Shown here piece after piece: positions 1 to 64,000 of a DNA stretch of 64,000 nucleotides (its first letter is position 1; the number at the start of each line of letters is the position of its first letter). The stretch lies in assembly GCF_016841685.1 (NCBI RefSeq), contig NZ_JAENYR010000008.1, forward strand, positions 1-64,000, written 5' to 3'. The translations under genes and the position numbers were made by a program. The notes under the pieces are model-generated. The model did no database searches and was not told where the DNA came from. It saw only the letters and a list, made by a program, of their open reading frames with translations. This DNA comes from Thiohalomonas denitrificans (GTDB taxonomy: Bacteria > Pseudomonadota > Gammaproteobacteria > Thiohalomonadales > Thiohalomonadaceae).

Positions 1-57
1 CGCAAGCGCGCCTTGCATCTGGCCGGCCAGCGGCTCGCTGAAAGCACCGCCAAGCAT
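1..57 (-). CDS. Partial N-terminus of an unidentified CDS running off the window start (MLGGAFSEPLAGQMQGALA...)
   Basis: Open minus-strand frame from ATG (cat 55-57) to the window edge; too short to identify. Confidence 0.25.
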   Translation of the reverse strand, partial: MLGGAFSEPLAGQMQGALA

Positions 58-94
58 GCAACAGTACACTAGCACCCTGTTCGACTGCTGACCC

Positions 95-727
95 TCATCC
101 TTGATCAAAGGCATCCATGCGATCGGCCAGCCGGCCCCAGTCGAGTTCCTGCAGCACCTTTGCCAGGGCGTGAACGGTTCCCTTTTTGATCGCCCGGCGT
201 CGTTCGGCCTTGGATTTCACGCCGTGAAACGGCAGCAGATGGAAGAAGGCTTCATCCTGATAGCGGCGGATCGGGGTGAGCACATCCCCCCGTCGCGTGT
301 GATAGGCATCTTCGCCTTTTGCGCACGATTGCCCGAATACGTTGAACTGGCGGCACGCCATGGGCCGCATGGGGTGCACGGCACACTGTCCGTCCAGCAG
401 GAACGGACACGAAGCTTCCGTCTCAAAGGCGCGCAGTGAAACACGCAACCGCTCCCGGATCTCACGTTCCATTTGCTCGGTGGCATACCAGTACAGCCCG
501 ACCAGCTCCAGGGGGTAGACCGGGATGGTGGTGTGGGTCTCGCAGCAGCTGCCGCAACCCTTGCCGCAGGCCAGGGTCCGTCCCTGACGCTGCTCCCGGC
601 GGATGGCCTCATCTACGCCCCGGTCGGTCGCATGATAGGCGTCAAGCAGGGGCGCCAGCCAGTCCTGGCGGCTTTCGGCTTGGGGAAAGTGCAGTCGCAC
701 GGGGCCGGAACAGGGTGTATCGGACAT
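95..727 (-). CDS. YkgJ-family cysteine-cluster (putative Fe/Zn-chelating) protein
   Basis: Cys-rich motifs CGKGCGSCCETH, CPFLLDGQCAVHPMRPMACRQFNVFG; start at MSDTPCSG more likely than the ORF-track start. Confidence 0.75.
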   Translation of the reverse strand: MSDTPCSGPVRLHFPQAESRQDWLAPLLDAYHATDRGVDEAIRREQRQGRTLACGKGCGSCCETHTTIPVYPLELVGLYWYATEQMEREIRERLRVSLRAFETEASCPFLLDGQCAVHPMRPMACRQFNVFGQSCAKGEDAYHTRRGDVLTPIRRYQDEAFFHLLPFHGVKSKAERRRAIKKGTVHALAKVLQELDWGRLADRMDAFDQG

Positions 728-936
728 GGTTCTTTCGGCTGGAAAAACGGATCGAGATGGTAACACGCCGGTCAGTCTACGCCCCAAACATGGGTTGAAC
801 AGCGATATAGGACCATAAAATCGTCGAGATAACGGCCGCATCTCGACCCGACGCGGGAGAGGCGCATGGTATCCGGGCGCTACCTGTATCCCGGCAGCAA
901 AAGGGGTCTTTCGGCCCTACTTGTATCGCGCCTGCC

Positions 937-1593
937 TCACAGGCGAACCACGGTCAGCCTCCCGGTGGTATACGCTCCGGTGTCGATAAAGTGGACATTG
1001 CCGAGGGTGAGCGGCACATCAACGATGGTGTGGCCGCAATAGATTTCGGCTGCGCCCGGAACACCGGTATTGTTACGGTTGTAGACACGACGGCGGCTCC
1101 AGAGAGCGGTGTTGATGGCATTGCGGTCGCCTCTTTCCACCTGGTCCAGGAAATCACTCCAGCGCGTTTCGGGAGGCAGATCGGCGTGAACGATCCCGAC
1201 AGGGGCATGCGCTGTCTCGATCACGATGGCGATCGGGAGTGCATCCAGCAGAGACAGCAGTTTCCGGCGGATCGGTGACGGGGTGTCGTCCCACCATTCA
1301 CCACCGTTCAACATCCAGGTGAAACGGACGTTACTGTCCGACTGGGCGTCCAGCGCCATCTGTTCATGATTGCCGCGTACGCAGTGAAACCAGGAATACT
1401 CCAGCCACCGTACGGCTGCCTGGGAATCCCTCCCGCGATCAATAAGGTCGCCGACACAGAACAGCCGATCGTTCCGACTATCGAAAGCGAACCGATCGAG
1501 CTGCTCTGACAGCAGATGAAACTGGCCATGAACGTCGCCGGCAACGAAATCCCGGCCGATTGTATTGGGAGAAAAACGTTCGATGCGTCCCAT
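937..1593 (-). CDS. Metallophosphoesterase / serine-threonine protein phosphatase (PrpA/ApaH-like)
   Basis: GDVHGQ, GDLIDRG and GNHEQM metallophosphatase motifs; start chosen at MGRIERF. Confidence 0.8.
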   Translation of the reverse strand: MGRIERFSPNTIGRDFVAGDVHGQFHLLSEQLDRFAFDSRNDRLFCVGDLIDRGRDSQAAVRWLEYSWFHCVRGNHEQMALDAQSDSNVRFTWMLNGGEWWDDTPSPIRRKLLSLLDALPIAIVIETAHAPVGIVHADLPPETRWSDFLDQVERGDRNAINTALWSRRRVYNRNNTGVPGAAEIYCGHTIVDVPLTLGNVHFIDTGAYTTGRLTVVRL

Positions 1594-1711
1594 GGGGTCC
1601 CGGTAGCAAAGGCGCAACAGAACGCCAGAAAAAACATTAGCCCTCCCGATAAACAATAGGCCATCGCTATGAACACGACCCGCTGGCAATCCCGAATCAC
1701 TGATGTGGTTC

Positions 1712-1734
1712 TCGCGGCTTCCGCCGCTCCTACA
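1712..1734. repeat. REP-like palindromic unit TCGCGGCTTCCGCCGCTCCTACA
   Basis: Internal dyad GCGGC..GCCGC with a TGTAGGAG-type edge, in intergenic DNA. Confidence 0.4.
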
Positions 1735-1871
1735 GGTCGCGGAGCCCGGTTGGAGGCAGGAGCAGCGACCCGCGAAGGCTCCGCATCGCATATTTCTCAA
1801 CAACGGAAGCTCCCTGCCCCGCCAATGGCCTAATCTTGTCTCTTAAGGACACCATAAAACGGAGACCAGCC

Positions 1872-2312
1872 ATGGCGGGATATCGTCATATCGTTTTCGC
1901 CACCGACCTGACCGAAGCAGCCGATACGGCAGCGGAGCGCGTCGCAGACCAGGCACGCTGCTCTGGTGGGCGTGTGACGCTGCTGCATGTGGTCGAGTAT
2001 CTGCCGGGAGAAGTGGCCGGCCTCATGGAGGAGCGGGACGACCCCGAGTCCTACATCAGGAAAAAGGCCGAAAAACGGCTGGCGGATTGGGCTGAACGGG
2101 TACACCTGAGTGATGCAGAACGCCATGTGACGCTCACCAGCTACTCGGCACGACGGGGTATTATCGAATACCTCGACGAACAGCAGGCCGACGTCGTGGT
2201 GCTGGGCGCTCTGGGCAATCCCGGCCGGTTGGGCACTACGGTGGACCATGTGGCGGCAAGCGCCCCGTGCGACGTGCTCATCGTTCAAGGGAAGGGCTGG
2301 ACGCCCGGCTAG
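1872..2312 (+). CDS. Universal stress protein (UspA family)
   Basis: MAGYRHIVFATDLTEAADTAAERVADQA...VLGALGNPGRLGTTVDHVAASAPCDVLIVQG. Confidence 0.85.
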   Translation: MAGYRHIVFATDLTEAADTAAERVADQARCSGGRVTLLHVVEYLPGEVAGLMEERDDPESYIRKKAEKRLADWAERVHLSDAERHVTLTSYSARRGIIEYLDEQQADVVVLGALGNPGRLGTTVDHVAASAPCDVLIVQGKGWTPG

Positions 2313-2339
2313 GAGCGGTTGATGTCTTGTGACGGCGGT

Positions 2340-2406
2340 GTAGGTCGGGCTAAAGCCCGTCGTGCATCCTTCCTCCGCCAGGCGGTCGGTCTGAAGACCG
2401 ACCTAC
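2340..2406. repeat. Short inverted-repeat element GTAGGTCGGGCTAAAGCCCG...GGTCTGAAGACCGACCTAC
   Basis: 9-bp terminal inverted repeat GTAGGTCGG/CCGACCTAC plus two internal palindromes; related copy at 62248-62311. Confidence 0.65.
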
Positions 2407-2463
2407 TGGCAGGAGAACTCTCCTGTGGAACCCTGTGGCTATCCTGATGCGGAGTAGCTCCGT

Positions 2464-2995
2464 TCACTCGCCCAAGGTGGAAAGGTAAAATAAAAGGTGG
2501 CGCCCCGGTCGGGTGCGCTTCCGCCCAGCTACGTCCGCCGCGCCGCTGGATGACGCGGGAGATGGTGGCCAGGCCGATACCGTGACCGAGAATTCGCGCT
2601 GCGCATGCCGCCGCTCGAAGGCAACAAAGAGGCGGCCGGCCTGGGCCATTCTGAAACTCGCCCCATTGTCACGGACATAGTAAGGCGGATTCGCCCGCGA
2701 ACTCCGTTACGCCGAACCGGAAGTGTGCGAGGCCACGTCCTGAGGTGAACTTCCAGGCGTTACCGAGCAGACTTTCCATGACCACCCTCAGCAGGTTGGC
2801 ATCGGCCGCGGCAGTGGGCCCCTTTTCGACGACGAAATCGACACTCCTGTCCGGATTCATCGGCTGCAGCAGTGTCCCGGTTTCCCGCGCCACGGCCGAC
2901 AGGTCGACCTTCTCGATCTGTGGTTCCGATCGGCTGACCCGCGACGTTCGCCAGCCGTGATCGGTGCCGGGGAGTGCGCCAGAATTGCGCCAACG
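2464..2995 (-). pseudogene. Decayed sensor histidine kinase C-terminal region (HATPase) with several frameshifts
   Basis: N-box-like LLRVVMESLLGNAWKFTS, then in shifted frames YYVRDNGASFRMA, GHGIGLATISRVIQRRGGRSWAEAHPTGA and ATFYFTFPPWAS. Confidence 0.7.
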
Positions 2996-3240
2996 ACTGC
3001 CGTCATTCGGTGCCGGACGCGATGACTGCTTTCCATTCACCCTGCGCGAAGATGTACCAAACCGATAACCGGGTGGCGTCCAGGAGCCCTGCATCCTTAT
3101 CGCATGCAGGGACAAACACAGACATAATGGCGGATAAGTCGGGTAAATGGGCCAAGAAATCAAGCCGGGGCATTCGCTTGCCTGACAGGTGTGAAGTCCT
3201 TGCTTTACAATTCCCCGGGTCTTCTGCTGGAGCATCTGTC

Positions 3241-4086
3241 GTGAAGCTGAGTGCCGAGCAATTTCGAAACTGGGAAACCAAGCGTATCACCCTGCTGGGA
3301 ATGTCGGGCGTGGGCAAAACCCGCCTCTCAAACATTCTGCTGCAGGGCAGCTGGTTTCACTATTCCGCCGATTACCGTATCGGTACCCGCTACCTGGACG
3401 AGCCAATCCTGGACAACATCAAGCAGCAGGCGATGCAGGTGCCGTTTCTTCGTGATCTGCTGCGGTCGGATTCCATCTATATCCGCAACAATATTACCGT
3501 CGACCATCTGAAGCCGGTCGCCAGTTTCATGGGCAAAATCGGTAATCCTGAGAAAGGCGGATTATCCCTGCAGGAGTTTAAACGCCGTCAGGGATTGCAC
3601 CACCAGGCCGAGGTGGCGGCTCTCAAGGATGTGCCCGCCTTCATCGAGAAGGCTCAGAGTATTTATGGTTATCGTCATTTCGTCAACGATGCCGGTGGCA
3701 GCGTTTGCGAGTTGGATGATCCCGAGGTGACGAAGGTACTGGAGCGGGAAACCCTGCTGCTCTACATCCAGGCTACGGAAAAAGATGAACAGGAGCTCAT
3801 CGGACGGGCCGCCTCGGATCCGAAGCCGCTCTACTATCGTGAGGCCTTTCTGGATGAACAACTCGCCATCTATAGGAGTGAGCGCAGGTTGGAGTATGTG
3901 GCGCAGATCGACCCGGATGATTTCGTCCGCTGGGTGTTTCCGCGCCTGTTCTACTCCCGTATCCCACGTTATCGGGCGATGGCCGACAGCTACGGTTATA
4001 CCGTGACTACCAACGAACTGTGGCAGGTGAAGAGTGAGGCGGATTTCCTGGCGCTCATCGAGACCGCCATTGCCCGTCAGTCGTAA
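3241..4086 (+). CDS. P-loop ATPase upstream of metA
   Basis: Walker A GMSGVGKT; likely GTG start at 3241 (VKLSAEQFRNWETKRITLLGMSGVGKT). Confidence 0.75.
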   Translation: MKLSAEQFRNWETKRITLLGMSGVGKTRLSNILLQGSWFHYSADYRIGTRYLDEPILDNIKQQAMQVPFLRDLLRSDSIYIRNNITVDHLKPVASFMGKIGNPEKGGLSLQEFKRRQGLHHQAEVAALKDVPAFIEKAQSIYGYRHFVNDAGGSVCELDDPEVTKVLERETLLLYIQATEKDEQELIGRAASDPKPLYYREAFLDEQLAIYRSERRLEYVAQIDPDDFVRWVFPRLFYSRIPRYRAMADSYGYTVTTNELWQVKSEADFLALIETAIARQS

Positions 4087-4113
4087 CCCTTTGTTTTCGA
4101 GGTAACCGAACCG

Positions 4114-5181
4114 ATGCCGCTGGTCGCCAATACCGAACTCCCTGCCTTCAGCCGCCTCCGCCAGGAGGGACAGAACGTCCTCGAGCGCGAGGTGGCCGTG
4201 CATCAGGATATTCGCGAACTGCATGTGGGACTGCTCAACATGATGCCCGATGCGGCCCTTGCCGCCACCGAGCGCCAGTTCTTCCGGCTGGTCGGCGAGG
4301 CGAACCAGATCGCCCAGTTCTATATGCACCCCTTCACTCTGAAGGAGCTCGAGCGGGGGCCTGATGCGGCCGGACACATCGAGCGTTACTACGAGCGATT
4401 CGAGGACCTGATGAGCGAGGGGCTTGATGCCCTGATTATCACCGGCGCCAACGTGCAGGGACCGGAGCTGTCGAAACAGCCCTTCTGGAAGCCGCTCATC
4501 GAGGTCATCGACTGGGCCTATGACAATGTCACCTCGACCCTCTGCTCATGCCTGACGACTCACGCTGTCATGGAGTTCCGCTATGGTCAGAAGCGCCGGC
4601 CGCTGGGCTTCAAGCGCTGGGGTGTCTACTCACATCGGGTGTCCGGACCGCATCCGCTCGTTGCGGGCGTTAACACCCGCTTCGATGTGCCTCACTCCCG
4701 TTTTAACGGAATCGAACGGGAGCAGTTCGAATCGGCGGGCTGTCGGGTGCTGGCCGAGAGTAAGGAGGCCGGAGTGCATTTGGCGACCAGTGAAGATCTC
4801 TTCCGGCTGGTGTTTTTCCAGGGCCATCCGGAGTACGACGTCATCAGCCTGCTGAAGGAGTACAAACGGGAGGTGACGCTGTTTGGCGCCGGGAAGTGCA
4901 ATGACTACCCATCATCCATCGATAACTATTTCACGCCCCAGGCAGAGGCCATTCTCGATGAGCACCGCTTGCGGGTGTGCCGCGCTCGTGAACGGGGCGA
5001 GCCGACCCCCGAGTTTCCGGAGAAACTGATCGCCGGCTATCTGGACAACACCTGGCATGATACTGCCGAGGCAATCATCAACAAGTGGATCGGACGGGTG
5101 TATCAGCTGACGCACCATGACCGCAAGCGGCCGTTCAAGGAAGGGATCGACCCGAACGATCCCTTCGGATTGCGCGGCTGA
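4114..5181 (+). CDS. metA: Homoserine O-succinyltransferase-family protein (MetA)
   Basis: HVGLLNMMPDAALAATERQFFRLVG, LIITGANVQGPELSKQPFW, CSCLTTHAVMEFRYG, FFQGHPEYD. Confidence 0.9.
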   Translation: MPLVANTELPAFSRLRQEGQNVLEREVAVHQDIRELHVGLLNMMPDAALAATERQFFRLVGEANQIAQFYMHPFTLKELERGPDAAGHIERYYERFEDLMSEGLDALIITGANVQGPELSKQPFWKPLIEVIDWAYDNVTSTLCSCLTTHAVMEFRYGQKRRPLGFKRWGVYSHRVSGPHPLVAGVNTRFDVPHSRFNGIEREQFESAGCRVLAESKEAGVHLATSEDLFRLVFFQGHPEYDVISLLKEYKREVTLFGAGKCNDYPSSIDNYFTPQAEAILDEHRLRVCRARERGEPTPEFPEKLIAGYLDNTWHDTAEAIINKWIGRVYQLTHHDRKRPFKEGIDPNDPFGLRG

Positions 5182-5297
5182 CCACCGGCGACTGAGCTAA
5201 GCGACCACGGGGGCTCGGGGAAAGGAACGATCGGTTTTTGCCCCGCGCCCCTTGGTTATTGGCCGTCCGGGAGCCCCGGCGTCGAACGGCGGGCAAT

Positions 5298-5325
5298 AAA
5301 AAACCCGGCCGGGACCGGGTTTTTG
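5298..5325 (-). terminator. Rho-independent terminator downstream of rpmG
   Basis: AAAAAACCCGGCCGGGACCGGGTTTTT stem with flanking A/T runs. Confidence 0.75.
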
Positions 5326-5351
5326 AACATGTGGTACCAAGGAGGCGTCAG

Positions 5352-5519
5352 TTACTTGATCTTCGCTTCCTTGTACATCACGTGCTTGCGAACCACCGGA
5401 TCAAATTTCTTGATCTGCATCTTCTCCGGCATGTTGCGCTTATTTTTGTCTGTCGTATAAAAGTGACCGGTTCCGGCACTGGAGACCAACCGGATCTTTT
5501 CGCGTATACCCTTAGCCAT
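5352..5519 (-). CDS. rpmG: 50S ribosomal protein L33
   Basis: 55 aa read by hand: [55 protein letters not shown]; absent from ORF track because short. Confidence 0.95.
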
Positions 5520-5531
5520 GACCGATCCTCC

Positions 5532-5768
5532 TTACACCTTTTCGCCGCGGGCACGAATCTCCGCGAGAACGGTGTCGATGCCTTTCTTATCGATAATACG
5601 CATGCCATTGCTGCTGACCCGCAGCTTGACCCAGCGCTTCTCGCCCTCCACCCAGAACCGGTGGGAATGCAGGTTCGGCAGGAAACGGCGCTTGGTCTTG
5701 TTGTTGGCGTGCGAAACATTATTACCGGTGATCGGACGTTTGCCCGTTACCTGGCATACCCTGGACAT
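5532..5768 (-). CDS. rpmB: 50S ribosomal protein L28
   Basis: [65 protein letters not shown]. Confidence 0.95.
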
Positions 5769-6034
5769 GATTCCGCCTCCAATTTCCAAATTCGTCTGCC
5801 CGAAGGCAGAAAGCCGGACTTTATAGCAGAAAGCGTTTCGAGTCACAAGTGAAAGCTGAAAGGGAATTTCCAACCTCGGTGGCCACAGAGATTGGAAACG
5901 TTCGTAAGTTCAACGGGTTATATCGATGGCGGGCCGGTTGCCATGGAGGCCGTTGGAATGGGGTCACACCGCGCCTCCCGGTCATTGATCCCGTTTCTAC
6001 GCCCTTTGAATCCTGTGCGCTCCGGGGTCTTTCG

Positions 6035-6715
6035 CTAAAGCATCCCCCGTTCCGCGAGGGAGGTGATCTGGCCATCGCCGATGATCAGGTGATCGAGTAC
6101 CCGGACATCGATGAGGGCCAGGGCCTCCTTGAGGCGGCCGGTGATGTGTTCGTCCGCACGGCTGGGTTCGGCAACCCCCGAGGGGTGGTTGTGAGCGAGT
6201 ATGAGGGCGGCGGCGTTGTGGCTAAGGGTGCGTTTGACGACCTCGCGGGGATGTACCGTTGCACCATCCACGGTACCGAAGAAGAGCTCTTCATAGGCCA
6301 ATACCCGATGACGATTATCGAGGAACAGGCAGGCAAAGACTTCCCGGCCTTCACCTCGCAGCCGCGCCGCCAGGTAGCGTCGGGTGGCATCGGGGCTGGT
6401 GAGGGCATCCCCGCGTCGAAGCGCCGTCATCAAATGGCGACGGCTGATCTCGAGCGTCGCCTGAAGTTGCACGAATTTCGCTTCGCCCAACCCCCGGGCC
6501 TCGCAGAAGCCTTCCCGATCCGCCTCCAGCAACGGGCGCAGGCCGCCGAAGCGGCTCAATAAATCGCGGGCCAGGTCCACGGCAGTCTTGCCCGGCACGC
6601 CCGTGCGCAGGAAAATCGCTAGCAGTTCGGCATCCGACAGGCTATCGGCGCCTCGTTCCAGAAGCTTCTCTCGCGGCCGCTCGGTAGCCGGCCAGTCCGT
6701 GATCGCCATCTGCAA
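6035..6715 (-). CDS. radC: RadC / UPF0758 JAB-domain protein
   Basis: [28 protein letters not shown] and JAMM motif [14 protein letters not shown]. Confidence 0.93.
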
Positions 6716-6754
6716 ACCTCCGTGTCGAAAATCATCTCGATTCTATCGCTGTTC

Positions 6755-7104
6755 AGTGGCTAGTGGCTAGTAGCGAGTGGCTAGTGGCTAGTGACAAGTG
6801 ACAAGTGACAAGTGACAAGTGACAAGTGACAAGTGACAAGTGACTAGGCTATACGTCTCGTCTCTCGTCTCTCGTCTCTCGTCTCTCGTCTCTCGTCTCT
6901 CGTCTCTCGCCTCTCGCCTCTCGAATCTCGAATCTCGCCATTCGCTCATCCCTCGTCCCTAGCCACTCGCTACTCGCTACTCGCTACTCGCCACTCGCCA
7001 CTCGCTACTCGCTACTAGCCACTCGCTGCTAGCCACTCGCCACTCGCCACTCGCCACTCGCCACTCGCCACTCGCTACTCGCTACTAGCCACTCGCTACT
7101 GGTG
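6755..7104. repeat. Expanded heptanucleotide repeat array, 50 consecutive in-register 7-mers
   Basis: AGTGGCT x2, AGTAGCG, AGTGGCT x2, AGTGACA x7, AGTGACT, AGGCTAT, then ACGTCTC, GTCTCTC x7, GCCTCTC x2, GAATCTC x2, degenerate units, then ACTCGCT/ACTCGCC/ACTAGCC units to 7104. Confidence 0.97.
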
Positions 7105-7120
7105 ATAGACTATCGAGGAT

Positions 7121-8329
7121 ATGCAAGCGCTTACTGACAAACGGGTTTTGCTCGGCGTGACGGGTGGTATCGCTGCCTACAAGAGTGCCGAACTGGTACG
7201 GGAGCTGCGCCGCGCCGGGGCCGATGTACAGGTGGTGATGACGCCTGCTGCGGGTCAGTTCATTGCCCCCATGACCCTCCAGGCGCTTTCCGGCCATCCG
7301 GTTCGAAGCGAGCTCTTCGACCCGGCCCATGAGGCGGCGATGGGGCATATCGAGCTGGCGCGCTGGGCCGATCTGGTCCTGGTGGCCCCCGCCAGCGCCG
7401 ATTTTCTCGCCCGGCTGGCGACCGGGATGGCGGACGACCTGCTGGCTACCCTCTGCCTGGCCACCGAAGCTCCGCTAGTGGTGGCCCCGGCAATGAACCG
7501 GCAGATGTGGGCGGCGCCTGCAACGGTGGACAACATGGCCCGCCTGGCCTCACGCGGTATCCATCGGTTGGGACCGGCGCAGGGCGAACAGGCCTGTGGC
7601 GAGACCGGACCGGGGCGCATGCTGGAGCCGGAGTCGCTGGTCGAGGAGCTGGCGGGCCTCCTTCGTCCCCGGGATTTCGACGGGGTCGCGGTGACCATCA
7701 CTGCCGGTCCCACCCGGGAAGCGCTGGACCCGGTGCGGTTCCTGTCGAACCACAGTTCGGGGAAAATGGGATTCGCCCTGGCCGCCGCTGCAAGCACACG
7801 CGGTGCCCGGGTACGGCTGGTGGCCGGCCCGGTGGCACTGGCCACACCCGTGGGGGTGGAGCGCATCGACGTGGAGAGCGCCGAGCAGATGCTGAAGGCC
7901 GTGCTGGCCGCCCCCGGTGAGCTCTTCATCGGCTGTGCGGCGGTGGCCGACTACCGGCCCAGGTTGCCGGCCGCGGAAAAGATCAAAAAAAACGAGGCGC
8001 GGTTCGTCCTGGAACTGGAGCGGAACCCCGATATCCTGGTCGCCGTCGCCAGGCTCGCCGAACGACCGTTTACGGTGGGATTTGCGGCGGAAACGGAAGA
8101 TCTGGCGGTCAATGCCCGTAATAAGCTGCGCAACAAGCGCCTCGACCTGATCGCCGCCAACCGGGTGGGCGAACGGGCCGAAGGGGGTGGTTTCAACAGT
8201 GACTATAATGCGCTTCACGTCTTTTGGGAGGGGGGCGACGACGCGCTTCCTCCCATGCGCAAATCGGAGCTGGCACACCGGCTGCTGGACCGGGTGAGGG
8301 CGCGTATGCCGAATGGGGAGAAGGTATGA
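7121..8329 (+). CDS. coaBC: Bifunctional phosphopantothenoylcysteine decarboxylase/phosphopantothenate-cysteine ligase
   Basis: [69 protein letters not shown]. Confidence 0.95.
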
Positions 8330-8781
8330 GAAACATCGAATTCAAGATTCTGGACGAGCGGTTGGGGGATGCCATCCCCATGCCTCACTATGCGACCGAC
8401 GGTTCGGCGGGCCTGGATCTGCGTGCCTGTTTGGAAGAGCCGCTGAGTCTTGCGCCCGGAGAGACGCACCTGATTCCGACGGGCCTTGCGATCCATATCG
8501 GGGACCCGACGCTCGCGGCCGTATTACTGCCGCGTTCCGGGCTTGGTCACAAGCATGGCATCGTACTGGGCAACCTGGTCGGACTCATCGATTCCGATTA
8601 CCAGGGACAGGTCTATGTGTCGTGTTGGAATCGGGGAAATCAATCTTTTACCATCCAAATCGGTGAACGGATCGCGCAAATGGTCTTTGTCCCCGTTGCC
8701 CAGGTGCAGTTTTCGGTCGTGGACGAGTTTCACGAAAGCGCCCGCGGGGTCGGCGGTTTCGGTCACACCGGGACCCGGTAA
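8326..8781 (+). CDS. dut: dUTP diphosphatase
   Basis: ATGA overlap with coa[50 protein letters not shown]. Confidence 0.95.
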
Positions 8782-8846
8782 CGAGACCTCGTCCGGACTG
8801 GTGTGCATGGCTCCGGGTGTCGTCTCCGCGCATGGATTACCACATT

Positions 8847-8970
8847 GCACGGCAGAGGCGCTGAGTGCGCCGAGTTTCGCGGAGTTCCTTCTATGGAAAC
8901 AGGTGAAAAGAGAGCGATCTCAACCCTGAAGTCTTTCCTGCGAACCACCGTGCCCTCTGCGGCGAGTGTC
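8847..8970. repeat. Imperfect inverted-repeat element of the CCGCAGAGG family
   Basis: Left CACGGCAGAGGCGCTGAGTGCGC; right, reverse-complemented, CACTCGCCGCAGAGGGCACGG. Confidence 0.45.
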
Positions 8971-9032
8971 AGTGGGTCGGCGTTCAGGCGATCTCGGCAA
9001 GGTCATCGTTCCAGGATGGGAAACACTCAATT

Positions 9033-10415
9033 ATGACCCTTGTACTTCCGGAGACGATTTTCCGCACCTATGACGTTCGCGGGTTGGTGGGCGAAGGATT
9101 CGATGCGCCGCAGGTCGAGGCCATAGGCCGTGCCCTGGGCAGCGAAGCCCGCGAACGCGGTGCAACGCGCATTACACTCGGACGTGACGGTCGTCTCTCC
9201 GGGCCGAGGCTGATGGAGGCCATGGCCGCCGGGCTGCAGGCGACCGGTCTCGAAGTGCTGGACCTCGGCTGTATACCGACGCCCGTGCTCTATTTCGCAG
9301 CCCATACCCGCACCGACGGAAATGGTGTGATGGTGACGGGTAGCCACAATCCGCCCGACTACAACGGGCTGAAAATGATGGTCGGGGGAGAGACCCTCTC
9401 GGGTGACGCCATAACCGGTCTGCGCCGGCGTTTCAGAGAAAACCGCCTGGCCAAGGGGCGCGGCGGGCGCCGCGTCGTCGCGGTGTCCGAAGCATATCTG
9501 CAGCGGATCGTCTCCGATGTCCGACTCAAGCGGCGCCTGAAGGTGGTGGTCGATTGCGGTAATGGGGCGGCCGGGCTGTTGGCTCCGGAGTTGCTGAGGC
9601 GTCTCGGTTGCGAGGTGGTGGAGCTGTTCTGTGAGGTGGACGGCCGCTTTCCCAACCACCACCCCGACCCCAGCCAGCCGGAGAACCTTGTAGATCTCGC
9701 CCGAACGGTGGCCCGGTCCGGTGCCCATGTGGGCTTCGCCTTCGATGGGGATGGCGACCGTTTGGGCGTGGTGACCCGGGAAGGCAAACCGGTCTGGCCC
9801 GATAGGTTGATGATTCTCTTTGCCCGCGATGTGCTCTCGCGCCGTCCGGGTGCGAAGATTATCTACGACGTGAAATGCAGCGGCCGGTTGGGCGAGGCAA
9901 TCAGGACCGCCGGCGGCACGCCGGAGATGTGGCTCACCGGGCACTCGTTGCTGAAGGCGCGCCTGAAAGCAACCGCCGCCCCCCTTGCGGGAGAGATGAG
10001 CGGACACTTCTTTTTCGCCGAGCGCTGGTACGGTTTTGACGATGCCCTTTATAGCGCAGCCCGGCTGGCGGAGATCCTGACTGCCGATATCCGATCGCCC
10101 TCGGAGGTGTTTGCCGCACTGCCCGATGCCATTAATACGCCGGAATTGCGGGTGGAGATGGCGGAGGGCGAGCCGCAACGCTTTATGGACGCCTTCTCGG
10201 AGCGAAGCGGAATGTTAGGTGATGCGTATCTGACCACGATTGACGGTGTGCGGGCCGACTTTACCGATGGTTGGGGGCTGGTTCGCCGCTCCAATACCAC
10301 CCCGAGTCTGGTGTTGCGCTTCGAAGCGGATGACGTTTCGGGGCTGAAACGCATCCAGGCCCGATTCCGGCGGGTGATGCGGGATGTGCAACCCGACATC
10401 AAACTACCGTTTTGA
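9033..10415 (+). CDS. algC: Phosphomannomutase/phosphoglucomutase (AlgC-type)
   Basis: IFRTYDVRGLVGEG, TGSHNPPDYNGLKM, FAFDGDGDRLGVV. Confidence 0.9.
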   Translation: MTLVLPETIFRTYDVRGLVGEGFDAPQVEAIGRALGSEARERGATRITLGRDGRLSGPRLMEAMAAGLQATGLEVLDLGCIPTPVLYFAAHTRTDGNGVMVTGSHNPPDYNGLKMMVGGETLSGDAITGLRRRFRENRLAKGRGGRRVVAVSEAYLQRIVSDVRLKRRLKVVVDCGNGAAGLLAPELLRRLGCEVVELFCEVDGRFPNHHPDPSQPENLVDLARTVARSGAHVGFAFDGDGDRLGVVTREGKPVWPDRLMILFARDVLSRRPGAKIIYDVKCSGRLGEAIRTAGGTPEMWLTGHSLLKARLKATAAPLAGEMSGHFFFAERWYGFDDALYSAARLAEILTADIRSPSEVFAALPDAINTPELRVEMAEGEPQRFMDAFSERSGMLGDAYLTTIDGVRADFTDGWGLVRRSNTTPSLVLRFEADDVSGLKRIQARFRRVMRDVQPDIKLPF

Positions 10416-10434
10416 CAACAAACCATAGTGTTAG

Positions 10435-11334
<900 letters not shown>

Positions 11335-11348
11335 AGGGGAGTGGGCGT

Positions 11349-11963
11349 ATGAACAACGAGAACAACAAACCGCCACGGCGGCAGCAGATCCTCGAGGCGC
11401 TCGCCCTGGAGCTGGAGACCAGTCCCGGCGCACGCATCACCACGGCGGCGCTCGCCCGCGCCGTGGGAGTATCCGAGGCGGCCCTGTATCGGCATTTTCC
11501 CAGCAAGGCCAAGATCTACGAGGGACTGATCGAGTTTATCGAAGAGTCGGTGTTCGGGCTGATCAACCGTATCGTGGCTGACGAGCGTCAGGTCACGAAC
11601 CGCTGCGAAAAGATCCTGCTCGTGCTGTTGGGATTTTCCGATCGCAATCCCGGCATCACCCGCATTCTCATGGGTGACGCGCTGACCGGCGAAACGGAGC
11701 GGCTGCGCACCCGTGTCGGTCAGTTTTTCGATCGGATCGAGACCCAGTTCAAACAGGCACTACGCGAAGGTCAGGCGACTGGGGATACCGCCACGGACCT
11801 GCCGGTTCCGGCGGTCGCCAACCTGCTCCTCGCCACGGCGGAGGGGCGCATGAATCAGTTCGTGCGTTCGGGCTTTACCCGTTCGCCCCTGGAACACTGG
11901 GATCAGCAGTGGGAACTGTTGCGCGCGGCCCTGCTCGAGCCGGCCATGGCCCTGGATCGGTGA
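11349..11963 (+). CDS. slmA: Nucleoid occlusion factor SlmA (TetR-like)
   Basis: RRQQILEALALELE...ITTAALARAVGVSEAALYRHFPSKAKIYEGLIEFIEESVFGLINRI. Confidence 0.88.
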   Translation: MNNENNKPPRRQQILEALALELETSPGARITTAALARAVGVSEAALYRHFPSKAKIYEGLIEFIEESVFGLINRIVADERQVTNRCEKILLVLLGFSDRNPGITRILMGDALTGETERLRTRVGQFFDRIETQFKQALREGQATGDTATDLPVPAVANLLLATAEGRMNQFVRSGFTRSPLEHWDQQWELLRAALLEPAMALDR

Positions 11964-11990
11964 CGGCTGTTGAGCCAAAGACGATGACTT

Positions 11991-12072
11991 CACCGCAGAG
12001 GGCAGGATTTGCTGAGTGACTCAGGTTGTAAAAGCCCGGGTGTACCTCTGCGAACGCCGCGCCTCTGCGATG
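11991..12072. repeat. Imperfect inverted-repeat element of the CCGCAGAGG family
   Basis: CACCGCAGAGGGCAGG ... CCTCTGCGAACGCCGCGCCTCTGCGATGA. Confidence 0.4.
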
Positions 12073-12088
12073 AAAATCATGTTTTCCC

Positions 12089-12718
12089 TTACCGCCTCCG
12101 GCTTTTCAGATAACGGAACCGCTCCAGGTCTTCCCGGTTCTGCTTCTTGAGAGCCGTCTTTTCCTCTTTTTTGCTGTTCACGTACACCTGTTTATCGACG
12201 ATCTGTCTTTTCAGGCTGGCGATGTCCTTTTGCAGATCATCCGGGACCGGCCGGTCCGCTTGTCCGAGGCGGGTGGCGCGTTCTTCGTGTTTCTGCAAGG
12301 ATTTCCGTATGCTGTCGATGGAGCGCTCGGTCACCTCGATCGTGGCTTCGATTGCCGACGCCTTGCGTTCCCCCGAAGCCATCAGCTCCTCCTCGGTGGT
12401 AAAGGTCGACAGTAATACGCGATCGTGGTTTTCCTGCGTTTTTCGACGCACCTCTTCGCTGGCGCGGAGGCGCTCCTCTTCGGCGTTTCGCTGACGCTCT
12501 TCGGACAACTCCTCCCGGGTCCTGGCGCGCTCCTTCACCTCCACCGTCAGGCCGCGGTTGTTTAACGTATTTACCCGGCCCTGGGCATATTCCGGCGGCA
12601 CCGTATTGCCGCATTCGCGGAAGCCATCGCTGTTGGTCCAGCATTCGATGGCCGCTGCCGGCTGAACTACCGCCAGGAGCAGCCCGACGGCGAGGAGGGT
12701 AAGGCTTTTCGGGATCAC
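12089..12718 (-). CDS. Secreted DUF4124-like coiled-coil protein
   Basis: Signal peptide (KSLTLLAVGLLLAVVQPAAAIECWTNSDGFRECGNTVPPEYAQ), charged coiled coil; likely GTG start at 12718 after AGGAAGGAG. Confidence 0.6.
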   Translation of the reverse strand: MIPKSLTLLAVGLLLAVVQPAAAIECWTNSDGFRECGNTVPPEYAQGRVNTLNNRGLTVEVKERARTREELSEERQRNAEEERLRASEEVRRKTQENHDRVLLSTFTTEEELMASGERKASAIEATIEVTERSIDSIRKSLQKHEERATRLGQADRPVPDDLQKDIASLKRQIVDKQVYVNSKKEEKTALKKQNREDLERFRYLKSRRR

Positions 12719-12856
12719 GGGTACTCTCCTTCCTGTTAGGCGATCAGGGCCATTATACCGCCGCAAGGCTTCCGTTGCCTGCAGCCATGGTTTTGCTGTC
12801 AGGGCAACCGCCTAGCATCCTGAGTCCGACAGGCTGCTAGTTTGAAGCGAGGGTGT

Positions 12857-13008
12857 AAGTCCTTGATAGCAGGTCGTCGGCAGCACGCCGCCGGGGATGG
12901 CGGTGTTAGACAATGCAGGAGCACACTTGCCGAGGGATGCCGCCGTCGAGCGTACACTTCCTACATCCCTGCAGGTCGTATTCACAGCGTACCTGCTATC
13001 AAGGACTT
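12857..13008. mobile_element. 152-bp MITE-like element with perfect 18-bp terminal inverted repeats
   Basis: AAGTCCTTGATAGCAGGT (12857-12874) and ACCTGCTATCAAGGACTT (12991-13008) are exact reverse complements; no credible ORF inside. Confidence 0.65.
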
Positions 13009-13104
13009 GGTTCGCTCGCCGGCATCAAAAATGGAAGTATGCGTTTACCCTGGGTTTGCTGTTTCGCAAACGTTTCAAGAGCCCGGGGTGGTGGTCTCCT
13101 GGCG

Positions 13105-13749
13105 TCAGGTAGTACCGTAGCGGTCACGGTATGCCCGCATCTTTTCGAGGTGCGGCTTGAACTGATCATTGTGTTGGAGGAACCGGGCCAGATCATCGAG
13201 GGTGATGATGCTAACGACCGGGATCCGGTATTTCGCTTTCACCTCCTGGATGGCGGAGCGCTCCCCTTTGCCCCGCTCCTGGCGATCCAGCGCGATCACC
13301 ACGCCGGCGGCTTTCGCCCCCGCCGCTTCGATGAGTGCCATGGATTCGCCCACCGCAGTCCCGGCAGTGATCACGTCATCAACGATCAGCACGCCGCCGG
13401 CAAGTGGGGCTCCGACGATATTCCCCCCCTCGCCGTGCTCCTTTACCTCTTTACGGTTGAAGCTGAAGGGCACATCGCGACCATGATGGTCCGCCAAGGC
13501 AATCGCAGCCGCCCCGGCCAGCGGAATGCCCTTATAGGCCGGGCCGAAGAGGACGTCGAAATCGATGCCGGCATCCTGGATCGCCGCGGCATAGAAGCGA
13601 CCCAGCTGGGCCAGTTTGGCGCCGCTGTTGAATAGGCCGGCATTAAAGAAATACGGGCTCAGCCGACCCGACTTCAGGGTGAATTCGCCAAAACGGAGCA
13701 CATCGCTCGCCAAAGCGAATTCGATGAATTCGCGCTTGTAATCCTGCAT
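13105..13749 (-). CDS. pyrE: Orotate phosphoribosyltransferase
   Basis: [38 protein letters not shown]. Confidence 0.95.
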
Positions 13750-13929
13750 GACCCACCTCGGTGCAAAACGGTACCGTATTGTAACAGGGGAGAGTCGGTT
13801 TTTTCGCTGGGGAGCGCCTGCGGTGGCCGGTAGGAGTCACGCTCAAGTACGGAAAAGCGGATCCCGGACAGGCTGCTAAGCTGATCGGAAGCCCCTGGAC
13901 TCACCTGTGGACACAGCCTGGAAACCTCA

Positions 13930-14805
13930 GTGCCTTCTCTTCTGCTACTGGTCAATCGCCACAGTCGTTACGGGGGCGCCGGCCTGGATGCCGTCGCCGA
14001 ACGGCTTTCGTCTCGCGGCTTTACCGTGCGGGAGGTAGCTCCCGTTACGCCGGCCGAGGGCGTACTGCTCCTGCGTCGGTATTGCGCAATGGCCGATGTG
14101 ATCGTGGTGGGCGGCGGTGACGGCACGTTCAACCAATTGGGCGCGGCATTGGCGCGTTGCGGGCGCCCGGTTGGAATCCTGCCGCTGGGAACGGCCAATG
14201 ATCTGGCCCACTCGCTGAATATCCCCAACGACCTTGTCGAAGCCGCCGAGGTGATCGCGCGGGGGGTAACCAAGCGCATCGATTACGGCGAGGCCAACGG
14301 CGTTGCGTTTTTCAACGCCGCCAACATCGGCCTCGGAACTTCCGTGGATTTGGAACTGACGCCCAAGGAAAAGCGGCGCTGGGGGGTAGTCGGTTACCTG
14401 CGTGCACTGCGTCGCGCCTGGAAACACAACCAGCCTTTCCTGGCTGAAATTGTCTGCGACGGGCGGCAGCGGCAAGAGTACCTGATGCACCTGGTGGTGG
14501 GTAACGGCAGACGTCACGGCGGGGGCATATTGATTCACGCGGAAGCCGATGTGGCTGATGGCGTTTTTCATCTCTACGGTATCCGCCCGCAGCCGTGGTG
14601 GCGGCTCCCCCGAACCGCTTCCGGTATATGGCGCGGTACGCAGCCGGGCGGTGCCGCCTTGCGCGATGACGGGCGGGAGATCCGCATCAGTACATCACCG
14701 CCTCTGCCGGTTGCGGCTGATGGAGAATTGATCACGCATACGCCGACGCGGTTCCGGGTGGTGACCGAAGCCATTGAGGTTTTTGTGCCGGAGGGCGATT
14801 CATGA
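13930..14805 (+). CDS. YegS/DagK-family lipid kinase
   Basis: VVGGGDGTFNQLGAAL, GILPLGTANDLAHSLNIP, VAADGEL. Confidence 0.88.
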   Translation: MPSLLLLVNRHSRYGGAGLDAVAERLSSRGFTVREVAPVTPAEGVLLLRRYCAMADVIVVGGGDGTFNQLGAALARCGRPVGILPLGTANDLAHSLNIPNDLVEAAEVIARGVTKRIDYGEANGVAFFNAANIGLGTSVDLELTPKEKRRWGVVGYLRALRRAWKHNQPFLAEIVCDGRQRQEYLMHLVVGNGRRHGGGILIHAEADVADGVFHLYGIRPQPWWRLPRTASGIWRGTQPGGAALRDDGREIRISTSPPLPVAADGELITHTPTRFRVVTEAIEVFVPEGDS

Positions 14806-15242
14806 GCGTGGTGCGCGATGAGAGGCTTGTGGAGTTGAACGAACTGCTGGTCCGCTGTAATGACGCCAGCCTGCACGACCGTGATGCAGCCGAGTGGGCG
14901 CAGGATGCAGCTCTCACGACCTTTCTCGAAGATTTGGCCGAACAGCGGCAGGCCGCCGGACGCGAGTTGAGTGCCCACATTCGCGCCCTGGGTGACCTTC
15001 CCGATGCCCTGGATACGGACCGGGAGTCCTTCAGCCGTATGGCTGCGCTGTTGAAGCGTTCGTTTTCCGACGACTCCCATGTCCTCTCCGAAACCCTGAG
15101 AGGGGAGGTGGCACGTCTGGAACGAGCGATTGCCGAACAGGCGGATCGTACACTCTCGACGGCGATTTCCGGACCGGTTAGAACCAGCGTGCAGCGCCTG
15201 CGGGACTCGGCGAGAGCTGCCGTGGAGCAGCTGGAGCGCTGA
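14802..15242 (+). CDS. Small helical protein resembling the DUF2383/ferritin-like PA2169-type family
   Basis: ELNELLVRCNDASLHDRDAAEWAQDAALTTFLEDLAEQRQAAGRELSAHI; overlaps the upstream stop by 4 nt. Confidence 0.5.
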   Translation: MSVVRDERLVELNELLVRCNDASLHDRDAAEWAQDAALTTFLEDLAEQRQAAGRELSAHIRALGDLPDALDTDRESFSRMAALLKRSFSDDSHVLSETLRGEVARLERAIAEQADRTLSTAISGPVRTSVQRLRDSARAAVEQLER

Positions 15243-15412
15243 ACCCGGCGACGCGGATCCCCGGAGCCACGGCTTGGGCATGCAATCCAGGCAACGGAGG
15301 GGAGTCGCATCTCATATCGCATCGCTCAAGTGGCGTGTTGAGTGCGGGAGGGGTAGCATGCGGAGAGGTTTTTTCTTCCCCACATCGACCCGGAACTCCT
15401 CAGCGCAGCTGC

Positions 15413-16795
15413 ATGAGCAATACCACTACCGGATTTCGTGAAGGCTTTCGGCTCTACCGCCATCCGCGGGTAGTGACGATGCTTTTCCTCGGCTTTTCCT
15501 CCGGATTGCCGCTCCTGCTCGTGTTTGGCACGCTCTCTTTCTGGTTGCGGGAGGCGGGAGTCGAACGCGGGACCATCGGTTTCATCAGTTGGGCGGCCTT
15601 GGCCTACGGGTTCAAATGGGCATGGGCGCCGCTGGTTGACCGACTACCGTTACCGCTGCTGACCCGCGTACTCGGCCGAAGACGGGCCTGGTTGCTGGCT
15701 TCCCAGGTCACAGTGGTCATGGCGCTGCTCGGAATGGCCTTTTCAGACCCCTCCAGCAACCTTGCACAGTTGGTGATGCTGGCCGTATTGACCGCCTTTG
15801 CTTCGGCGACCCAGGATATCGCCGTTGACGCCTTCCGAATCGAGAGCGCACCACAGCGAGTTCAGGCTGCCATGGCCTCGACCTACATGATTGGCTACCG
15901 GCTGGCGATGATCAGCGCGTCGGCGGGCGTGCTCTGGGTGGCGGCCTGGTTCGACCCGGATGAGGCGAGTTACCACCACCTGCCCTGGCTGCTCGCCTAC
16001 AGCGCCATGGCCGGATTGATGGGGATCGGGATTCTCACCACCCTTATCGTTCGCGAACCCGATGTGGCGGTCGATGCGGCCACGATGGCCAGGGAGGAGG
16101 AGGGTGCATTGACGTTGCGCGGGTGGCGCTCGCTACCGCAACGGCTGGAGCGCGCTATCGAGTGGCTGTGGCGCGCCGTGATCAGTCCCCTTGCCGATTT
16201 CCTGCGTCGCTACCGCTGGCATGCGCTCCTGCTGCTTGCACTGATTGCCACCTATCGCATTTCCGATATCGTCCTCGGGGTCGTGGCCAACATTTTCTAT
16301 GTCGATATGGGCTTCACGAAAGCGGAAGTCGCCAATGTGACCAAGGTCTTCGGGATTGCCATGACCCTGCTGGGTGCGGTACTCGGTGGTGTCCTGGTGG
16401 GGCGCTTTGGTGTGATGCGCATCCTCTTTATCGGCGCGCTGCTTGCCGCCGCGACCAATCTGCTCTTCGCGTTGCTTGCTACGGTGGGGCATGACCTGCC
16501 AATGTTGATTGTGGTCGTGGGAATGGACAATCTGAGCGGTGGCCTCGCTTCGGCGGCCTTCGTCGCTTACCTGTCGGGCTTGACCAATATCTCCTATTCG
16601 GCCACGCAGTACGCGCTGTTCAGTTCACTGATGATGCTGTTGCCAAAGTTTGTCGGTGGCTTTTCCGGTACGGCGGTCGATGCCTTCAGCTATCCGGAAT
16701 TCTTCGTGGCCACAGCACTGATGGGGCTTCCGGTACTGCTTCTGGTATGGCTCGCCGGGCGCTTTGTGCCGGCGGAGGAGAGCGTCCGTGATTGA
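15413..16795 (+). CDS. AmpG-like MFS transporter
   Basis: Multi-TM; RVVTMLFLGFSSGLPLLLVFGTLSFWLREAGVERGTIGFISWAALAYGFKWAWAPLVDR. Confidence 0.85.
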   Translation: MSNTTTGFREGFRLYRHPRVVTMLFLGFSSGLPLLLVFGTLSFWLREAGVERGTIGFISWAALAYGFKWAWAPLVDRLPLPLLTRVLGRRRAWLLASQVTVVMALLGMAFSDPSSNLAQLVMLAVLTAFASATQDIAVDAFRIESAPQRVQAAMASTYMIGYRLAMISASAGVLWVAAWFDPDEASYHHLPWLLAYSAMAGLMGIGILTTLIVREPDVAVDAATMAREEEGALTLRGWRSLPQRLERAIEWLWRAVISPLADFLRRYRWHALLLLALIATYRISDIVLGVVANIFYVDMGFTKAEVANVTKVFGIAMTLLGAVLGGVLVGRFGVMRILFIGALLAAATNLLFALLATVGHDLPMLIVVVGMDNLSGGLASAAFVAYLSGLTNISYSATQYALFSSLMMLLPKFVGGFSGTAVDAFSYPEFFVATALMGLPVLLLVWLAGRFVPAEESVRD

Positions 16796-17474
16796 GTTCA
16801 GTCTGGCCGCGGCATTTCTTGCGGGGCTGCTTGGTGGAGTTCACTGTATCGGGATGTGTGGCGGGATCGTCGGGGCGCTCGGCCTGGGCCTTCCCGCCAG
16901 CGTGAGACAACAGCGGTACGGTGTCCTGCCTTATCTGCTTGGTTATAACGCCGGACGACTCATCAGTTATACGTTGGCCGGTGCGCTGTTCGGGGGCGTG
17001 GGAGTCGTCGCCGCCAATCTGTTGGCCGTCAATCAGGCGCAACAGGTTCTGCAGTTCGTGGCCGGGATATTCATGGTGGCGCTGGGTCTCTATCTGGGCG
17101 GTTGGTGGTTCGGGATCGCTCGCCTGGAACGGGCTGGCGGTGGCATATGGCGGCGTCTGGAGCCGCTCGGCCGGAAGCTGCTTCCCGTCCGCACCCTCCC
17201 CCAGGCCCTGGCGCTGGGACTGGTTTGGGGCTGGCTGCCTTGCGGTCTGGTCTACAGCATCCTCATCTGGGCCATCGCGGCGGGTAGTGCGGTCGAAGGC
17301 GCGCTGCTGCTGTTGGCCTTCGGGCTTGGCACGCTACCCAACCTGCTCGCGATGGGGCTCTTTGCCGCCCGGTTGGCCGCCTGGACCCGACAAGTCTGGG
17401 TGCGTCGGATTGCCGGGGCCACCATCATGGCCTTCGGCGTGGCAACGTTAGCAGGCCCCTGGATTTGGGGATGA
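16788..17474 (+). CDS. TauE/SafE-like membrane protein with HCIGMCGG motif
   Basis: FLAGLLGGVHCIGMCGGIVGAL, GLVWGWLPCGLVYS; GTG start at 16788 overlapping the MFS gene. Confidence 0.75.
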   Translation: MIEFSLAAAFLAGLLGGVHCIGMCGGIVGALGLGLPASVRQQRYGVLPYLLGYNAGRLISYTLAGALFGGVGVVAANLLAVNQAQQVLQFVAGIFMVALGLYLGGWWFGIARLERAGGGIWRRLEPLGRKLLPVRTLPQALALGLVWGWLPCGLVYSILIWAIAAGSAVEGALLLLAFGLGTLPNLLAMGLFAARLAAWTRQVWVRRIAGATIMAFGVATLAGPWIWG

Positions 17475-17644
17475 TCTATCCGGCAGCATGGTGAAAGAGG
17501 GAGGTAAAATTTCGATTCCGGGGGGCGTACGACAGCATGGGCGCACACCGCCACGGAGGGCGGGGTAGAGATCACATGGCGCATCTTGTCGAGGAGCATG
17601 CTCGCTCCGATGTCCAAGCCCGGCAGGCGCTCTGGGCTCCGCCG

Positions 17645-18106
17645 TCAATCCCTGTCCGACGTAAAGAACTGCTGCCGAAATTGCAGGTTGTAGGTCTGGT
17701 CACTGTCTTCGGGCTGAATATCCACCCGGAAGTCCAGGACCTCTCGATGGCTAACGGGGAATCCACCGATGTAGTAGATGGCGTCGCCCTCTTCGATTCG
17801 CTGCATGGAGATCTGCTTGGTCTGACCCGCCAGGTTGGTGGCCTGGGCCCGCAGGTCGGCATTGGTGGCGGGATAGGGTGGTGTATCGCTTTCCTTGCGT
17901 TGCACGGTGATATTCAGCATGCCCCGATAATCGCTGCGCGGCAGATCGTAGGCGCGGGCAACTTCAGGGGCGATAACGGTGGAGTTGAAGGCGCTGAAAT
18001 GCACCCGGTAATCGTCGAAATCACGAAATTTTCCCGCGTGAGCAATTGCCGGCAGGACTAGGGCCGTGGCGGCAATGATCGTCGTCAATGTGCGCAGGAT
18101 TGCCAT
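17645..18106 (-). CDS. DUF4426-like secreted protein
   Basis: Signal peptide then GKFRDFDDYRVHFSAFNSTVIAPEVARAYDLPRS. Confidence 0.65.
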   Translation of the reverse strand: MAILRTLTTIIAATALVLPAIAHAGKFRDFDDYRVHFSAFNSTVIAPEVARAYDLPRSDYRGMLNITVQRKESDTPPYPATNADLRAQATNLAGQTKQISMQRIEEGDAIYYIGGFPVSHREVLDFRVDIQPEDSDQTYNLQFRQQFFTSDRD

Positions 18107-18183
18107 TGGAGCCTCCCGTACGATGGTTTAGTTATAACTATAGACTCACCGGGGCTCGGCCCGGAAGACGGGACCCGAGACGG

Positions 18184-20160
18184 TCACTCGACGATTTCGA
18201 CCGACTGTTCCAGTGCCGCTTTCTCGTCCGGCCCTCGCTCCAGCGGTTGACCGATAACGCGCAAAATGGTCTGCACCTCAGTGAACTGGGACTTGAGCTG
18301 CAAAGCGTTTTTCTCCAGCTCCTCGATGCGGGACTCCAGTGTTTCGCGAGAATCATTGATTTTGCGCAGATTCTCAAGACGTCTTTCCATTTGCGCCTTG
18401 TGCTCTTTTATCTGACGCACCAGTGGCGTCATCACCGCCTTGTTCCATTTGTCCGCATCGCGATGGGCCCGGTAGAACACGTTGCGGGCATGGCTGACCA
18501 GGCTGATGAAGAACTTCTTTACGACGAAGGACTGCTCGGTCATCGTCGTGAAGGGGCTCTTTCGGAACTCTTCGGCATCGGCGTATAGCCGCTCGAGATC
18601 CTTCATATATTCGGTAGTTACATAGAGCACTGGTTTGACATTATCGATGCCGTGTTCTTTCTGGAACTTGCGATAGATCGTGACCACCAGCCGGCTCAGC
18701 TGCTTGTTGTAATCATCGACCTCCCGCAGCATGCCCTGAGCGGAGTCGAAAAAGCTCTTCATGCCGTCCTTGAGGCCATGAGTGGTCCAGCTGCCGGTCA
18801 TCTGTTTTCGGGTTTTGGTGACCAGGTCGTCGAGCTGCTTCAAATCGAGCAGCTTCTTAAGCTCTTCGTTCCGTTCGGAGAGAATGCGCTTGTTGGCCTG
18901 AAAACTTTCCACGTTCTGATGATAGGCGACCTGCTCCTCGCGGGTCTTTTTCATCAGGTGAGTAATTACATCGTTGTTTTTGCCCGACAGGCCGCGCAAC
19001 TCCTCGAGTTGCGATGTGGTGGCGTTCAGGCGTTGTGAGAGCAGATCGCGTGTCTCTTTGATCATGCCGCCGATTTCGGCGGCGACATGTTCGCGCACCA
19101 GGCGCTGTTTGTAGGGAAGGATTTCTTCTGCAAGCACGGCTTCAAGCGCCAGGACATTGCTGCGCTCCAGCAGCTCGCGATCGTGGCGAATCTTGGCCAG
19201 AAGCCCCTTCTGGGCCGAGACCGGGAACACGCTGTCACCGTCGATGCCGAGGACTTCGGCCGCTTTTCCCCGCTGCTCCGTGATCGTGCGGGTGATAGCC
19301 GATTCACCCTTGAGTTCGTCCCACAGTGTGTCCACCTTGTTCAGCACCACAATCAGCCCCTTGCCCTTTTCCTTGCGCAGGGGCATGACGTTGTGTCTCC
19401 ACATGTCCAGGTCGGACTTGGTGACACCGGTGTCGGCGGCGAGGATGAACATGACCGCCTGGGCACTCGGCAGCATGCTCACCGTCAGTTCCGGCTCCGA
19501 ACCGAGTGCGTTCATTCCCGGCGTGTCGAGAATGACCAGACCTCTTTTAAGCAGCGGGTGCGGGAAGCTGATGAGCGCGTGGCGCCACATGGGGATGTCG
19601 ATATCATCCGGAAAAGTGCCATCATTTAACCTGAAGTAGTCGTCCTGTTCGCTAAACAGACCCAGCTTCTGAGCCTCGCCCCTGGGTACCTTTTTGGTCC
19701 GGATCACCTCCTGGAAGGCCTCGGCCATACTCTCGGGGCTCGACAGATCCAATTCGATCTGGGCCCAATGAATTGGCTCCGCCTTATACTCGTTGAGGCT
19801 GGTCTCGTTCAGGCGCGTTTCGATGGGCAGCAGGCGCACGTAAGCCTGCTCCGCGTCGGTATCGTAGAACAGTTCGGTTGGACACATGGTTGTGCGGCCC
19901 GCTTCGGAAGGCAGCAACCGCCGATCATATTCCGAAAAGAAGATGGCGTTGATGAGTTCTGTCTTGCCACGCGCAAACTCGGCGACGAAGGCGATCGTCA
20001 GCCGGTCGGAGCGTAAGGACTGCAGGATCTCGTAGATCCGCAACTCGTCCTCGGGGTCCCCCACCCCGGCCTTGTCCAGCCAGCGCTGATATTTTTCGAT
20101 GCCGGCAATGACCTCGTGCTTCCAGTGGTCGAATGCCTGAATTTGTTCATTGAAACGCAT
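18184..20160 (-). CDS. Dynamin-like large GTPase
   Basis: FVAEFARGKTELINAIFF (P-loop), PGMNALGSE, VLNKVDTLWDE, C-terminal coiled coil; start chosen at MRFNEQ. Confidence 0.85.
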   Translation of the reverse strand: MRFNEQIQAFDHWKHEVIAGIEKYQRWLDKAGVGDPEDELRIYEILQSLRSDRLTIAFVAEFARGKTELINAIFFSEYDRRLLPSEAGRTTMCPTELFYDTDAEQAYVRLLPIETRLNETSLNEYKAEPIHWAQIELDLSSPESMAEAFQEVIRTKKVPRGEAQKLGLFSEQDDYFRLNDGTFPDDIDIPMWRHALISFPHPLLKRGLVILDTPGMNALGSEPELTVSMLPSAQAVMFILAADTGVTKSDLDMWRHNVMPLRKEKGKGLIVVLNKVDTLWDELKGESAITRTITEQRGKAAEVLGIDGDSVFPVSAQKGLLAKIRHDRELLERSNVLALEAVLAEEILPYKQRLVREHVAAEIGGMIKETRDLLSQRLNATTSQLEELRGLSGKNNDVITHLMKKTREEQVAYHQNVESFQANKRILSERNEELKKLLDLKQLDDLVTKTRKQMTGSWTTHGLKDGMKSFFDSAQGMLREVDDYNKQLSRLVVTIYRKFQKEHGIDNVKPVLYVTTEYMKDLERLYADAEEFRKSPFTTMTEQSFVVKKFFISLVSHARNVFYRAHRDADKWNKAVMTPLVRQIKEHKAQMERRLENLRKINDSRETLESRIEELEKNALQLKSQFTEVQTILRVIGQPLERGPDEKAALEQSVEIVE

Positions 20161-20256
20161 GTGTTCCACCGCTCGCCTCATGTTCGATCCGTAGTCGCAC
20201 CGGACCAGGGGAATCCACTATAGGTAAATTGTCACCGATAACAAGTGAATCAGGTC

Positions 20257-20559
20257 CTAATCGCTCGGGTCCCTTTGAATCGCAGCACTTTCCGGTAGCT
20301 GACTGGGCGACCGGATTCGGACCCGCTTATCACGACCGGTCTGGCCGTTCACTATCTCAATTTGGCTACGGCTGACCCCGAATACCTTGGCCAGATATTT
20401 GAGTAGATGAGCATTGGCTCTGCCGTCGACCGGAGGAGCGGTAATCCGTACTTTCAGAGTATTGCCGTGCGGTCCGGCGATTTCATCGCGGCTGGCCCGC
20501 GGCTGAATTCGCAGGGATAGCAAAAGCTCTTCCCCCCTCCACTCAAACCATCCAGGCAT
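20257..20559 (-). CDS. yggU: YggU/DUF167 family protein
   Basis: LRIQPRASRDEIAGPHGNTLKVRITAPPVDGRANAHLLKYLAKVFGVSRSQIEIVNGQTGRDKRVRI. Confidence 0.92.
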   Translation of the reverse strand: MPGWFEWRGEELLLSLRIQPRASRDEIAGPHGNTLKVRITAPPVDGRANAHLLKYLAKVFGVSRSQIEIVNGQTGRDKRVRIRSPSQLPESAAIQRDPSD

Positions 20560-20561
20560 GG

Positions 20562-21164
20562 TCAGCTGCCCAATGCCAGCTGCCGGATCGGCGGCAGGAC
20601 CAGCATTTTCAGCACCTGCAGTGCGAGGATCGCCACCAGCGGCGACAAGTCCAGACCGGACATCGGTGGGATAAACCGGCGCACCGGCCGCAGTACCGGT
20701 TCGGTCAGACTGTGGAGGATCGAAGAGACCGGACTGTAGGCACCCGGATTCACCCAGCTTAAAACGGCCTGGATGATTACCGCAAAGATAAACACATTGA
20801 ACGCCAGGTCCACCAGTTCAACGATGGTCAGACCGAGGAGTGTACCCACTGGCTGAATGGCGCCGGTCGAAATCAGCCCGGGGAGATAGCCCGCTCCCAC
20901 CCGTGCCCCGACCAAGGTGACCGCAAGCAGCTGCACGAGAAACATCAGTACCAGTGAAGCCACATCGATCCCCCCGACGCCGGGGATTAGCCGCCTCAGC
21001 GGTCGCAACGGCGGATTGGTGATCTTGACCAGAAACTGTGAGACCGGGTTGTAGAAATCCGCGCGCGTCTGCTGCAGCAGAAAGCGCAGCATGATCGCCA
21101 GGACATAGAGGGAGAACAGTGTGCCAATGAGGAATTGCAGCGGTGTAGTCAGGTAGCCGTTCAT
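20562..21164 (-). CDS. yggT: YggT family membrane protein
   Basis: Two NPVSQFLVKITNPPLRPLRRLIP-like repeats; adjacent to proC and yggU. Confidence 0.92.
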   Translation of the reverse strand: MNGYLTTPLQFLIGTLFSLYVLAIMLRFLLQQTRADFYNPVSQFLVKITNPPLRPLRRLIPGVGGIDVASLVLMFLVQLLAVTLVGARVGAGYLPGLISTGAIQPVGTLLGLTIVELVDLAFNVFIFAVIIQAVLSWVNPGAYSPVSSILHSLTEPVLRPVRRFIPPMSGLDLSPLVAILALQVLKMLVLPPIRQLALGS

Positions 21165-21994
21165 GGTTTGTCGGTCCCCAGCTTATCGGCCAGTTCGACC
21201 GAGCGGTCCCTTGCGCCGGCGACCGCCTTTTCAAACAGTTCGCGCAGGCCGCCCACTTCGAACAAGGCCAGGGCACGTTCGGTGGTGCCGCCGGGCGAGG
21301 TGACCCGGGCCCGCAGCGTGGCGCTGTCATCAGGGCTCTCCAATGCCAGCTTGGCGGCGCCGAAAGCGGTCTGTAGCGAAAGTAGTCGGGCGGTCTCCGG
21401 CGGTAGCCCCAGCTTGGTGCCGGCGTTTTCGAGCAGCTCCATTATCAAAAAGAAATACGCCGGACCGCTTCCGGAGACCGCCGTGACCGCGTCCATTTGC
21501 GACTCGTCATCAAGCCACAGTGTGAGCCCAACCGCCCGCAGGATGGCCTCCGCCAGTTCCCGCTGGGCCGGCTGTACACGGGCATTGGCAAACAGTGCCG
21601 TCGCTCCGCTGCCAACTAGCGAGGGCGTATTGGGCATGGTGCGCACGATGGCGGAGGGGCCACCCAGCCATCGCTCGATGGCTTCGACACGGACTCCGGC
21701 CGCAATCGAGATCACCAGTCGCTGCTTCTCGAGGATGTTGTTCCCGATCGCCTGGCAGGCCTCATGCATGATCTGGGGCTTGACCGCCATCACCACCACT
21801 TCTGCCTTTTCGGTCAGTTCGCGGTTGTCTGCCGTGGTGTGGACGCCGAAACGCCGTGCCAGTGTCTCGCGCCGTTCGGCATCCGGATCGGCCACCCACA
21901 ACCGTGCGGCCGGAAAGCCGTCGGCGATCAGGCCGCCAATGAGGCTGGAAGCCATATTGCCCCCGCCAATGAAACCAATGGTCTTGTTTTCCAT
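21161..21994 (-). CDS. proC: Pyrroline-5-carboxylate reductase
   Basis: TIGFIGGGNMASSLIGGL; AVSGSGPAYFFLIMELLENAG; TSPGGTTERAL. Confidence 0.95.
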   Translation of the reverse strand: MENKTIGFIGGGNMASSLIGGLIADGFPAARLWVADPDAERRETLARRFGVHTTADNRELTEKAEVVVMAVKPQIMHEACQAIGNNILEKQRLVISIAAGVRVEAIERWLGGPSAIVRTMPNTPSLVGSGATALFANARVQPAQRELAEAILRAVGLTLWLDDESQMDAVTAVSGSGPAYFFLIMELLENAGTKLGLPPETARLLSLQTAFGAAKLALESPDDSATLRARVTSPGGTTERALALFEVGGLRELFEKAVAGARDRSVELADKLGTDKP

Positions 21995-22034
21995 AGACTC
22001 CTGCTTCTATTGTTCCGTCTTGCTTTGATTTCTA

Positions 22035-22280
22035 ACCGCAAAGGCGCAAAGCGCGCAAAGATCGACGATTGTCTGGATTCTGTATCGCAAAGCCCATAAA
22101 CAACCTGAGTTACGAAAACTTGGGGTGCCATGACTACCATAGATTACGGCACTTGAGATTACGGCACTTGCCTCTCTACAGGGCAACCGCATTCTGAAGC
22201 GAGCGGCACAAAATATACACTCATCCTGCTCTCGTCTTGATAGGCCATTCAGGTCTTCGCGCACTTTGCGCCTTTGCGGT
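22035..22280. mobile_element. 246-bp MITE-like element with 27-bp terminal inverted repeats (25/27 identical)
   Basis: ACCGCAAAGGCGCAAAGCGCGCAAAGA (22035-22061) versus reverse complement of 22254-22280, ACCGCAAAGGCGCAAAGTGCGCGAAGA. Confidence 0.65.
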
Positions 22281-22301
22281 AAGTAAATCTCTTGGTGTTT
22301 A

Positions 22302-23003
22302 CTAACGATAGTTTCTTGGCCCGAAAATGGCTGTGCCGATGCGCACCATCGTTGCTCCTTCGGCCACGGCCGCTTCCAGATCGTGGGACATGCCCATGGA
22401 CAGGGTATCGAGATCCAGCCCATCCCGCTGCAAAGCCGCTTTCGCCTCGTGAAGCCTGTGGAAGGGTTCCCGCTGTTTCTCGAAGTTCTCCGTGGGTGCC
22501 GGGATACACATCAGACCGCGCAAGTGAAGGTTAGGCAACGCCGCCACCTCCTGCGCGAGATTTGGCAGTTCATCAAGCCCGGCCCCGGATTTGCCAGTCT
22601 CCCCGCCGACGTTCACCTGCAGGCAGATGTTGAGCGGCGGTAGTCCCTCGGGACGTTGCTCGCTAAGGCGGCGGGCGATCTTGAACCGATCGACACTGTG
22701 TACCCACTGGAAGTGTTCAGCAATCGGCCTCGTCTTGTTGGACTGAATGGGGCCGATGAAATGCCATTGCAAGTTCAACCCGGACAGGGCTGCCACTTTG
22801 TCGGTTGCCTCCTGCAAATAGCTTTCGCCAAATAGACGCTGACCCGCCTCGGCGCAAGCGCGGATAGCTTCGGCGGGGCGGGTCTTGCTGACTGCCACCA
22901 GCGCCACCGCGTCTTCTTCGCGGCCGAAACGTCGTTCGGCCTTGCGGAGGCGGTCACGGACGGCTGCCAGTCGGGTGGTTAGGTTGTCGTTGTTGTACGT
23001 CAT
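22302..23003 (-). CDS. yggS: YggS-family PLP homeostasis protein
   Basis: LVAVSKTRPAEAIRACAEAGQRLFGESYLQEA, WHFIGPIQSNKTRPIAEHF, GMSHDLEAAVAEGATMVRIGTAIFG. Confidence 0.95.
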   Translation of the reverse strand: MTYNNDNLTTRLAAVRDRLRKAERRFGREEDAVALVAVSKTRPAEAIRACAEAGQRLFGESYLQEATDKVAALSGLNLQWHFIGPIQSNKTRPIAEHFQWVHSVDRFKIARRLSEQRPEGLPPLNICLQVNVGGETGKSGAGLDELPNLAQEVAALPNLHLRGLMCIPAPTENFEKQREPFHRLHEAKAALQRDGLDLDTLSMGMSHDLEAAVAEGATMVRIGTAIFGPRNYR

Positions 23004-23079
23004 GCGGGTACGTTATAAGGTATCGGCTCGCATTCATGTCCGGTTGTCGCGGACCCAGAAACTCCTCAGGGGAATTGTA

Positions 23080-24117
23080 ATGGATATTACGGAACTGCTT
23101 GCCTTTAGCGTCAAGAACGGCGCTTCCGACTTGCATCTCTCCGCTGGGCTCCCGCCGATGATCCGCGTTGACGGCGATATCCGCCGTATCAATGTACCGC
23201 CGATGGAACACAAGGCCGTGCACGGACTCGTGTACGATATCATGAACGATAAGCAGCGCAAGGATTTCGAGGAGTATCTCGAGACCGACTTCTCCTTTGA
23301 AATCAAAGGTCTTGCGCGCTTTCGCGTCAACGCCTTCAATCAGAACCGCGGCGCCGGCGCAGTGTTCCGCACCATTCCCTCCAAGATCCTGACGATGGAG
23401 CAACTGCACTGTCCCCCTATCTTCAAGGACATTACCGATACCCCGCGCGGTATGGTGCTGGTGACCGGACCCACCGGGTCGGGTAAATCGACCACGCTGG
23501 CGGCGATGGTCGATTACAAGAATGACAGTGATTACGGGCACATACTCACCGTCGAAGATCCCATCGAGTTTGTGCACGAGTCGAAAAAGTGCCTCATTAA
23601 CCAGCGCGAGGTGCACCGTGACACGCTGGGTTTCAATGAGGCCCTGCGCTCCGCACTGCGTGAAGATCCCGACACCATCCTGGTCGGTGAGATGCGTGAC
23701 CTGGAGACCATTCGCCTGGCACTCACCGCGGCCGAAACCGGCCACCTGGTGTTTGGTACTCTGCATACCAGTTCCGCGGCCAAGACCATTGACCGTATCA
23801 TCGACGTGTTTCCGGCGGCGGAAAAGGACATGGTCCGCGCCATGCTGTCCGAGTCCCTGCGGGCGGTCATCTCCCAGACCCTGCTAAAGAAGGCGGGCGG
23901 CGGCCGTATCGCGGCGCATGAGATCATGATCGGCACCCCGGCCATCCGTAACCTGATTCGCGAGGGCAAGGTGGCCCAGATGTATTCAGCCATCCAGACC
24001 GGACAGCAACTGGGCATGCAAACCCTCGATCAGAACCTTGCCGAACTGCTCAATAAAGGCATGATCAACAAGCAGGACGCCCGCGCCAAGGCCTCGAACA
24101 AGGACGCCTTCAAATAG
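23080..24117 (+). CDS. pilT: Type IV pilus retraction ATPase PilT
   Basis: MDITELLAFSVKNGASDLHLSAGLPPMIRVDGDIRR; GPTGSGKSTTLAAM; AIRNLIREGKVAQMYSAIQTG. Confidence 0.96.
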   Translation: MDITELLAFSVKNGASDLHLSAGLPPMIRVDGDIRRINVPPMEHKAVHGLVYDIMNDKQRKDFEEYLETDFSFEIKGLARFRVNAFNQNRGAGAVFRTIPSKILTMEQLHCPPIFKDITDTPRGMVLVTGPTGSGKSTTLAAMVDYKNDSDYGHILTVEDPIEFVHESKKCLINQREVHRDTLGFNEALRSALREDPDTILVGEMRDLETIRLALTAAETGHLVFGTLHTSSAAKTIDRIIDVFPAAEKDMVRAMLSESLRAVISQTLLKKAGGGRIAAHEIMIGTPAIRNLIREGKVAQMYSAIQTGQQLGMQTLDQNLAELLNKGMINKQDARAKASNKDAFK

Positions 24118-24218
24118 TTGCGAGTTGCGAGTGGCTAGTGGCGAGGAGACCTCTCCGCCGGCCGCCAGCCATCGTGACTCGCTACTCGCCACTAGCCACT
24201 AGCCACTAGCCACTACGA
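24116..24218. repeat. Heptamer palindromic element between pilT and pilU
   Basis: AGTTGCG x2 AGTGGCT AGTGGCG - centre - ACTCGCT ACTCGCC ACTAGCC x3 ACTACGA; begins in the pilT TAG. Confidence 0.93.
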
Positions 24219-24226
24219 ACATAGCC

Positions 24227-25378
24227 ATGGAATTCGACTCGCTTTTAAAATTGATGGTGCACAAGAACGCCTCCGATCTCTTCATCACCGCCGGCATTGC
24301 GCCGAGCATGAAGATCTCGGGTAAGATTGGGCCGGTCGCCAAGGGGAGTCTGACGCCCGACCAGGCCCGGCAGATTTGCTACAGCATCATGAATGCCGAG
24401 CAGAGAGCGGAATTCGAAGCCAGGCGCGAAAGCAACTTCGCCCTGAGCCGCTCCGGTATCGGGCGGTTCCGTGTCAATGTCTTTCAGCAGCGCAATCAGG
24501 TAGGCATGGTGCTGCGCAAGATCGAGACCAAGATTCCGACCTTTGATGATCTCGATTTGCCGGACGTCCTGCGCGAGCTGACCATGACCAAACGCGGCAT
24601 CGTCCTGTTCGTTGGCGGCACCGGTTCCGGTAAATCCACCTCGCTGGCGGCCATGGTGGATCATCGCAACACCCACAGTACGGGTCACATCATCACCATC
24701 GAAGACCCTATCGAATACATCCACCAGCACAAGGGGTGCATCGTGACCCAGCGGGAAGTGGGTATCGATACCGACACCTTCGAGGATGCACTCGTGAACA
24801 CCTTGCGCCAGGCGCCTGATGTCATTCTGATCGGTGAAATCCGTCACCGCGAGACCATGGAGCACGCCATTGCCTTCGCCGAGACCGGTCACCTCTGCCT
24901 GGCGACCCTTCACGCCAATAATGCCAACCAGGCGATGGACCGTGTGATCAACTTCTTCCCGGAGGATCGCCGGCCGCAGCTGTTGATGGACCTTTCGCTG
25001 AATATGAAAGCGGTCATCGCGCAGCGCCTGATCCCGAAAAAGGATGGCATAGGCCGTCGGGCCGCGGTCGAGGTGATGATCAACACACCACTGATGGCCG
25101 ACCTGATCCACAAGGGCGAAGTCCATCAGATGAAGGAGCTGATGAAGAAGTCCGGCGAACAGGGTATGCAGACCTTTGATCAGGCGCTGTACGACCTTTA
25201 TACGGAGGGATCGATCAACTTCGAAGAGGCCACCCGCAACGCCGACTCGCCCAACGAGGTTCGTATCATGGCGAAACTCGGTGCCGCCGAATCATCCGAT
25301 GACCTCACCAAAGGCCTCGAAGGGCTGACCCTGGAGGAGACCGCGGATGAAAACGGTCCGGGCGGGTTGATCCGCTGA
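24227..25378 (+). CDS. pilU: Type IV pilus ATPase PilU
   Basis: MEFDSLLKLMVHKNASDLFITAGIAPSMKI; GGTGSGKSTSLAAMVDHRN. Confidence 0.95.
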   Translation: MEFDSLLKLMVHKNASDLFITAGIAPSMKISGKIGPVAKGSLTPDQARQICYSIMNAEQRAEFEARRESNFALSRSGIGRFRVNVFQQRNQVGMVLRKIETKIPTFDDLDLPDVLRELTMTKRGIVLFVGGTGSGKSTSLAAMVDHRNTHSTGHIITIEDPIEYIHQHKGCIVTQREVGIDTDTFEDALVNTLRQAPDVILIGEIRHRETMEHAIAFAETGHLCLATLHANNANQAMDRVINFFPEDRRPQLLMDLSLNMKAVIAQRLIPKKDGIGRRAAVEVMINTPLMADLIHKGEVHQMKELMKKSGEQGMQTFDQALYDLYTEGSINFEEATRNADSPNEVRIMAKLGAAESSDDLTKGLEGLTLEETADENGPGGLIR

Positions 25379-25408
25379 TCCTGGTCGTGGGTGGAGAAAA
25401 AAACCCCT

Positions 25409-25574
25409 CACCGCAGACGACTACATGGATGTAGTCGGTTGAAAATGTCTGGAACCTATTTTCCAGGCGCAGAGTACGGGGAGAACACCGGGTCATAGAT
25501 GTGCTGCTCCTTCAGGCAGCGATCTCACTGGCCTTAAAAAACCCTGCGAACTCCGCGCTTCTGCGGTGCAATCT
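25409..25574. repeat. CCGCAGA-family inverted-repeat element after pilU, with internal hairpin CGACTAC-ATGGAT-GTAGTCG
   Basis: Left TCACCGCAGACGAC; right CCCTGCGAACTCCGCGCTTCTGCGGTGCAA; perfect 7-bp stem 25418-25437. Confidence 0.4.
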
Positions 25575-25598
25575 GCAGTTGTTTGCTGTGAACTTTCC

Positions 25599-26468
25599 CT
25601 AAAATACCGATTCGGCATCGAATACCGGGCCGTCGACGCAGACCCGCTTCATGGCCGGGCCACTCTCGGTGGTTACCTGAATGGTGCAGCCGGCACATCC
25701 GCCGACGCCGCAGGCCATGAATTCCTCCATGGAGACCTGGCAGGTGACCCCGAAATTCTTCGCCACGCCGGCGATCGCCTCCAGCATGGGGTGCGGTCCG
25801 CAGGCATAGATGGCCACCTGCTTACGTTGTGCGGCATCCATCGCGTCCAGCCAGTGCCGCGCCAGATCGGTGACGAAGCCCTCGTGGCAGCCTGCATAGC
25901 CCTGTAGGCTGCAGAGTCGGCTGGCAATATCCCAGTCATCCAACAGCGGCATGGCGCCGGTTACCCCATCGGGAATGCCGGGTACCAGAATCTGCGATGG
26001 GCGTACGCGAAACGGGAAGGGCACTTCCGAGCCCATGAGCACGAGCGGCTCATAGCCTCCCGTGCGTCGCATTTCCTCGGCCAGGAAGATCATCGGCGGG
26101 ATCCCCACGCCGCCGCCGATAAGCAGTGGACGCTTCCGCTCCCGGTCGACCGTAAAACCGTTCCCGATCGGGCCGAGGGTACTGATTCGCTCGCCCACCC
26201 GCCGTTCGGCGAGAAGGTGCGTGCCTTTTCCGAAGGCCTTGTAGAGCAGTTGGACCTCTCCGCTCTCCCGATCGCTGCGCATGATGGAAATGGGGCGACG
26301 TAGCGGGCGACTGGCATCACAGGTCAGGTGTACGAAACTCCCCGGCCCGGCCTTGGCGGCGATCCCGGGTGCCGCCAGACGTAGAACGTGCTGGTCACCC
26401 GCGTAATGCTCGTGGGCCAGTATCTTGGCCTCTTCGAGGAAGATGGTATTGCGATGTGGTTTGGTCAT
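25599..26468 (-). CDS. pyrK: Dihydroorotate dehydrogenase electron transfer subunit-like (PyrK family)
   Basis: FAD/NAD-binding LLIGGGVGIPPMIFLAEEM, ACGPHPMLEAI, [2Fe-2S] cysteines CGVGGCAGC. Confidence 0.85.
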   Translation of the reverse strand: MTKPHRNTIFLEEAKILAHEHYAGDQHVLRLAAPGIAAKAGPGSFVHLTCDASRPLRRPISIMRSDRESGEVQLLYKAFGKGTHLLAERRVGERISTLGPIGNGFTVDRERKRPLLIGGGVGIPPMIFLAEEMRRTGGYEPLVLMGSEVPFPFRVRPSQILVPGIPDGVTGAMPLLDDWDIASRLCSLQGYAGCHEGFVTDLARHWLDAMDAAQRKQVAIYACGPHPMLEAIAGVAKNFGVTCQVSMEEFMACGVGGCAGCTIQVTTESGPAMKRVCVDGPVFDAESVF

Positions 26469-26472
26469 GGTT

Positions 26473-26486
26473 AGTGGCTAGTAACA
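26473..26486. repeat. Minimal heptamer copy (AGTGGCT AGTAACA) overlapping the pyrC' stop codon
   Basis: Plus strand 26473-26486; pyrC' stop is CTA (TAG on minus) at 26478-26480. Confidence 0.5.
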
Positions 26487-27773
26487 ACTGTCATTGCGTT
26501 CGAAGACGACACGGCCTTCGAGTAGGGTATGGGTCACACGGCCCTTCAACTCCCAGCCGAGGAGCGGCGTGTTCTTTCCGTAGCTGACCAGTGTCTCTTC
26601 ACTCACCTGCCACCAGGCATCCGGATCGAAAATGCAGACATCGGCGGTAGCATCGAGGGCCAGCGTCCCGAGGCCATTTCCCAGAACCTCGGCCGGGCCG
26701 GTCGTCAGCCGGGCGAGGGCTTTATTACGCGGGAGTACTTTCTCGTCGGCCAGACGCAACAGCAAGGGCAGCAGAGTTTCAAGCGCCGATATTCCGGGTT
26801 CGGTGTCGGCAAACGGAGCCAGTTTGGCATCGGGGTCGTGGGGCTGATGGTCGGAGCAGACGGCGGTGATGACACCATCGGCAAGGGCGGCGCGCAGACC
26901 GTCGCGATCGCGGAAGGTGCGCAGCGGCGGTCGCACATGGCAGAGAGAGTCGAATACGCCGACGTCCATCTCGGTGAGGAACAGCTGGTGGGCGGTGACA
27001 TCGCAGGTCACTGGCAGGCCCCGGGCGCGGGCGTCGGCTACCATCTCGACGGCTCGTGCCGTCGACAGACGGCTGAAGTGCGCCCGCACGCCGGTTCTTT
27101 CCACCAGGATCAGGTCGCGGGAGATACCGATGACTTCGGCGCACTCGGGGATGCCCGGCAGCCCGAGCCGTGTACTCATTTGTCCCTCGTGAAGGCAGCC
27201 GTTGCCGGCGAGCCAGGGATCCTCGCTACTGATAAACACTGTGAGCCCGAGGGTGGCGGCATACTCGAGGGCTCTGCGCATTACCAGGGTGTTGTGAACG
27301 GGTTGTGAGGCGTTGGTGACAGCGACACAGCCACTCTCCTGCAGCGCCAGCATTTCCGCCAGGTGCTCTCCGGCGAGCCGGGAGGTGAGCGCTCCCAAAG
27401 GCAGGACGCGGCTGTTGCCGGCCTTGCCGGCGCGGTAGAGGATCTGTTCCGCTACCGCCGGGTTGTCGATGACCGGATCGGTGTCCGGAGGACAGCAGAG
27501 GGTGGTAATCCCGCCGGCTGCCGCGGCGGCGGTTTCACTGGCGATCGTGCCTTTGTGCTCCTGTCCGGGCTCGCGCAGTCGCGACTGCAGGTCGATCAGA
27601 CCGGGACAGACGACTCGGCCCGCGGCATCGATGGTGCGCTGCGCCTCGAACCCCGACGGCGCTGTGCCGATGCCGGCAATCCGGCCGTCGCGAATGAAGA
27701 GATCCGCCTCACGGTCGAGGTTCTGCGAAGGGTCGACAAGACGCCCGCCGCGGATGTGGATCGGTCCCGTCAC
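26478..27773 (-). CDS. Dihydroorotase-like protein PyrC', probably non-catalytic
   Basis: Type I DHOase fold ([47 protein letters not shown]) with the metal-binding HxH replaced by QSR. Confidence 0.88.
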
Positions 27774-28756
27774 GTCTCTCTCCCTGTTTCCGCCCCCGGT
27801 TGCCTGCCCAGGGCCATCGCCATGACGGCCATGCGTACGGCGATGCCGTTGCTGACCTGTTCCAGAATGACTGACTGCGGGCCGTCGGCCACCTCGGAGC
27901 TGATCTCGACGCCGCGGTTGATTGGGCCCGGGTGCATGACGATGGCGTCCGGCTTGGCCAACTTCAGTTTGTCCCCGGTGAGACCGTAGCGCTGAAAGAA
28001 TTCGTGTTCGCTGGGGAGCAGGCCACCCTCCATGCGTTCGCGTTGCAGGCGCAGCATGATTACCACATCGACGCCCGCCAGGCCTGACTCCATGTCGTGG
28101 AAGACGTGGACGCCCAGGCTGCGGTGGTCCATCGGCAGCAGGGTCTTGGGCCCGATAACCCGCACTTCGCCGACCCCCAGCGTGTTCAATGCGTGGATCT
28201 GGGAACGGGCCACTCGTGAGTGCAGTATGTCACCGACGATCGCCACCCGCAGGTCACCGAAATCCCCTTTGTGACGACGAATCGTGAAGGTGTCGAGCAT
28301 TGCCTGGGTCGGATGGGCGTGCTGACCGTCGCCGGCGTTGATGACCGAGATATGGGGGGCCACATTCTGTGCGATGAAGTGGGCCGCGCCGCTGTCGGCG
28401 TGGCGTACGACGAACATATCGCAGTGCATCGCCTCCAGGTTGTGGAGCATGTCCAGCAGGCTCTCGCCCTTGGAAGCTGCGGAGGTGGTGATGTTGATGT
28501 TGAGTACATCGGCGGAGAGACGCTTGGCGGCCAATTCGAAGGTGGTGCGCGTGCGCGTGCTGTTTTCAAAGAAGAGGTTGACCACCGTCTTGCCGCGCAG
28601 CAGTGGCACCTTTTTTACTGCCTGCGCCTTGATGTTGGCGAAGGATTCGGCGAGGTCGAGGATGTCGACCAGGGTCTGACGTTTCAGCCCCTCGATGGTG
28701 AGGAAGTGCCGAAGGTTGCCGGTGGCATCCAGTTGCAGATTCTTCAGCGTGTTCAT
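27770..28756 (-). CDS. pyrB: Aspartate carbamoyltransferase catalytic subunit
   Basis: [48 protein letters not shown]. Confidence 0.95.
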
Positions 28757-29265
28757 TTCACCCGCTTCAGGCTGAGGGTCAGTTTATCCGGTCCGGTGAG
28801 TTTGACCTGCTCGCTCGGGCTCAGGTCCATGGAGAGGCCCGCCACATCGGCGCAAATGGGCAGTTCGCGGCCGCTGCGCTCGACCAGAATACCGAGCAGC
28901 ACCGAGGCGGGACGCCCGTAATCGAAGATTTCATTCAGGGCGGCACGGATGGTACGACCGGTCTGCAGGACATCGTCGACCAGGATGATGTGACGGTCCT
29001 CCACCTCGAACGGAAGATTCGAGGGTTTGACCTGCGGATGGACCCCGATGCGCTCGAAGTCATCGCGATAAAAACTGATATCCAGGGTCCCAAGCGGCTC
29101 CTCGATGCCCAGTAGTTGGTGCAGGCACCGGGCCACCCAGACCCCCCCGGTGTGAATACCGATCATCAGCGGTGCAGTGATTCCGCGCTCCTCCAGGGTC
29201 GCGCGCAAGCGGGCCGCCATGCCGGCCAGCACCCGGTCGAGATCGTGTTGTAGTGGTGTCGTCAT
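28753..29265 (-). CDS. pyrR: PyrR bifunctional regulator/uracil phosphoribosyltransferase
   Basis: [27 protein letters not shown]. Confidence 0.92.
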
Positions 29266-29702
29266 TGGGTGTATCGGTCCAGCCAGGCCTGCAGGATGAT
29301 TCGGGCGGCAAGCCGGTCCACGTCCTCTTTCCGGTAACGGCTGCCGTGCGTCTCCATGAGGAGACCCGATGCCTCCAGCGACGTGAAGCGCTCGTCCTCC
29401 ATGTATACCGGCAGATTGTACCTGCCCCGTAATTGATTACCAAAGCGGCGGGCGCGATGGGTCAACTCCTGCTCCCCGCCTTCCCGATCGAGGGGGAGGC
29501 CGACCACCAGCGCGACCGGGCACCACTCGCTAATCAGCTGCGAGATGCCCTCCCAGTCGGGTCGTTGATCACGGCTTCTCAGGGTGATCAGTTCACGGGC
29601 ACCGCCGGTTAGCGTCTGACCCACAGCAACGCCGATGAACCGCAAACCATAATCGAAGCCGAGTACAGTGCCGCTCTCGGTGCGATCGGCTTTGGCGATC
29701 AC
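29262..29702 (-). CDS. ruvX: Holliday junction resolvase-like RuvX/YqgF
   Basis: [45 protein letters not shown]. Confidence 0.93.
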
Positions 29703-30262
29703 GCGTGCCCGATCTGGCTGGAGAGCAGGTTGACATCCACGCCGAGCAGGGCCGCTGCCGCCGTCCAGCGCTGCCCGGGTCCGGACTCGAACAGGATGGA
29801 CGAATCGGCCGGGCCGCTCAGCCAGGCATTGCTGGCAATTTCGTCCTCCAGCTGGCCCGCTCCCCAGCCGGCGTAACCAAGAGCGAACAGGTACCTTTTG
29901 GGGCCCTCTCCATAGGCGATGGCGGAGAGCACGTCACGGGAGGTGGTGACGGCGATATCGTCGGTGACCTTGAGACTGGAGTCCCACGCTCCCACCGACG
30001 CGTGGATCACGAATCCATGCTCCGGTTCGACCGGTCCGCCCTCGTAAACCGGCACCTCTACATCCACGCGGGGACTGGCTTCGATGCCCATATGATCGAA
30101 TACCTCGCCGAGTGTCAGCTCGGAGGGGCGATTGATTACGATCCCCATGGCGCCTTTCTCGTTGTGCTCGCAGATATAGGTGACCGTGTGTGAGAAATTC
30201 GGGTCCGCCAGGCCGGGCATGGCGATCAGAAAGTGGTTGGTGAGATCGGAGGTTTCGCTCAT
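29699..30262 (-). CDS. yqgE: YqgE/AlgH family protein
   Basis: MSETSDLTNHFLIAMPGLADPNFSHTVTYICEHNEKGAMGIVINRPSELTL. Confidence 0.94.
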   Translation of the reverse strand: MSETSDLTNHFLIAMPGLADPNFSHTVTYICEHNEKGAMGIVINRPSELTLGEVFDHMGIEASPRVDVEVPVYEGGPVEPEHGFVIHASVGAWDSSLKVTDDIAVTTSRDVLSAIAYGEGPKRYLFALGYAGWGAGQLEDEIASNAWLSGPADSSILFESGPGQRWTAAAALLGVDVNLLSSQIGHA

Positions 30263-30452
30263 AGCCATAGTATCGGGAAGCACCGGTGCTGTGTCGAGGC
30301 CGAAAGGCGTTGTTCCTGGAGAGCACGGGGGATCTCCAACCAGGGAGAGTATGGAAGGCTTTGTATCCTTGCGTTGTTTCGCATTGGCTCGACGATCTCC
30401 CCGTGCTTTACCGTCGAATCTTTTTCAGGTACTGCTGTCAGGCCGGGACCGG

Positions 30453-31343
30453 TCACCGGGTGTCGAACTGGTTGCCCGACTCGAACCGCCACACCCGGAT
30501 GATATGCAGCACATCCATTTCCTCGCGCATGGCGTCGCTAAATGGGGCGAACGGCGCCGCCATTTCGACGATGCGAACGGCGGCGTCGTCGAGCGCTTTT
30601 TGTCCCGAGGACTGCCGCACCACGACCTTGTGCAGACTGCCATCCGGTTTGATGCCCACATCCAGCATCAGACTGCCGGTAAGTCCCTTGCGCCGGGCCT
30701 CTTCCGGGTAATTCAGATTCCCGATCCGCTCCACCTTGAGCCGCCAGGCGTCTTCATAGGCCGCATGTTCGTACTTCCTGGTGCTGGCGGAGATGTAGGT
30801 GTGCCTCGGCCTCTGCGCATAGGTCTGCTGGCGCTGCTGAATATCGGCGGAGAGCCGTGCGACTTCCCGGCTCAGCGCCATTAGCTCCGCCGCCGTAGGG
30901 GTATCGGGTCGGGCCTTGGGTGGAATCTTGTCGGCGGATTCCATCTGGATCCGGCTCTCCGGGGTGGTCATCACCCGGGAGCGCTCCGGCTCGGGCGGGG
31001 GTGAACTGGGCGCGCGGGTATTTTGGGCATCCCCTTTCTCAGGCGTGGGTCTGCTGTTGGAGACGGGGCTCGAGGGCTTGACCTTTTCGTTGACGTTGCC
31101 CCCGCCCTCCTGATCCGCCTGTGCCAGGTAGTCGGCCTCTTCCGGTGCCTTGTCGCTCTTGCTGTGGACCAAAGTGATATCGAGCGCAAGCGGCCGGGGC
31201 TCCGGATTGGTGAAGTCCTCGAGATCAAAGGTCACGCCCAGGATTACCAGGGCGTGAAACGCCACGGCAAAAAACAGGGTCAGTCCGAAGCGGTCGGCGT
31301 TGCCGGGCTCGAACTGGCGTGGCGAGGGAAGCGTGTCGGCCAT
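30453..31343 (-). CDS. TonB-family protein
   Basis: N-terminal TM, Pro-rich linker, C-terminal YPEEARRKGLTGSLMLDVGIKPDGSLHKVVVRQSSGQKALDDAAVRIV. Confidence 0.85.
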   Translation of the reverse strand: MADTLPSPRQFEPGNADRFGLTLFFAVAFHALVILGVTFDLEDFTNPEPRPLALDITLVHSKSDKAPEEADYLAQADQEGGGNVNEKVKPSSPVSNSRPTPEKGDAQNTRAPSSPPPEPERSRVMTTPESRIQMESADKIPPKARPDTPTAAELMALSREVARLSADIQQRQQTYAQRPRHTYISASTRKYEHAAYEDAWRLKVERIGNLNYPEEARRKGLTGSLMLDVGIKPDGSLHKVVVRQSSGQKALDDAAVRIVEMAAPFAPFSDAMREEMDVLHIIRVWRFESGNQFDTR

Positions 31344-31479
31344 GAGGTGATTATACAGGGCCGAAGCCCCCGGGTCGTGGGGTGCCGCGCGGATTTTTCG
31401 ACCACTAACCGAGGGACCTGAACGTCGTTGATGAGTACGGGGAGCTTTGTTCTTGCCGCTGAGGCCATAGAACACTCAC

Positions 31480-32484
31480 CTACCGTTGGTGTTCTCGGTG
31501 GTTACCCTCTTTTCCCGCTGCCGAGCCAGCTATCCGCTCATCGAGTTTACGGTCGATGGCTTCCATCAACTGTCCCCCGATGTCCAGGTCGTAGGCGGCA
31601 TCCAGTTCGCGGATACAGGTGGGGCTGGTGACGTTGATTTCGGTAAGAAAATCGCCAATGACGTCGAGTCCGACAAAGATCAATCCCATTTCCCGCAGCT
31701 TCGGCGCCACCTGTTCACAGATCCAGCGGTCGCGGGCACTCAGGGGTACGGTCTCGCCGCGACCGCCTGCTGCCAGGTTGCCGCGAATATCGCCCTGGGC
31801 AGGAATGCGCGCCAGGGCGTAGGGCGCCGGTTCGCCGTCGATGAGCAGGATGCGCTTGTCCCCGGCACGGATCTCCGGCACGAAGCGCTGCGCCATGATA
31901 AACCCGGTGCCATTGCCGGTGAGGGTTTCGATGATGACGTTGAGGTTGGTGTCGGGCCCCTCCACCTTGAAGATGGAGGCCCCGCCCATGGCGCCCAATG
32001 GCTTGAAGACGGTGGCACCCTGTTCGGCATGGAATGCGCGCAGTGCGTCGGCATCACGGCTGACCAGCGTCGGTGGGGTGCATTGCGGGAACCAGGCGGT
32101 GAAGAGCTTCTCGTTGGCATCCCGCAGGGATACGGCCCGGTTCACCACCAGCGTGCCAGCTTCCTCGGCGCGCTCCAGCAGATAGGTGGTGTAGATGAAT
32201 TCCATATCGAAGGGTGGATCCTTGCGCATCAGAATCACATCCAACGAACCCAACGGGTGCACTTCCGCCTCATCCAGGTCGAACCAGTGGTCCGGATCAG
32301 CGTGAACCCGGAGTGGGCGCATGCGCGCTGACGACTCGCCATCGCGCAGGAACAGATCCCGCTGTTCCATGTAGCGCAACTCCCAGCCACGGCGCTGAGC
32401 CGCCAGCAGCATCGCCAGCGTGCTGTCCTTTTTGTAGCTGATTGCTGCGATGGGGTCCATCACCACGCCGACCATGATGGTCAT
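31480..32484 (-). CDS. gshB: Glutathione synthase
   Basis: MVGVVMDPIAAISYKKDSTLAMLLAAQRRGWE; MRKDPPFDMEFIYTTYLLE; NVTSPTCIRELD. Confidence 0.95.
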   Translation of the reverse strand: MTIMVGVVMDPIAAISYKKDSTLAMLLAAQRRGWELRYMEQRDLFLRDGESSARMRPLRVHADPDHWFDLDEAEVHPLGSLDVILMRKDPPFDMEFIYTTYLLERAEEAGTLVVNRAVSLRDANEKLFTAWFPQCTPPTLVSRDADALRAFHAEQGATVFKPLGAMGGASIFKVEGPDTNLNVIIETLTGNGTGFIMAQRFVPEIRAGDKRILLIDGEPAPYALARIPAQGDIRGNLAAGGRGETVPLSARDRWICEQVAPKLREMGLIFVGLDVIGDFLTEINVTSPTCIRELDAAYDLDIGGQLMEAIDRKLDERIAGSAAGKEGNHREHQR

Positions 32485-33791
32485 TGAACCTCATCTCCCA
32501 TGTGTTCCGCGAGTTCGCGGGCCGCGGCGAGCAGTGCCAGGCGGGCGATGACGCCGTAGGCGTAGAAACGGTTCTTGCCGGCGTCGGGATCCTCGCGGGA
32601 ATCGGGATTGTTGCACACCTCGGCGAATGCCAGCGGTTCGAAATGCATACCGGGGGCGTTGAGGTTTTCATTGCGGCCACGGCCGGTGTGGACACGATAG
32701 AAACCGCCGACCACAAAATGGTCGATCATGTAGACCACCGGCTCAGCCACGGCTTCCGGATTGCCCCAGGTCTCGAACGTATAGACCCCCTCCTGGACGA
32801 TGACACGGGAGACTGCCTGTCCCTCCTTCGTCCTGGACATGCGGGTGCGTTGTTTGCGGTTGAGTTCATGGGCCTCTTCGGGGGAGTGCAGGGTGGTAAT
32901 GCCCATGCCATAGGTCCCCGATTCCGCCTTCACGACCACGTAGGGTTTCTGAGCAATCCCGTATTCGTCGTACTTTTTCTGAATGGCATTGAGCAGGGCC
33001 CCGGCATTTCTCGCCACGCAGTCCTCGCCCTCGCGCTTCATGAAATCGATCTCGCCGCAGTTGCGGAAAAGCGGATCGATGAGCCACGGATCGATGTCCA
33101 CCAGATCGGCAAACTCACCGGTCACCTCGCGGTAATGGCCGAAGTGTTCCGATTTCATGCGATTGGACCAACCGAGTTCCAGCGGTGGTATCAGAGGCTG
33201 CTCGATATCTTCCAGCATGGGCGGGCGCCCCCCGGACAGGTCATTGTTCAGCAGCACCACACAGGGGAAAAAGTCGCCTACACCGACCTTGTCGCCTTCG
33301 CGGCGCAACGGCTCGAGATGTATTTTGCGGCCCGATGACAGCTCAATGGTCTGGGGAGCCTCGAGGTCGGGGAGCAGTGAGCCGAGTCGCACCTCAAATC
33401 CCGCCTTGCCAATCAGGTCCTGCAGGGTGGCCAGGCTCTCCAGATAGTAGAGATTACGGGTATGGCTCTCGGGAACCAGCAACATTCTGGTCGCCGAGGG
33501 GTAGATACGCTCCATGGCCGACTGGATTGCCTGAATGCACAGACCCTCGAAGGCGGAGCTGAGATTGTTGAAGCCCGCGGGGAAAAGATTGGTGTCTACC
33601 GGCGCCAGCTTGAAACCTGCATTACGCAAGTCCACCGAGGCGTAGAAGGGGGCCGGCGTTTTCAGAAACTGACTGCGAAACCAGGACTCGATCCGCGGCT
33701 GATTCTCCAAAAGGTGCGATTCGAGCAGAAGAAGAGGACCGGTCGGGGCGGTTGTCAGGTGCGGAACGGCATCCAATTGATTTACAATCAT
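32481..33791 (-). CDS. gshA: Glutamate-cysteine ligase (proteobacterial GshA type)
   Basis: Adjacent and coupled to gshB; YVVVKAESGTYGMGITTLHSPEE. Confidence 0.85.
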   Translation of the reverse strand: MIVNQLDAVPHLTTAPTGPLLLLESHLLENQPRIESWFRSQFLKTPAPFYASVDLRNAGFKLAPVDTNLFPAGFNNLSSAFEGLCIQAIQSAMERIYPSATRMLLVPESHTRNLYYLESLATLQDLIGKAGFEVRLGSLLPDLEAPQTIELSSGRKIHLEPLRREGDKVGVGDFFPCVVLLNNDLSGGRPPMLEDIEQPLIPPLELGWSNRMKSEHFGHYREVTGEFADLVDIDPWLIDPLFRNCGEIDFMKREGEDCVARNAGALLNAIQKKYDEYGIAQKPYVVVKAESGTYGMGITTLHSPEEAHELNRKQRTRMSRTKEGQAVSRVIVQEGVYTFETWGNPEAVAEPVVYMIDHFVVGGFYRVHTGRGRNENLNAPGMHFEPLAFAEVCNNPDSREDPDAGKNRFYAYGVIARLALLAAARELAEHMGDEVQ

Positions 33792-34021
33792 TCTTGGCAG
33801 GTGAGCTCTTAAAGTTGTTGAATGAATTGGTCGGATTTTAGCAGCAACGGACCTGCATGGGGCAATTCGCCGGTATGGGCTGCCTCGTAAGGTATACGAA
33901 TTATGTGGGCCTTATGCGGCAAAAGCCAAGCACCACGGGCGTTTTTTGAATCTGTTCAAGGTGGGCGTGTTCCGATAGGATGAAGCCCGCAAAGCGAATA
34001 GTGGTTGACCCGGGAGGGGCC

Positions 34022-34432
34022 GTGTCAGGGGAAGCAGCAGCTCGGAGTGGAACAGCGGACCAGATCAAGGTGATGGTCATCGATGACAGCAAGACCATTC
34101 GACGTACCGCTGAGAGCCTTCTTAAAAAGGAGGGCTGTATCGTCTTTACGGCAAATGACGGCTTTGAAGCGCTCGCCAAGATCGCCGATCATGAGCCCGA
34201 TATCATCTTCGTCGATATCATGATGCCGCGGCTTGACGGGTATCAGACCTGTGCGCTTATCAAGCACAATAAAAAATTCAGCAAAGTACCGGTGATCATG
34301 CTCTCCAGTAAGGATGGACTGTTCGATCGCGCACGCGGCCGTATCGTGGGTTCGGAACAGTACCTGACCAAGCCCTTCACCAGGGATGAGCTCATCGGTG
34401 CCATCAAAAAGCACGTAGTAAACTTGAATTAA
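34022..34432 (+). CDS. pilG: Twitching-motility response regulator PilG-like
   Basis: VMVIDDSKTIRRTAESLLKKEGC, DIIFVDIMMPRLDGYQTC, LTKPFTRDELIGAI; GTG start proposed. Confidence 0.88.
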   Translation: MSGEAAARSGTADQIKVMVIDDSKTIRRTAESLLKKEGCIVFTANDGFEALAKIADHEPDIIFVDIMMPRLDGYQTCALIKHNKKFSKVPVIMLSSKDGLFDRARGRIVGSEQYLTKPFTRDELIGAIKKHVVNLN

Positions 34433-34501
34433 ACGTTCAACAGATACAACAAAAAAGCGGCATTTGCCGAATTGCCTAACTTTAAAAACGGGAGACCAGT
34501 T

Positions 34502-34867
34502 ATGGCGCAGATCCTGATTGTCGACGACTCGCCGACGGAGATTTACGCAGTGCGTTCTGTTCTTGAGAAGCTCGGGCATATTATCGAGATCGCCGAAAAC
34601 GGTGAAGATGGCATCAGCAAAGCCAAGGAGCTCAAGCCGGACCTGATCCTCATGGACGTAGTAATGCCGGGCATGAACGGTTTTCAGGCAACGCGAAAGA
34701 TCAGCAAAGACCCTGAGGTCGCCGAGATCCCGATCATCATGATTACCAGCAAGGATCAGGAGACCGATCGTGTCTGGGGGCTTCGCCAGGGCGCAAAGGC
34801 TTACCTCACCAAACCGGTAGCCGAAGACGAACTGGTGGAAAAGGTCAACTCGGTGCTGGGCGCCTGA
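34502..34867 (+). CDS. pilH: Response regulator PilH-like
   Basis: MAQILIVDDSPTEIYAVRSVLEKLGHIIEIAENGEDGI. Confidence 0.88.
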   Translation: MAQILIVDDSPTEIYAVRSVLEKLGHIIEIAENGEDGISKAKELKPDLILMDVVMPGMNGFQATRKISKDPEVAEIPIIMITSKDQETDRVWGLRQGAKAYLTKPVAEDELVEKVNSVLGA

Positions 34868-34874
34868 GAGCGAC

Positions 34875-35420
34875 ATGGCAGCGGATACCGAAAAGACGCC
34901 CTTCGACCTGCTGAGGGATATCGAACGGCGCAGCCGGGATAATGCCCATGGCCTCCCTGAGCAGGTCGAGATTCAGACTACCTGGGCAGGTATCGGGTTC
35001 CGGGTCGGTGATGCGCATTTGGTGGCGTCCCTGGGAGCCGTTCGGGAAATCCTGATCTCTCCTGTTCTCACCCGAGTCCCGGGGGCCCGGGTGTGGATGA
35101 AAGGGATTGCCAACGTTCGCGGTAATCTGCTCCCGGTCACGGATCTGAAAGGCCTGCTTGTGGGCGAGTCGACACCCCTGCGGCAGAGTGCGCGGGTGTT
35201 GGCGGTCAACAACGGTACGGTAAGCGCGGGACTGCTGGTGGACGAGGTATATGGTCTGCGGCACTTTCGCGATGAGAATTTTAGCGACAGTGCCGATGCG
35301 GTTCCGGAGTTTTTCCGCCGCTTTACCAACGGCGTCTATCGCCAGAATCAGGAAGTCTGGGGTAATGCGAACCTGCATGCCTTGATAGAGAGCGACGAAT
35401 TCATGCACGTCGCCGCCTGA
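34875..35420 (+). CDS. pilI: CheW-like adaptor PilI
   Basis: CheW fold; [23 protein letters not shown]; operon position. Confidence 0.85.
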
Positions 35421-35481
35421 CGGTACGGGTACCGGGGGTCACGCTGTTTCGTTTTTCGGAATATCTTTAGGAGCGGGAGCA

Positions 35482-37533
35482 ATGGGTTTGAAGGGTAACG
35501 ATAAGGGCTCGAATAGCGCTGGGGGAAAGGGCCTTGCAGCCCTTATCGTCTTGCTGCTCGTTTTCGTGGGGCTGATGGGCGCCGTCTCCTGGCGCGTTGG
35601 TATCCAGGACACCAACGATAAGCAGTATATCGGTCTGCTGGGTGAACAGAGGGTGCTTTCGCAGCAGATCACGAAATTCGCCGGCCAGGCGACACAGGGT
35701 AAAGCGGATACCTATTCCCAGCTGACGAATTACCGTGATCGCTTTGCCGATTCACTTCAAATCCTGCAGTCGGGTGATCCGCAAAGCAGTTTGCCTCCGT
35801 CACCGGAGAGCATCAGCGAGGAACTCGAGCGGGTGACGCTCCTGTGGCAGCGCTTCGATGCCAACATCGATACCATCGAAAAGAGCGGGCCGGTGGTAAC
35901 GGAGTTGCGCGGTATCGTGCAGGAGATCAATGACAGTTCGTCGCAGATGCTCGTCGTCACTGATGAAGTCGCGACCCTGATGACTGAAAAGGATGTCTCC
36001 GGCACGCAAATCTACCTGGCCAGCCGGCAATTGATGCTCAGTCAACGCATCGTCAATAACGTCAACCGGATTCTGGAAGGCGATACCGGTGCGGTAACGG
36101 CCGCCGATCGTTTTGGTCGTGATGCCAATCTGTTCGGGAGTGTCATTCAGGGCATGCTCGACGGGGACGCCGACTCGAACATCGACCGCGTTGAAGATGA
36201 GGCGGTGCGCAGCAAGTTGAAAGAGGTTGCGGGCCTGTTTTCCGAATTCAGCGATCAGATGGGTGCCATTCTCGAATCCAGTCCCGAGATGTTCGAGGTC
36301 TCCGAGGCGTCCCAGGTCATTCTCAACACCAGTGAACCTCTCCTGCAGGCGCTAGGCGCGCTCGAGGATGCCTACCTCAATCAGATTGACAGTCGCACCA
36401 TCAGTTCGATGCTCGGCAATATCTTCGGCATCATCGCGCTGCTGCTGCTGTTCATGCTCGGCTACAGGCTAAAGCGTGAGGGCGAAATCCGCCTCGCGAA
36501 AACCGAAGCCGAACGGCGCACCACCGAGGGACACAATCAGCGTAACCAGCAGGCAATCATGCGGCTGCTCGACGAGATGGGCGACCTTGCAGATGGTGAC
36601 CTTACGGTCGACGCCACGGTGACCGAAGACATCACCGGGGCCATCGCCGACTCGGTCAACTACGCCATCGAAGCACTGCGTACGCTGGTTACCGCCATCA
36701 ACGATACGGCTACCCAGGTCAGTCAGGCGGCGGATCAGTCGCGTGCGACGGCCACCCACCTGACCGAAGCCTCCGAGCGACAGGCACACGAGATCACCTC
36801 GGCTTCGTCCAAGATCAAGGAGATGGCGATATCGATCGAAGGTGTATCGGTCAATGCCGACCAGCTTGCCGAGGAGTCACAGCGCTCGGTGGCGATCGCC
36901 AAGAAAGGAACCGTCGCGGTACAGAACACCATCGATGGCATGGGTTCGATTCGCGAGCAGATCCAGGAAACCTCGAAACGTATCAAACGCTTGGGTGAGA
37001 GTTCGCAAGAGATCGGCGATACCGTGGGATTGATCAACGACATCGCCGAGCAGACCAACATCCTCGCTCTGAATGCGGCCATTCAGGCGGCGATGGCCGG
37101 CGAAGCCGGCCGCGGCTTTGCCGTGGTGGCGGACGAGGTGCAGCGGCTTGCAGAGCGTTCGGCCGATGCAACCAAGCAGATCGAGGCGTTGGTAAAGACC
37201 ATCCAGACCGACACCAACGAGGCCGTCATTTCCATGGAGCAAAGCACCTCCGGTGTGGTTTCCGGTGCCAAATTGGCCGAGGATGCCGGTTCGGCTCTTG
37301 GAGAGATCGAGCAAGTATCGAATCGCCTGGCTGGCCTTATCCGTAATATTACCGAGGCCACCAGCGAACAGGCGGGTGCGGCGGTCAATATCACGGATAC
37401 CATGAATGTCATCCAGGAGATCACCACCCAGACATCGGACGGGACAAACCAGACCGCTGCCTCCATCGGTAATCTCGCGGAACTGGCGGACGACATGAAG
37501 AAATCGGTTTCCGGCTTCAAGTTGCCGGTCTGA
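35482..37533 (+). CDS. pilJ: Methyl-accepting chemotaxis protein PilJ
   Basis: [40 protein letters not shown] signalling hairpin. Confidence 0.92.
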
Positions 37534-37544
37534 CGGACCGTAGC

Positions 37545-40500
37545 ATGCAGACAGCGGAGACATTTGACGTCAGCACCCTTGCCTGGATCAAGGGTGAATT
37601 GGACGAAACGCTCGAAGACGCCCGCCAGGCGCTGGAATCGTTCGCCGAAGCGCCTGAGGATGTCGGCCAGCTGGATCCCTGCATCGATGCCCTGCACCAG
37701 GTGCACCGCACCCTGCAAATGGTGGAGCTGTCTGCTGCCGCACAATTTTTGGCGGAGGTCGAAATTTTTGCGCGGGCCCTACAGCGTGGCGAACTGACGC
37801 CGGCTGATGGGGAGCGGGGAGAGGCCGAAGAGGCGCTGATGCGCGCCATTCTGGAGTTGCCCGACTATCTTGATGCGTTGCAAAGCGGCCGGCCCGATTC
37901 TCTCCTGCCGTTGTTACCGCTGGTAAACGAAATGCGTCGGTTGCGAGGCGAAGCCGAATGGTCTCAATTGTCGGTTTTTCATCCCGACTTGAGCATCCGG
38001 CCACCCAGTCGGGAATCGGCCGGTAATCTGCAAGCGGTTGCCCGTAAAGCCCGGCCCCACTACCAAACCGCTCTTGCCAACCTGTTGCGGGACCGCGAAG
38101 CCGCGTCCAGCCTGCAGACGCTTCAGAAGGTTCTCGATGCCCTGTTCAAAATTGCCGATGAGAGTTCCATCCGGCAGGCACTTTGGGCTGCCTCGGCGCT
38201 TGTTGAGGCATTGTCCGAGAAGGGGCTTGAACCCTCCATTGAGGTAAAGCACCTGCTCGGCAAGATAGAACAGCTGGTCAAGTATTTGGCCCAGAAGGAG
38301 GAGACGGCGGCTAACGCCGAGCATGTCCAGGCGTTGACTCGAGTGCTCCTGTATCACGTTGGTCGTGCGACCGCCGGTGGTGTGCTGGTGGCGGGCATCA
38401 AGGATGCCTTCGGCCTCGACCGCTTCTTCCTGGAAGAGGGGTCGGCAGGATTGACCGCGGAGCTCAAGAGAACGGTTGCGGCCGATATCATGGAAGAGCT
38501 ATCGCACGTCAAGGATCAGCTTGACGTCTTTGTGCGTGGCCAGAGAGGTGACCTGGAGAGTCTTCAGCCGATCGGCGATGGCCTGCACCGTCTGGTTGAT
38601 ACGCTGGATCTTTTGCGGCAGGTGCCCCTGCAGCAGGCGCTAAAGGAGCAGGTGGGGGTACTTGGCCGTATTCGCCTGGGTGAGCTTGAGCCGGAAGACG
38701 AGGTCTTGATGGGCGTGGCCGGCGCGTTACTGCTGGTGGAATCCACCCTCCAGGATTGGGGCTCGAGCGCTCCGATGGAAAAGGCCGACGATTCCGGAGA
38801 GCGAGCCGGAGAATCCCCCGAAGCCGAACACCTGCGTGGTGTCCGGCAGGTGATGAAAGAGAGCCTGAGCGATCTGATCCGGATTCGTGAATCGCTCTCG
38901 GCCTATCTGGATAACCCCGGCGATGTCGAAAGGCTGAGTTCCCTCCCCGCTGATTTTCACCGTCTGGTGGCGAGCCTCGACCTTCTCTCCTACTCACGGG
39001 TCGCCAGGATCCTGCAGGCCTCCGCTGCCTACGTGCGTGGCGAGATCCTGAACGGCAATATGGTTCCGGATACCAGCCGACTCGACCAGTTGGCCGATGC
39101 CGTGATGAGTGTCGAGTATTATCTCGAGGCATTCGTCCAGAGCCGCGTTCATCCCGCTTCCGTGCTCGACGTTGCCGAAAATGCCTTGGCCGGGCTCGGA
39201 TTCCCGGTTGGAGATTTACTGGAGGGGATGGATGCCGGCGAGCCCTGGAACTCGAAGGCCGGCGAGTCGACCCCTTCGGTTGCCGGAAAGGAAAGCGTCG
39301 AGGGGACGGGAACTGCCGCCGGCGCCGAGGCGAACACTGGCGGGTCGATCACCGATGCGGCAGAGCACGGGGACGAAATCGATGACGAGATTGCCGCAGT
39401 CTTTCTCGAAGAGGCCCAGGAGGAGCTGGAGAGAATCACCAGACTCCTTCCTGTCTGGGAAGCCAACCCTTCGGATCACAGTGTGCTCGCTGAGTATCGA
39501 CGCTCCTTTCACACCCTGAAAGGCAGTGGTCGACTGGTCGGTGCCCATGAGCTGGGTGAGTTTGCCTGGTCCTTCGAGAAGATGCTCAATCGGGTAATCG
39601 ATCGGGGAGTCGAGCCCGATCCGCTCCTGTTTGAGGTGCTGCATCGCGCCGAGAGGGTGATTCCCCAACTTGTAGAGCAATTTCGAACCGGTACACGGCC
39701 CGACATCGAGGTAAAGGCCTTGGCGGATGCCGCTGACGCGCTCACTCGTGGCGATCGGCCGGTGCTCCCCGAAGAGGGAACACCTGTCGAGCCTGCGGAG
39801 TCCCCGAAACCGGCCATCGACACGGATCCCGAGCTGCTCGACATCTACGCCAAGGAAACGGCGGAACACCTTGCTGCAATTGATCGGTTCCTGTTCGAGT
39901 GCCGCTCTGAAGGGGTGCGCTACGCCAGCGAACCGCTGGTCCGGGCGCTGCACACGTTGAAAGGCAGCTCGCAGATCGCCGGTGTCGCCGAAGCAGCCCG
40001 GATCGCCGAAGCGTTGGAGAAATACAGCAAGGCACTTCAGACCGTCCACCAACCCCTTAGCAACGACTGGATTGCCGTCCTCCAAGAGAGTCGCGACCTC
40101 GTTGAAGGGGTGCTGGTACATCTGAATAACCCCTCGATTCCATTGCCGCCGGGCGGGGACCTGCAAACCCGCGCCGAAGCCTTCTACGCCTCCGTCCGCC
40201 ACCTGGAAAAGCGGGTCTCGCCGGACGACACATTTTTCGCAGAACCCGGAGAGGCCGAAAACCCGCCGACCTCGATGTTTTCGGGCGGGCAAACCGCCCC
40301 GGAATTGAACGACCTGCACGGACCCGACGATTGCCCGCTCCCGGGGAGCGACAGCCTGCAGGCGGTGGATGTTCCGACGGCGCCCCGAGGTTGGACGGAG
40401 ACGGCTGACTGCGAGGGGGAAGAGGCATCGGAGCTGGTTCGTCTTTTCCTGGAAGAGGGGGGCGAAATCCTCGACGAGAGCGAACGGCTCCTCGAGGCCT

Positions 40501-43500
40501 GGACAGCGCAGCCTGATGATCGAAAGGCTGTCCAGGGGCTCCAGCATCAGCTGCATACGCTCAAAGGGAGCGCTCGCCTGGCGGGTATAGTGGCAGTGGG
40601 CGATCTCTCCCACCAGCTCGAATCCGTCTACGAAGCGATTATCGAGGGGCGGCTGTCGCCCACCCCGGCCCTGCTGAGTGAACTGCAACTCGATCACGAT
40701 CGGCTGGTGTCGATGCTGGAACAGGTTCGCCATGGCGAACAGGTGGAGGGTGATGCAAACGATATTGCACGCCTCAAGGCTGCGGCTCAGGGCGTAACGT
40801 CGGCACTAAGCGGAGAGCAGGCTCCGGAGCCGGGCTCCCGGGCAGCGGCCGAAACCGGGAATGAGGACGAAGAGGATCCCGAACTTCTCGAGCTGTTTCT
40901 GGAAGAGGGACGCGAGATACTCGACAGCAGCGAGCAAATTCTGCAGTCGTGGCTCGAGACTCCCAATGACCATTCGCTGGTCCAGTCACTTCAGCGTCAA
41001 CTGCACACCCTGAAAGGCAGTGCCCGCATGGCGGGTGTGGCGGCTATCGGCGATCTCAGTCACGCTCTCGAATCCACCTTTGAAGCGCTGCTGGAGCGGC
41101 GCGCGCAGGTCCTTCCGGAGCTGCTCGAAGCGATACAGCAGGCCCACGATCGACTCTCCACCATGCTGGAACAGGTCTGGGAACACCAACCGGTCCCAGC
41201 GGCCGAAGAGCTGACCCGGCGCATCATGGAACTGCTCCGGACTCCCGAAGCGCCCAGCGAACCGGAAGCCGCACTGCCGGATCCCTCACTTGGGGAGCCG
41301 GCGGCGTACCACAGGAGCGCCACCGCAGAATCAACAGAACGGTTACAAGCCGCCGCGCACGACTTTTACCCGGAAGCAATGCGACTGGTCGAACACTTTG
41401 GTGCCGAACTCCAACACTGGCAGGGTGCTCCGAGCGACATCGAATTGCATGCCGCCCTGACAGGTACCGGCGTTAGTCTGGAGCAGTTGGCTCGGGAAGC
41501 CGATGTCCAAAATATGGTCGACCTTGTCATGGTTACCGGGATGTTGCTTTCCGAAGTCCGTGACGGGCATGTTCCGGTATCCGATGACCTGTTCGGGTTA
41601 ATGCATCTGGTGCATGAACGCCTGTCGCTCCTTGTCGAGCAGCATTATCACGGGCTGCCGCTTGGCGGTGTGCAGGACCTCATCGACAGCATCAAGGAGT
41701 TGATCGCTCGGCATCTTGAAAAGCGTGGAGAGAAGGAGGATGCGGAAGATAATCGCCAGTCGACCCGCATTCAGCATGAAATGGTTCGTGTCCGTCGCGA
41801 CTTGATGGATAACCTGGTCAACTATGCCGGCGAAGTGAGTATCTATCGTTCGCGCATCGAACAGCGACTGAACTCTTTCGGTTTCAGTATTGGTGAGCTG
41901 GATGAGACCGTAGACCGCCTTCGCCATCAGCTACGTCAGTTCGATATCGAAACCGAGGCACAGATCTCTGCCCGGTATCAGGACGCCAGCGAGGAGTACG
42001 ACGACTTCGATCCGTTGGAGTTCGATCGCTTTACCAATATGCAGCAGCTCTCCCGGGCCATGATGGAGAGTTTGAGCGATATCGGCTCGATCAAAGGGAT
42101 GATGACAGAGATCGAGCGTGAATCGGAGACCCTGCTCCTGCAGCAGGCCCGGGTCAATACCGAGCTGCAGGAGAACCTGATGCAGACGCGGATGGTCCCG
42201 CTGGTGGACAATGCGCCGCGGCTGCGCCGCATCGTTCGCCAGACGGCATCGGAAATCGGCCGCAAAGCCAGCCTCGGCTTTCAGGGCGCTGAAGTGGAAA
42301 TGGATCGACGTGTGGTTGAGCGTCTGATTGCACCCCTCGAGCATATGCTGCGAAATGCTGTCGCACACGGTATTGAATCACCCGAAGAGCGCCTCGCCGC
42401 CGGCAAAAGTGAGACCGGTTCAATTACCATCGCCCTGTCCCGGGAGGGCGCAGAAGTCGTAGTCCGCGTCTCCGATGACGGGCGGGGTATCGATGCCGAT
42501 GCCGTTCGTGACAAGGCCATCGAACGGGGTCTGATGGAAGCCGATGCCAATCTCGGGGAGCAGGAGGTGATGCAGTTCATATTCGAGTCGGGTTTCTCGA
42601 CAGCCGCCGCGCTGAGCCAGGTTGCCGGGCGCGGTATCGGCATGGATGTGGTCAGCAGCGAAGTACGACAGTTGAGTGGCTCGATGGACATCGATTCAGT
42701 GAAAGGCCAGGGTACGCGATTTACCGTGCGCCTCCCCTTTTCCCTGTCGGTAAGCCGGGCATTGATTGTACATGTCGGTGAACAGACCTTCGCCATTCCA
42801 TTGCTGTCCGTGCAAGGCATAGCGCGTGCGGACCCTGCGGAAGTGGAGGAACTCCTGCAGCAGGAGCATCCGACCTATTCATGGCTTGGAGAGAGCTATG
42901 AGTTGATGCACCCGCGTCAGGCGATCGGTATTGATGAAGTGGCGGCGCCGTCCGAGGTGAAAAAGCAGCCCCTCCTTCTGGCGCAAAGTGGCGAGCACCG
43001 TATCGCGCTGATCGTCGATCGCATCGAGGGAAGCCGGGAAGTCGTCATCAAGTCCCTGGGGCCACAGCTGAGTATGCTTCAGTCGCTCTCCGGGGCGACC
43101 ATTCTGGCTGATGGCAGTATCGCCCTGGTGCTGGAGCTGTCGGCGCTGATCCGCAGGGGTATTGCTCATCGACATCGAGTCGGGAAGCAGCTGGCGTCGG
43201 GTGCGACGCCTGCCCCCTCGGTCCCGACCGTGATGATCGTGGACGACTCTATCACCGTACGGGCGGTCACCAAGCGGTTGTTGAAACGCCATGGTATGAA
43301 TGCTGTGGCCGCAAAGGATGGTGTCGATGCCTTGACGATCCTGGAAGAAATCACTCCGGACGTCATGCTCTTGGATATCGAGATGCCGCGAATGGACGGC
43401 TTTGAACTGGCCACGCACATCCGAAATTCGGAAGCCTTGAAAGATATTCCTATTATCATGATTACCTCGCGTACCGGAGAGAAACACCGCCAACGTGCCA

Positions 43501-43610
43501 CGGATATCGGCGTCAATCGCTACATGGGCAAGCCCTATTCGGAAGGTGACCTCATGGAAAATATCGAATCGCTGATTGGTGACGCCGAATCATGGAAGCC
43601 GGCAGGATGA
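37545..43610 (+). CDS. chpA: ChpA/PilL hybrid histidine kinase with multiple Hpt domains and C-terminal receiver
   Basis: Four HTLKGS phosphotransfer motifs, CheA core (HMLRNAVAHGIES; GRGIGMDVV), CheW-like and REC (MIVDDSITVRAVTKRLL) domains. Confidence 0.93.
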   Translation: MQTAETFDVSTLAWIKGELDETLEDARQALESFAEAPEDVGQLDPCIDALHQVHRTLQMVELSAAAQFLAEVEIFARALQRGELTPADGERGEAEEALMRAILELPDYLDALQSGRPDSLLPLLPLVNEMRRLRGEAEWSQLSVFHPDLSIRPPSRESAGNLQAVARKARPHYQTALANLLRDREAASSLQTLQKVLDALFKIADESSIRQALWAASALVEALSEKGLEPSIEVKHLLGKIEQLVKYLAQKEETAANAEHVQALTRVLLYHVGRATAGGVLVAGIKDAFGLDRFFLEEGSAGLTAELKRTVAADIMEELSHVKDQLDVFVRGQRGDLESLQPIGDGLHRLVDTLDLLRQVPLQQALKEQVGVLGRIRLGELEPEDEVLMGVAGALLLVESTLQDWGSSAPMEKADDSGERAGESPEAEHLRGVRQVMKESLSDLIRIRESLSAYLDNPGDVERLSSLPADFHRLVASLDLLSYSRVARILQASAAYVRGEILNGNMVPDTSRLDQLADAVMSVEYYLEAFVQSRVHPASVLDVAENALAGLGFPVGDLLEGMDAGEPWNSKAGESTPSVAGKESVEGTGTAAGAEANTGGSITDAAEHGDEIDDEIAAVFLEEAQEELERITRLLPVWEANPSDHSVLAEYRRSFHTLKGSGRLVGAHELGEFAWSFEKMLNRVIDRGVEPDPLLFEVLHRAERVIPQLVEQFRTGTRPDIEVKALADAADALTRGDRPVLPEEGTPVEPAESPKPAIDTDPELLDIYAKETAEHLAAIDRFLFECRSEGVRYASEPLVRALHTLKGSSQIAGVAEAARIAEALEKYSKALQTVHQPLSNDWIAVLQESRDLVEGVLVHLNNPSIPLPPGGDLQTRAEAFYASVRHLEKRVSPDDTFFAEPGEAENPPTSMFSGGQTAPELNDLHGPDDCPLPGSDSLQAVDVPTAPRGWTETADCEGEEASELVRLFLEEGGEILDESERLLEAWTAQPDDRKAVQGLQHQLHTLKGSARLAGIVAVGDLSHQLESVYEAIIEGRLSPTPALLSELQLDHDRLVSMLEQVRHGEQVEGDANDIARLKAAAQGVTSALSGEQAPEPGSRAAAETGNEDEEDPELLELFLEEGREILDSSEQILQSWLETPNDHSLVQSLQRQLHTLKGSARMAGVAAIGDLSHALESTFEALLERRAQVLPELLEAIQQAHDRLSTMLEQVWEHQPVPAAEELTRRIMELLRTPEAPSEPEAALPDPSLGEPAAYHRSATAESTERLQAAAHDFYPEAMRLVEHFGAELQHWQGAPSDIELHAALTGTGVSLEQLAREADVQNMVDLVMVTGMLLSEVRDGHVPVSDDLFGLMHLVHERLSLLVEQHYHGLPLGGVQDLIDSIKELIARHLEKRGEKEDAEDNRQSTRIQHEMVRVRRDLMDNLVNYAGEVSIYRSRIEQRLNSFGFSIGELDETVDRLRHQLRQFDIETEAQISARYQDASEEYDDFDPLEFDRFTNMQQLSRAMMESLSDIGSIKGMMTEIERESETLLLQQARVNTELQENLMQTRMVPLVDNAPRLRRIVRQTASEIGRKASLGFQGAEVEMDRRVVERLIAPLEHMLRNAVAHGIESPEERLAAGKSETGSITIALSREGAEVVVRVSDDGRGIDADAVRDKAIERGLMEADANLGEQEVMQFIFESGFSTAAALSQVAGRGIGMDVVSSEVRQLSGSMDIDSVKGQGTRFTVRLPFSLSVSRALIVHVGEQTFAIPLLSVQGIARADPAEVEELLQQEHPTYSWLGESYELMHPRQAIGIDEVAAPSEVKKQPLLLAQSGEHRIALIVDRIEGSREVVIKSLGPQLSMLQSLSGATILADGSIALVLELSALIRRGIAHRHRVGKQLASGATPAPSVPTVMIVDDSITVRAVTKRLLKRHGMNAVAAKDGVDALTILEEITPDVMLLDIEMPRMDGFELATHIRNSEALKDIPIIMITSRTGEKHRQRATDIGVNRYMGKPYSEGDLMENIESLIGDAESWKPAG

Positions 43611-44107
43611 CAGGACCCGATACCGCAGTGGGACGGGAAGAGCAGCAGAGTGCGGACGCCATTCGTTGCCTCTCCATTCCCATTGAAGGAAGCGCACTGC
43701 TCCTGCCCTATACCGCCGTAGCGGAAGTGATAGAGCTTGGCCATCCGACACCGCTCGCCAACGGACCCGGCTGGCTCCTGGGCCTGCGGCAATGGCGGGG
43801 AGTTACGGTTCCGGTACTGACCCTGGAAAGTCTGGTAGGTACTGCATCCACATCCTTGAGCGGTCCGCCCGAGAAAGTGGTGGTGTGCAATACACTGAAC
43901 GGCAATCCCAAGCTGCCATTTCTCGCGGTGGCGGCTTCCGGTGTTCCTCGCCTTACCTGGGCGCGACGCGACGCCCTTGCCACCATGGAAAAGTCCGGGA
44001 ACCGTGAGCGACCGGCAGCTCTCGGTCACATGCGCATGCCGAATGGCGACATCATCATCCCCGATTTCGATGTGCTGGAGCAGATGCTGCTTCGGTTGGG
44101 TCTTTGA
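43592..44107 (+). CDS. CheW-domain protein (ChpC-like)
   Basis: IEGSALLLPYTAVAEVIELGHPTPLANGPGWLLGLRQWRGVTVPVLTLE; overlaps end of chpA. Confidence 0.75.
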   Translation: MEAGRMTGPDTAVGREEQQSADAIRCLSIPIEGSALLLPYTAVAEVIELGHPTPLANGPGWLLGLRQWRGVTVPVLTLESLVGTASTSLSGPPEKVVVCNTLNGNPKLPFLAVAASGVPRLTWARRDALATMEKSGNRERPAALGHMRMPNGDIIIPDFDVLEQMLLRLGL

Positions 44108-44153
44108 AACCGTCAGCTTTTACAGTTTTTTCAGGAAAAAGAGACATTACTTC

Positions 44154-44843
44154 ATGGCCAAAACGATAACTACTGTCATCTCCGGGGGTTTGGTGACAGC
44201 TCTTCTCTTCGGTGCGTCGGTGAACGCCCAGGACCAGGCGCATCTGCAGGAGCGGGAACGCCTGCTTTCGCTTATCGAAGAGGTTAACGGGGACCCGGAG
44301 AAGCGTCGGATTGCGATCCGCGAAGGACATCAGCGCGTCAGCTTTTGCAGTAATTGCCACGGTGACGACGGAAATAGTAAGCGGCCAAAAATCCCCAATC
44401 TGGCCGGCCAGAATCCGGCCTACCTGTTGGAGCAGTTCGATCTGTTTGCCGACGGTCGGCGCAAGGATTTCGTGATGCAGACCCTGGCGAAAGAGTTCAC
44501 GATGGAAGACAAGATCAACATCTCCATCTACTTCTCTAATCAGGACGTTATGCCGGATCAGGAGATCGATCTCCTCAAGGCGCGGCATGGGAAAGAGCTC
44601 TTTGAGAGCGTTTGCCAGTTCTGCCACGGTGCGGACGGCAAAGGCGAGGCCGGTTACGCGCGCCTGGCCGGGCAGCAGAAGGAGTTCATGATCATCGCCC
44701 TGAAGCGTTATCGGGATAACTCCAAAGCAGAGCTCCGCCCCCAGGAAGTGCGACGCACCGATGTGCGTATGGAGCGGGTGACGCAACATCTAACCGATCA
44801 GGAAATAGAGGCGCTGGCCAATTATATCGCTTCTATCGAATGA
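44154..44843 (+). CDS. Di-heme c4-type cytochrome c
   Basis: Signal peptide and two CXXCH motifs (CSNCH, CQFCH). Confidence 0.9.
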   Translation: MAKTITTVISGGLVTALLFGASVNAQDQAHLQERERLLSLIEEVNGDPEKRRIAIREGHQRVSFCSNCHGDDGNSKRPKIPNLAGQNPAYLLEQFDLFADGRRKDFVMQTLAKEFTMEDKINISIYFSNQDVMPDQEIDLLKARHGKELFESVCQFCHGADGKGEAGYARLAGQQKEFMIIALKRYRDNSKAELRPQEVRRTDVRMERVTQHLTDQEIEALANYIASIE

Positions 44844-44852
44844 CCCTTGCTA

Positions 44853-45578
44853 TTACCGGAGATCGCCCCACCGATGTTGCATGATGGTGAGGGCGACGAC
44901 CGAAGCCGTTTCGGTGCGCAGTACCCTGGGGCCTAGCCGGAGTCTCCGGTAGCCTCTGGAAAGGGCGAGGTCCCGCTCGCTTTCGGTCAAACCGCCCTCC
45001 GGCCCAATGAGCAGCATGGCCGCGGCCCCGGCCAAGTCAACGTCAAGGCCAGTTTCGGCGCGGTGGTCCAGGATCCAGCAATCGCTCTCTGTCGGTTGCG
45101 CCAGCCACTCGTCCAGCGACATGATCGGCTCGACGTCCGGGACCCGATTGCGGCCACACTGCTCACAGGCGGCGACCGCCTGGGACTGCCAGCGCTCCCG
45201 GCGTTTTTCCCGACGCTCCCCCTTCAGGTCGACCACGGTGCGCGCGGTCACTACCGGGACGATGAGGGTGACGCCCAGCTCCACGGCCTTCTGAATCGTA
45301 TAATCCATACGGTCGCCACGCGAGATCCCCTGGACCAGGGTGATGGCGAGCGGAGATTCGGTTCTCTCGTCCCGAAAGGCCCCTACTTCCACGACTGCTC
45401 GCCGGCGCTCGGCCTTGATCAAAACGGCATCGAAGGCTCCGCCTGCACCATTGAAAAGGGTGAGCGGTGCCCCGGGTTTGAGGCGCAGGACGCGAACCGC
45501 GTGGTTCACCCCATTCCCATCCAGCTCCAGCTGCTGGCCGGTGGCAAGAGGGATCGGTTGATAGATGCGGGGAATTCG
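44853..45578 (-). CDS. rsmE: 16S rRNA m3U1498 methyltransferase RsmE
   Basis: MRIPRIYQ; KAVELGVTLIVPVVTARTVV; LLIGPEGGLTESERDLA. Confidence 0.93.
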   Translation of the reverse strand, partial: RIPRIYQPIPLATGQQLELDGNGVNHAVRVLRLKPGAPLTLFNGAGGAFDAVLIKAERRRAVVEVGAFRDERTESPLAITLVQGISRGDRMDYTIQKAVELGVTLIVPVVTARTVVDLKGERREKRRERWQSQAVAACEQCGRNRVPDVEPIMSLDEWLAQPTESDCWILDHRAETGLDVDLAGAAAMLLIGPEGGLTESERDLALSRGYRRLRLGPRVLRTETASVVALTIMQHRWGDLR

Positions 45579-45651
45579 CATCGTTCCTCTAATCACGTTG
45601 TGCACTTCAGGACGCAGTAAACTCTGCGCCTCTGCAGTGAGTTGGTTACTG

Positions 45652-46500
45652 TCAGGAAAGCCCCAGGGCTTTCCAGATGGCGGTCGTGGGGCCGGCCTGG
45701 TTCATGGTGTAGAAGTGCAGGCCCGGTGCTCCGGCTTCCAGCAGGCGTCGGCACAGTTCAGTGTTGACGTCGTGCCCATAGGCCCGGATCGCCTCCTTGT
45801 CTTCGCCCATGCTTCCCAGCCGCCATCGCAACCAGCGCGGTATTTCGGCCCCGCAGGCATCGGAAAAGCGAGCCAACTGCTTGAAATTGATAATGGGCAT
45901 TATGCCCGGGACGATCGGCAGTTCGAGTCCCCTCTTCTGGCAATCCTCCACGAATCGCAGGTAGGCATCTATGTTGTAGAAGTATTGGGTAATCGCCGCA
46001 TTGGCGCCGGCCTCGCACTTGCGCTTGAAGTTGGCGAGATCATCATCGGCGCTCTGTGCCTGGGGATGAAATTCGGGGTAGGCGGCAACTTCCAGGTGAA
46101 AGCGGTCGCCGGTCTCCTCGCGAATAAATTCCACCAGTTCATTGGCGTACTGAAAGTCGCCCGGCTCGCGCATTCCCGAAGGCATATCCCCTCGCAGCGC
46201 CACGATGCGCTTGACTCCCATATCGACATAACCCTGAAGCAGTTCGCGTATGCTTTCGCGAGTCGCCCCGATGCAGGAGAGGTGGGGAGCCGCATCCAGA
46301 CCACGCCCCATCAGGTCGCGCACCGTTTCAATGGTGCCCTGTTGGGTACTGCCGCCCGCCCCGAAGGTGACCGATACATAACGAGGCTCGAGCACCTTCA
46401 GTTCGTCGACCGCATCGGAAAGCTTCGCCTTGCCCTGATCGGTCTTGGGCGGAAAAAATTCAAACGAAAACTGCCTGGGATACTTTTTCTGGGATTCCAT
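45652..46500 (-). CDS. metF: 5,10-methylenetetrahydrofolate reductase
   Basis: FSFEFFPPKTDQGKAKL; VTFGAGGSTQQGTIETV; GIMPIINFKQL. Confidence 0.95.
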   Translation of the reverse strand: MESQKKYPRQFSFEFFPPKTDQGKAKLSDAVDELKVLEPRYVSVTFGAGGSTQQGTIETVRDLMGRGLDAAPHLSCIGATRESIRELLQGYVDMGVKRIVALRGDMPSGMREPGDFQYANELVEFIREETGDRFHLEVAAYPEFHPQAQSADDDLANFKRKCEAGANAAITQYFYNIDAYLRFVEDCQKRGLELPIVPGIMPIINFKQLARFSDACGAEIPRWLRWRLGSMGEDKEAIRAYGHDVNTELCRRLLEAGAPGLHFYTMNQAGPTTAIWKALGLS

Positions 46501-46529
46501 GGCTCCAAACCCTCAAGTGATACGTCAGC

Positions 46530-46608
46530 AGTTGCAAGTAGGGCAAGGAGAGTGGAAGCCGCTCCACCTCCCTGGCCACTCGCTACTCGCTACTTGCTAC
46601 TCGCCACT
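46530..46608. repeat. Heptamer palindromic element between ahcY and metF
   Basis: Minus strand: immediately after ahcY TGA, AGTGGCG AGTAGCA AGTAGCG AGTAGCG AGTGGCC - centre - decayed arm CCCTACT TGCAACT. Confidence 0.85.
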
Positions 46609-48045
46609 TCAATACCGGTAGTGATCCGGTTTGTAGGGACCTTCGGTCGGCACGCCGATGTAGTCCGCCTGTACCTTACTGAGTTCGGTCAGGTGTACGC
46701 CGATCCGGTTCAGGTGCAGGCGAGCCACCTTTTCATCCAGGATCTTCGGTAGCACGTAGACCTTTTTCTCGTAGTGGTCGCCCCGGCCAAACAGCTCCAT
46801 TTGCGCCAGCACCTGATTGGTAAAGGAGGCGGACATGACGAAGCTCGGGTGACCCGTGGCGCAGCCGAGATTCACCAGACGTCCTTCAGCCAGGATGGTG
46901 ACCTTCTTGCCGTCCGGCTCGTCCGCGGTAGGGGGGAAGATGATGTGGTCGACCTGCGGCTTGATGTTCTCCCACTCGTACTTGCGCACTCCGGCAATGT
47001 CGATTTCCGAATCGAAATGGCCGATGTTGCAGACGATGGCCTCGTTTTTCATGGCCGCCATGTGATCGTGGGTGATCACGGCCTCGTTGCCGGTGGCGGT
47101 CACGAAGATGTCGCCGTGTGGCGCCGCTTCATCCATGGTCATCACCCGAAAACCTTCCATCGCCGCCTGCAGCGCACAGATGGGATCGATCTCCGTGACC
47201 CAAACCGTGGCCCCCAGCCCCCGGAAGGCCTGCGCACAGCCCTTGCCGACATCGCCGTAACCGAGCACCACGCAGGTCTTGCCGGCGATCATGACGTCGG
47301 TGGCGCGCTTGATGCCGTCCATCACCGACTCGCGGCAGCCGTAAAGGTTGTCGAACTTGGATTTGGTGACCGAGTCGTTGACGTTCATGGCCGGGAACAG
47401 CAGGCTGCCGTCCTTTTCCATGTGATAGAGCCGGTGCACTCCGGTGGTGGTCTCCTCGGTGACGCCGCGAATGCCGGCGGCCATCTCGGTCCATTTGTTG
47501 GTGCTGTTGGCAAAGTGGCGCTTGAGGACGCCCAGAACGGCGGTGTACTCCTCGTTGTCACCGGCCTGGGGCTCGGGCACCGCGCCCGCCTTTTCGAACT
47601 CGACGCCCTTGTGCAGCAGCAGGGTGGCATCGCCGCCGTCATCGAGGATCATGTTGGGTCCTTTGCCGTCGGGCCAGGCAAGCGCCTGTTCCGTGCACCA
47701 CCAGTACTCCTCGATGGTTTCACCTTTCCAGGCGTAGACAGGGATGCCCTCGGCAGCGATAGCGGCAGCGGCGTGATCCTGGGTAGAGAAAATGTTGCAG
47801 GAGGCCCAGCGGACCTCGGCTCCCAACTCCACCAGGGTCTCGATGAGCACCGCCGTCTGGATGGTCATGTGCAGGGATCCGGTGACGCGTGCGCCCTTGA
47901 GCGGCTTGGCGGCACCGTACTCCTCGCGCAGCGCCATCAGACCCGGCATCTCGGTCTCGGCAATGGCGATCTCCTTGCGGCCCCAATCGGCCAGGGAGAT
48001 ATCGGCAACTCTATAATCCGAGAACTCGGAAGGAACAGCGTTCAT
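46609..48045 (-). CDS. ahcY: S-adenosylhomocysteinase
   Basis: [55 protein letters not shown] terminus. Confidence 0.97.
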
Positions 48046-48065
48046 GAAGCAAGCTCCATCGATTC

Positions 48066-48140
48066 GCTGAGCGCCGTTGTTCCAGGAAAACCGCGAAACC
48101 CTGAGCCTGACGGGAAACCGCTGCAGCGCTCCTCAGGGTT
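48066..48140 (-). promoter_or_regulatory. SAH riboswitch upstream of ahcY
   Basis: Minus strand AACCCTGAGGAGCGCTGCAGCGGTTTCCCGTCAGGCTCAGGGTT...AACGGCGCTCAGC; P1 AACCCTGAG/CTCAGGGTT, pseudoknot GAGCGC with GCGCTC. Confidence 0.9.
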
Positions 48141-48149
48141 ACGGTGAAT

Positions 48150-48270
48150 AGTTGCGAGTTGCGAGTTGCGAGTGGCTAGCTGCTAGCCAGGAGAGGCAGT
48201 TCCACGCCCAGGTGGCAGTCGCCGCCTCGCCACTAGCCACTAGCCACTAGCTACTAGCTACTAGCTACTG
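48150..48270. repeat. Heptamer palindromic element between metK and the SAH riboswitch
   Basis: AGTTGCG x3 AGTGGCT AGCTGCT - centre - ACTAGCC x2 ACTAGCT x3 ACTGA. Confidence 0.93.
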
Positions 48271-48272
48271 AT

Positions 48273-49433
48273 TTAGAATCCGGCTGCTTCGCGGAGGGCG
48301 TCGGCCTTGTCGGTCCGTTCCCAGGTGAACTCCTCTTCTTCACGGCCGAAGTGGCCGTAAGCGGCCGTCTTGGCGTAAATGGGGCGCAGCAGATCGAGCA
48401 TTGCCACCATGCCGCGTGGACGCAGATCGAAGAACTCGCGCACCAGGTTGACCAGGCGTTCATGGGTGACCTTTCCGGTGCCGAAGGTCTCTACGGAAAT
48501 CGAGGTGGGCTCCGCCACGCCGATGGCGTAAGAGACCTGGACCTCGCAGCGGTCGGCCAGACCGGCGGCTACCATGTTCTTGGCGACATAGCGGCAGGCA
48601 TAAGCGGCGGAACGGTCCACCTTCGACGGATCCTTGCCCGAAAAGGCACCGCCGCCATGGCGGGCCATACCACCGTAGGTGTCGACGATGATCTTGCGTC
48701 CGGTGAGGCCGCAGTCCCCCATTGGGCCGCCGACCACAAAACGGCCGGTGGGGTTGATATAGAAGCGGGTATTCTTGTCGAGCCACTCCTTTGGGAGCGT
48801 GGGCAGGATGATTTCGTCCATCACTGCTTCGTGGACGGTTTTCTCGGCGATGTCCGCGCTGTGCTGCGTTGACAGGACCACCGCATCGATACCCACCGGC
48901 TTGCCGTCCTCGTAGCGGAAGGTGACCTGGCTCTTGGCATCGGGGCGCAGCCACGGCAGGGTGCCGTTCTTGCGGATCTCCGACTGGCGTTTGACCAGCC
49001 GGTGCGCGAAGGTGATGGGTGCCGGCATCAGTACGTCGGTCTCGTTGGTTGCATAACCGAACATCAGTCCCTGGTCGCCAGCGCCCTGTTCACGAGCCTC
49101 AGTCTCGTCCACGCCCATGGCGATGTCCGGCGACTGTTTGCCTACCGCATTCAGGACGGCACTGGATTCCCAGTCGAAACCCATCTCGGAGCTGTTGTAG
49201 CCCACTTCCCGAACCGTATTACGTGCCACTTGTTCGAAATCCACCACCGCATGGGTGGTGATCTCACCGGCCACAAGCACCATCCCGGTCTTTACCAATG
49301 TTTCGCAAGCGACACGTGCCTGGCGATCTTGCGCCAGGATGGCGTCAAGTACGGCGTCAGAAATCTGGTCCGCAATCTTGTCCGGATGTCCCTCGGATAC
49401 CGATTCGGAGGTAAACAGATGCCGGTTCGACAT
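48273..49433 (-). CDS. metK: S-adenosylmethionine synthetase
   Basis: [47 protein letters not shown]. Confidence 0.97.
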
Positions 49434-49548
49434 GGGCTTTCCTCAATGCTCTAATTAGGTGAGTTCAGATGGATGCGCGGATCTTACACGACCATCAACG
49501 CAAATGCCCATCACCGGCATGACAATGAACCGGCAAAAGTTTTCGTCG

Positions 49549-50373
49549 TCAGTAGCCCCACGTGTCTTTGAGGAGTTCAGCCTGTCCCTGGTAATCCGCA
49601 GGGTCGGCGGGTTCGAAGGTGTCGATATTCAAAGACTCCAGCGCGTCACGACCGTCTTCACTGTCGCCGGCACTGAGCAGTGCCTGACGAAGTGCATTGG
49701 CCAGTGCATTATCCACATCCGGACCGACCGAGACGGCGGGTGAGGGCACCTGGGTGGTCGTGGTCACGGTGTTCAGTGAGGGGAAGCTTCCCACCATTCC
49801 CGCGGGGATAATGGCACCTGCGGTCTTTCCCTCGACCGTCATGCGGGCAGCGGTCAACGAGTCTTCTGTCTCGACAATCCGGGGTTGACGAAGGGGATGG
49901 GGGTAAAGTTGGGACAGGCGTAAGGCACCCAGGGCCGGCGACGGTGTGGTGGCAATACGCTTACCCACCAAATCGGCAGGTTCCAGGATGAAGGAATCCG
50001 GGTTGGCCACCAGCGTATAGCTTACCGCAGCCGGAAACTTGGCCAGTATGCGGTATCCCATTTTCTGGACGCGGTAATCCGTGAAATGTGGGCCATCGAG
50101 GATAATATCGTACTCCCCGCGTTTGAGCATCTGCCAATAGGAGAGGAAATTGCGGTTAACCACCAGTTCCAGGTCACGTCCGGTGGTTCTCTCGAGGTAA
50201 TTCAAGAGCGGCTGATAGGCCGTTCGGGTCTGTTCGGCCGGGAGCACCGGGTGTACCGCAAAGGTGAGTTTGGCAGCGCTTGCCGGCAGACCTATTGTGA
50301 ACAGCGCCAGGAATGTCAGTGCCCGAAAGCTTGGATCGGCACCCGCAATCCTGGGGGTCGATGAATATCCCAT
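49549..50373 (-). CDS. PhnD-like periplasmic substrate-binding protein
   Basis: LTFAVHPVLPAEQTRTAYQPLLNYLERTTGRDLELV; ILDGPHFTDYRVQKMGYRILAKF. Confidence 0.75.
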   Translation of the reverse strand: MGYSSTPRIAGADPSFRALTFLALFTIGLPASAAKLTFAVHPVLPAEQTRTAYQPLLNYLERTTGRDLELVVNRNFLSYWQMLKRGEYDIILDGPHFTDYRVQKMGYRILAKFPAAVSYTLVANPDSFILEPADLVGKRIATTPSPALGALRLSQLYPHPLRQPRIVETEDSLTAARMTVEGKTAGAIIPAGMVGSFPSLNTVTTTTQVPSPAVSVGPDVDNALANALRQALLSAGDSEDGRDALESLNIDTFEPADPADYQGQAELLKDTWGY

Positions 50374-50879
50374 TTGTTTTCCCCACCTTTTTATCGTTGT
50401 CTGAAACGCCTGATGGCCGGGGCCGCTTCGGCGGGGCTTATCGAAACGGTATTCCGATTGAGTGTATTTGCCGGTCGCCGATCGATCAAGAAAGGGCTTT
50501 TCATTTCCGGTCCCTTGGCTATTCTTTAGTTAGTTTGGTTAGGTTCCCGATGGAGCCGGGAAATCGCTGTTGTGCCATAAATATCCTTTGTGGATATATA
50601 AGTAACTGATTTAAAAGCATTGTGTGAGGCTTTTGTTCTCTCGCCTATTGCCCCGGGGCTGTGAATCGGTGACAATCGCCGGTCCGGTTTACATCCTTGT
50701 CCGGGCCGCGCGAATCTGTTTGGCTTTCTATCCCCTCCAGGCGCCGGCTACAGCGGGCCAAGAATGAAGGCAACCGCCTGCCGCAGGCGGGATAAACTGC
50801 CGAACGAACAAGAACATCCGTGGTGCGCCGGGCGTGCCGCGATTACTTCAGCTTCGCAATACGTTTTAGGAGTACGCAC

Positions 50880-52874
50880 ATGCCAAGCCGCAAAGACTTA
50901 GCGAATGCTATCCGTGCATTGAGTATGGATGCTGTACAGAAGGCCAAATCCGGTCACCCGGGCGCCCCCATGGGGATGGCGGATATCGCCGAGGTCCTCT
51001 GGAACGGCCATCTCAAGCACAACCCCACCAATCCCGAGTGGCACGACCGTGACCGTTTTGTTCTCTCTAATGGCCACGGCTCCATGCTGATCTATTCGCT
51101 CCTGCACCTGACCGGTTATGACCTGTCGATGGAGGATCTGAAAAACTTCCGTCAGCTGCACTCCAAGACCCCGGGTCATCCCGAGTACGGCTACGCGCCC
51201 GGCATCGAGACCACCACCGGACCGTTGGGGCAGGGCGTCACCAACGCCGTCGGCATGGCGCTGGCCGAACGTACCCTCGGTGCCCAGTTCAATCGCGGCA
51301 CTCACAAGATCGTCGACCATTATACCTACACCTTCATGGGTGACGGCTGCATGATGGAGGGGATCTCCCACGAGTCCTGCGCCCTCGCCGGCACCTGGGG
51401 GCTGGGCAAGCTGATAGCGTTCTGGGATGACAACGGCATCTCCATCGACGGCCACGTTGAAAACTGGTTTACCGATGACACGCCCAAGCGGTTTGAAGCC
51501 TACGGCTGGCATGTGGTTCGTGACGTTGACGGCCATGATACCGCTGCCATCGACAAGGCGATTCACGAAGCCAAGTCGGTCAATGACAAGCCGACGCTGA
51601 TCTGCTGCAAGACCGTCATCGGGTACGGTGCGCCGAACCTCTGCGGCAGCCATGACTGTCACGGCGCCCCATTGGGTGATGATGAAATTCAGGCCACCCG
51701 CGAAAACCTCGGCTGGAAATACGGGCCTTTCGAGGTGCCGGATGACGTCTACGCCGGTTGGGATGCAAAGCAGAAAGGCGCCTCCGCCGAGTCTCATTGG
51801 CAGGAGAAGTTCGACGCCTACAAGAAAGAGTTCCCTGAGCTGGCGGACGAATTCGAGCGCCGCATGAAGGGCGAACTTCCGGCGAACTGGAAAGAGACCG
51901 TCAACGGCTGGATCCAGACCGCCAACGAAAAGGCCGAGAAGGTCGCCTCCCGCAAGGCCTCAGGCAACACCATTGCCGCCTTCGCCAAGGCACTGCCGGA
52001 ACTGCTCGGCGGCTCCGCCGACCTGACGCCGTCCAACAATACCTCCTGGCCGGAAGCCACTGCGATTACCCGCACCGTGGCCGACGGCAACTACATCTCC
52101 TACGGCGTGCGTGAGTTCGGCATGTCCGCCATCCTCAACGGCGTCGCCCTGCACGGCGGCTTTGTAGCGTTCGGCGGCACCTTCCTGATGTTCTCGGAAT
52201 ACGCCCGCAACGCCCTGCGCATGGCGGCGCTGATGAAGCAGCGTTCGATCTTTGTCTATACCCACGACTCCATCGGTCTGGGCGAAGACGGTCCCACCCA
52301 CCAGCCGGTGGAGCAGATTGCGACCCTGCGCCTCATCCCCAACATGACCCTGTGGCGTCCCTGCGATCAGGTTGAAACCGCTATCGCCTGGCAGTCGGCG
52401 GTCGAGCGGATGGATGGCCCCTCCTGCCTGATCTTCTCGCGCCAGGGTCTTCCGCACATGGAACGCTCCAGCGCGCAAATCGCCGATGTCGCCAAGGGCG
52501 GCTATGTCCTGCGCGATTGCGAAGGGACACCGGAGGCCATCATTATCGCGACCGGTTCCGAAGTCGAACTGGCGGTGCAGGCCTTTGACGAGTTGTCCGG
52601 CAAAGGCAAGAAGGTGCGTGTGGTCTCCATGCCCTCCACCAACCTCTTCGATTCCCAGGACCCGGCCTATCGCGAGTCGGTACTGCCCGCTGCCGTCACC
52701 GCCCGCGTGGCCGTCGAGGCCGGCGTCACCGACTTCTGGCGCAAGTATGTGGGCCTGAATGGTGATGTCATCGGCGTCGATCGCTTCGGCGAGTCCGCAC
52801 CGGCCGACCAACTCTTCAAGGAGTTCGGTGTAACGGCGGAGAACGTGGTTAAGGCCGTCGAAAACGTGCTCTAA
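50880..52874 (+). CDS. tkt: Transketolase
   Basis: [60 protein letters not shown]. Confidence 0.96.
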
Positions 52875-52889
52875 AGCTGTTTTCGGTTC

Positions 52890-52906
52890 GGGGAGGTCAC
52901 CTCCCC
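52890..52906. terminator. Strong hairpin GGGGAGG-TCA-CCTCCCC between tkt and gap
   Basis: Perfect 7-bp G/C stem; weak T-rich tract only further downstream. Confidence 0.4.
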
Positions 52907-52925
52907 GTGGCTCGTCTTGTTTTAA

Positions 52926-53950
<1,025 letters not shown>

Positions 53951-53951
<1 letters not shown>

Positions 53952-54056
53952 GTGGCTAGTAGCTAGTGGCTAGTGGCTAGTAGCGAGGATGTGCCGGCGG
54001 CATCGCCGCCGGCACTCCTTTCCTGGCAACTCGTCACTCGCAACTAGCAACTGAAC
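53951..54056. repeat. Heptamer palindromic element between gap and pgk
   Basis: AGTGGCT AGTAGCT AGTGGCT AGTGGCT AGTAGCG - GTGCCGGCGG CATCG CCGCCGGCAC - ACTCGTC ACTCGCA ACTAGCA ACTG; starts on the A of the gap TGA. Confidence 0.95.
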
Positions 54057-54123
54057 AGAGAGTCATCCACCAAGGCGCCCCTTGGCCGATGATTTTTCCG
54101 TAATACCTCAGGGAGCACTAATA

Positions 54124-55305
54124 ATGGCTTTTATCAAGCTGACCGATTTGGACCTGGCCGGCAAGCGGGTGCTGATTCGCGCGGACCTCAATGTCCCGGT
54201 GAAGAATGGTAAGGTGACCTCCGATGCCCGCATTTCCGCCTCCATGCCTACTATCGAGCACTGCATCAACGCCGGTGCCAAGGTGATGGTGATGTCTCAC
54301 CGCGGCCGTCCCGAAGAGGGTGTGGTGGATGTGGAGAACTCCATGCAGCCGATTGCCGACGACCTGTCGGAGAAGCTCGGCAAGCCGGTGGCGCTGATCA
54401 AGGATTATCTGGAAAACGCACCTGAAATCGCCGACGGCACGGTCGTGCTGCTCGAGAACGTGCGCTTTAACCGGGGCGAGAAAAAAGACGACGAAGCGCT
54501 GGCGAAAAAATATGCCGCGCTGTGCGATGTCTATGTGATGGATGCCTTTGGTACCGCACATCGCGCGCAGGCCTCCACCCACGGGGTTGGCAAGTTCGCC
54601 CCGACTGCCTGTGCCGGCCTGCTCCTGAGCAAGGAGTTGGAAGCGCTGGGCAAGGCACTGAAGGAGCCGAAGCGGCCGATGTCGGCGATTGTGGGTGGCT
54701 CCAAGGTCTCCACCAAGCTGACGGTTCTCGAGTCCCTCTCCAAAATCGTCGATCAGTTGATCGTCGGCGGAGGGATTGCCAATACCTTTATCGCCGCGGC
54801 CGGGCACAACGTTGGAAAATCTCTCTACGAGAAAGACCTGGTGGCCGAGGCGAAGCGCCTGATGGAGGCGGCCAAGGCGAAAGGTAGCGAGATCCCGGTT
54901 CCGGTGGATGTGGTGGTCGGAAAAGAGTTCTCCGAAACTGCCGAGGCGATCACCAAGAAGGTGGATGAGGTTGCCGACGACGACATGATCTTCGATATCG
55001 GGCCGGAAACTGCCAGACAATACGCGGAGATGATGAAGCAAGCCGGAACCGTCATCTGGAACGGCCCGGTCGGTGTTTTCGAGTTCGACCAGTTCGGTGG
55101 GGGAACCAAGGCACTGGGCACGGCCATTGCCGAATCCGATGCCTTTTCCATCGCCGGCGGCGGCGATACCATCGCGGCCATCCAGAAATACGGAATTTAT
55201 GATCAGGTGTCCTACATATCAACTGCCGGTGGCGCGTTTCTCGAATATCTCGAAGGCAAGGCTCTGCCGGCCGTGGCGATGCTCGAGGCGCGGGCGAGCG
55301 AGTAG
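54124..55305 (+). CDS. pgk: Phosphoglycerate kinase
   Basis: [42 protein letters not shown]. Confidence 0.96.
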
Positions 55306-55649
55306 ATTAAAGGACACGATGGGGCGCATCTGGCGGGTGTGCCCGCGCTCCATCAAGTACACTAGGACCCGTGAGATTCTGAATGCCGGGGCGAGCGGTG
55401 CATAGCATGCGGCCAGTTCGTGGCATGCCGGGTCTGACAGGCCCTGGAAGCGGCCCAAGAGCCGTGGCGGGTGCGGCCCGTCATGACGTGCGCTTCGGCG
55501 CAACGTCGACAGGAATGGAAAATTGGCGAACAGTGGCGGTGGTGCCCTGACCAGGCCAGGGTAGGCAGGCGTAGGAGACCCGGTTGCGAAAGCATCGGGC
55601 CCAGGCGCACCCGGACCAGTGAGCAGTGCCGCTCGAAGACAAAAAATTT

Positions 55650-57083
55650 ATGCAAAGACGTACCAAGATCGTTGCGACCCTGGGTCCGGCGACGGACGAC
55701 CCCAAGATCCTCGACAAGATTATCGAGGCGGGCGTCGACGTGGTCCGAATCAACTTTTCACACGGTACCCCGGAAGAGCATCTGGAACGGGCCGAGCGGC
55801 TCCGTAACCGTGCCCGTGCTCATGGCCGGCAGGTCGGTGTCCTGGCTGATCTGCAGGGACCGAAAATCCGCATTGACCAGTTTAAAAATAGCCAGGTTTC
55901 GCTTACTGAAGGCGATACCTTCATTCTCGATGCCGCCTGCGGTCCGAACGATGGCGACCAGGAACGCGTCGGTATTACCTACAAGCAGTTGCCCGAAGAC
56001 CTCAGCCGGGGCGATACGCTGCTGCTCGACGATGGGCGGATAGTACTCTGGGTGGACCAGGTCGAGGGCCAGCAAATCATTTGCCGGGTCGTGGTAGGTG
56101 GAGACCTGAAGGATCGAAAAGGGATCAACCGCCAGGGCGGCGGCCTTTCTGCGCCGGCGCTGACCGAAAAGGATCGACACGATATCAAGCTTGCAGCGCG
56201 CATGCAGGCGGATTATCTGGCGGTCTCGTTTCCGCGCACCGCCGACGACATCGATCAGGCCCGGGCGTTGCTGTATGCCGCCGGCGGGCGTGGTGGTCTG
56301 GTTGCCAAGATTGAACGCGCCGAGGCGTTGGACGTGGTGGACGAAATCATCGCTGCCTCCGATGCCATCATGATTGCCCGTGGTGATTTGGGGGTGGAGA
56401 TCGGCGATGCAGCCTTGCCGCCGGTGCAGAAGCGGCTTATCACCCGGGCCCGCGATATGAATCGTGTGGTGATCACTGCGACTCAGATGATGGAGTCGAT
56501 GATCGAAAACCAGATCCCCACGCGGGCCGAGGTTTTCGATGTGGCGAACTCGGTACTGGATGGTACCGATGCGGTCATGCTTTCGGCCGAAACGGCGGCG
56601 GGCAAGTATCCGGACAAGGCGATCGCCGCCATGGATCGGGTTTGTCGCGAAGCCGAAAAACAGCGTGAGGCCACCACCTCCGCGCACCGCATTCACAGTG
56701 AATTCACCCATATCGATGAAGCCATTGCCATGGCCTCGATGTATACGGCCAATCACCTGAACGTGAAGGCCATCGCCTCTCTGACGGAATCGGGTTCCAC
56801 TCCCCTGTGGATGTCGCGGATCAGTTCCGGCATTCCCATTTATGCGATGACGCGGCATGTGGATACCCGTCGCAAGGTGACCCTGTTCCGCGGCGTCTAC
56901 CCGGTGAGTTTTGACGTGACCACGGCCGACCATGTGCAGGTCAACCGGGAAGCCATCGACGAGTTACTGCGCCGGGGCGCCGTGCGCGACGGTGATCTGG
57001 TGATTATCACCAAGGGTGACCTGATGGGGGTCCATGGCGGAACCAATGCCATCAAGATCGTCAAGGTCGGTGAACTGGTTTGA
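55650..57083 (+). CDS. pyk: Pyruvate kinase
   Basis: RRTKIVATLGPATDDPKILDKIIEAGVDVVRINFSHGT; MIARGDLGVEIG. Confidence 0.95.
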   Translation: MQRRTKIVATLGPATDDPKILDKIIEAGVDVVRINFSHGTPEEHLERAERLRNRARAHGRQVGVLADLQGPKIRIDQFKNSQVSLTEGDTFILDAACGPNDGDQERVGITYKQLPEDLSRGDTLLLDDGRIVLWVDQVEGQQIICRVVVGGDLKDRKGINRQGGGLSAPALTEKDRHDIKLAARMQADYLAVSFPRTADDIDQARALLYAAGGRGGLVAKIERAEALDVVDEIIAASDAIMIARGDLGVEIGDAALPPVQKRLITRARDMNRVVITATQMMESMIENQIPTRAEVFDVANSVLDGTDAVMLSAETAAGKYPDKAIAAMDRVCREAEKQREATTSAHRIHSEFTHIDEAIAMASMYTANHLNVKAIASLTESGSTPLWMSRISSGIPIYAMTRHVDTRRKVTLFRGVYPVSFDVTTADHVQVNREAIDELLRRGAVRDGDLVIITKGDLMGVHGGTNAIKIVKVGELV

Positions 57084-57088
57084 ATGAG

Positions 57089-57139
57089 TGATCGGGCGAA
57101 CGCATGCTCGTTTGTCTCTGCATGCGAAGGTCCCGATCA
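57089..57139 (+). terminator. Nested stem-loop after pyk
   Basis: TGATCGGG...CGCATGC...GCATGCG...CCCGATCA followed by GTTTTAG. Confidence 0.65.
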
Positions 57140-57251
57140 GTTTTAGTGGCGGGGCACGCTACATTAGGGATCAACTACGATCGATGAATCCCCCGGTGTC
57201 CCGAAGGTCTGTTTGATTATCTGAAACCCGAGAACTTCAAGGAGCTTGAAA

Positions 57252-58316
57252 ATGGCCCTGACTTCTATGCGCCAACTTCTGGATCACGCCGCCGAACATG
57301 GCTATGGTCTACCCGCTTTCAACGTCAACAATATGGAGCAGGTAAAGGCCATTATGGAGGCTGCCGACGCGACCGACAGCCCGGTCATCCTGCAGGGCTC
57401 CGCCGGTGCCCGTAAATATGCGGGCGAGCCTTTCCTGCGCCACCTGATCGAAGCGGCTGCCGAGGCTTATCCACACATTCCCATCGCCATGCACCAGGAC
57501 CACGGCGCCAGCCCGGCGGTCTGTGCCCGTGCCATCCAGTCCGGCTTCACCTCCGTGATGATGGACGGCTCCCTGCATGAAGACGGCAAAATCCCGGCTT
57601 CATACGACTACAACGCCGATGTGACGCGGAAGGTTGTCGAGATCGCTCATGCCTGCGGCGTCTCTGTCGAGGGCGAATTGGGTTGCCTGGGTTCACTGGA
57701 AACCGGTGAGGCCGGTGAAGAGGACGGCGTCGGTGCGGAAGGCAAGCTGTCTGAAGATCAGCTGCTGACCCACCCCGATGAGGCGGCTGATTTCGTGAAG
57801 GCGACCGGCGTTGATGCCCTGGCTATCGCCATCGGCACGTCTCATGGTGCCTACAAGTTCACCCAGGCACCGACCGGCAAGGTCCTGCGTATCGATCGCG
57901 TGAAGGAGATCCACGAGCGCATTCCGACTGTCCACCTGGTCATGCACGGTTCCTCTTCGGTGCCCCAGGAGTGGCTCGAGATTATCAATAACTACGGCGG
58001 TGACATGGGCCAGACCTACGGCGTGCCGGTCGATGAAATCGTGCAGGGCATCAAGCATGGGGTTCGAAAGGTCAATATCGATACCGACCTGCGCATGGCA
58101 TCCACCGGCGCCACCCGCAAACACCTGAGCGAGAACACCGCCAACTTCGACCCGCGCAAATACTATAAAGCGGCCGAAGATGCGATGAAGCAGATCTGCA
58201 AGGACCGCTACGAAGCGTTTGGTGCAGCTGGGCAGGCCTCCAAAATCAAGACGGTCTCCCTGGAAGGCATGATGGCCCGCTATGCCGCCGGCGAGTTGGC
58301 CCCGAAGGTCAAATAG
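57252..58316 (+). CDS. fba: Class II fructose-bisphosphate aldolase (Calvin type)
   Basis: [43 protein letters not shown]. Confidence 0.95.
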
Positions 58317-58340
58317 TCCGGTTTTTGAGCCGGAAGGGAA

Positions 58341-58365
58341 AGGGCGGCTTCGGTCGCCCTTTTTC
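58341..58365 (+). terminator. Rho-independent terminator after fba
   Basis: AGGGCGGCTTCGGTCGCCCTTTTT. Confidence 0.85.
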
Positions 58366-58422
58366 GTTTCGGCCCTCTGTGGCTAAAAACCAGGAAAAAC
58401 CGTACCCCCTGGTTAGCTGCTC

Positions 58423-59388
58423 TCAGGCGCGCCGTCGCGCGCGAGATTGCCTGGTATTCGCCGGCGGGAACTCCACATCACTACGCTGTCGGCCGAGCAG
58501 GTGCGCTGCCTCGGTCAGCAAAAAGGTCTTGAAGGATTCGGATACCGAAGAGAGCCGTTTGCCGCGCCGGTAGACCACGTACCAGTGACGCAGGATCGGG
58601 AATTCCTGGACATCCAGAATCACCAGCCGGCCGAGTTCGAGCTCCATCTGGACGGTGTCTCGCGATAACAGTCCGAGGCCCAATCCGGCCTGTACACTCT
58701 GCTTGATGGCCTCATTGCTGCCGACCTCCATGCCGGTTGTAATGCGGATGTTGTATTCATTGAAGAAGCGCTCCATGGCCATGCGCGTCCCTGAGCCGGG
58801 CTCACGCACCAGGAAGGTCTCCTTCTCCAGTCGCGACAGCGGGATCTGCTGCTGTCCGGCCAGAGGATGGTCCGGGGGCGCGACAATCACCAGGGGATTT
58901 TCCATAATCGCCGACGCCTCCAGGTCCATCTCGGCGGGGGGTTGGCCCATGATCACCATATCGACATCATTGTCCGCCAGTTGTCTAAGCAGCTCCTCGC
59001 GATTGGTGATGTCCAGGCTCACCGTGACGTCCGGAAAACGTCTGCAAAACGTCCCCAGCAGGGTCGGGACAAAATAGTTGGCGGTGCTGGCGACCGCTAT
59101 CCGCAGGCGCCCGTGACCCACACCCCTGAGGTTCTGCAAAACGGTCTGCAGCTCATCAAGCTGTTGCGTAATCAGGCGGCTGTACTGATACACCTCCTCG
59201 CCGGCCTCGGTCAGATAGATCTTTTTGCCAAGCTGTTCGAAGAGTGATCCCTCCAGCTGAGTTTCCAGCTGCTTGACCTGCATTGAGACCGCCGGCTGGG
59301 TCAGGCACAGCTCCTCGGCGGCCCGGGTGAAGCTAAGATTTCGGGCAACGGCGGCGAAAACCTTCAGCTGTCGGAGTGTAATGTTCAT
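58423..59388 (-). CDS. cbbR: LysR-type regulator CbbR
   Basis: MNITLRQLKVFAAVARNLSFTRAAEELCLTQPAVSMQVKQLE; located between fba and cbbLS. Confidence 0.9.
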   Translation of the reverse strand: MNITLRQLKVFAAVARNLSFTRAAEELCLTQPAVSMQVKQLETQLEGSLFEQLGKKIYLTEAGEEVYQYSRLITQQLDELQTVLQNLRGVGHGRLRIAVASTANYFVPTLLGTFCRRFPDVTVSLDITNREELLRQLADNDVDMVIMGQPPAEMDLEASAIMENPLVIVAPPDHPLAGQQQIPLSRLEKETFLVREPGSGTRMAMERFFNEYNIRITTGMEVGSNEAIKQSVQAGLGLGLLSRDTVQMELELGRLVILDVQEFPILRHWYVVYRRGKRLSSVSESFKTFLLTEAAHLLGRQRSDVEFPPANTRQSRARRRA

Positions 59389-59410
59389 ACCAATATAACT
59401 ATTGCCTGAT

Positions 59411-59425
59411 CTTCAGATACTGAAG
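59411..59425. promoter_or_regulatory. Candidate CbbR/LysR operator CTTCAG-ATA-CTGAAG
   Basis: Perfect 6-3-6 dyad in AT-rich DNA 22 bp upstream of the cbbR start codon. Confidence 0.5.
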
Positions 59426-59579
59426 TATAGAGGAAATGTTATCTGAATCGGAGAGCTTGTCGGTATTTGACGCAGTTGTCAGTCGGAAAACGACCGGCTA
59501 TTGATTAGCGTAACTATCGTAACCGACTCTCTTGCAGACGAAGGGAATCACTGGAACCCCGAGGGACGGGAGCCTGGCT

Positions 59580-59990
59580 ATGCGCTCAAAACTGCCCGAT
59601 GCACCAGTGCTGAAGTCGATGCCGACGCGGATTATCGCTGCTCACTACAACCGCGTGCAGATTGCACTGAAGAAATTGGGCCATCCGCTCCACCTGATGC
59701 TACCCGGGATGCGAGGCTTTCAGGTGTATATAGAAGATGATGCGTGGATTTGCGCGGATCGCAATCTCAACAACCTGCCGATCCTCGCCTGGACCGAGTT
59801 TCGCCCAGGCACCCGTGACGGCCTGAATGAGTCGGTGCCCTGTCAGCTGCTCTATTACCATCCTTACGCCAACGTGGTGATACGTACCGTGCTGGAGGAT
59901 TCGGTAAAGATTTTGAATGCCAGGATGCGCCGGGCCGGAAGGGGCGTCAAAGGCCGCATCGTCGCATTTCCCGGCATCCATCGCCCGTAA
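59580..59990 (+). CDS. Conserved-looking hypothetical protein between cbbR and cbbL
   Basis: 136 aa: MRSKLPDAPVLKSMPTRIIAAHYNRVQIALKKLGHPLHLMLPGMRGFQVYIEDDAWICADRNLNNLPILAWTEF...; own terminator follows. Confidence 0.7.
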   Translation: MRSKLPDAPVLKSMPTRIIAAHYNRVQIALKKLGHPLHLMLPGMRGFQVYIEDDAWICADRNLNNLPILAWTEFRPGTRDGLNESVPCQLLYYHPYANVVIRTVLEDSVKILNARMRRAGRGVKGRIVAFPGIHRP

Positions 59991-60010
59991 GCGGGCGGTC
60001 GAAACAGCAG

Positions 60011-60035
60011 CCCGGAACAAAGCCGGGTTTTTTTT
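60011..60035 (+). terminator. Rho-independent terminator after the hypothetical gene
   Basis: CCCGGAACAAAGCCGGGTTTTTTTT. Confidence 0.75.
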
Positions 60036-60200
60036 CGACCAATAATGTTTCGCTTATGAATCTCCTCACAATTATAAATGCTTATGGATTTAATCAAAAT
60101 TACTGAGTGGTATTTATGGCTGGGTCCGCTAGATTAACCAACACGGGGCACGGCGCGGTCCCTACCGAACCGAAACCAAATCCCAGTGAGGAGAAAAAAT

Positions 60201-61619
60201 ATGGCCAAGAGCTACAGCGCGGGCGTAAAAGAGTACCGCGAAACATACTGGATGCCCGAATACACGCCGAAGGACACTGATTTTCTGGCCTGCTTCAAAG
60301 TGGTGCCCCAGGCGGGCGTGCCCCGTGAAGAGGCGGCTGCGGCGGTCGCAGCCGAGTCCTCCACCGGCACCTGGACCACGGTCTGGACCGATTTGCTGAC
60401 CGACCTGGACTACTACAAGGGCCGTGCCTACGCCATCGAAGATGTGCCCGGCGACGACGAAGCCTTCTACGCCTTCATCGCCTACCCGCTGGATCTGTTC
60501 GAAGAGGGCTCGGTGGTCAACGTTCTGACCTCTCTGGTGGGCAACGTGTTCGGCTTCAAGGCGGTCCGCTCCCTTCGCCTGGAGGATATTCGCGTGCCGG
60601 TCGCCTTCGTGGTCACCTGTGGTGGTCCCCCCCACGGTATTCAGGTCGAGCGCGACAAGATGAACAAGTACGGTCGTCCGATGCTCGGCTGCACCATCAA
60701 GCCGAAGCTGGGGCTCTCGGCGAAGAATTATGGCCGTGCCTGTTACGAAGGTCTGCGCGGTGGCCTCGATTTCACCAAGGATGACGAGAACGTCAACTCG
60801 CAGCCGTTCATGCGCTGGCGCCAGCGTTTCGAATTCGTTGCCGAAGCGATTCACAAGGCCGAGGCAGAAACGGGTGAGCGCAAGGGCCACTACCTGAACG
60901 TCACCGCGCCGACCCCGGAAGAGATGTACAAGCGCGCCGAGTTTGCCAAGGAACTGGGCATGCCGATCATCATGCACGACTACCTGACCGGCGGCTTCAC
61001 CGCCAACACAGGTCTGGCCAACTGGTGTCGCGACAACGGTATCCTGCTGCACATCCACCGTGCCATGCACGCCGTGCTCGATCGCAACCCGCGTCACGGT
61101 ATTCACTTCCGTGTGCTGACCAAGATGCTGCGCCTCTCCGGCGGAGATCACCTGCACTCCGGTACCGTGGTCGGCAAGCTCGAGGGCGACCGCGAGGCCA
61201 CCCTGGGATGGATAGACCTGATGCGCGACTCCTATATCAAGGAAGACCGCAGCCGCGGTCTCTTCTTCGACCAGGATTGGGCGCACATGCCGGGTCTGCT
61301 TCCGGTCGCCTCCGGCGGTATTCATGTCTGGCATATGCCGGCGCTGGTCGCCATCTTCGGCGACGACTCCGTGCTGCAGTTTGGTGGCGGCACATTGGGC
61401 CACCCGTGGGGCAATGCCGCCGGCGCCGCCGCCAATCGCGTCGCCGTCGAAGCCTGCGTACAGGCCCGCAATGAAGGTCGAGAACTGGAGAAGGAGGGAA
61501 AGGAGATCCTCACCGCCGCCGCCAAGCACAGCCCCGAATTGAACATGGCGATGGAGACCTGGAAGGAGATCAAGTTCGAGTTCGACACCGTCGACAAAAT
61601 CGACGCCGCCCACCGGTAA
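60201..61619 (+). CDS. cbbL: RuBisCO large subunit, form I (IA-like)
   Basis: [82 protein letters not shown]. Confidence 0.97.
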
Positions 61620-61624
61620 AGAAG

Positions 61625-61701
61625 GAGGTACGAGATACGAGGGGCGAGCTACGAGGAGGCTGGTATTCGGCCAGACCTTCGTATCTCGAATCTCGTATCT
61701 G
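61625..61701. repeat. Heptamer palindromic element between cbbL and cbbS (GAGATAC subtype)
   Basis: GAGGTAC GAGATAC GAGGGGC GAGCTAC GAGG - centre - GTATCTC GAATCTC GTATCT. Confidence 0.85.
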
Positions 61702-61772
61702 ACTCCGAACTGTAACGAAGGCTGCGCCCGTAACGGGAACAGCAAAACATAACGATTAAGAGGACGCTGATA

Positions 61773-62129
61773 ATGAGCGAGATGCAGGATTACACCTCGA
61801 GCCTGAGCGACCCGTCGAGTCGCAAGTTCGAGACTTTCTCGTACCTGCCGGAAATGACCCCCGAACAGGTCCGCAAACAGGTGGAATACATCGTCAGTCA
61901 AGGCTGGAACCCGGCTATCGAACACACCGAACCCGAGAACGCCTTCGAACACTACTGGTACATGTGGAAACTGCCGCTGTTCGGCGAAACCGACGTCGAT
62001 ACCATCCTGGCCGAGGCCGAGGCGTGCCATAAGGCCCATCCGAACAACCACGTGCGTCTGGTAGGTTTCGACAACTTCGCCCAGTCCAAGGGCACGGAGA
62101 TGGTTATCTATCGCGGAATCGCCGTTTAA
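61773..62129 (+). CDS. cbbS: RuBisCO small subunit
   Basis: [54 protein letters not shown]. Confidence 0.97.
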
Positions 62130-62187
62130 TCGCGGGTGACAGGTGAGGGGTCCCGGTCCCATCCGGGGCCCGTCGAAGTAAATGGAT

Positions 62188-62371
62188 AACCGCAGAGACG
62201 CAAAGACCGCAAAGAAACTGCTAGTCGCAATCGCATCGGCCTTGATATGGGTCGGGCTTCAGCCCGAAAGGCGCCGGCCCCTTAGGCGCCTGTATGCCGG
62301 GAGACCGACCTGCAAGAAACGGCATAGTTCAGCTTTTGAACTCTTTGCGCTCTTGGCGGCTTAGCGGTGAA
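62188..62371. repeat. CCGCAGAG-family inverted-repeat element, containing a nested GGTCGGGCT element
   Basis: AACCGCAGAGACGCAAAGACCGCAAAG ... CTCTTTGCGCTCTTGGCGGCTTAGCGGTG; nested GGGTCGGGCTTCAGCCCG...GAGACCGACCTGC at 62248-62311. Confidence 0.6.
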
Positions 62372-62392
62372 TTTAAAACCCTGGTGACTCCC

Positions 62393-63205
62393 ATGACCGA
62401 TATCAGCAACGAACAGTACAAAATCAGTCAAGAGCCGTACTATCGGGCGGTCGGCAAAGAAGTGGAACTCTACGATGCGGCGTACGCGCGCCGCATGCCG
62501 ATGATGCTCAAGGGCCCGACCGGCTGCGGCAAATCCCGCTTCGTCGAATACATGGCATGGAAACTGGGCCGCCCTCTGATTACGGTCGCCTGTAATGAAG
62601 ACATGACCGCCTCCGATCTCGTTGGCCGTTTCCTACTCGACAAGGACGGCACCAAGTGGCAGGACGGCCCGCTGACCACGGCCGCCCGAATCGGTGCCAT
62701 CTGTTATCTCGATGAGGTGGTGGAGGCCCGCCAGGACACCACGGTGGTGATCCATCCGCTGACCGACCACCGCCGGACGCTGCCCCTGGACAAGAAGGGC
62801 GAGCTGGTGCACGCCCATCCCGATTTCCAGCTGGTGATCTCCTACAACCCTGGTTACCAGAGCCTGATGAAGGACCTTAAACAGTCGACGAAGCAACGCT
62901 TTGGTGCACTGAATTTCGACTATCCGGAGGCGGAACTCGAGGGCGAAATCGTTGCCCGGGAGACCGGCGTCGATGGCGAGATCGCCTCCAAACTGGTCCA
63001 GATCGCCCACCGGGCCCGTAACCTCAAGGGGCACGGTCTGGATGAAGGGATCTCCACCCGCCTGCTGGTCTATGCGGGAGAGATGATCAACGAAGGCGTC
63101 GACCCGGCCTATGCCTGTCAGATGACCCTGGTCACGCCACTGACCGACGACCCGGACATGCGCGAGACACTGGAAGCCGCGGTCGAGACTTTCTTCGTCA
63201 GCTGA
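62393..63205 (+). CDS. cbbQ: RuBisCO activase-type MoxR AAA+ ATPase CbbQ
   Basis: [45 protein letters not shown]. Confidence 0.95.
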
Positions 63206-63399
63206 GGGTTTGCGGACAGGTGGACGTCTGTGCAGTGACCCAAGGGTAGGAGGCCCGCCCCAGGGCGATTCGATATCGGGGAATCGCAGCGAGGGCGCCC
63301 CCCCTGTTCCTGTTCCGACTGGGCGCCGACTCATCCGATCCATGAGTCCATCCCCTGCGAGCTCTGCGCCTCTGCGGTGCAAAATGAAATAGGTGGCCG

Positions 63400-64000
63400 A
63401 TGAGCATCGATCTCGAAGAATATACCCAGTGCCTGAGCAAGGCGTCGCCCGAGGTGCGTGACACCCTGGCAGGCAGCTTTCATGAGGCCTCGCGGACGAT
63501 GTCCCCGGTGGGCCTCCAGGCTTACCTGGAAGGGGCCAAAGCGCTCTGTGAGCTCGGGCGCGGAACCGACTTGGTGGTGACCTATCTCCAGGAGATGCCG
63601 CTGGTCGTCAAGGAGTGCGGCGAAGATGTCATTCGCGACTGCGTCAATGCGGCCTTGAAGCTCTCCTCCATGACTTCTGGCGAGGTAATCACGCTGCTGT
63701 TCGCAAGCCTGCCGACGGCGGCACGCCGTCTGGGGGATCCGGAGCTGCTGCGGGGCTATTTGCAGCTGATCCACCAGCTCTCGGCGCGAGCGGCGCGAGG
63801 ACTGCGACCGATGCTGCGTCACATTGATGAGCTGCTCTCGAAACTCACCCTCTCCGGTCTTAAACGCTGGGCCAATTTCGGGGCCGAGGCCTACCGGCGC
63901 GATTTCGATAATCTGGTCGAGTACTTCTCGCTGGAGAGTCCGGACAGCCGGAAGGTCCTGCAAAAGGAGCGGCGCGGCACGCTGTTCGTAGATATGCAGC
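63400..64000 (+). CDS. cbbO: CbbO N-terminal part (truncated by window end)
   Basis: Open frame from ATG 63400 to window end, MSIDLEEYTQCLSKASPEVRDTLAGSFHEASRTMSPVGLQAYLEGAKALC...; directly after cbbQ. Confidence 0.85.
   Translation, partial: MSIDLEEYTQCLSKASPEVRDTLAGSFHEASRTMSPVGLQAYLEGAKALCELGRGTDLVVTYLQEMPLVVKECGEDVIRDCVNAALKLSSMTSGEVITLLFASLPTAARRLGDPELLRGYLQLIHQLSARAARGLRPMLRHIDELLSKLTLSGLKRWANFGAEAYRRDFDNLVEYFSLESPDSRKVLQKERRGTLFVDMQ

Follow-up and report, generated by a model that had tools for sequence, protein, structure and literature searches.

Near the end of the window, by which we mean the whole 64,000-nucleotide stretch of the Thiohalomonas denitrificans genome analysed here, the RuBisCO genes cbbL (gene call at 60201-61619, plus strand) and cbbS (61773-62129, plus strand) are separated by a spacer that carries a palindromic array of heptamers at 61625-61701. 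This element starts five bases past the cbbL stop codon TAA (61617-61619, plus strand), which is its anchor, and ends 71 bases ahead of cbbS. Its 5' arm (61625-61652, plus strand) consists of four NAGNNNC heptamers, GAGGTAC, GAGATAC, GAGGGGC and GAGCTAC. It is followed by a centre (61653-61680, plus strand) comprising the inner border GAGGAGG, a loop with a small CTGG...CCAG stem, and ACCTTC, and by a 3' arm (61681-61701, minus strand) that reads CAGATAC, GAGATTC and GAGATAC on its own strand and closes with an outer CAG/CTG border. Coordinates, sequences and the forward-centre-inverted layout agree with those given in an earlier note on this DNA. The forward heptamers lie opposite the inverted ones in a strong hairpin: the inverted arms 61633-61654 and 61679-61700 are 82% complementary, and the spacer folds at -57.2 kcal/mol compared with -40.2 kcal/mol for dinucleotide shuffles (z -4.4). 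At 61622-61629, right past the cbbL stop, a perfect Shine-Dalgarno-like AAGGAGGT runs on into the first heptamer; no start codon is evident behind it. A search of Rfam returned no match above the gathering score at 61625-61701, its sole find being an SAH riboswitch at 48062-48140, and the genome holds no full-length second copy of the element, matches occurring at the heptamer level only.

A family of stop-anchored heptamer palindromes

The cbbL-cbbS copy is one of six elements, A to F, in the window, where runs of at least three NAGNNNC units number 15 against 0.65 expected, and runs of at least four number 13 against none in 20 Markov (shuffled) sequences. Element A (6754-7101), a large mixed array between the divergent radC and coaBC, combines the AGTGGCT/AGTGACA with the GAGAGAC/GAGATTC subtype, and its array at 6860-6936 indeed contains, on the minus strand, the GAGATTC and GAGAGAC units that the earlier note had seen there, together with GAGAGGC. 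Element B (24115-24215) begins inside the pilT stop codon, ahead of pilU; C (46575-46609) lies 3' of ahcY (minus strand), ahead of metF; D (48149-48270) begins 2 nt past the metK stop and adjoins the SAH riboswitch of ahcY (minus strand); E (53950-54053) overlaps the gap stop codon, ahead of pgk; and F is the cbbL-cbbS element itself. The riboswitch (48062-48140, minus strand) is located upstream of ahcY, with element D between it and metK, and metK, ahcY and metF look like one operon.

Genome-wide, the pattern NAGTNGCx3 occurs 235 times, compared with 0 for a reversed control; among 274 sampled genomes of the class it was present in 15, and abundant in few lineages only. GAGATNC doublets likewise recur elsewhere in T. 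denitrificans, for instance in a clean hairpin at a two-gene junction on contig C131, and a GAGATTC-type hairpin lies between rpsN and rpsH in a ribosomal protein operon (L222 1466-1548, on C69 of G000; L287). The proposal that the GAGATAC and AGTGGCT subtypes form one family is borne out by their common position, polarity and layout, by the recurrence of GAGATAC hairpins (C131, rpsN-rpsH and others), and by a sister species that carries the AGTGGCT subtype in its cbbL-cbbS slot. Read inwards, the members of the family share an outer CAG heptamer, a variable number n of degenerate NAGNNNC heptamers and an inner NAGG border, which is A-rich in some lineages; beyond a loop, the mirror image of the whole follows. 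Two-armed elements are about 65-350 nt long, or longer, and vary in the number and sequence of their heptamers; in the three groups examined, C occupies position 1 of the outermost unit in 30-46% of arms and of none inside the array. The main units are NAGTNGC and GAGATNC, a G run being confined to the minor GAGGGGC units. As to the claim that AG at positions 2-3 and C at position 7 are invariant, it holds within the T. denitrificans genome, in part as a product of the search pattern, but elsewhere position 7 can be T. Contigs begin or end near heptamer arrays in several places (L161 on C52, L155 on C17, L160 on C36 and L165 on C110); the arrays probably break assembly, and array lengths may for that reason be underestimated. 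Furthermore, at L163 4370-4906 (C126), and also at L179 near 1797, a heptamer element has a second repeat, CCTGTCCGAGAA..., within or adjoining it, which gives the impression of a separate dispersed repeat lodged in the loop.

The position of the elements relative to genes was scored with a simple home-made gene caller over about 0.55 Mb of the T. denitrificans genome, 0.5 Mb of its sister G001 and shorter regions around hits in five further genomes, the regions outside the first two genomes having mostly been picked for their hits. Between co-directional genes, the upstream stop lies no more than 15 nt from the start of 33 of 43 elements, which often begin inside the stop codon; uniform placement gives a mean of 15.0 and attained the observed value in 0 of 20,000 simulations. 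Where the slack was 60 nt or more, 20 of 29 elements lie near the stop and none near the start (within 15 nt); in long spacers 6 of 13 lie near the stop, where 0.55 would be expected (P 2e-5). Where genes converge, the majority of elements are likewise in contact with a stop. Polarity is uniform as well, the AG-bearing unit occupying the 5' arm in 34 of 34 scorable hairpins. The exceptions to anchoring include element A, which lies between two starts, and a few elements that start 317-783 nt from a stop. Anchoring even in long spacers is the only strong indication of a function, or of a mode of origin linked to the ends of genes.

Persistence and replacement in a sister species

The sister G001, of the same genus (cbbL DNA identity 92.7%), has an element at all six syntenic places. 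Elements B to E align closely between the two species, and their differences are mainly indels of 7 nt or multiples thereof. The cbbL-cbbS copy alone among the six has been replaced as a whole: the cbbL stop is TAA in T. denitrificans versus TGA in G001, and the spacers, at about 48% identity, are essentially unalignable from the cbbL stop to just ahead of the cbbS start. The G001 slot holds an AGTGGCT-type heptamer hairpin at the same position and with the same layout. The GAGATTC-type hairpin between rpsN and rpsH, for its part, is nearly identical in both sisters and absent in two other family members, whose spacers there are far shorter, so that heptamer subtypes can be stable, while elements appear to be gained. 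Of the sites compared, cbbL-cbbS is exceptional in its subtype replacement.

Probable origin and possible effect of the cbbL-cbbS element

We consider it probable, at roughly 0.6, that the element between cbbL and cbbS belongs to a dispersed family of non-coding palindromic repeats which are stop-anchored and REP-like, evolve by 7-nt slippage and exert a modest effect. The 7-nt steps would arise by replication slippage, while the similarity of the two arms would be upheld at the DNA level by family-wide sequence, perhaps with template switching between the arms. The element would be co-transcribed passively, as a hairpin within the cbbLS mRNA, and its likeliest effect would be modest and REP-like, either as a barrier to 3' exonucleases or as a structure acting on ribosomes at the cbbL stop. 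A general, gene-independent effect of the elements on mRNA is possible.

A functionless by-product is a serious contender, to which we give clearly less than even odds; here, heptamer slippage and template switching between the arms build palindromes wherever these are tolerated, the space after a stop codon being the most tolerant. Among the long simple repeats of most genomes, heptamers are the most frequent kind, an abundance attributed to polymerase slippage (Mrazek 2007, as cited in PMC4679880), and template switching is able to create and maintain hairpins (PMC8794818). A hairpin selected in mRNA is expected to contain sense-strand G-U pairs in excess of A-C mismatches. No such bias appeared in the genome elements (G-U 19 versus A-C 25) or in the cbbL-cbbS heptamer hairpins (14 versus 23), a set that slightly overlaps the former. 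Own arms, moreover, pair no better than foreign arms (mean rank 0.49), the own mate being the best partner in only 3 of 19 cases, so that pairing comes mainly from the shared unit sequence. The lack of both a G-U excess and arm coevolution speaks against RNA-level selection on the hairpin and so weakens the functional half of our explanation; together with the 7-nt indels, the missing G-U bias and the missing base-by-base matching of arms would place upkeep at the DNA level. That the cbbL-cbbS copy can be swapped or missing also suits a by-product. Two observations, however, sit badly with it: long spacers offer much tolerant space and yet starts fall at the stop (6/13 against 0.55), and neither the fixed polarity nor the shared inner and outer borders are expected from plain slippage.

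Mobility is a weaker candidate. The element would then be a mobile palindrome of the REP or MITE type that a RAYT or similar transposase moves, with a preference for gene 3' ends, and its discrete borders fit, as does the gain suggested by an rpsN-rpsH element shared by the sisters and missing from two family members with compact spacers. REP sequences flank a linked Y1 (RAYT) transposase gene, and Y1 transposase genes were found in 8 of 8 heptamer-bearing genomes examined. Nevertheless, heptamer runs of at least three units lay within about 1.5 kb of 0 of the 30 Y1-transposase loci in these eight genomes, and RAYT-driven mobility was rejected on that count; all six elements of the window have syntenic counterparts in the sister, and the cbbL-cbbS element has no full-length second copy in the genome, all of which makes mobility improbable in our eyes. 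The repeats at the three Y1 transposase loci inspected for them (L232, L233, L256) share GGGGTCAGAGTAA and belong to a family different from the heptamers.

The cbbL-cbbS spacers of other autotrophs bear on a third proposal, a dedicated regulator of the cbbL:cbbS ratio. We surveyed 104 distinct spacers, 94 of them of at least 30 nt, and scored a hairpin as significant when it was better than all 60 shuffles. Such a hairpin was present in 46 of the 94, in most cases beginning no more than about 12 nt from the stop, and 7 was the best arm period in 14 or 15 of these 46. Imhoffiella purpurea and Thiocapsa marina, both culturable, are among the carriers of heptamer hairpins in this spacer. The heptamer units differ from spacer to spacer (AAGTTGC, CAGCTNC, CAGGATT, TAGGAGC, CAGCTGT, GAGGAGT and others), and all period-7 hairpins, judged by eye, have the purine-rich, AG-bearing unit on the 5' arm. 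Most hairpin-bearing spacers have no heptamers, and about half of those surveyed have no significant hairpin, and some spacers are just 12-30 nt long; apart from the heptameric ones, the spacers contain unrelated palindromes, for instance GTAGGGTGGGTTA or ATCCCGGA repeats, or no hairpin. The spacers L046, L050, L115 and L131 have non-heptamer palindromes starting with GTAGGGTGGGTTA or similar, and palindromes of this type are REP-like families of other lineages. In L019, a second GC-rich hairpin, GGGAGCGGCGGACGCCGCCGCTCCC, is nested between the heptamer arms. Heptamer hairpins were counted in 10 of 79 spacers versus 10 in 473 kb of flanks, with spacer length uncontrolled, so that their enrichment in cbbL-cbbS spacers is only suggestive. 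The portions of the literature consulted on cbbL/cbbS intergenic stem-loops describe no heptamer element in this spacer.

The frequency of hairpins close to the cbbL stop, a good part of them heptameric, and the possible enrichment over flanks speak for a ratio regulator, in line with the regulatory effect that the earlier note had thought plausible between subunits needed at 1:1 stoichiometry. A RuBisCO-specific or stoichiometric role finds no support in the comparison: elements of the same kind follow pilT, metK, ahcY, gap, rpsN and other genes, half of the autotroph spacers have no significant hairpin and most hairpins no heptamers, the mismatches show no bias to sense-strand G-U pairs, and the element has been replaced between sister species. 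A dedicated regulator is, in our judgement, quite unlikely. As for an intrinsic terminator or attenuator lowering cbbS transcription, which the strong hairpin directly past the stop codon might bring to mind, we hold it to be very unlikely indeed, as the GC stem lacks a T-tract (the sequence following 61701 is ACTCCGAACTG, with no immediate T-run), no sense-strand terminator was found at the element, and elements of this kind also occur within the rpsN-rpsH operon and at the metK-ahcY junction. The cbbL-cbbS element is real and ordinary in its genome, a copy of a repeat family and no RuBisCO-specific switch.

Relation to known repeats and significance

The closest known kind is the GGGAATC/GGGNATC heptamer repeat of Xanthomonas, of which the variant without G-tracts is new. 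The GGGNATC repeats of Xanthomonas and Nostoc (Rehm et al. 2015, PMC4692102) have a 7-nt unit and are mostly intergenic, between aligned ORFs; they lie near or overlap stop codons on the sense strand, form convergent inverted pairs (70 and 75 cases), have no link to mobile elements, and count pilU among their associated genes. In their study, Rehm et al. stressed G-quadruplexes and reported the repeats in no other gammaproteobacteria. The elements described here share the mainly intergenic 7-nt tandem unit, the stop-proximal position (33/43 within 15 nt), the sense-strand unit and convergent inverted pairs (polarity 34/34), and, through element B, the link to pilU. In contrast, they occur in different organisms, two sister species can carry different units at a single site, and units such as AGTGGCT and GAGATAC mostly lack a GGG tract; G-quadruplexes therefore cannot be the common factor.

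REP sequences of the E. coli type, defined as having 14-40 nt and a shared consensus (PMC12306157), are likewise extragenic, palindromic and dispersed in many copies, and a subset within 15 nt of a stop codon was reported to stall ribosomes there (PMC12306157). The heptamer elements are longer, consist of tandem arrays variable in copy number and sequence, and, unlike REP, flank no Y1 (RAYT) transposase gene (0/30 loci). The TAACTGA repeats of marine Beggiatoaceae (MacGregor 2015, PMC4679880), found in sulfur-oxidising gammaproteobacteria and others, are also intergenic heptamers; however, they are direct repeats of a single fixed unit, with one indirect repeat only, just upstream of start codons, whereas our elements have a different unit and, given slack, lie within 15 nt of a start in 0 of 29 cases. 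Degenerate heptanucleotide repeats of varying copy number also pair into the P6b hairpin of the Nostoc tRNA-Leu intron (Costa 2002, as cited in PMC3488679), there inside a tRNA intron of cyanobacteria and here between protein genes.

A bolder reading, tentative and in our estimate rather unlikely, is that of a general class: unrelated bacteria would have acquired such palindromes again and again at identical gene junctions, cbbL-cbbS and perhaps pilT-pilU, each anchored to a stop codon and armed with heptamers whose sequence varies. AG on the 5' arm and the inner and outer borders would be common to the class. What is conserved would then be layout, position and period, and not sequence, through an undescribed DNA-copying process or an equally undescribed reader protein.

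Inverted heptamer arrays anchored at stops, known from Xanthomonas as G-quadruplex repeats, thus occur in the same anatomy with units unable to form quadruplexes, and what unites them must lie elsewhere: in the period of 7, the polarity, the palindrome or the position. The interest of the cbbL-cbbS element lies in its replacement between sister species and in its anchoring at the stop. With the same layout and a different heptamer in two sisters, the cbbL-cbbS slot provides a clean system for studying the birth, replacement and retention of gene-end repeats, and it also allows their effect on expression in carbon-fixing operons to be asked.
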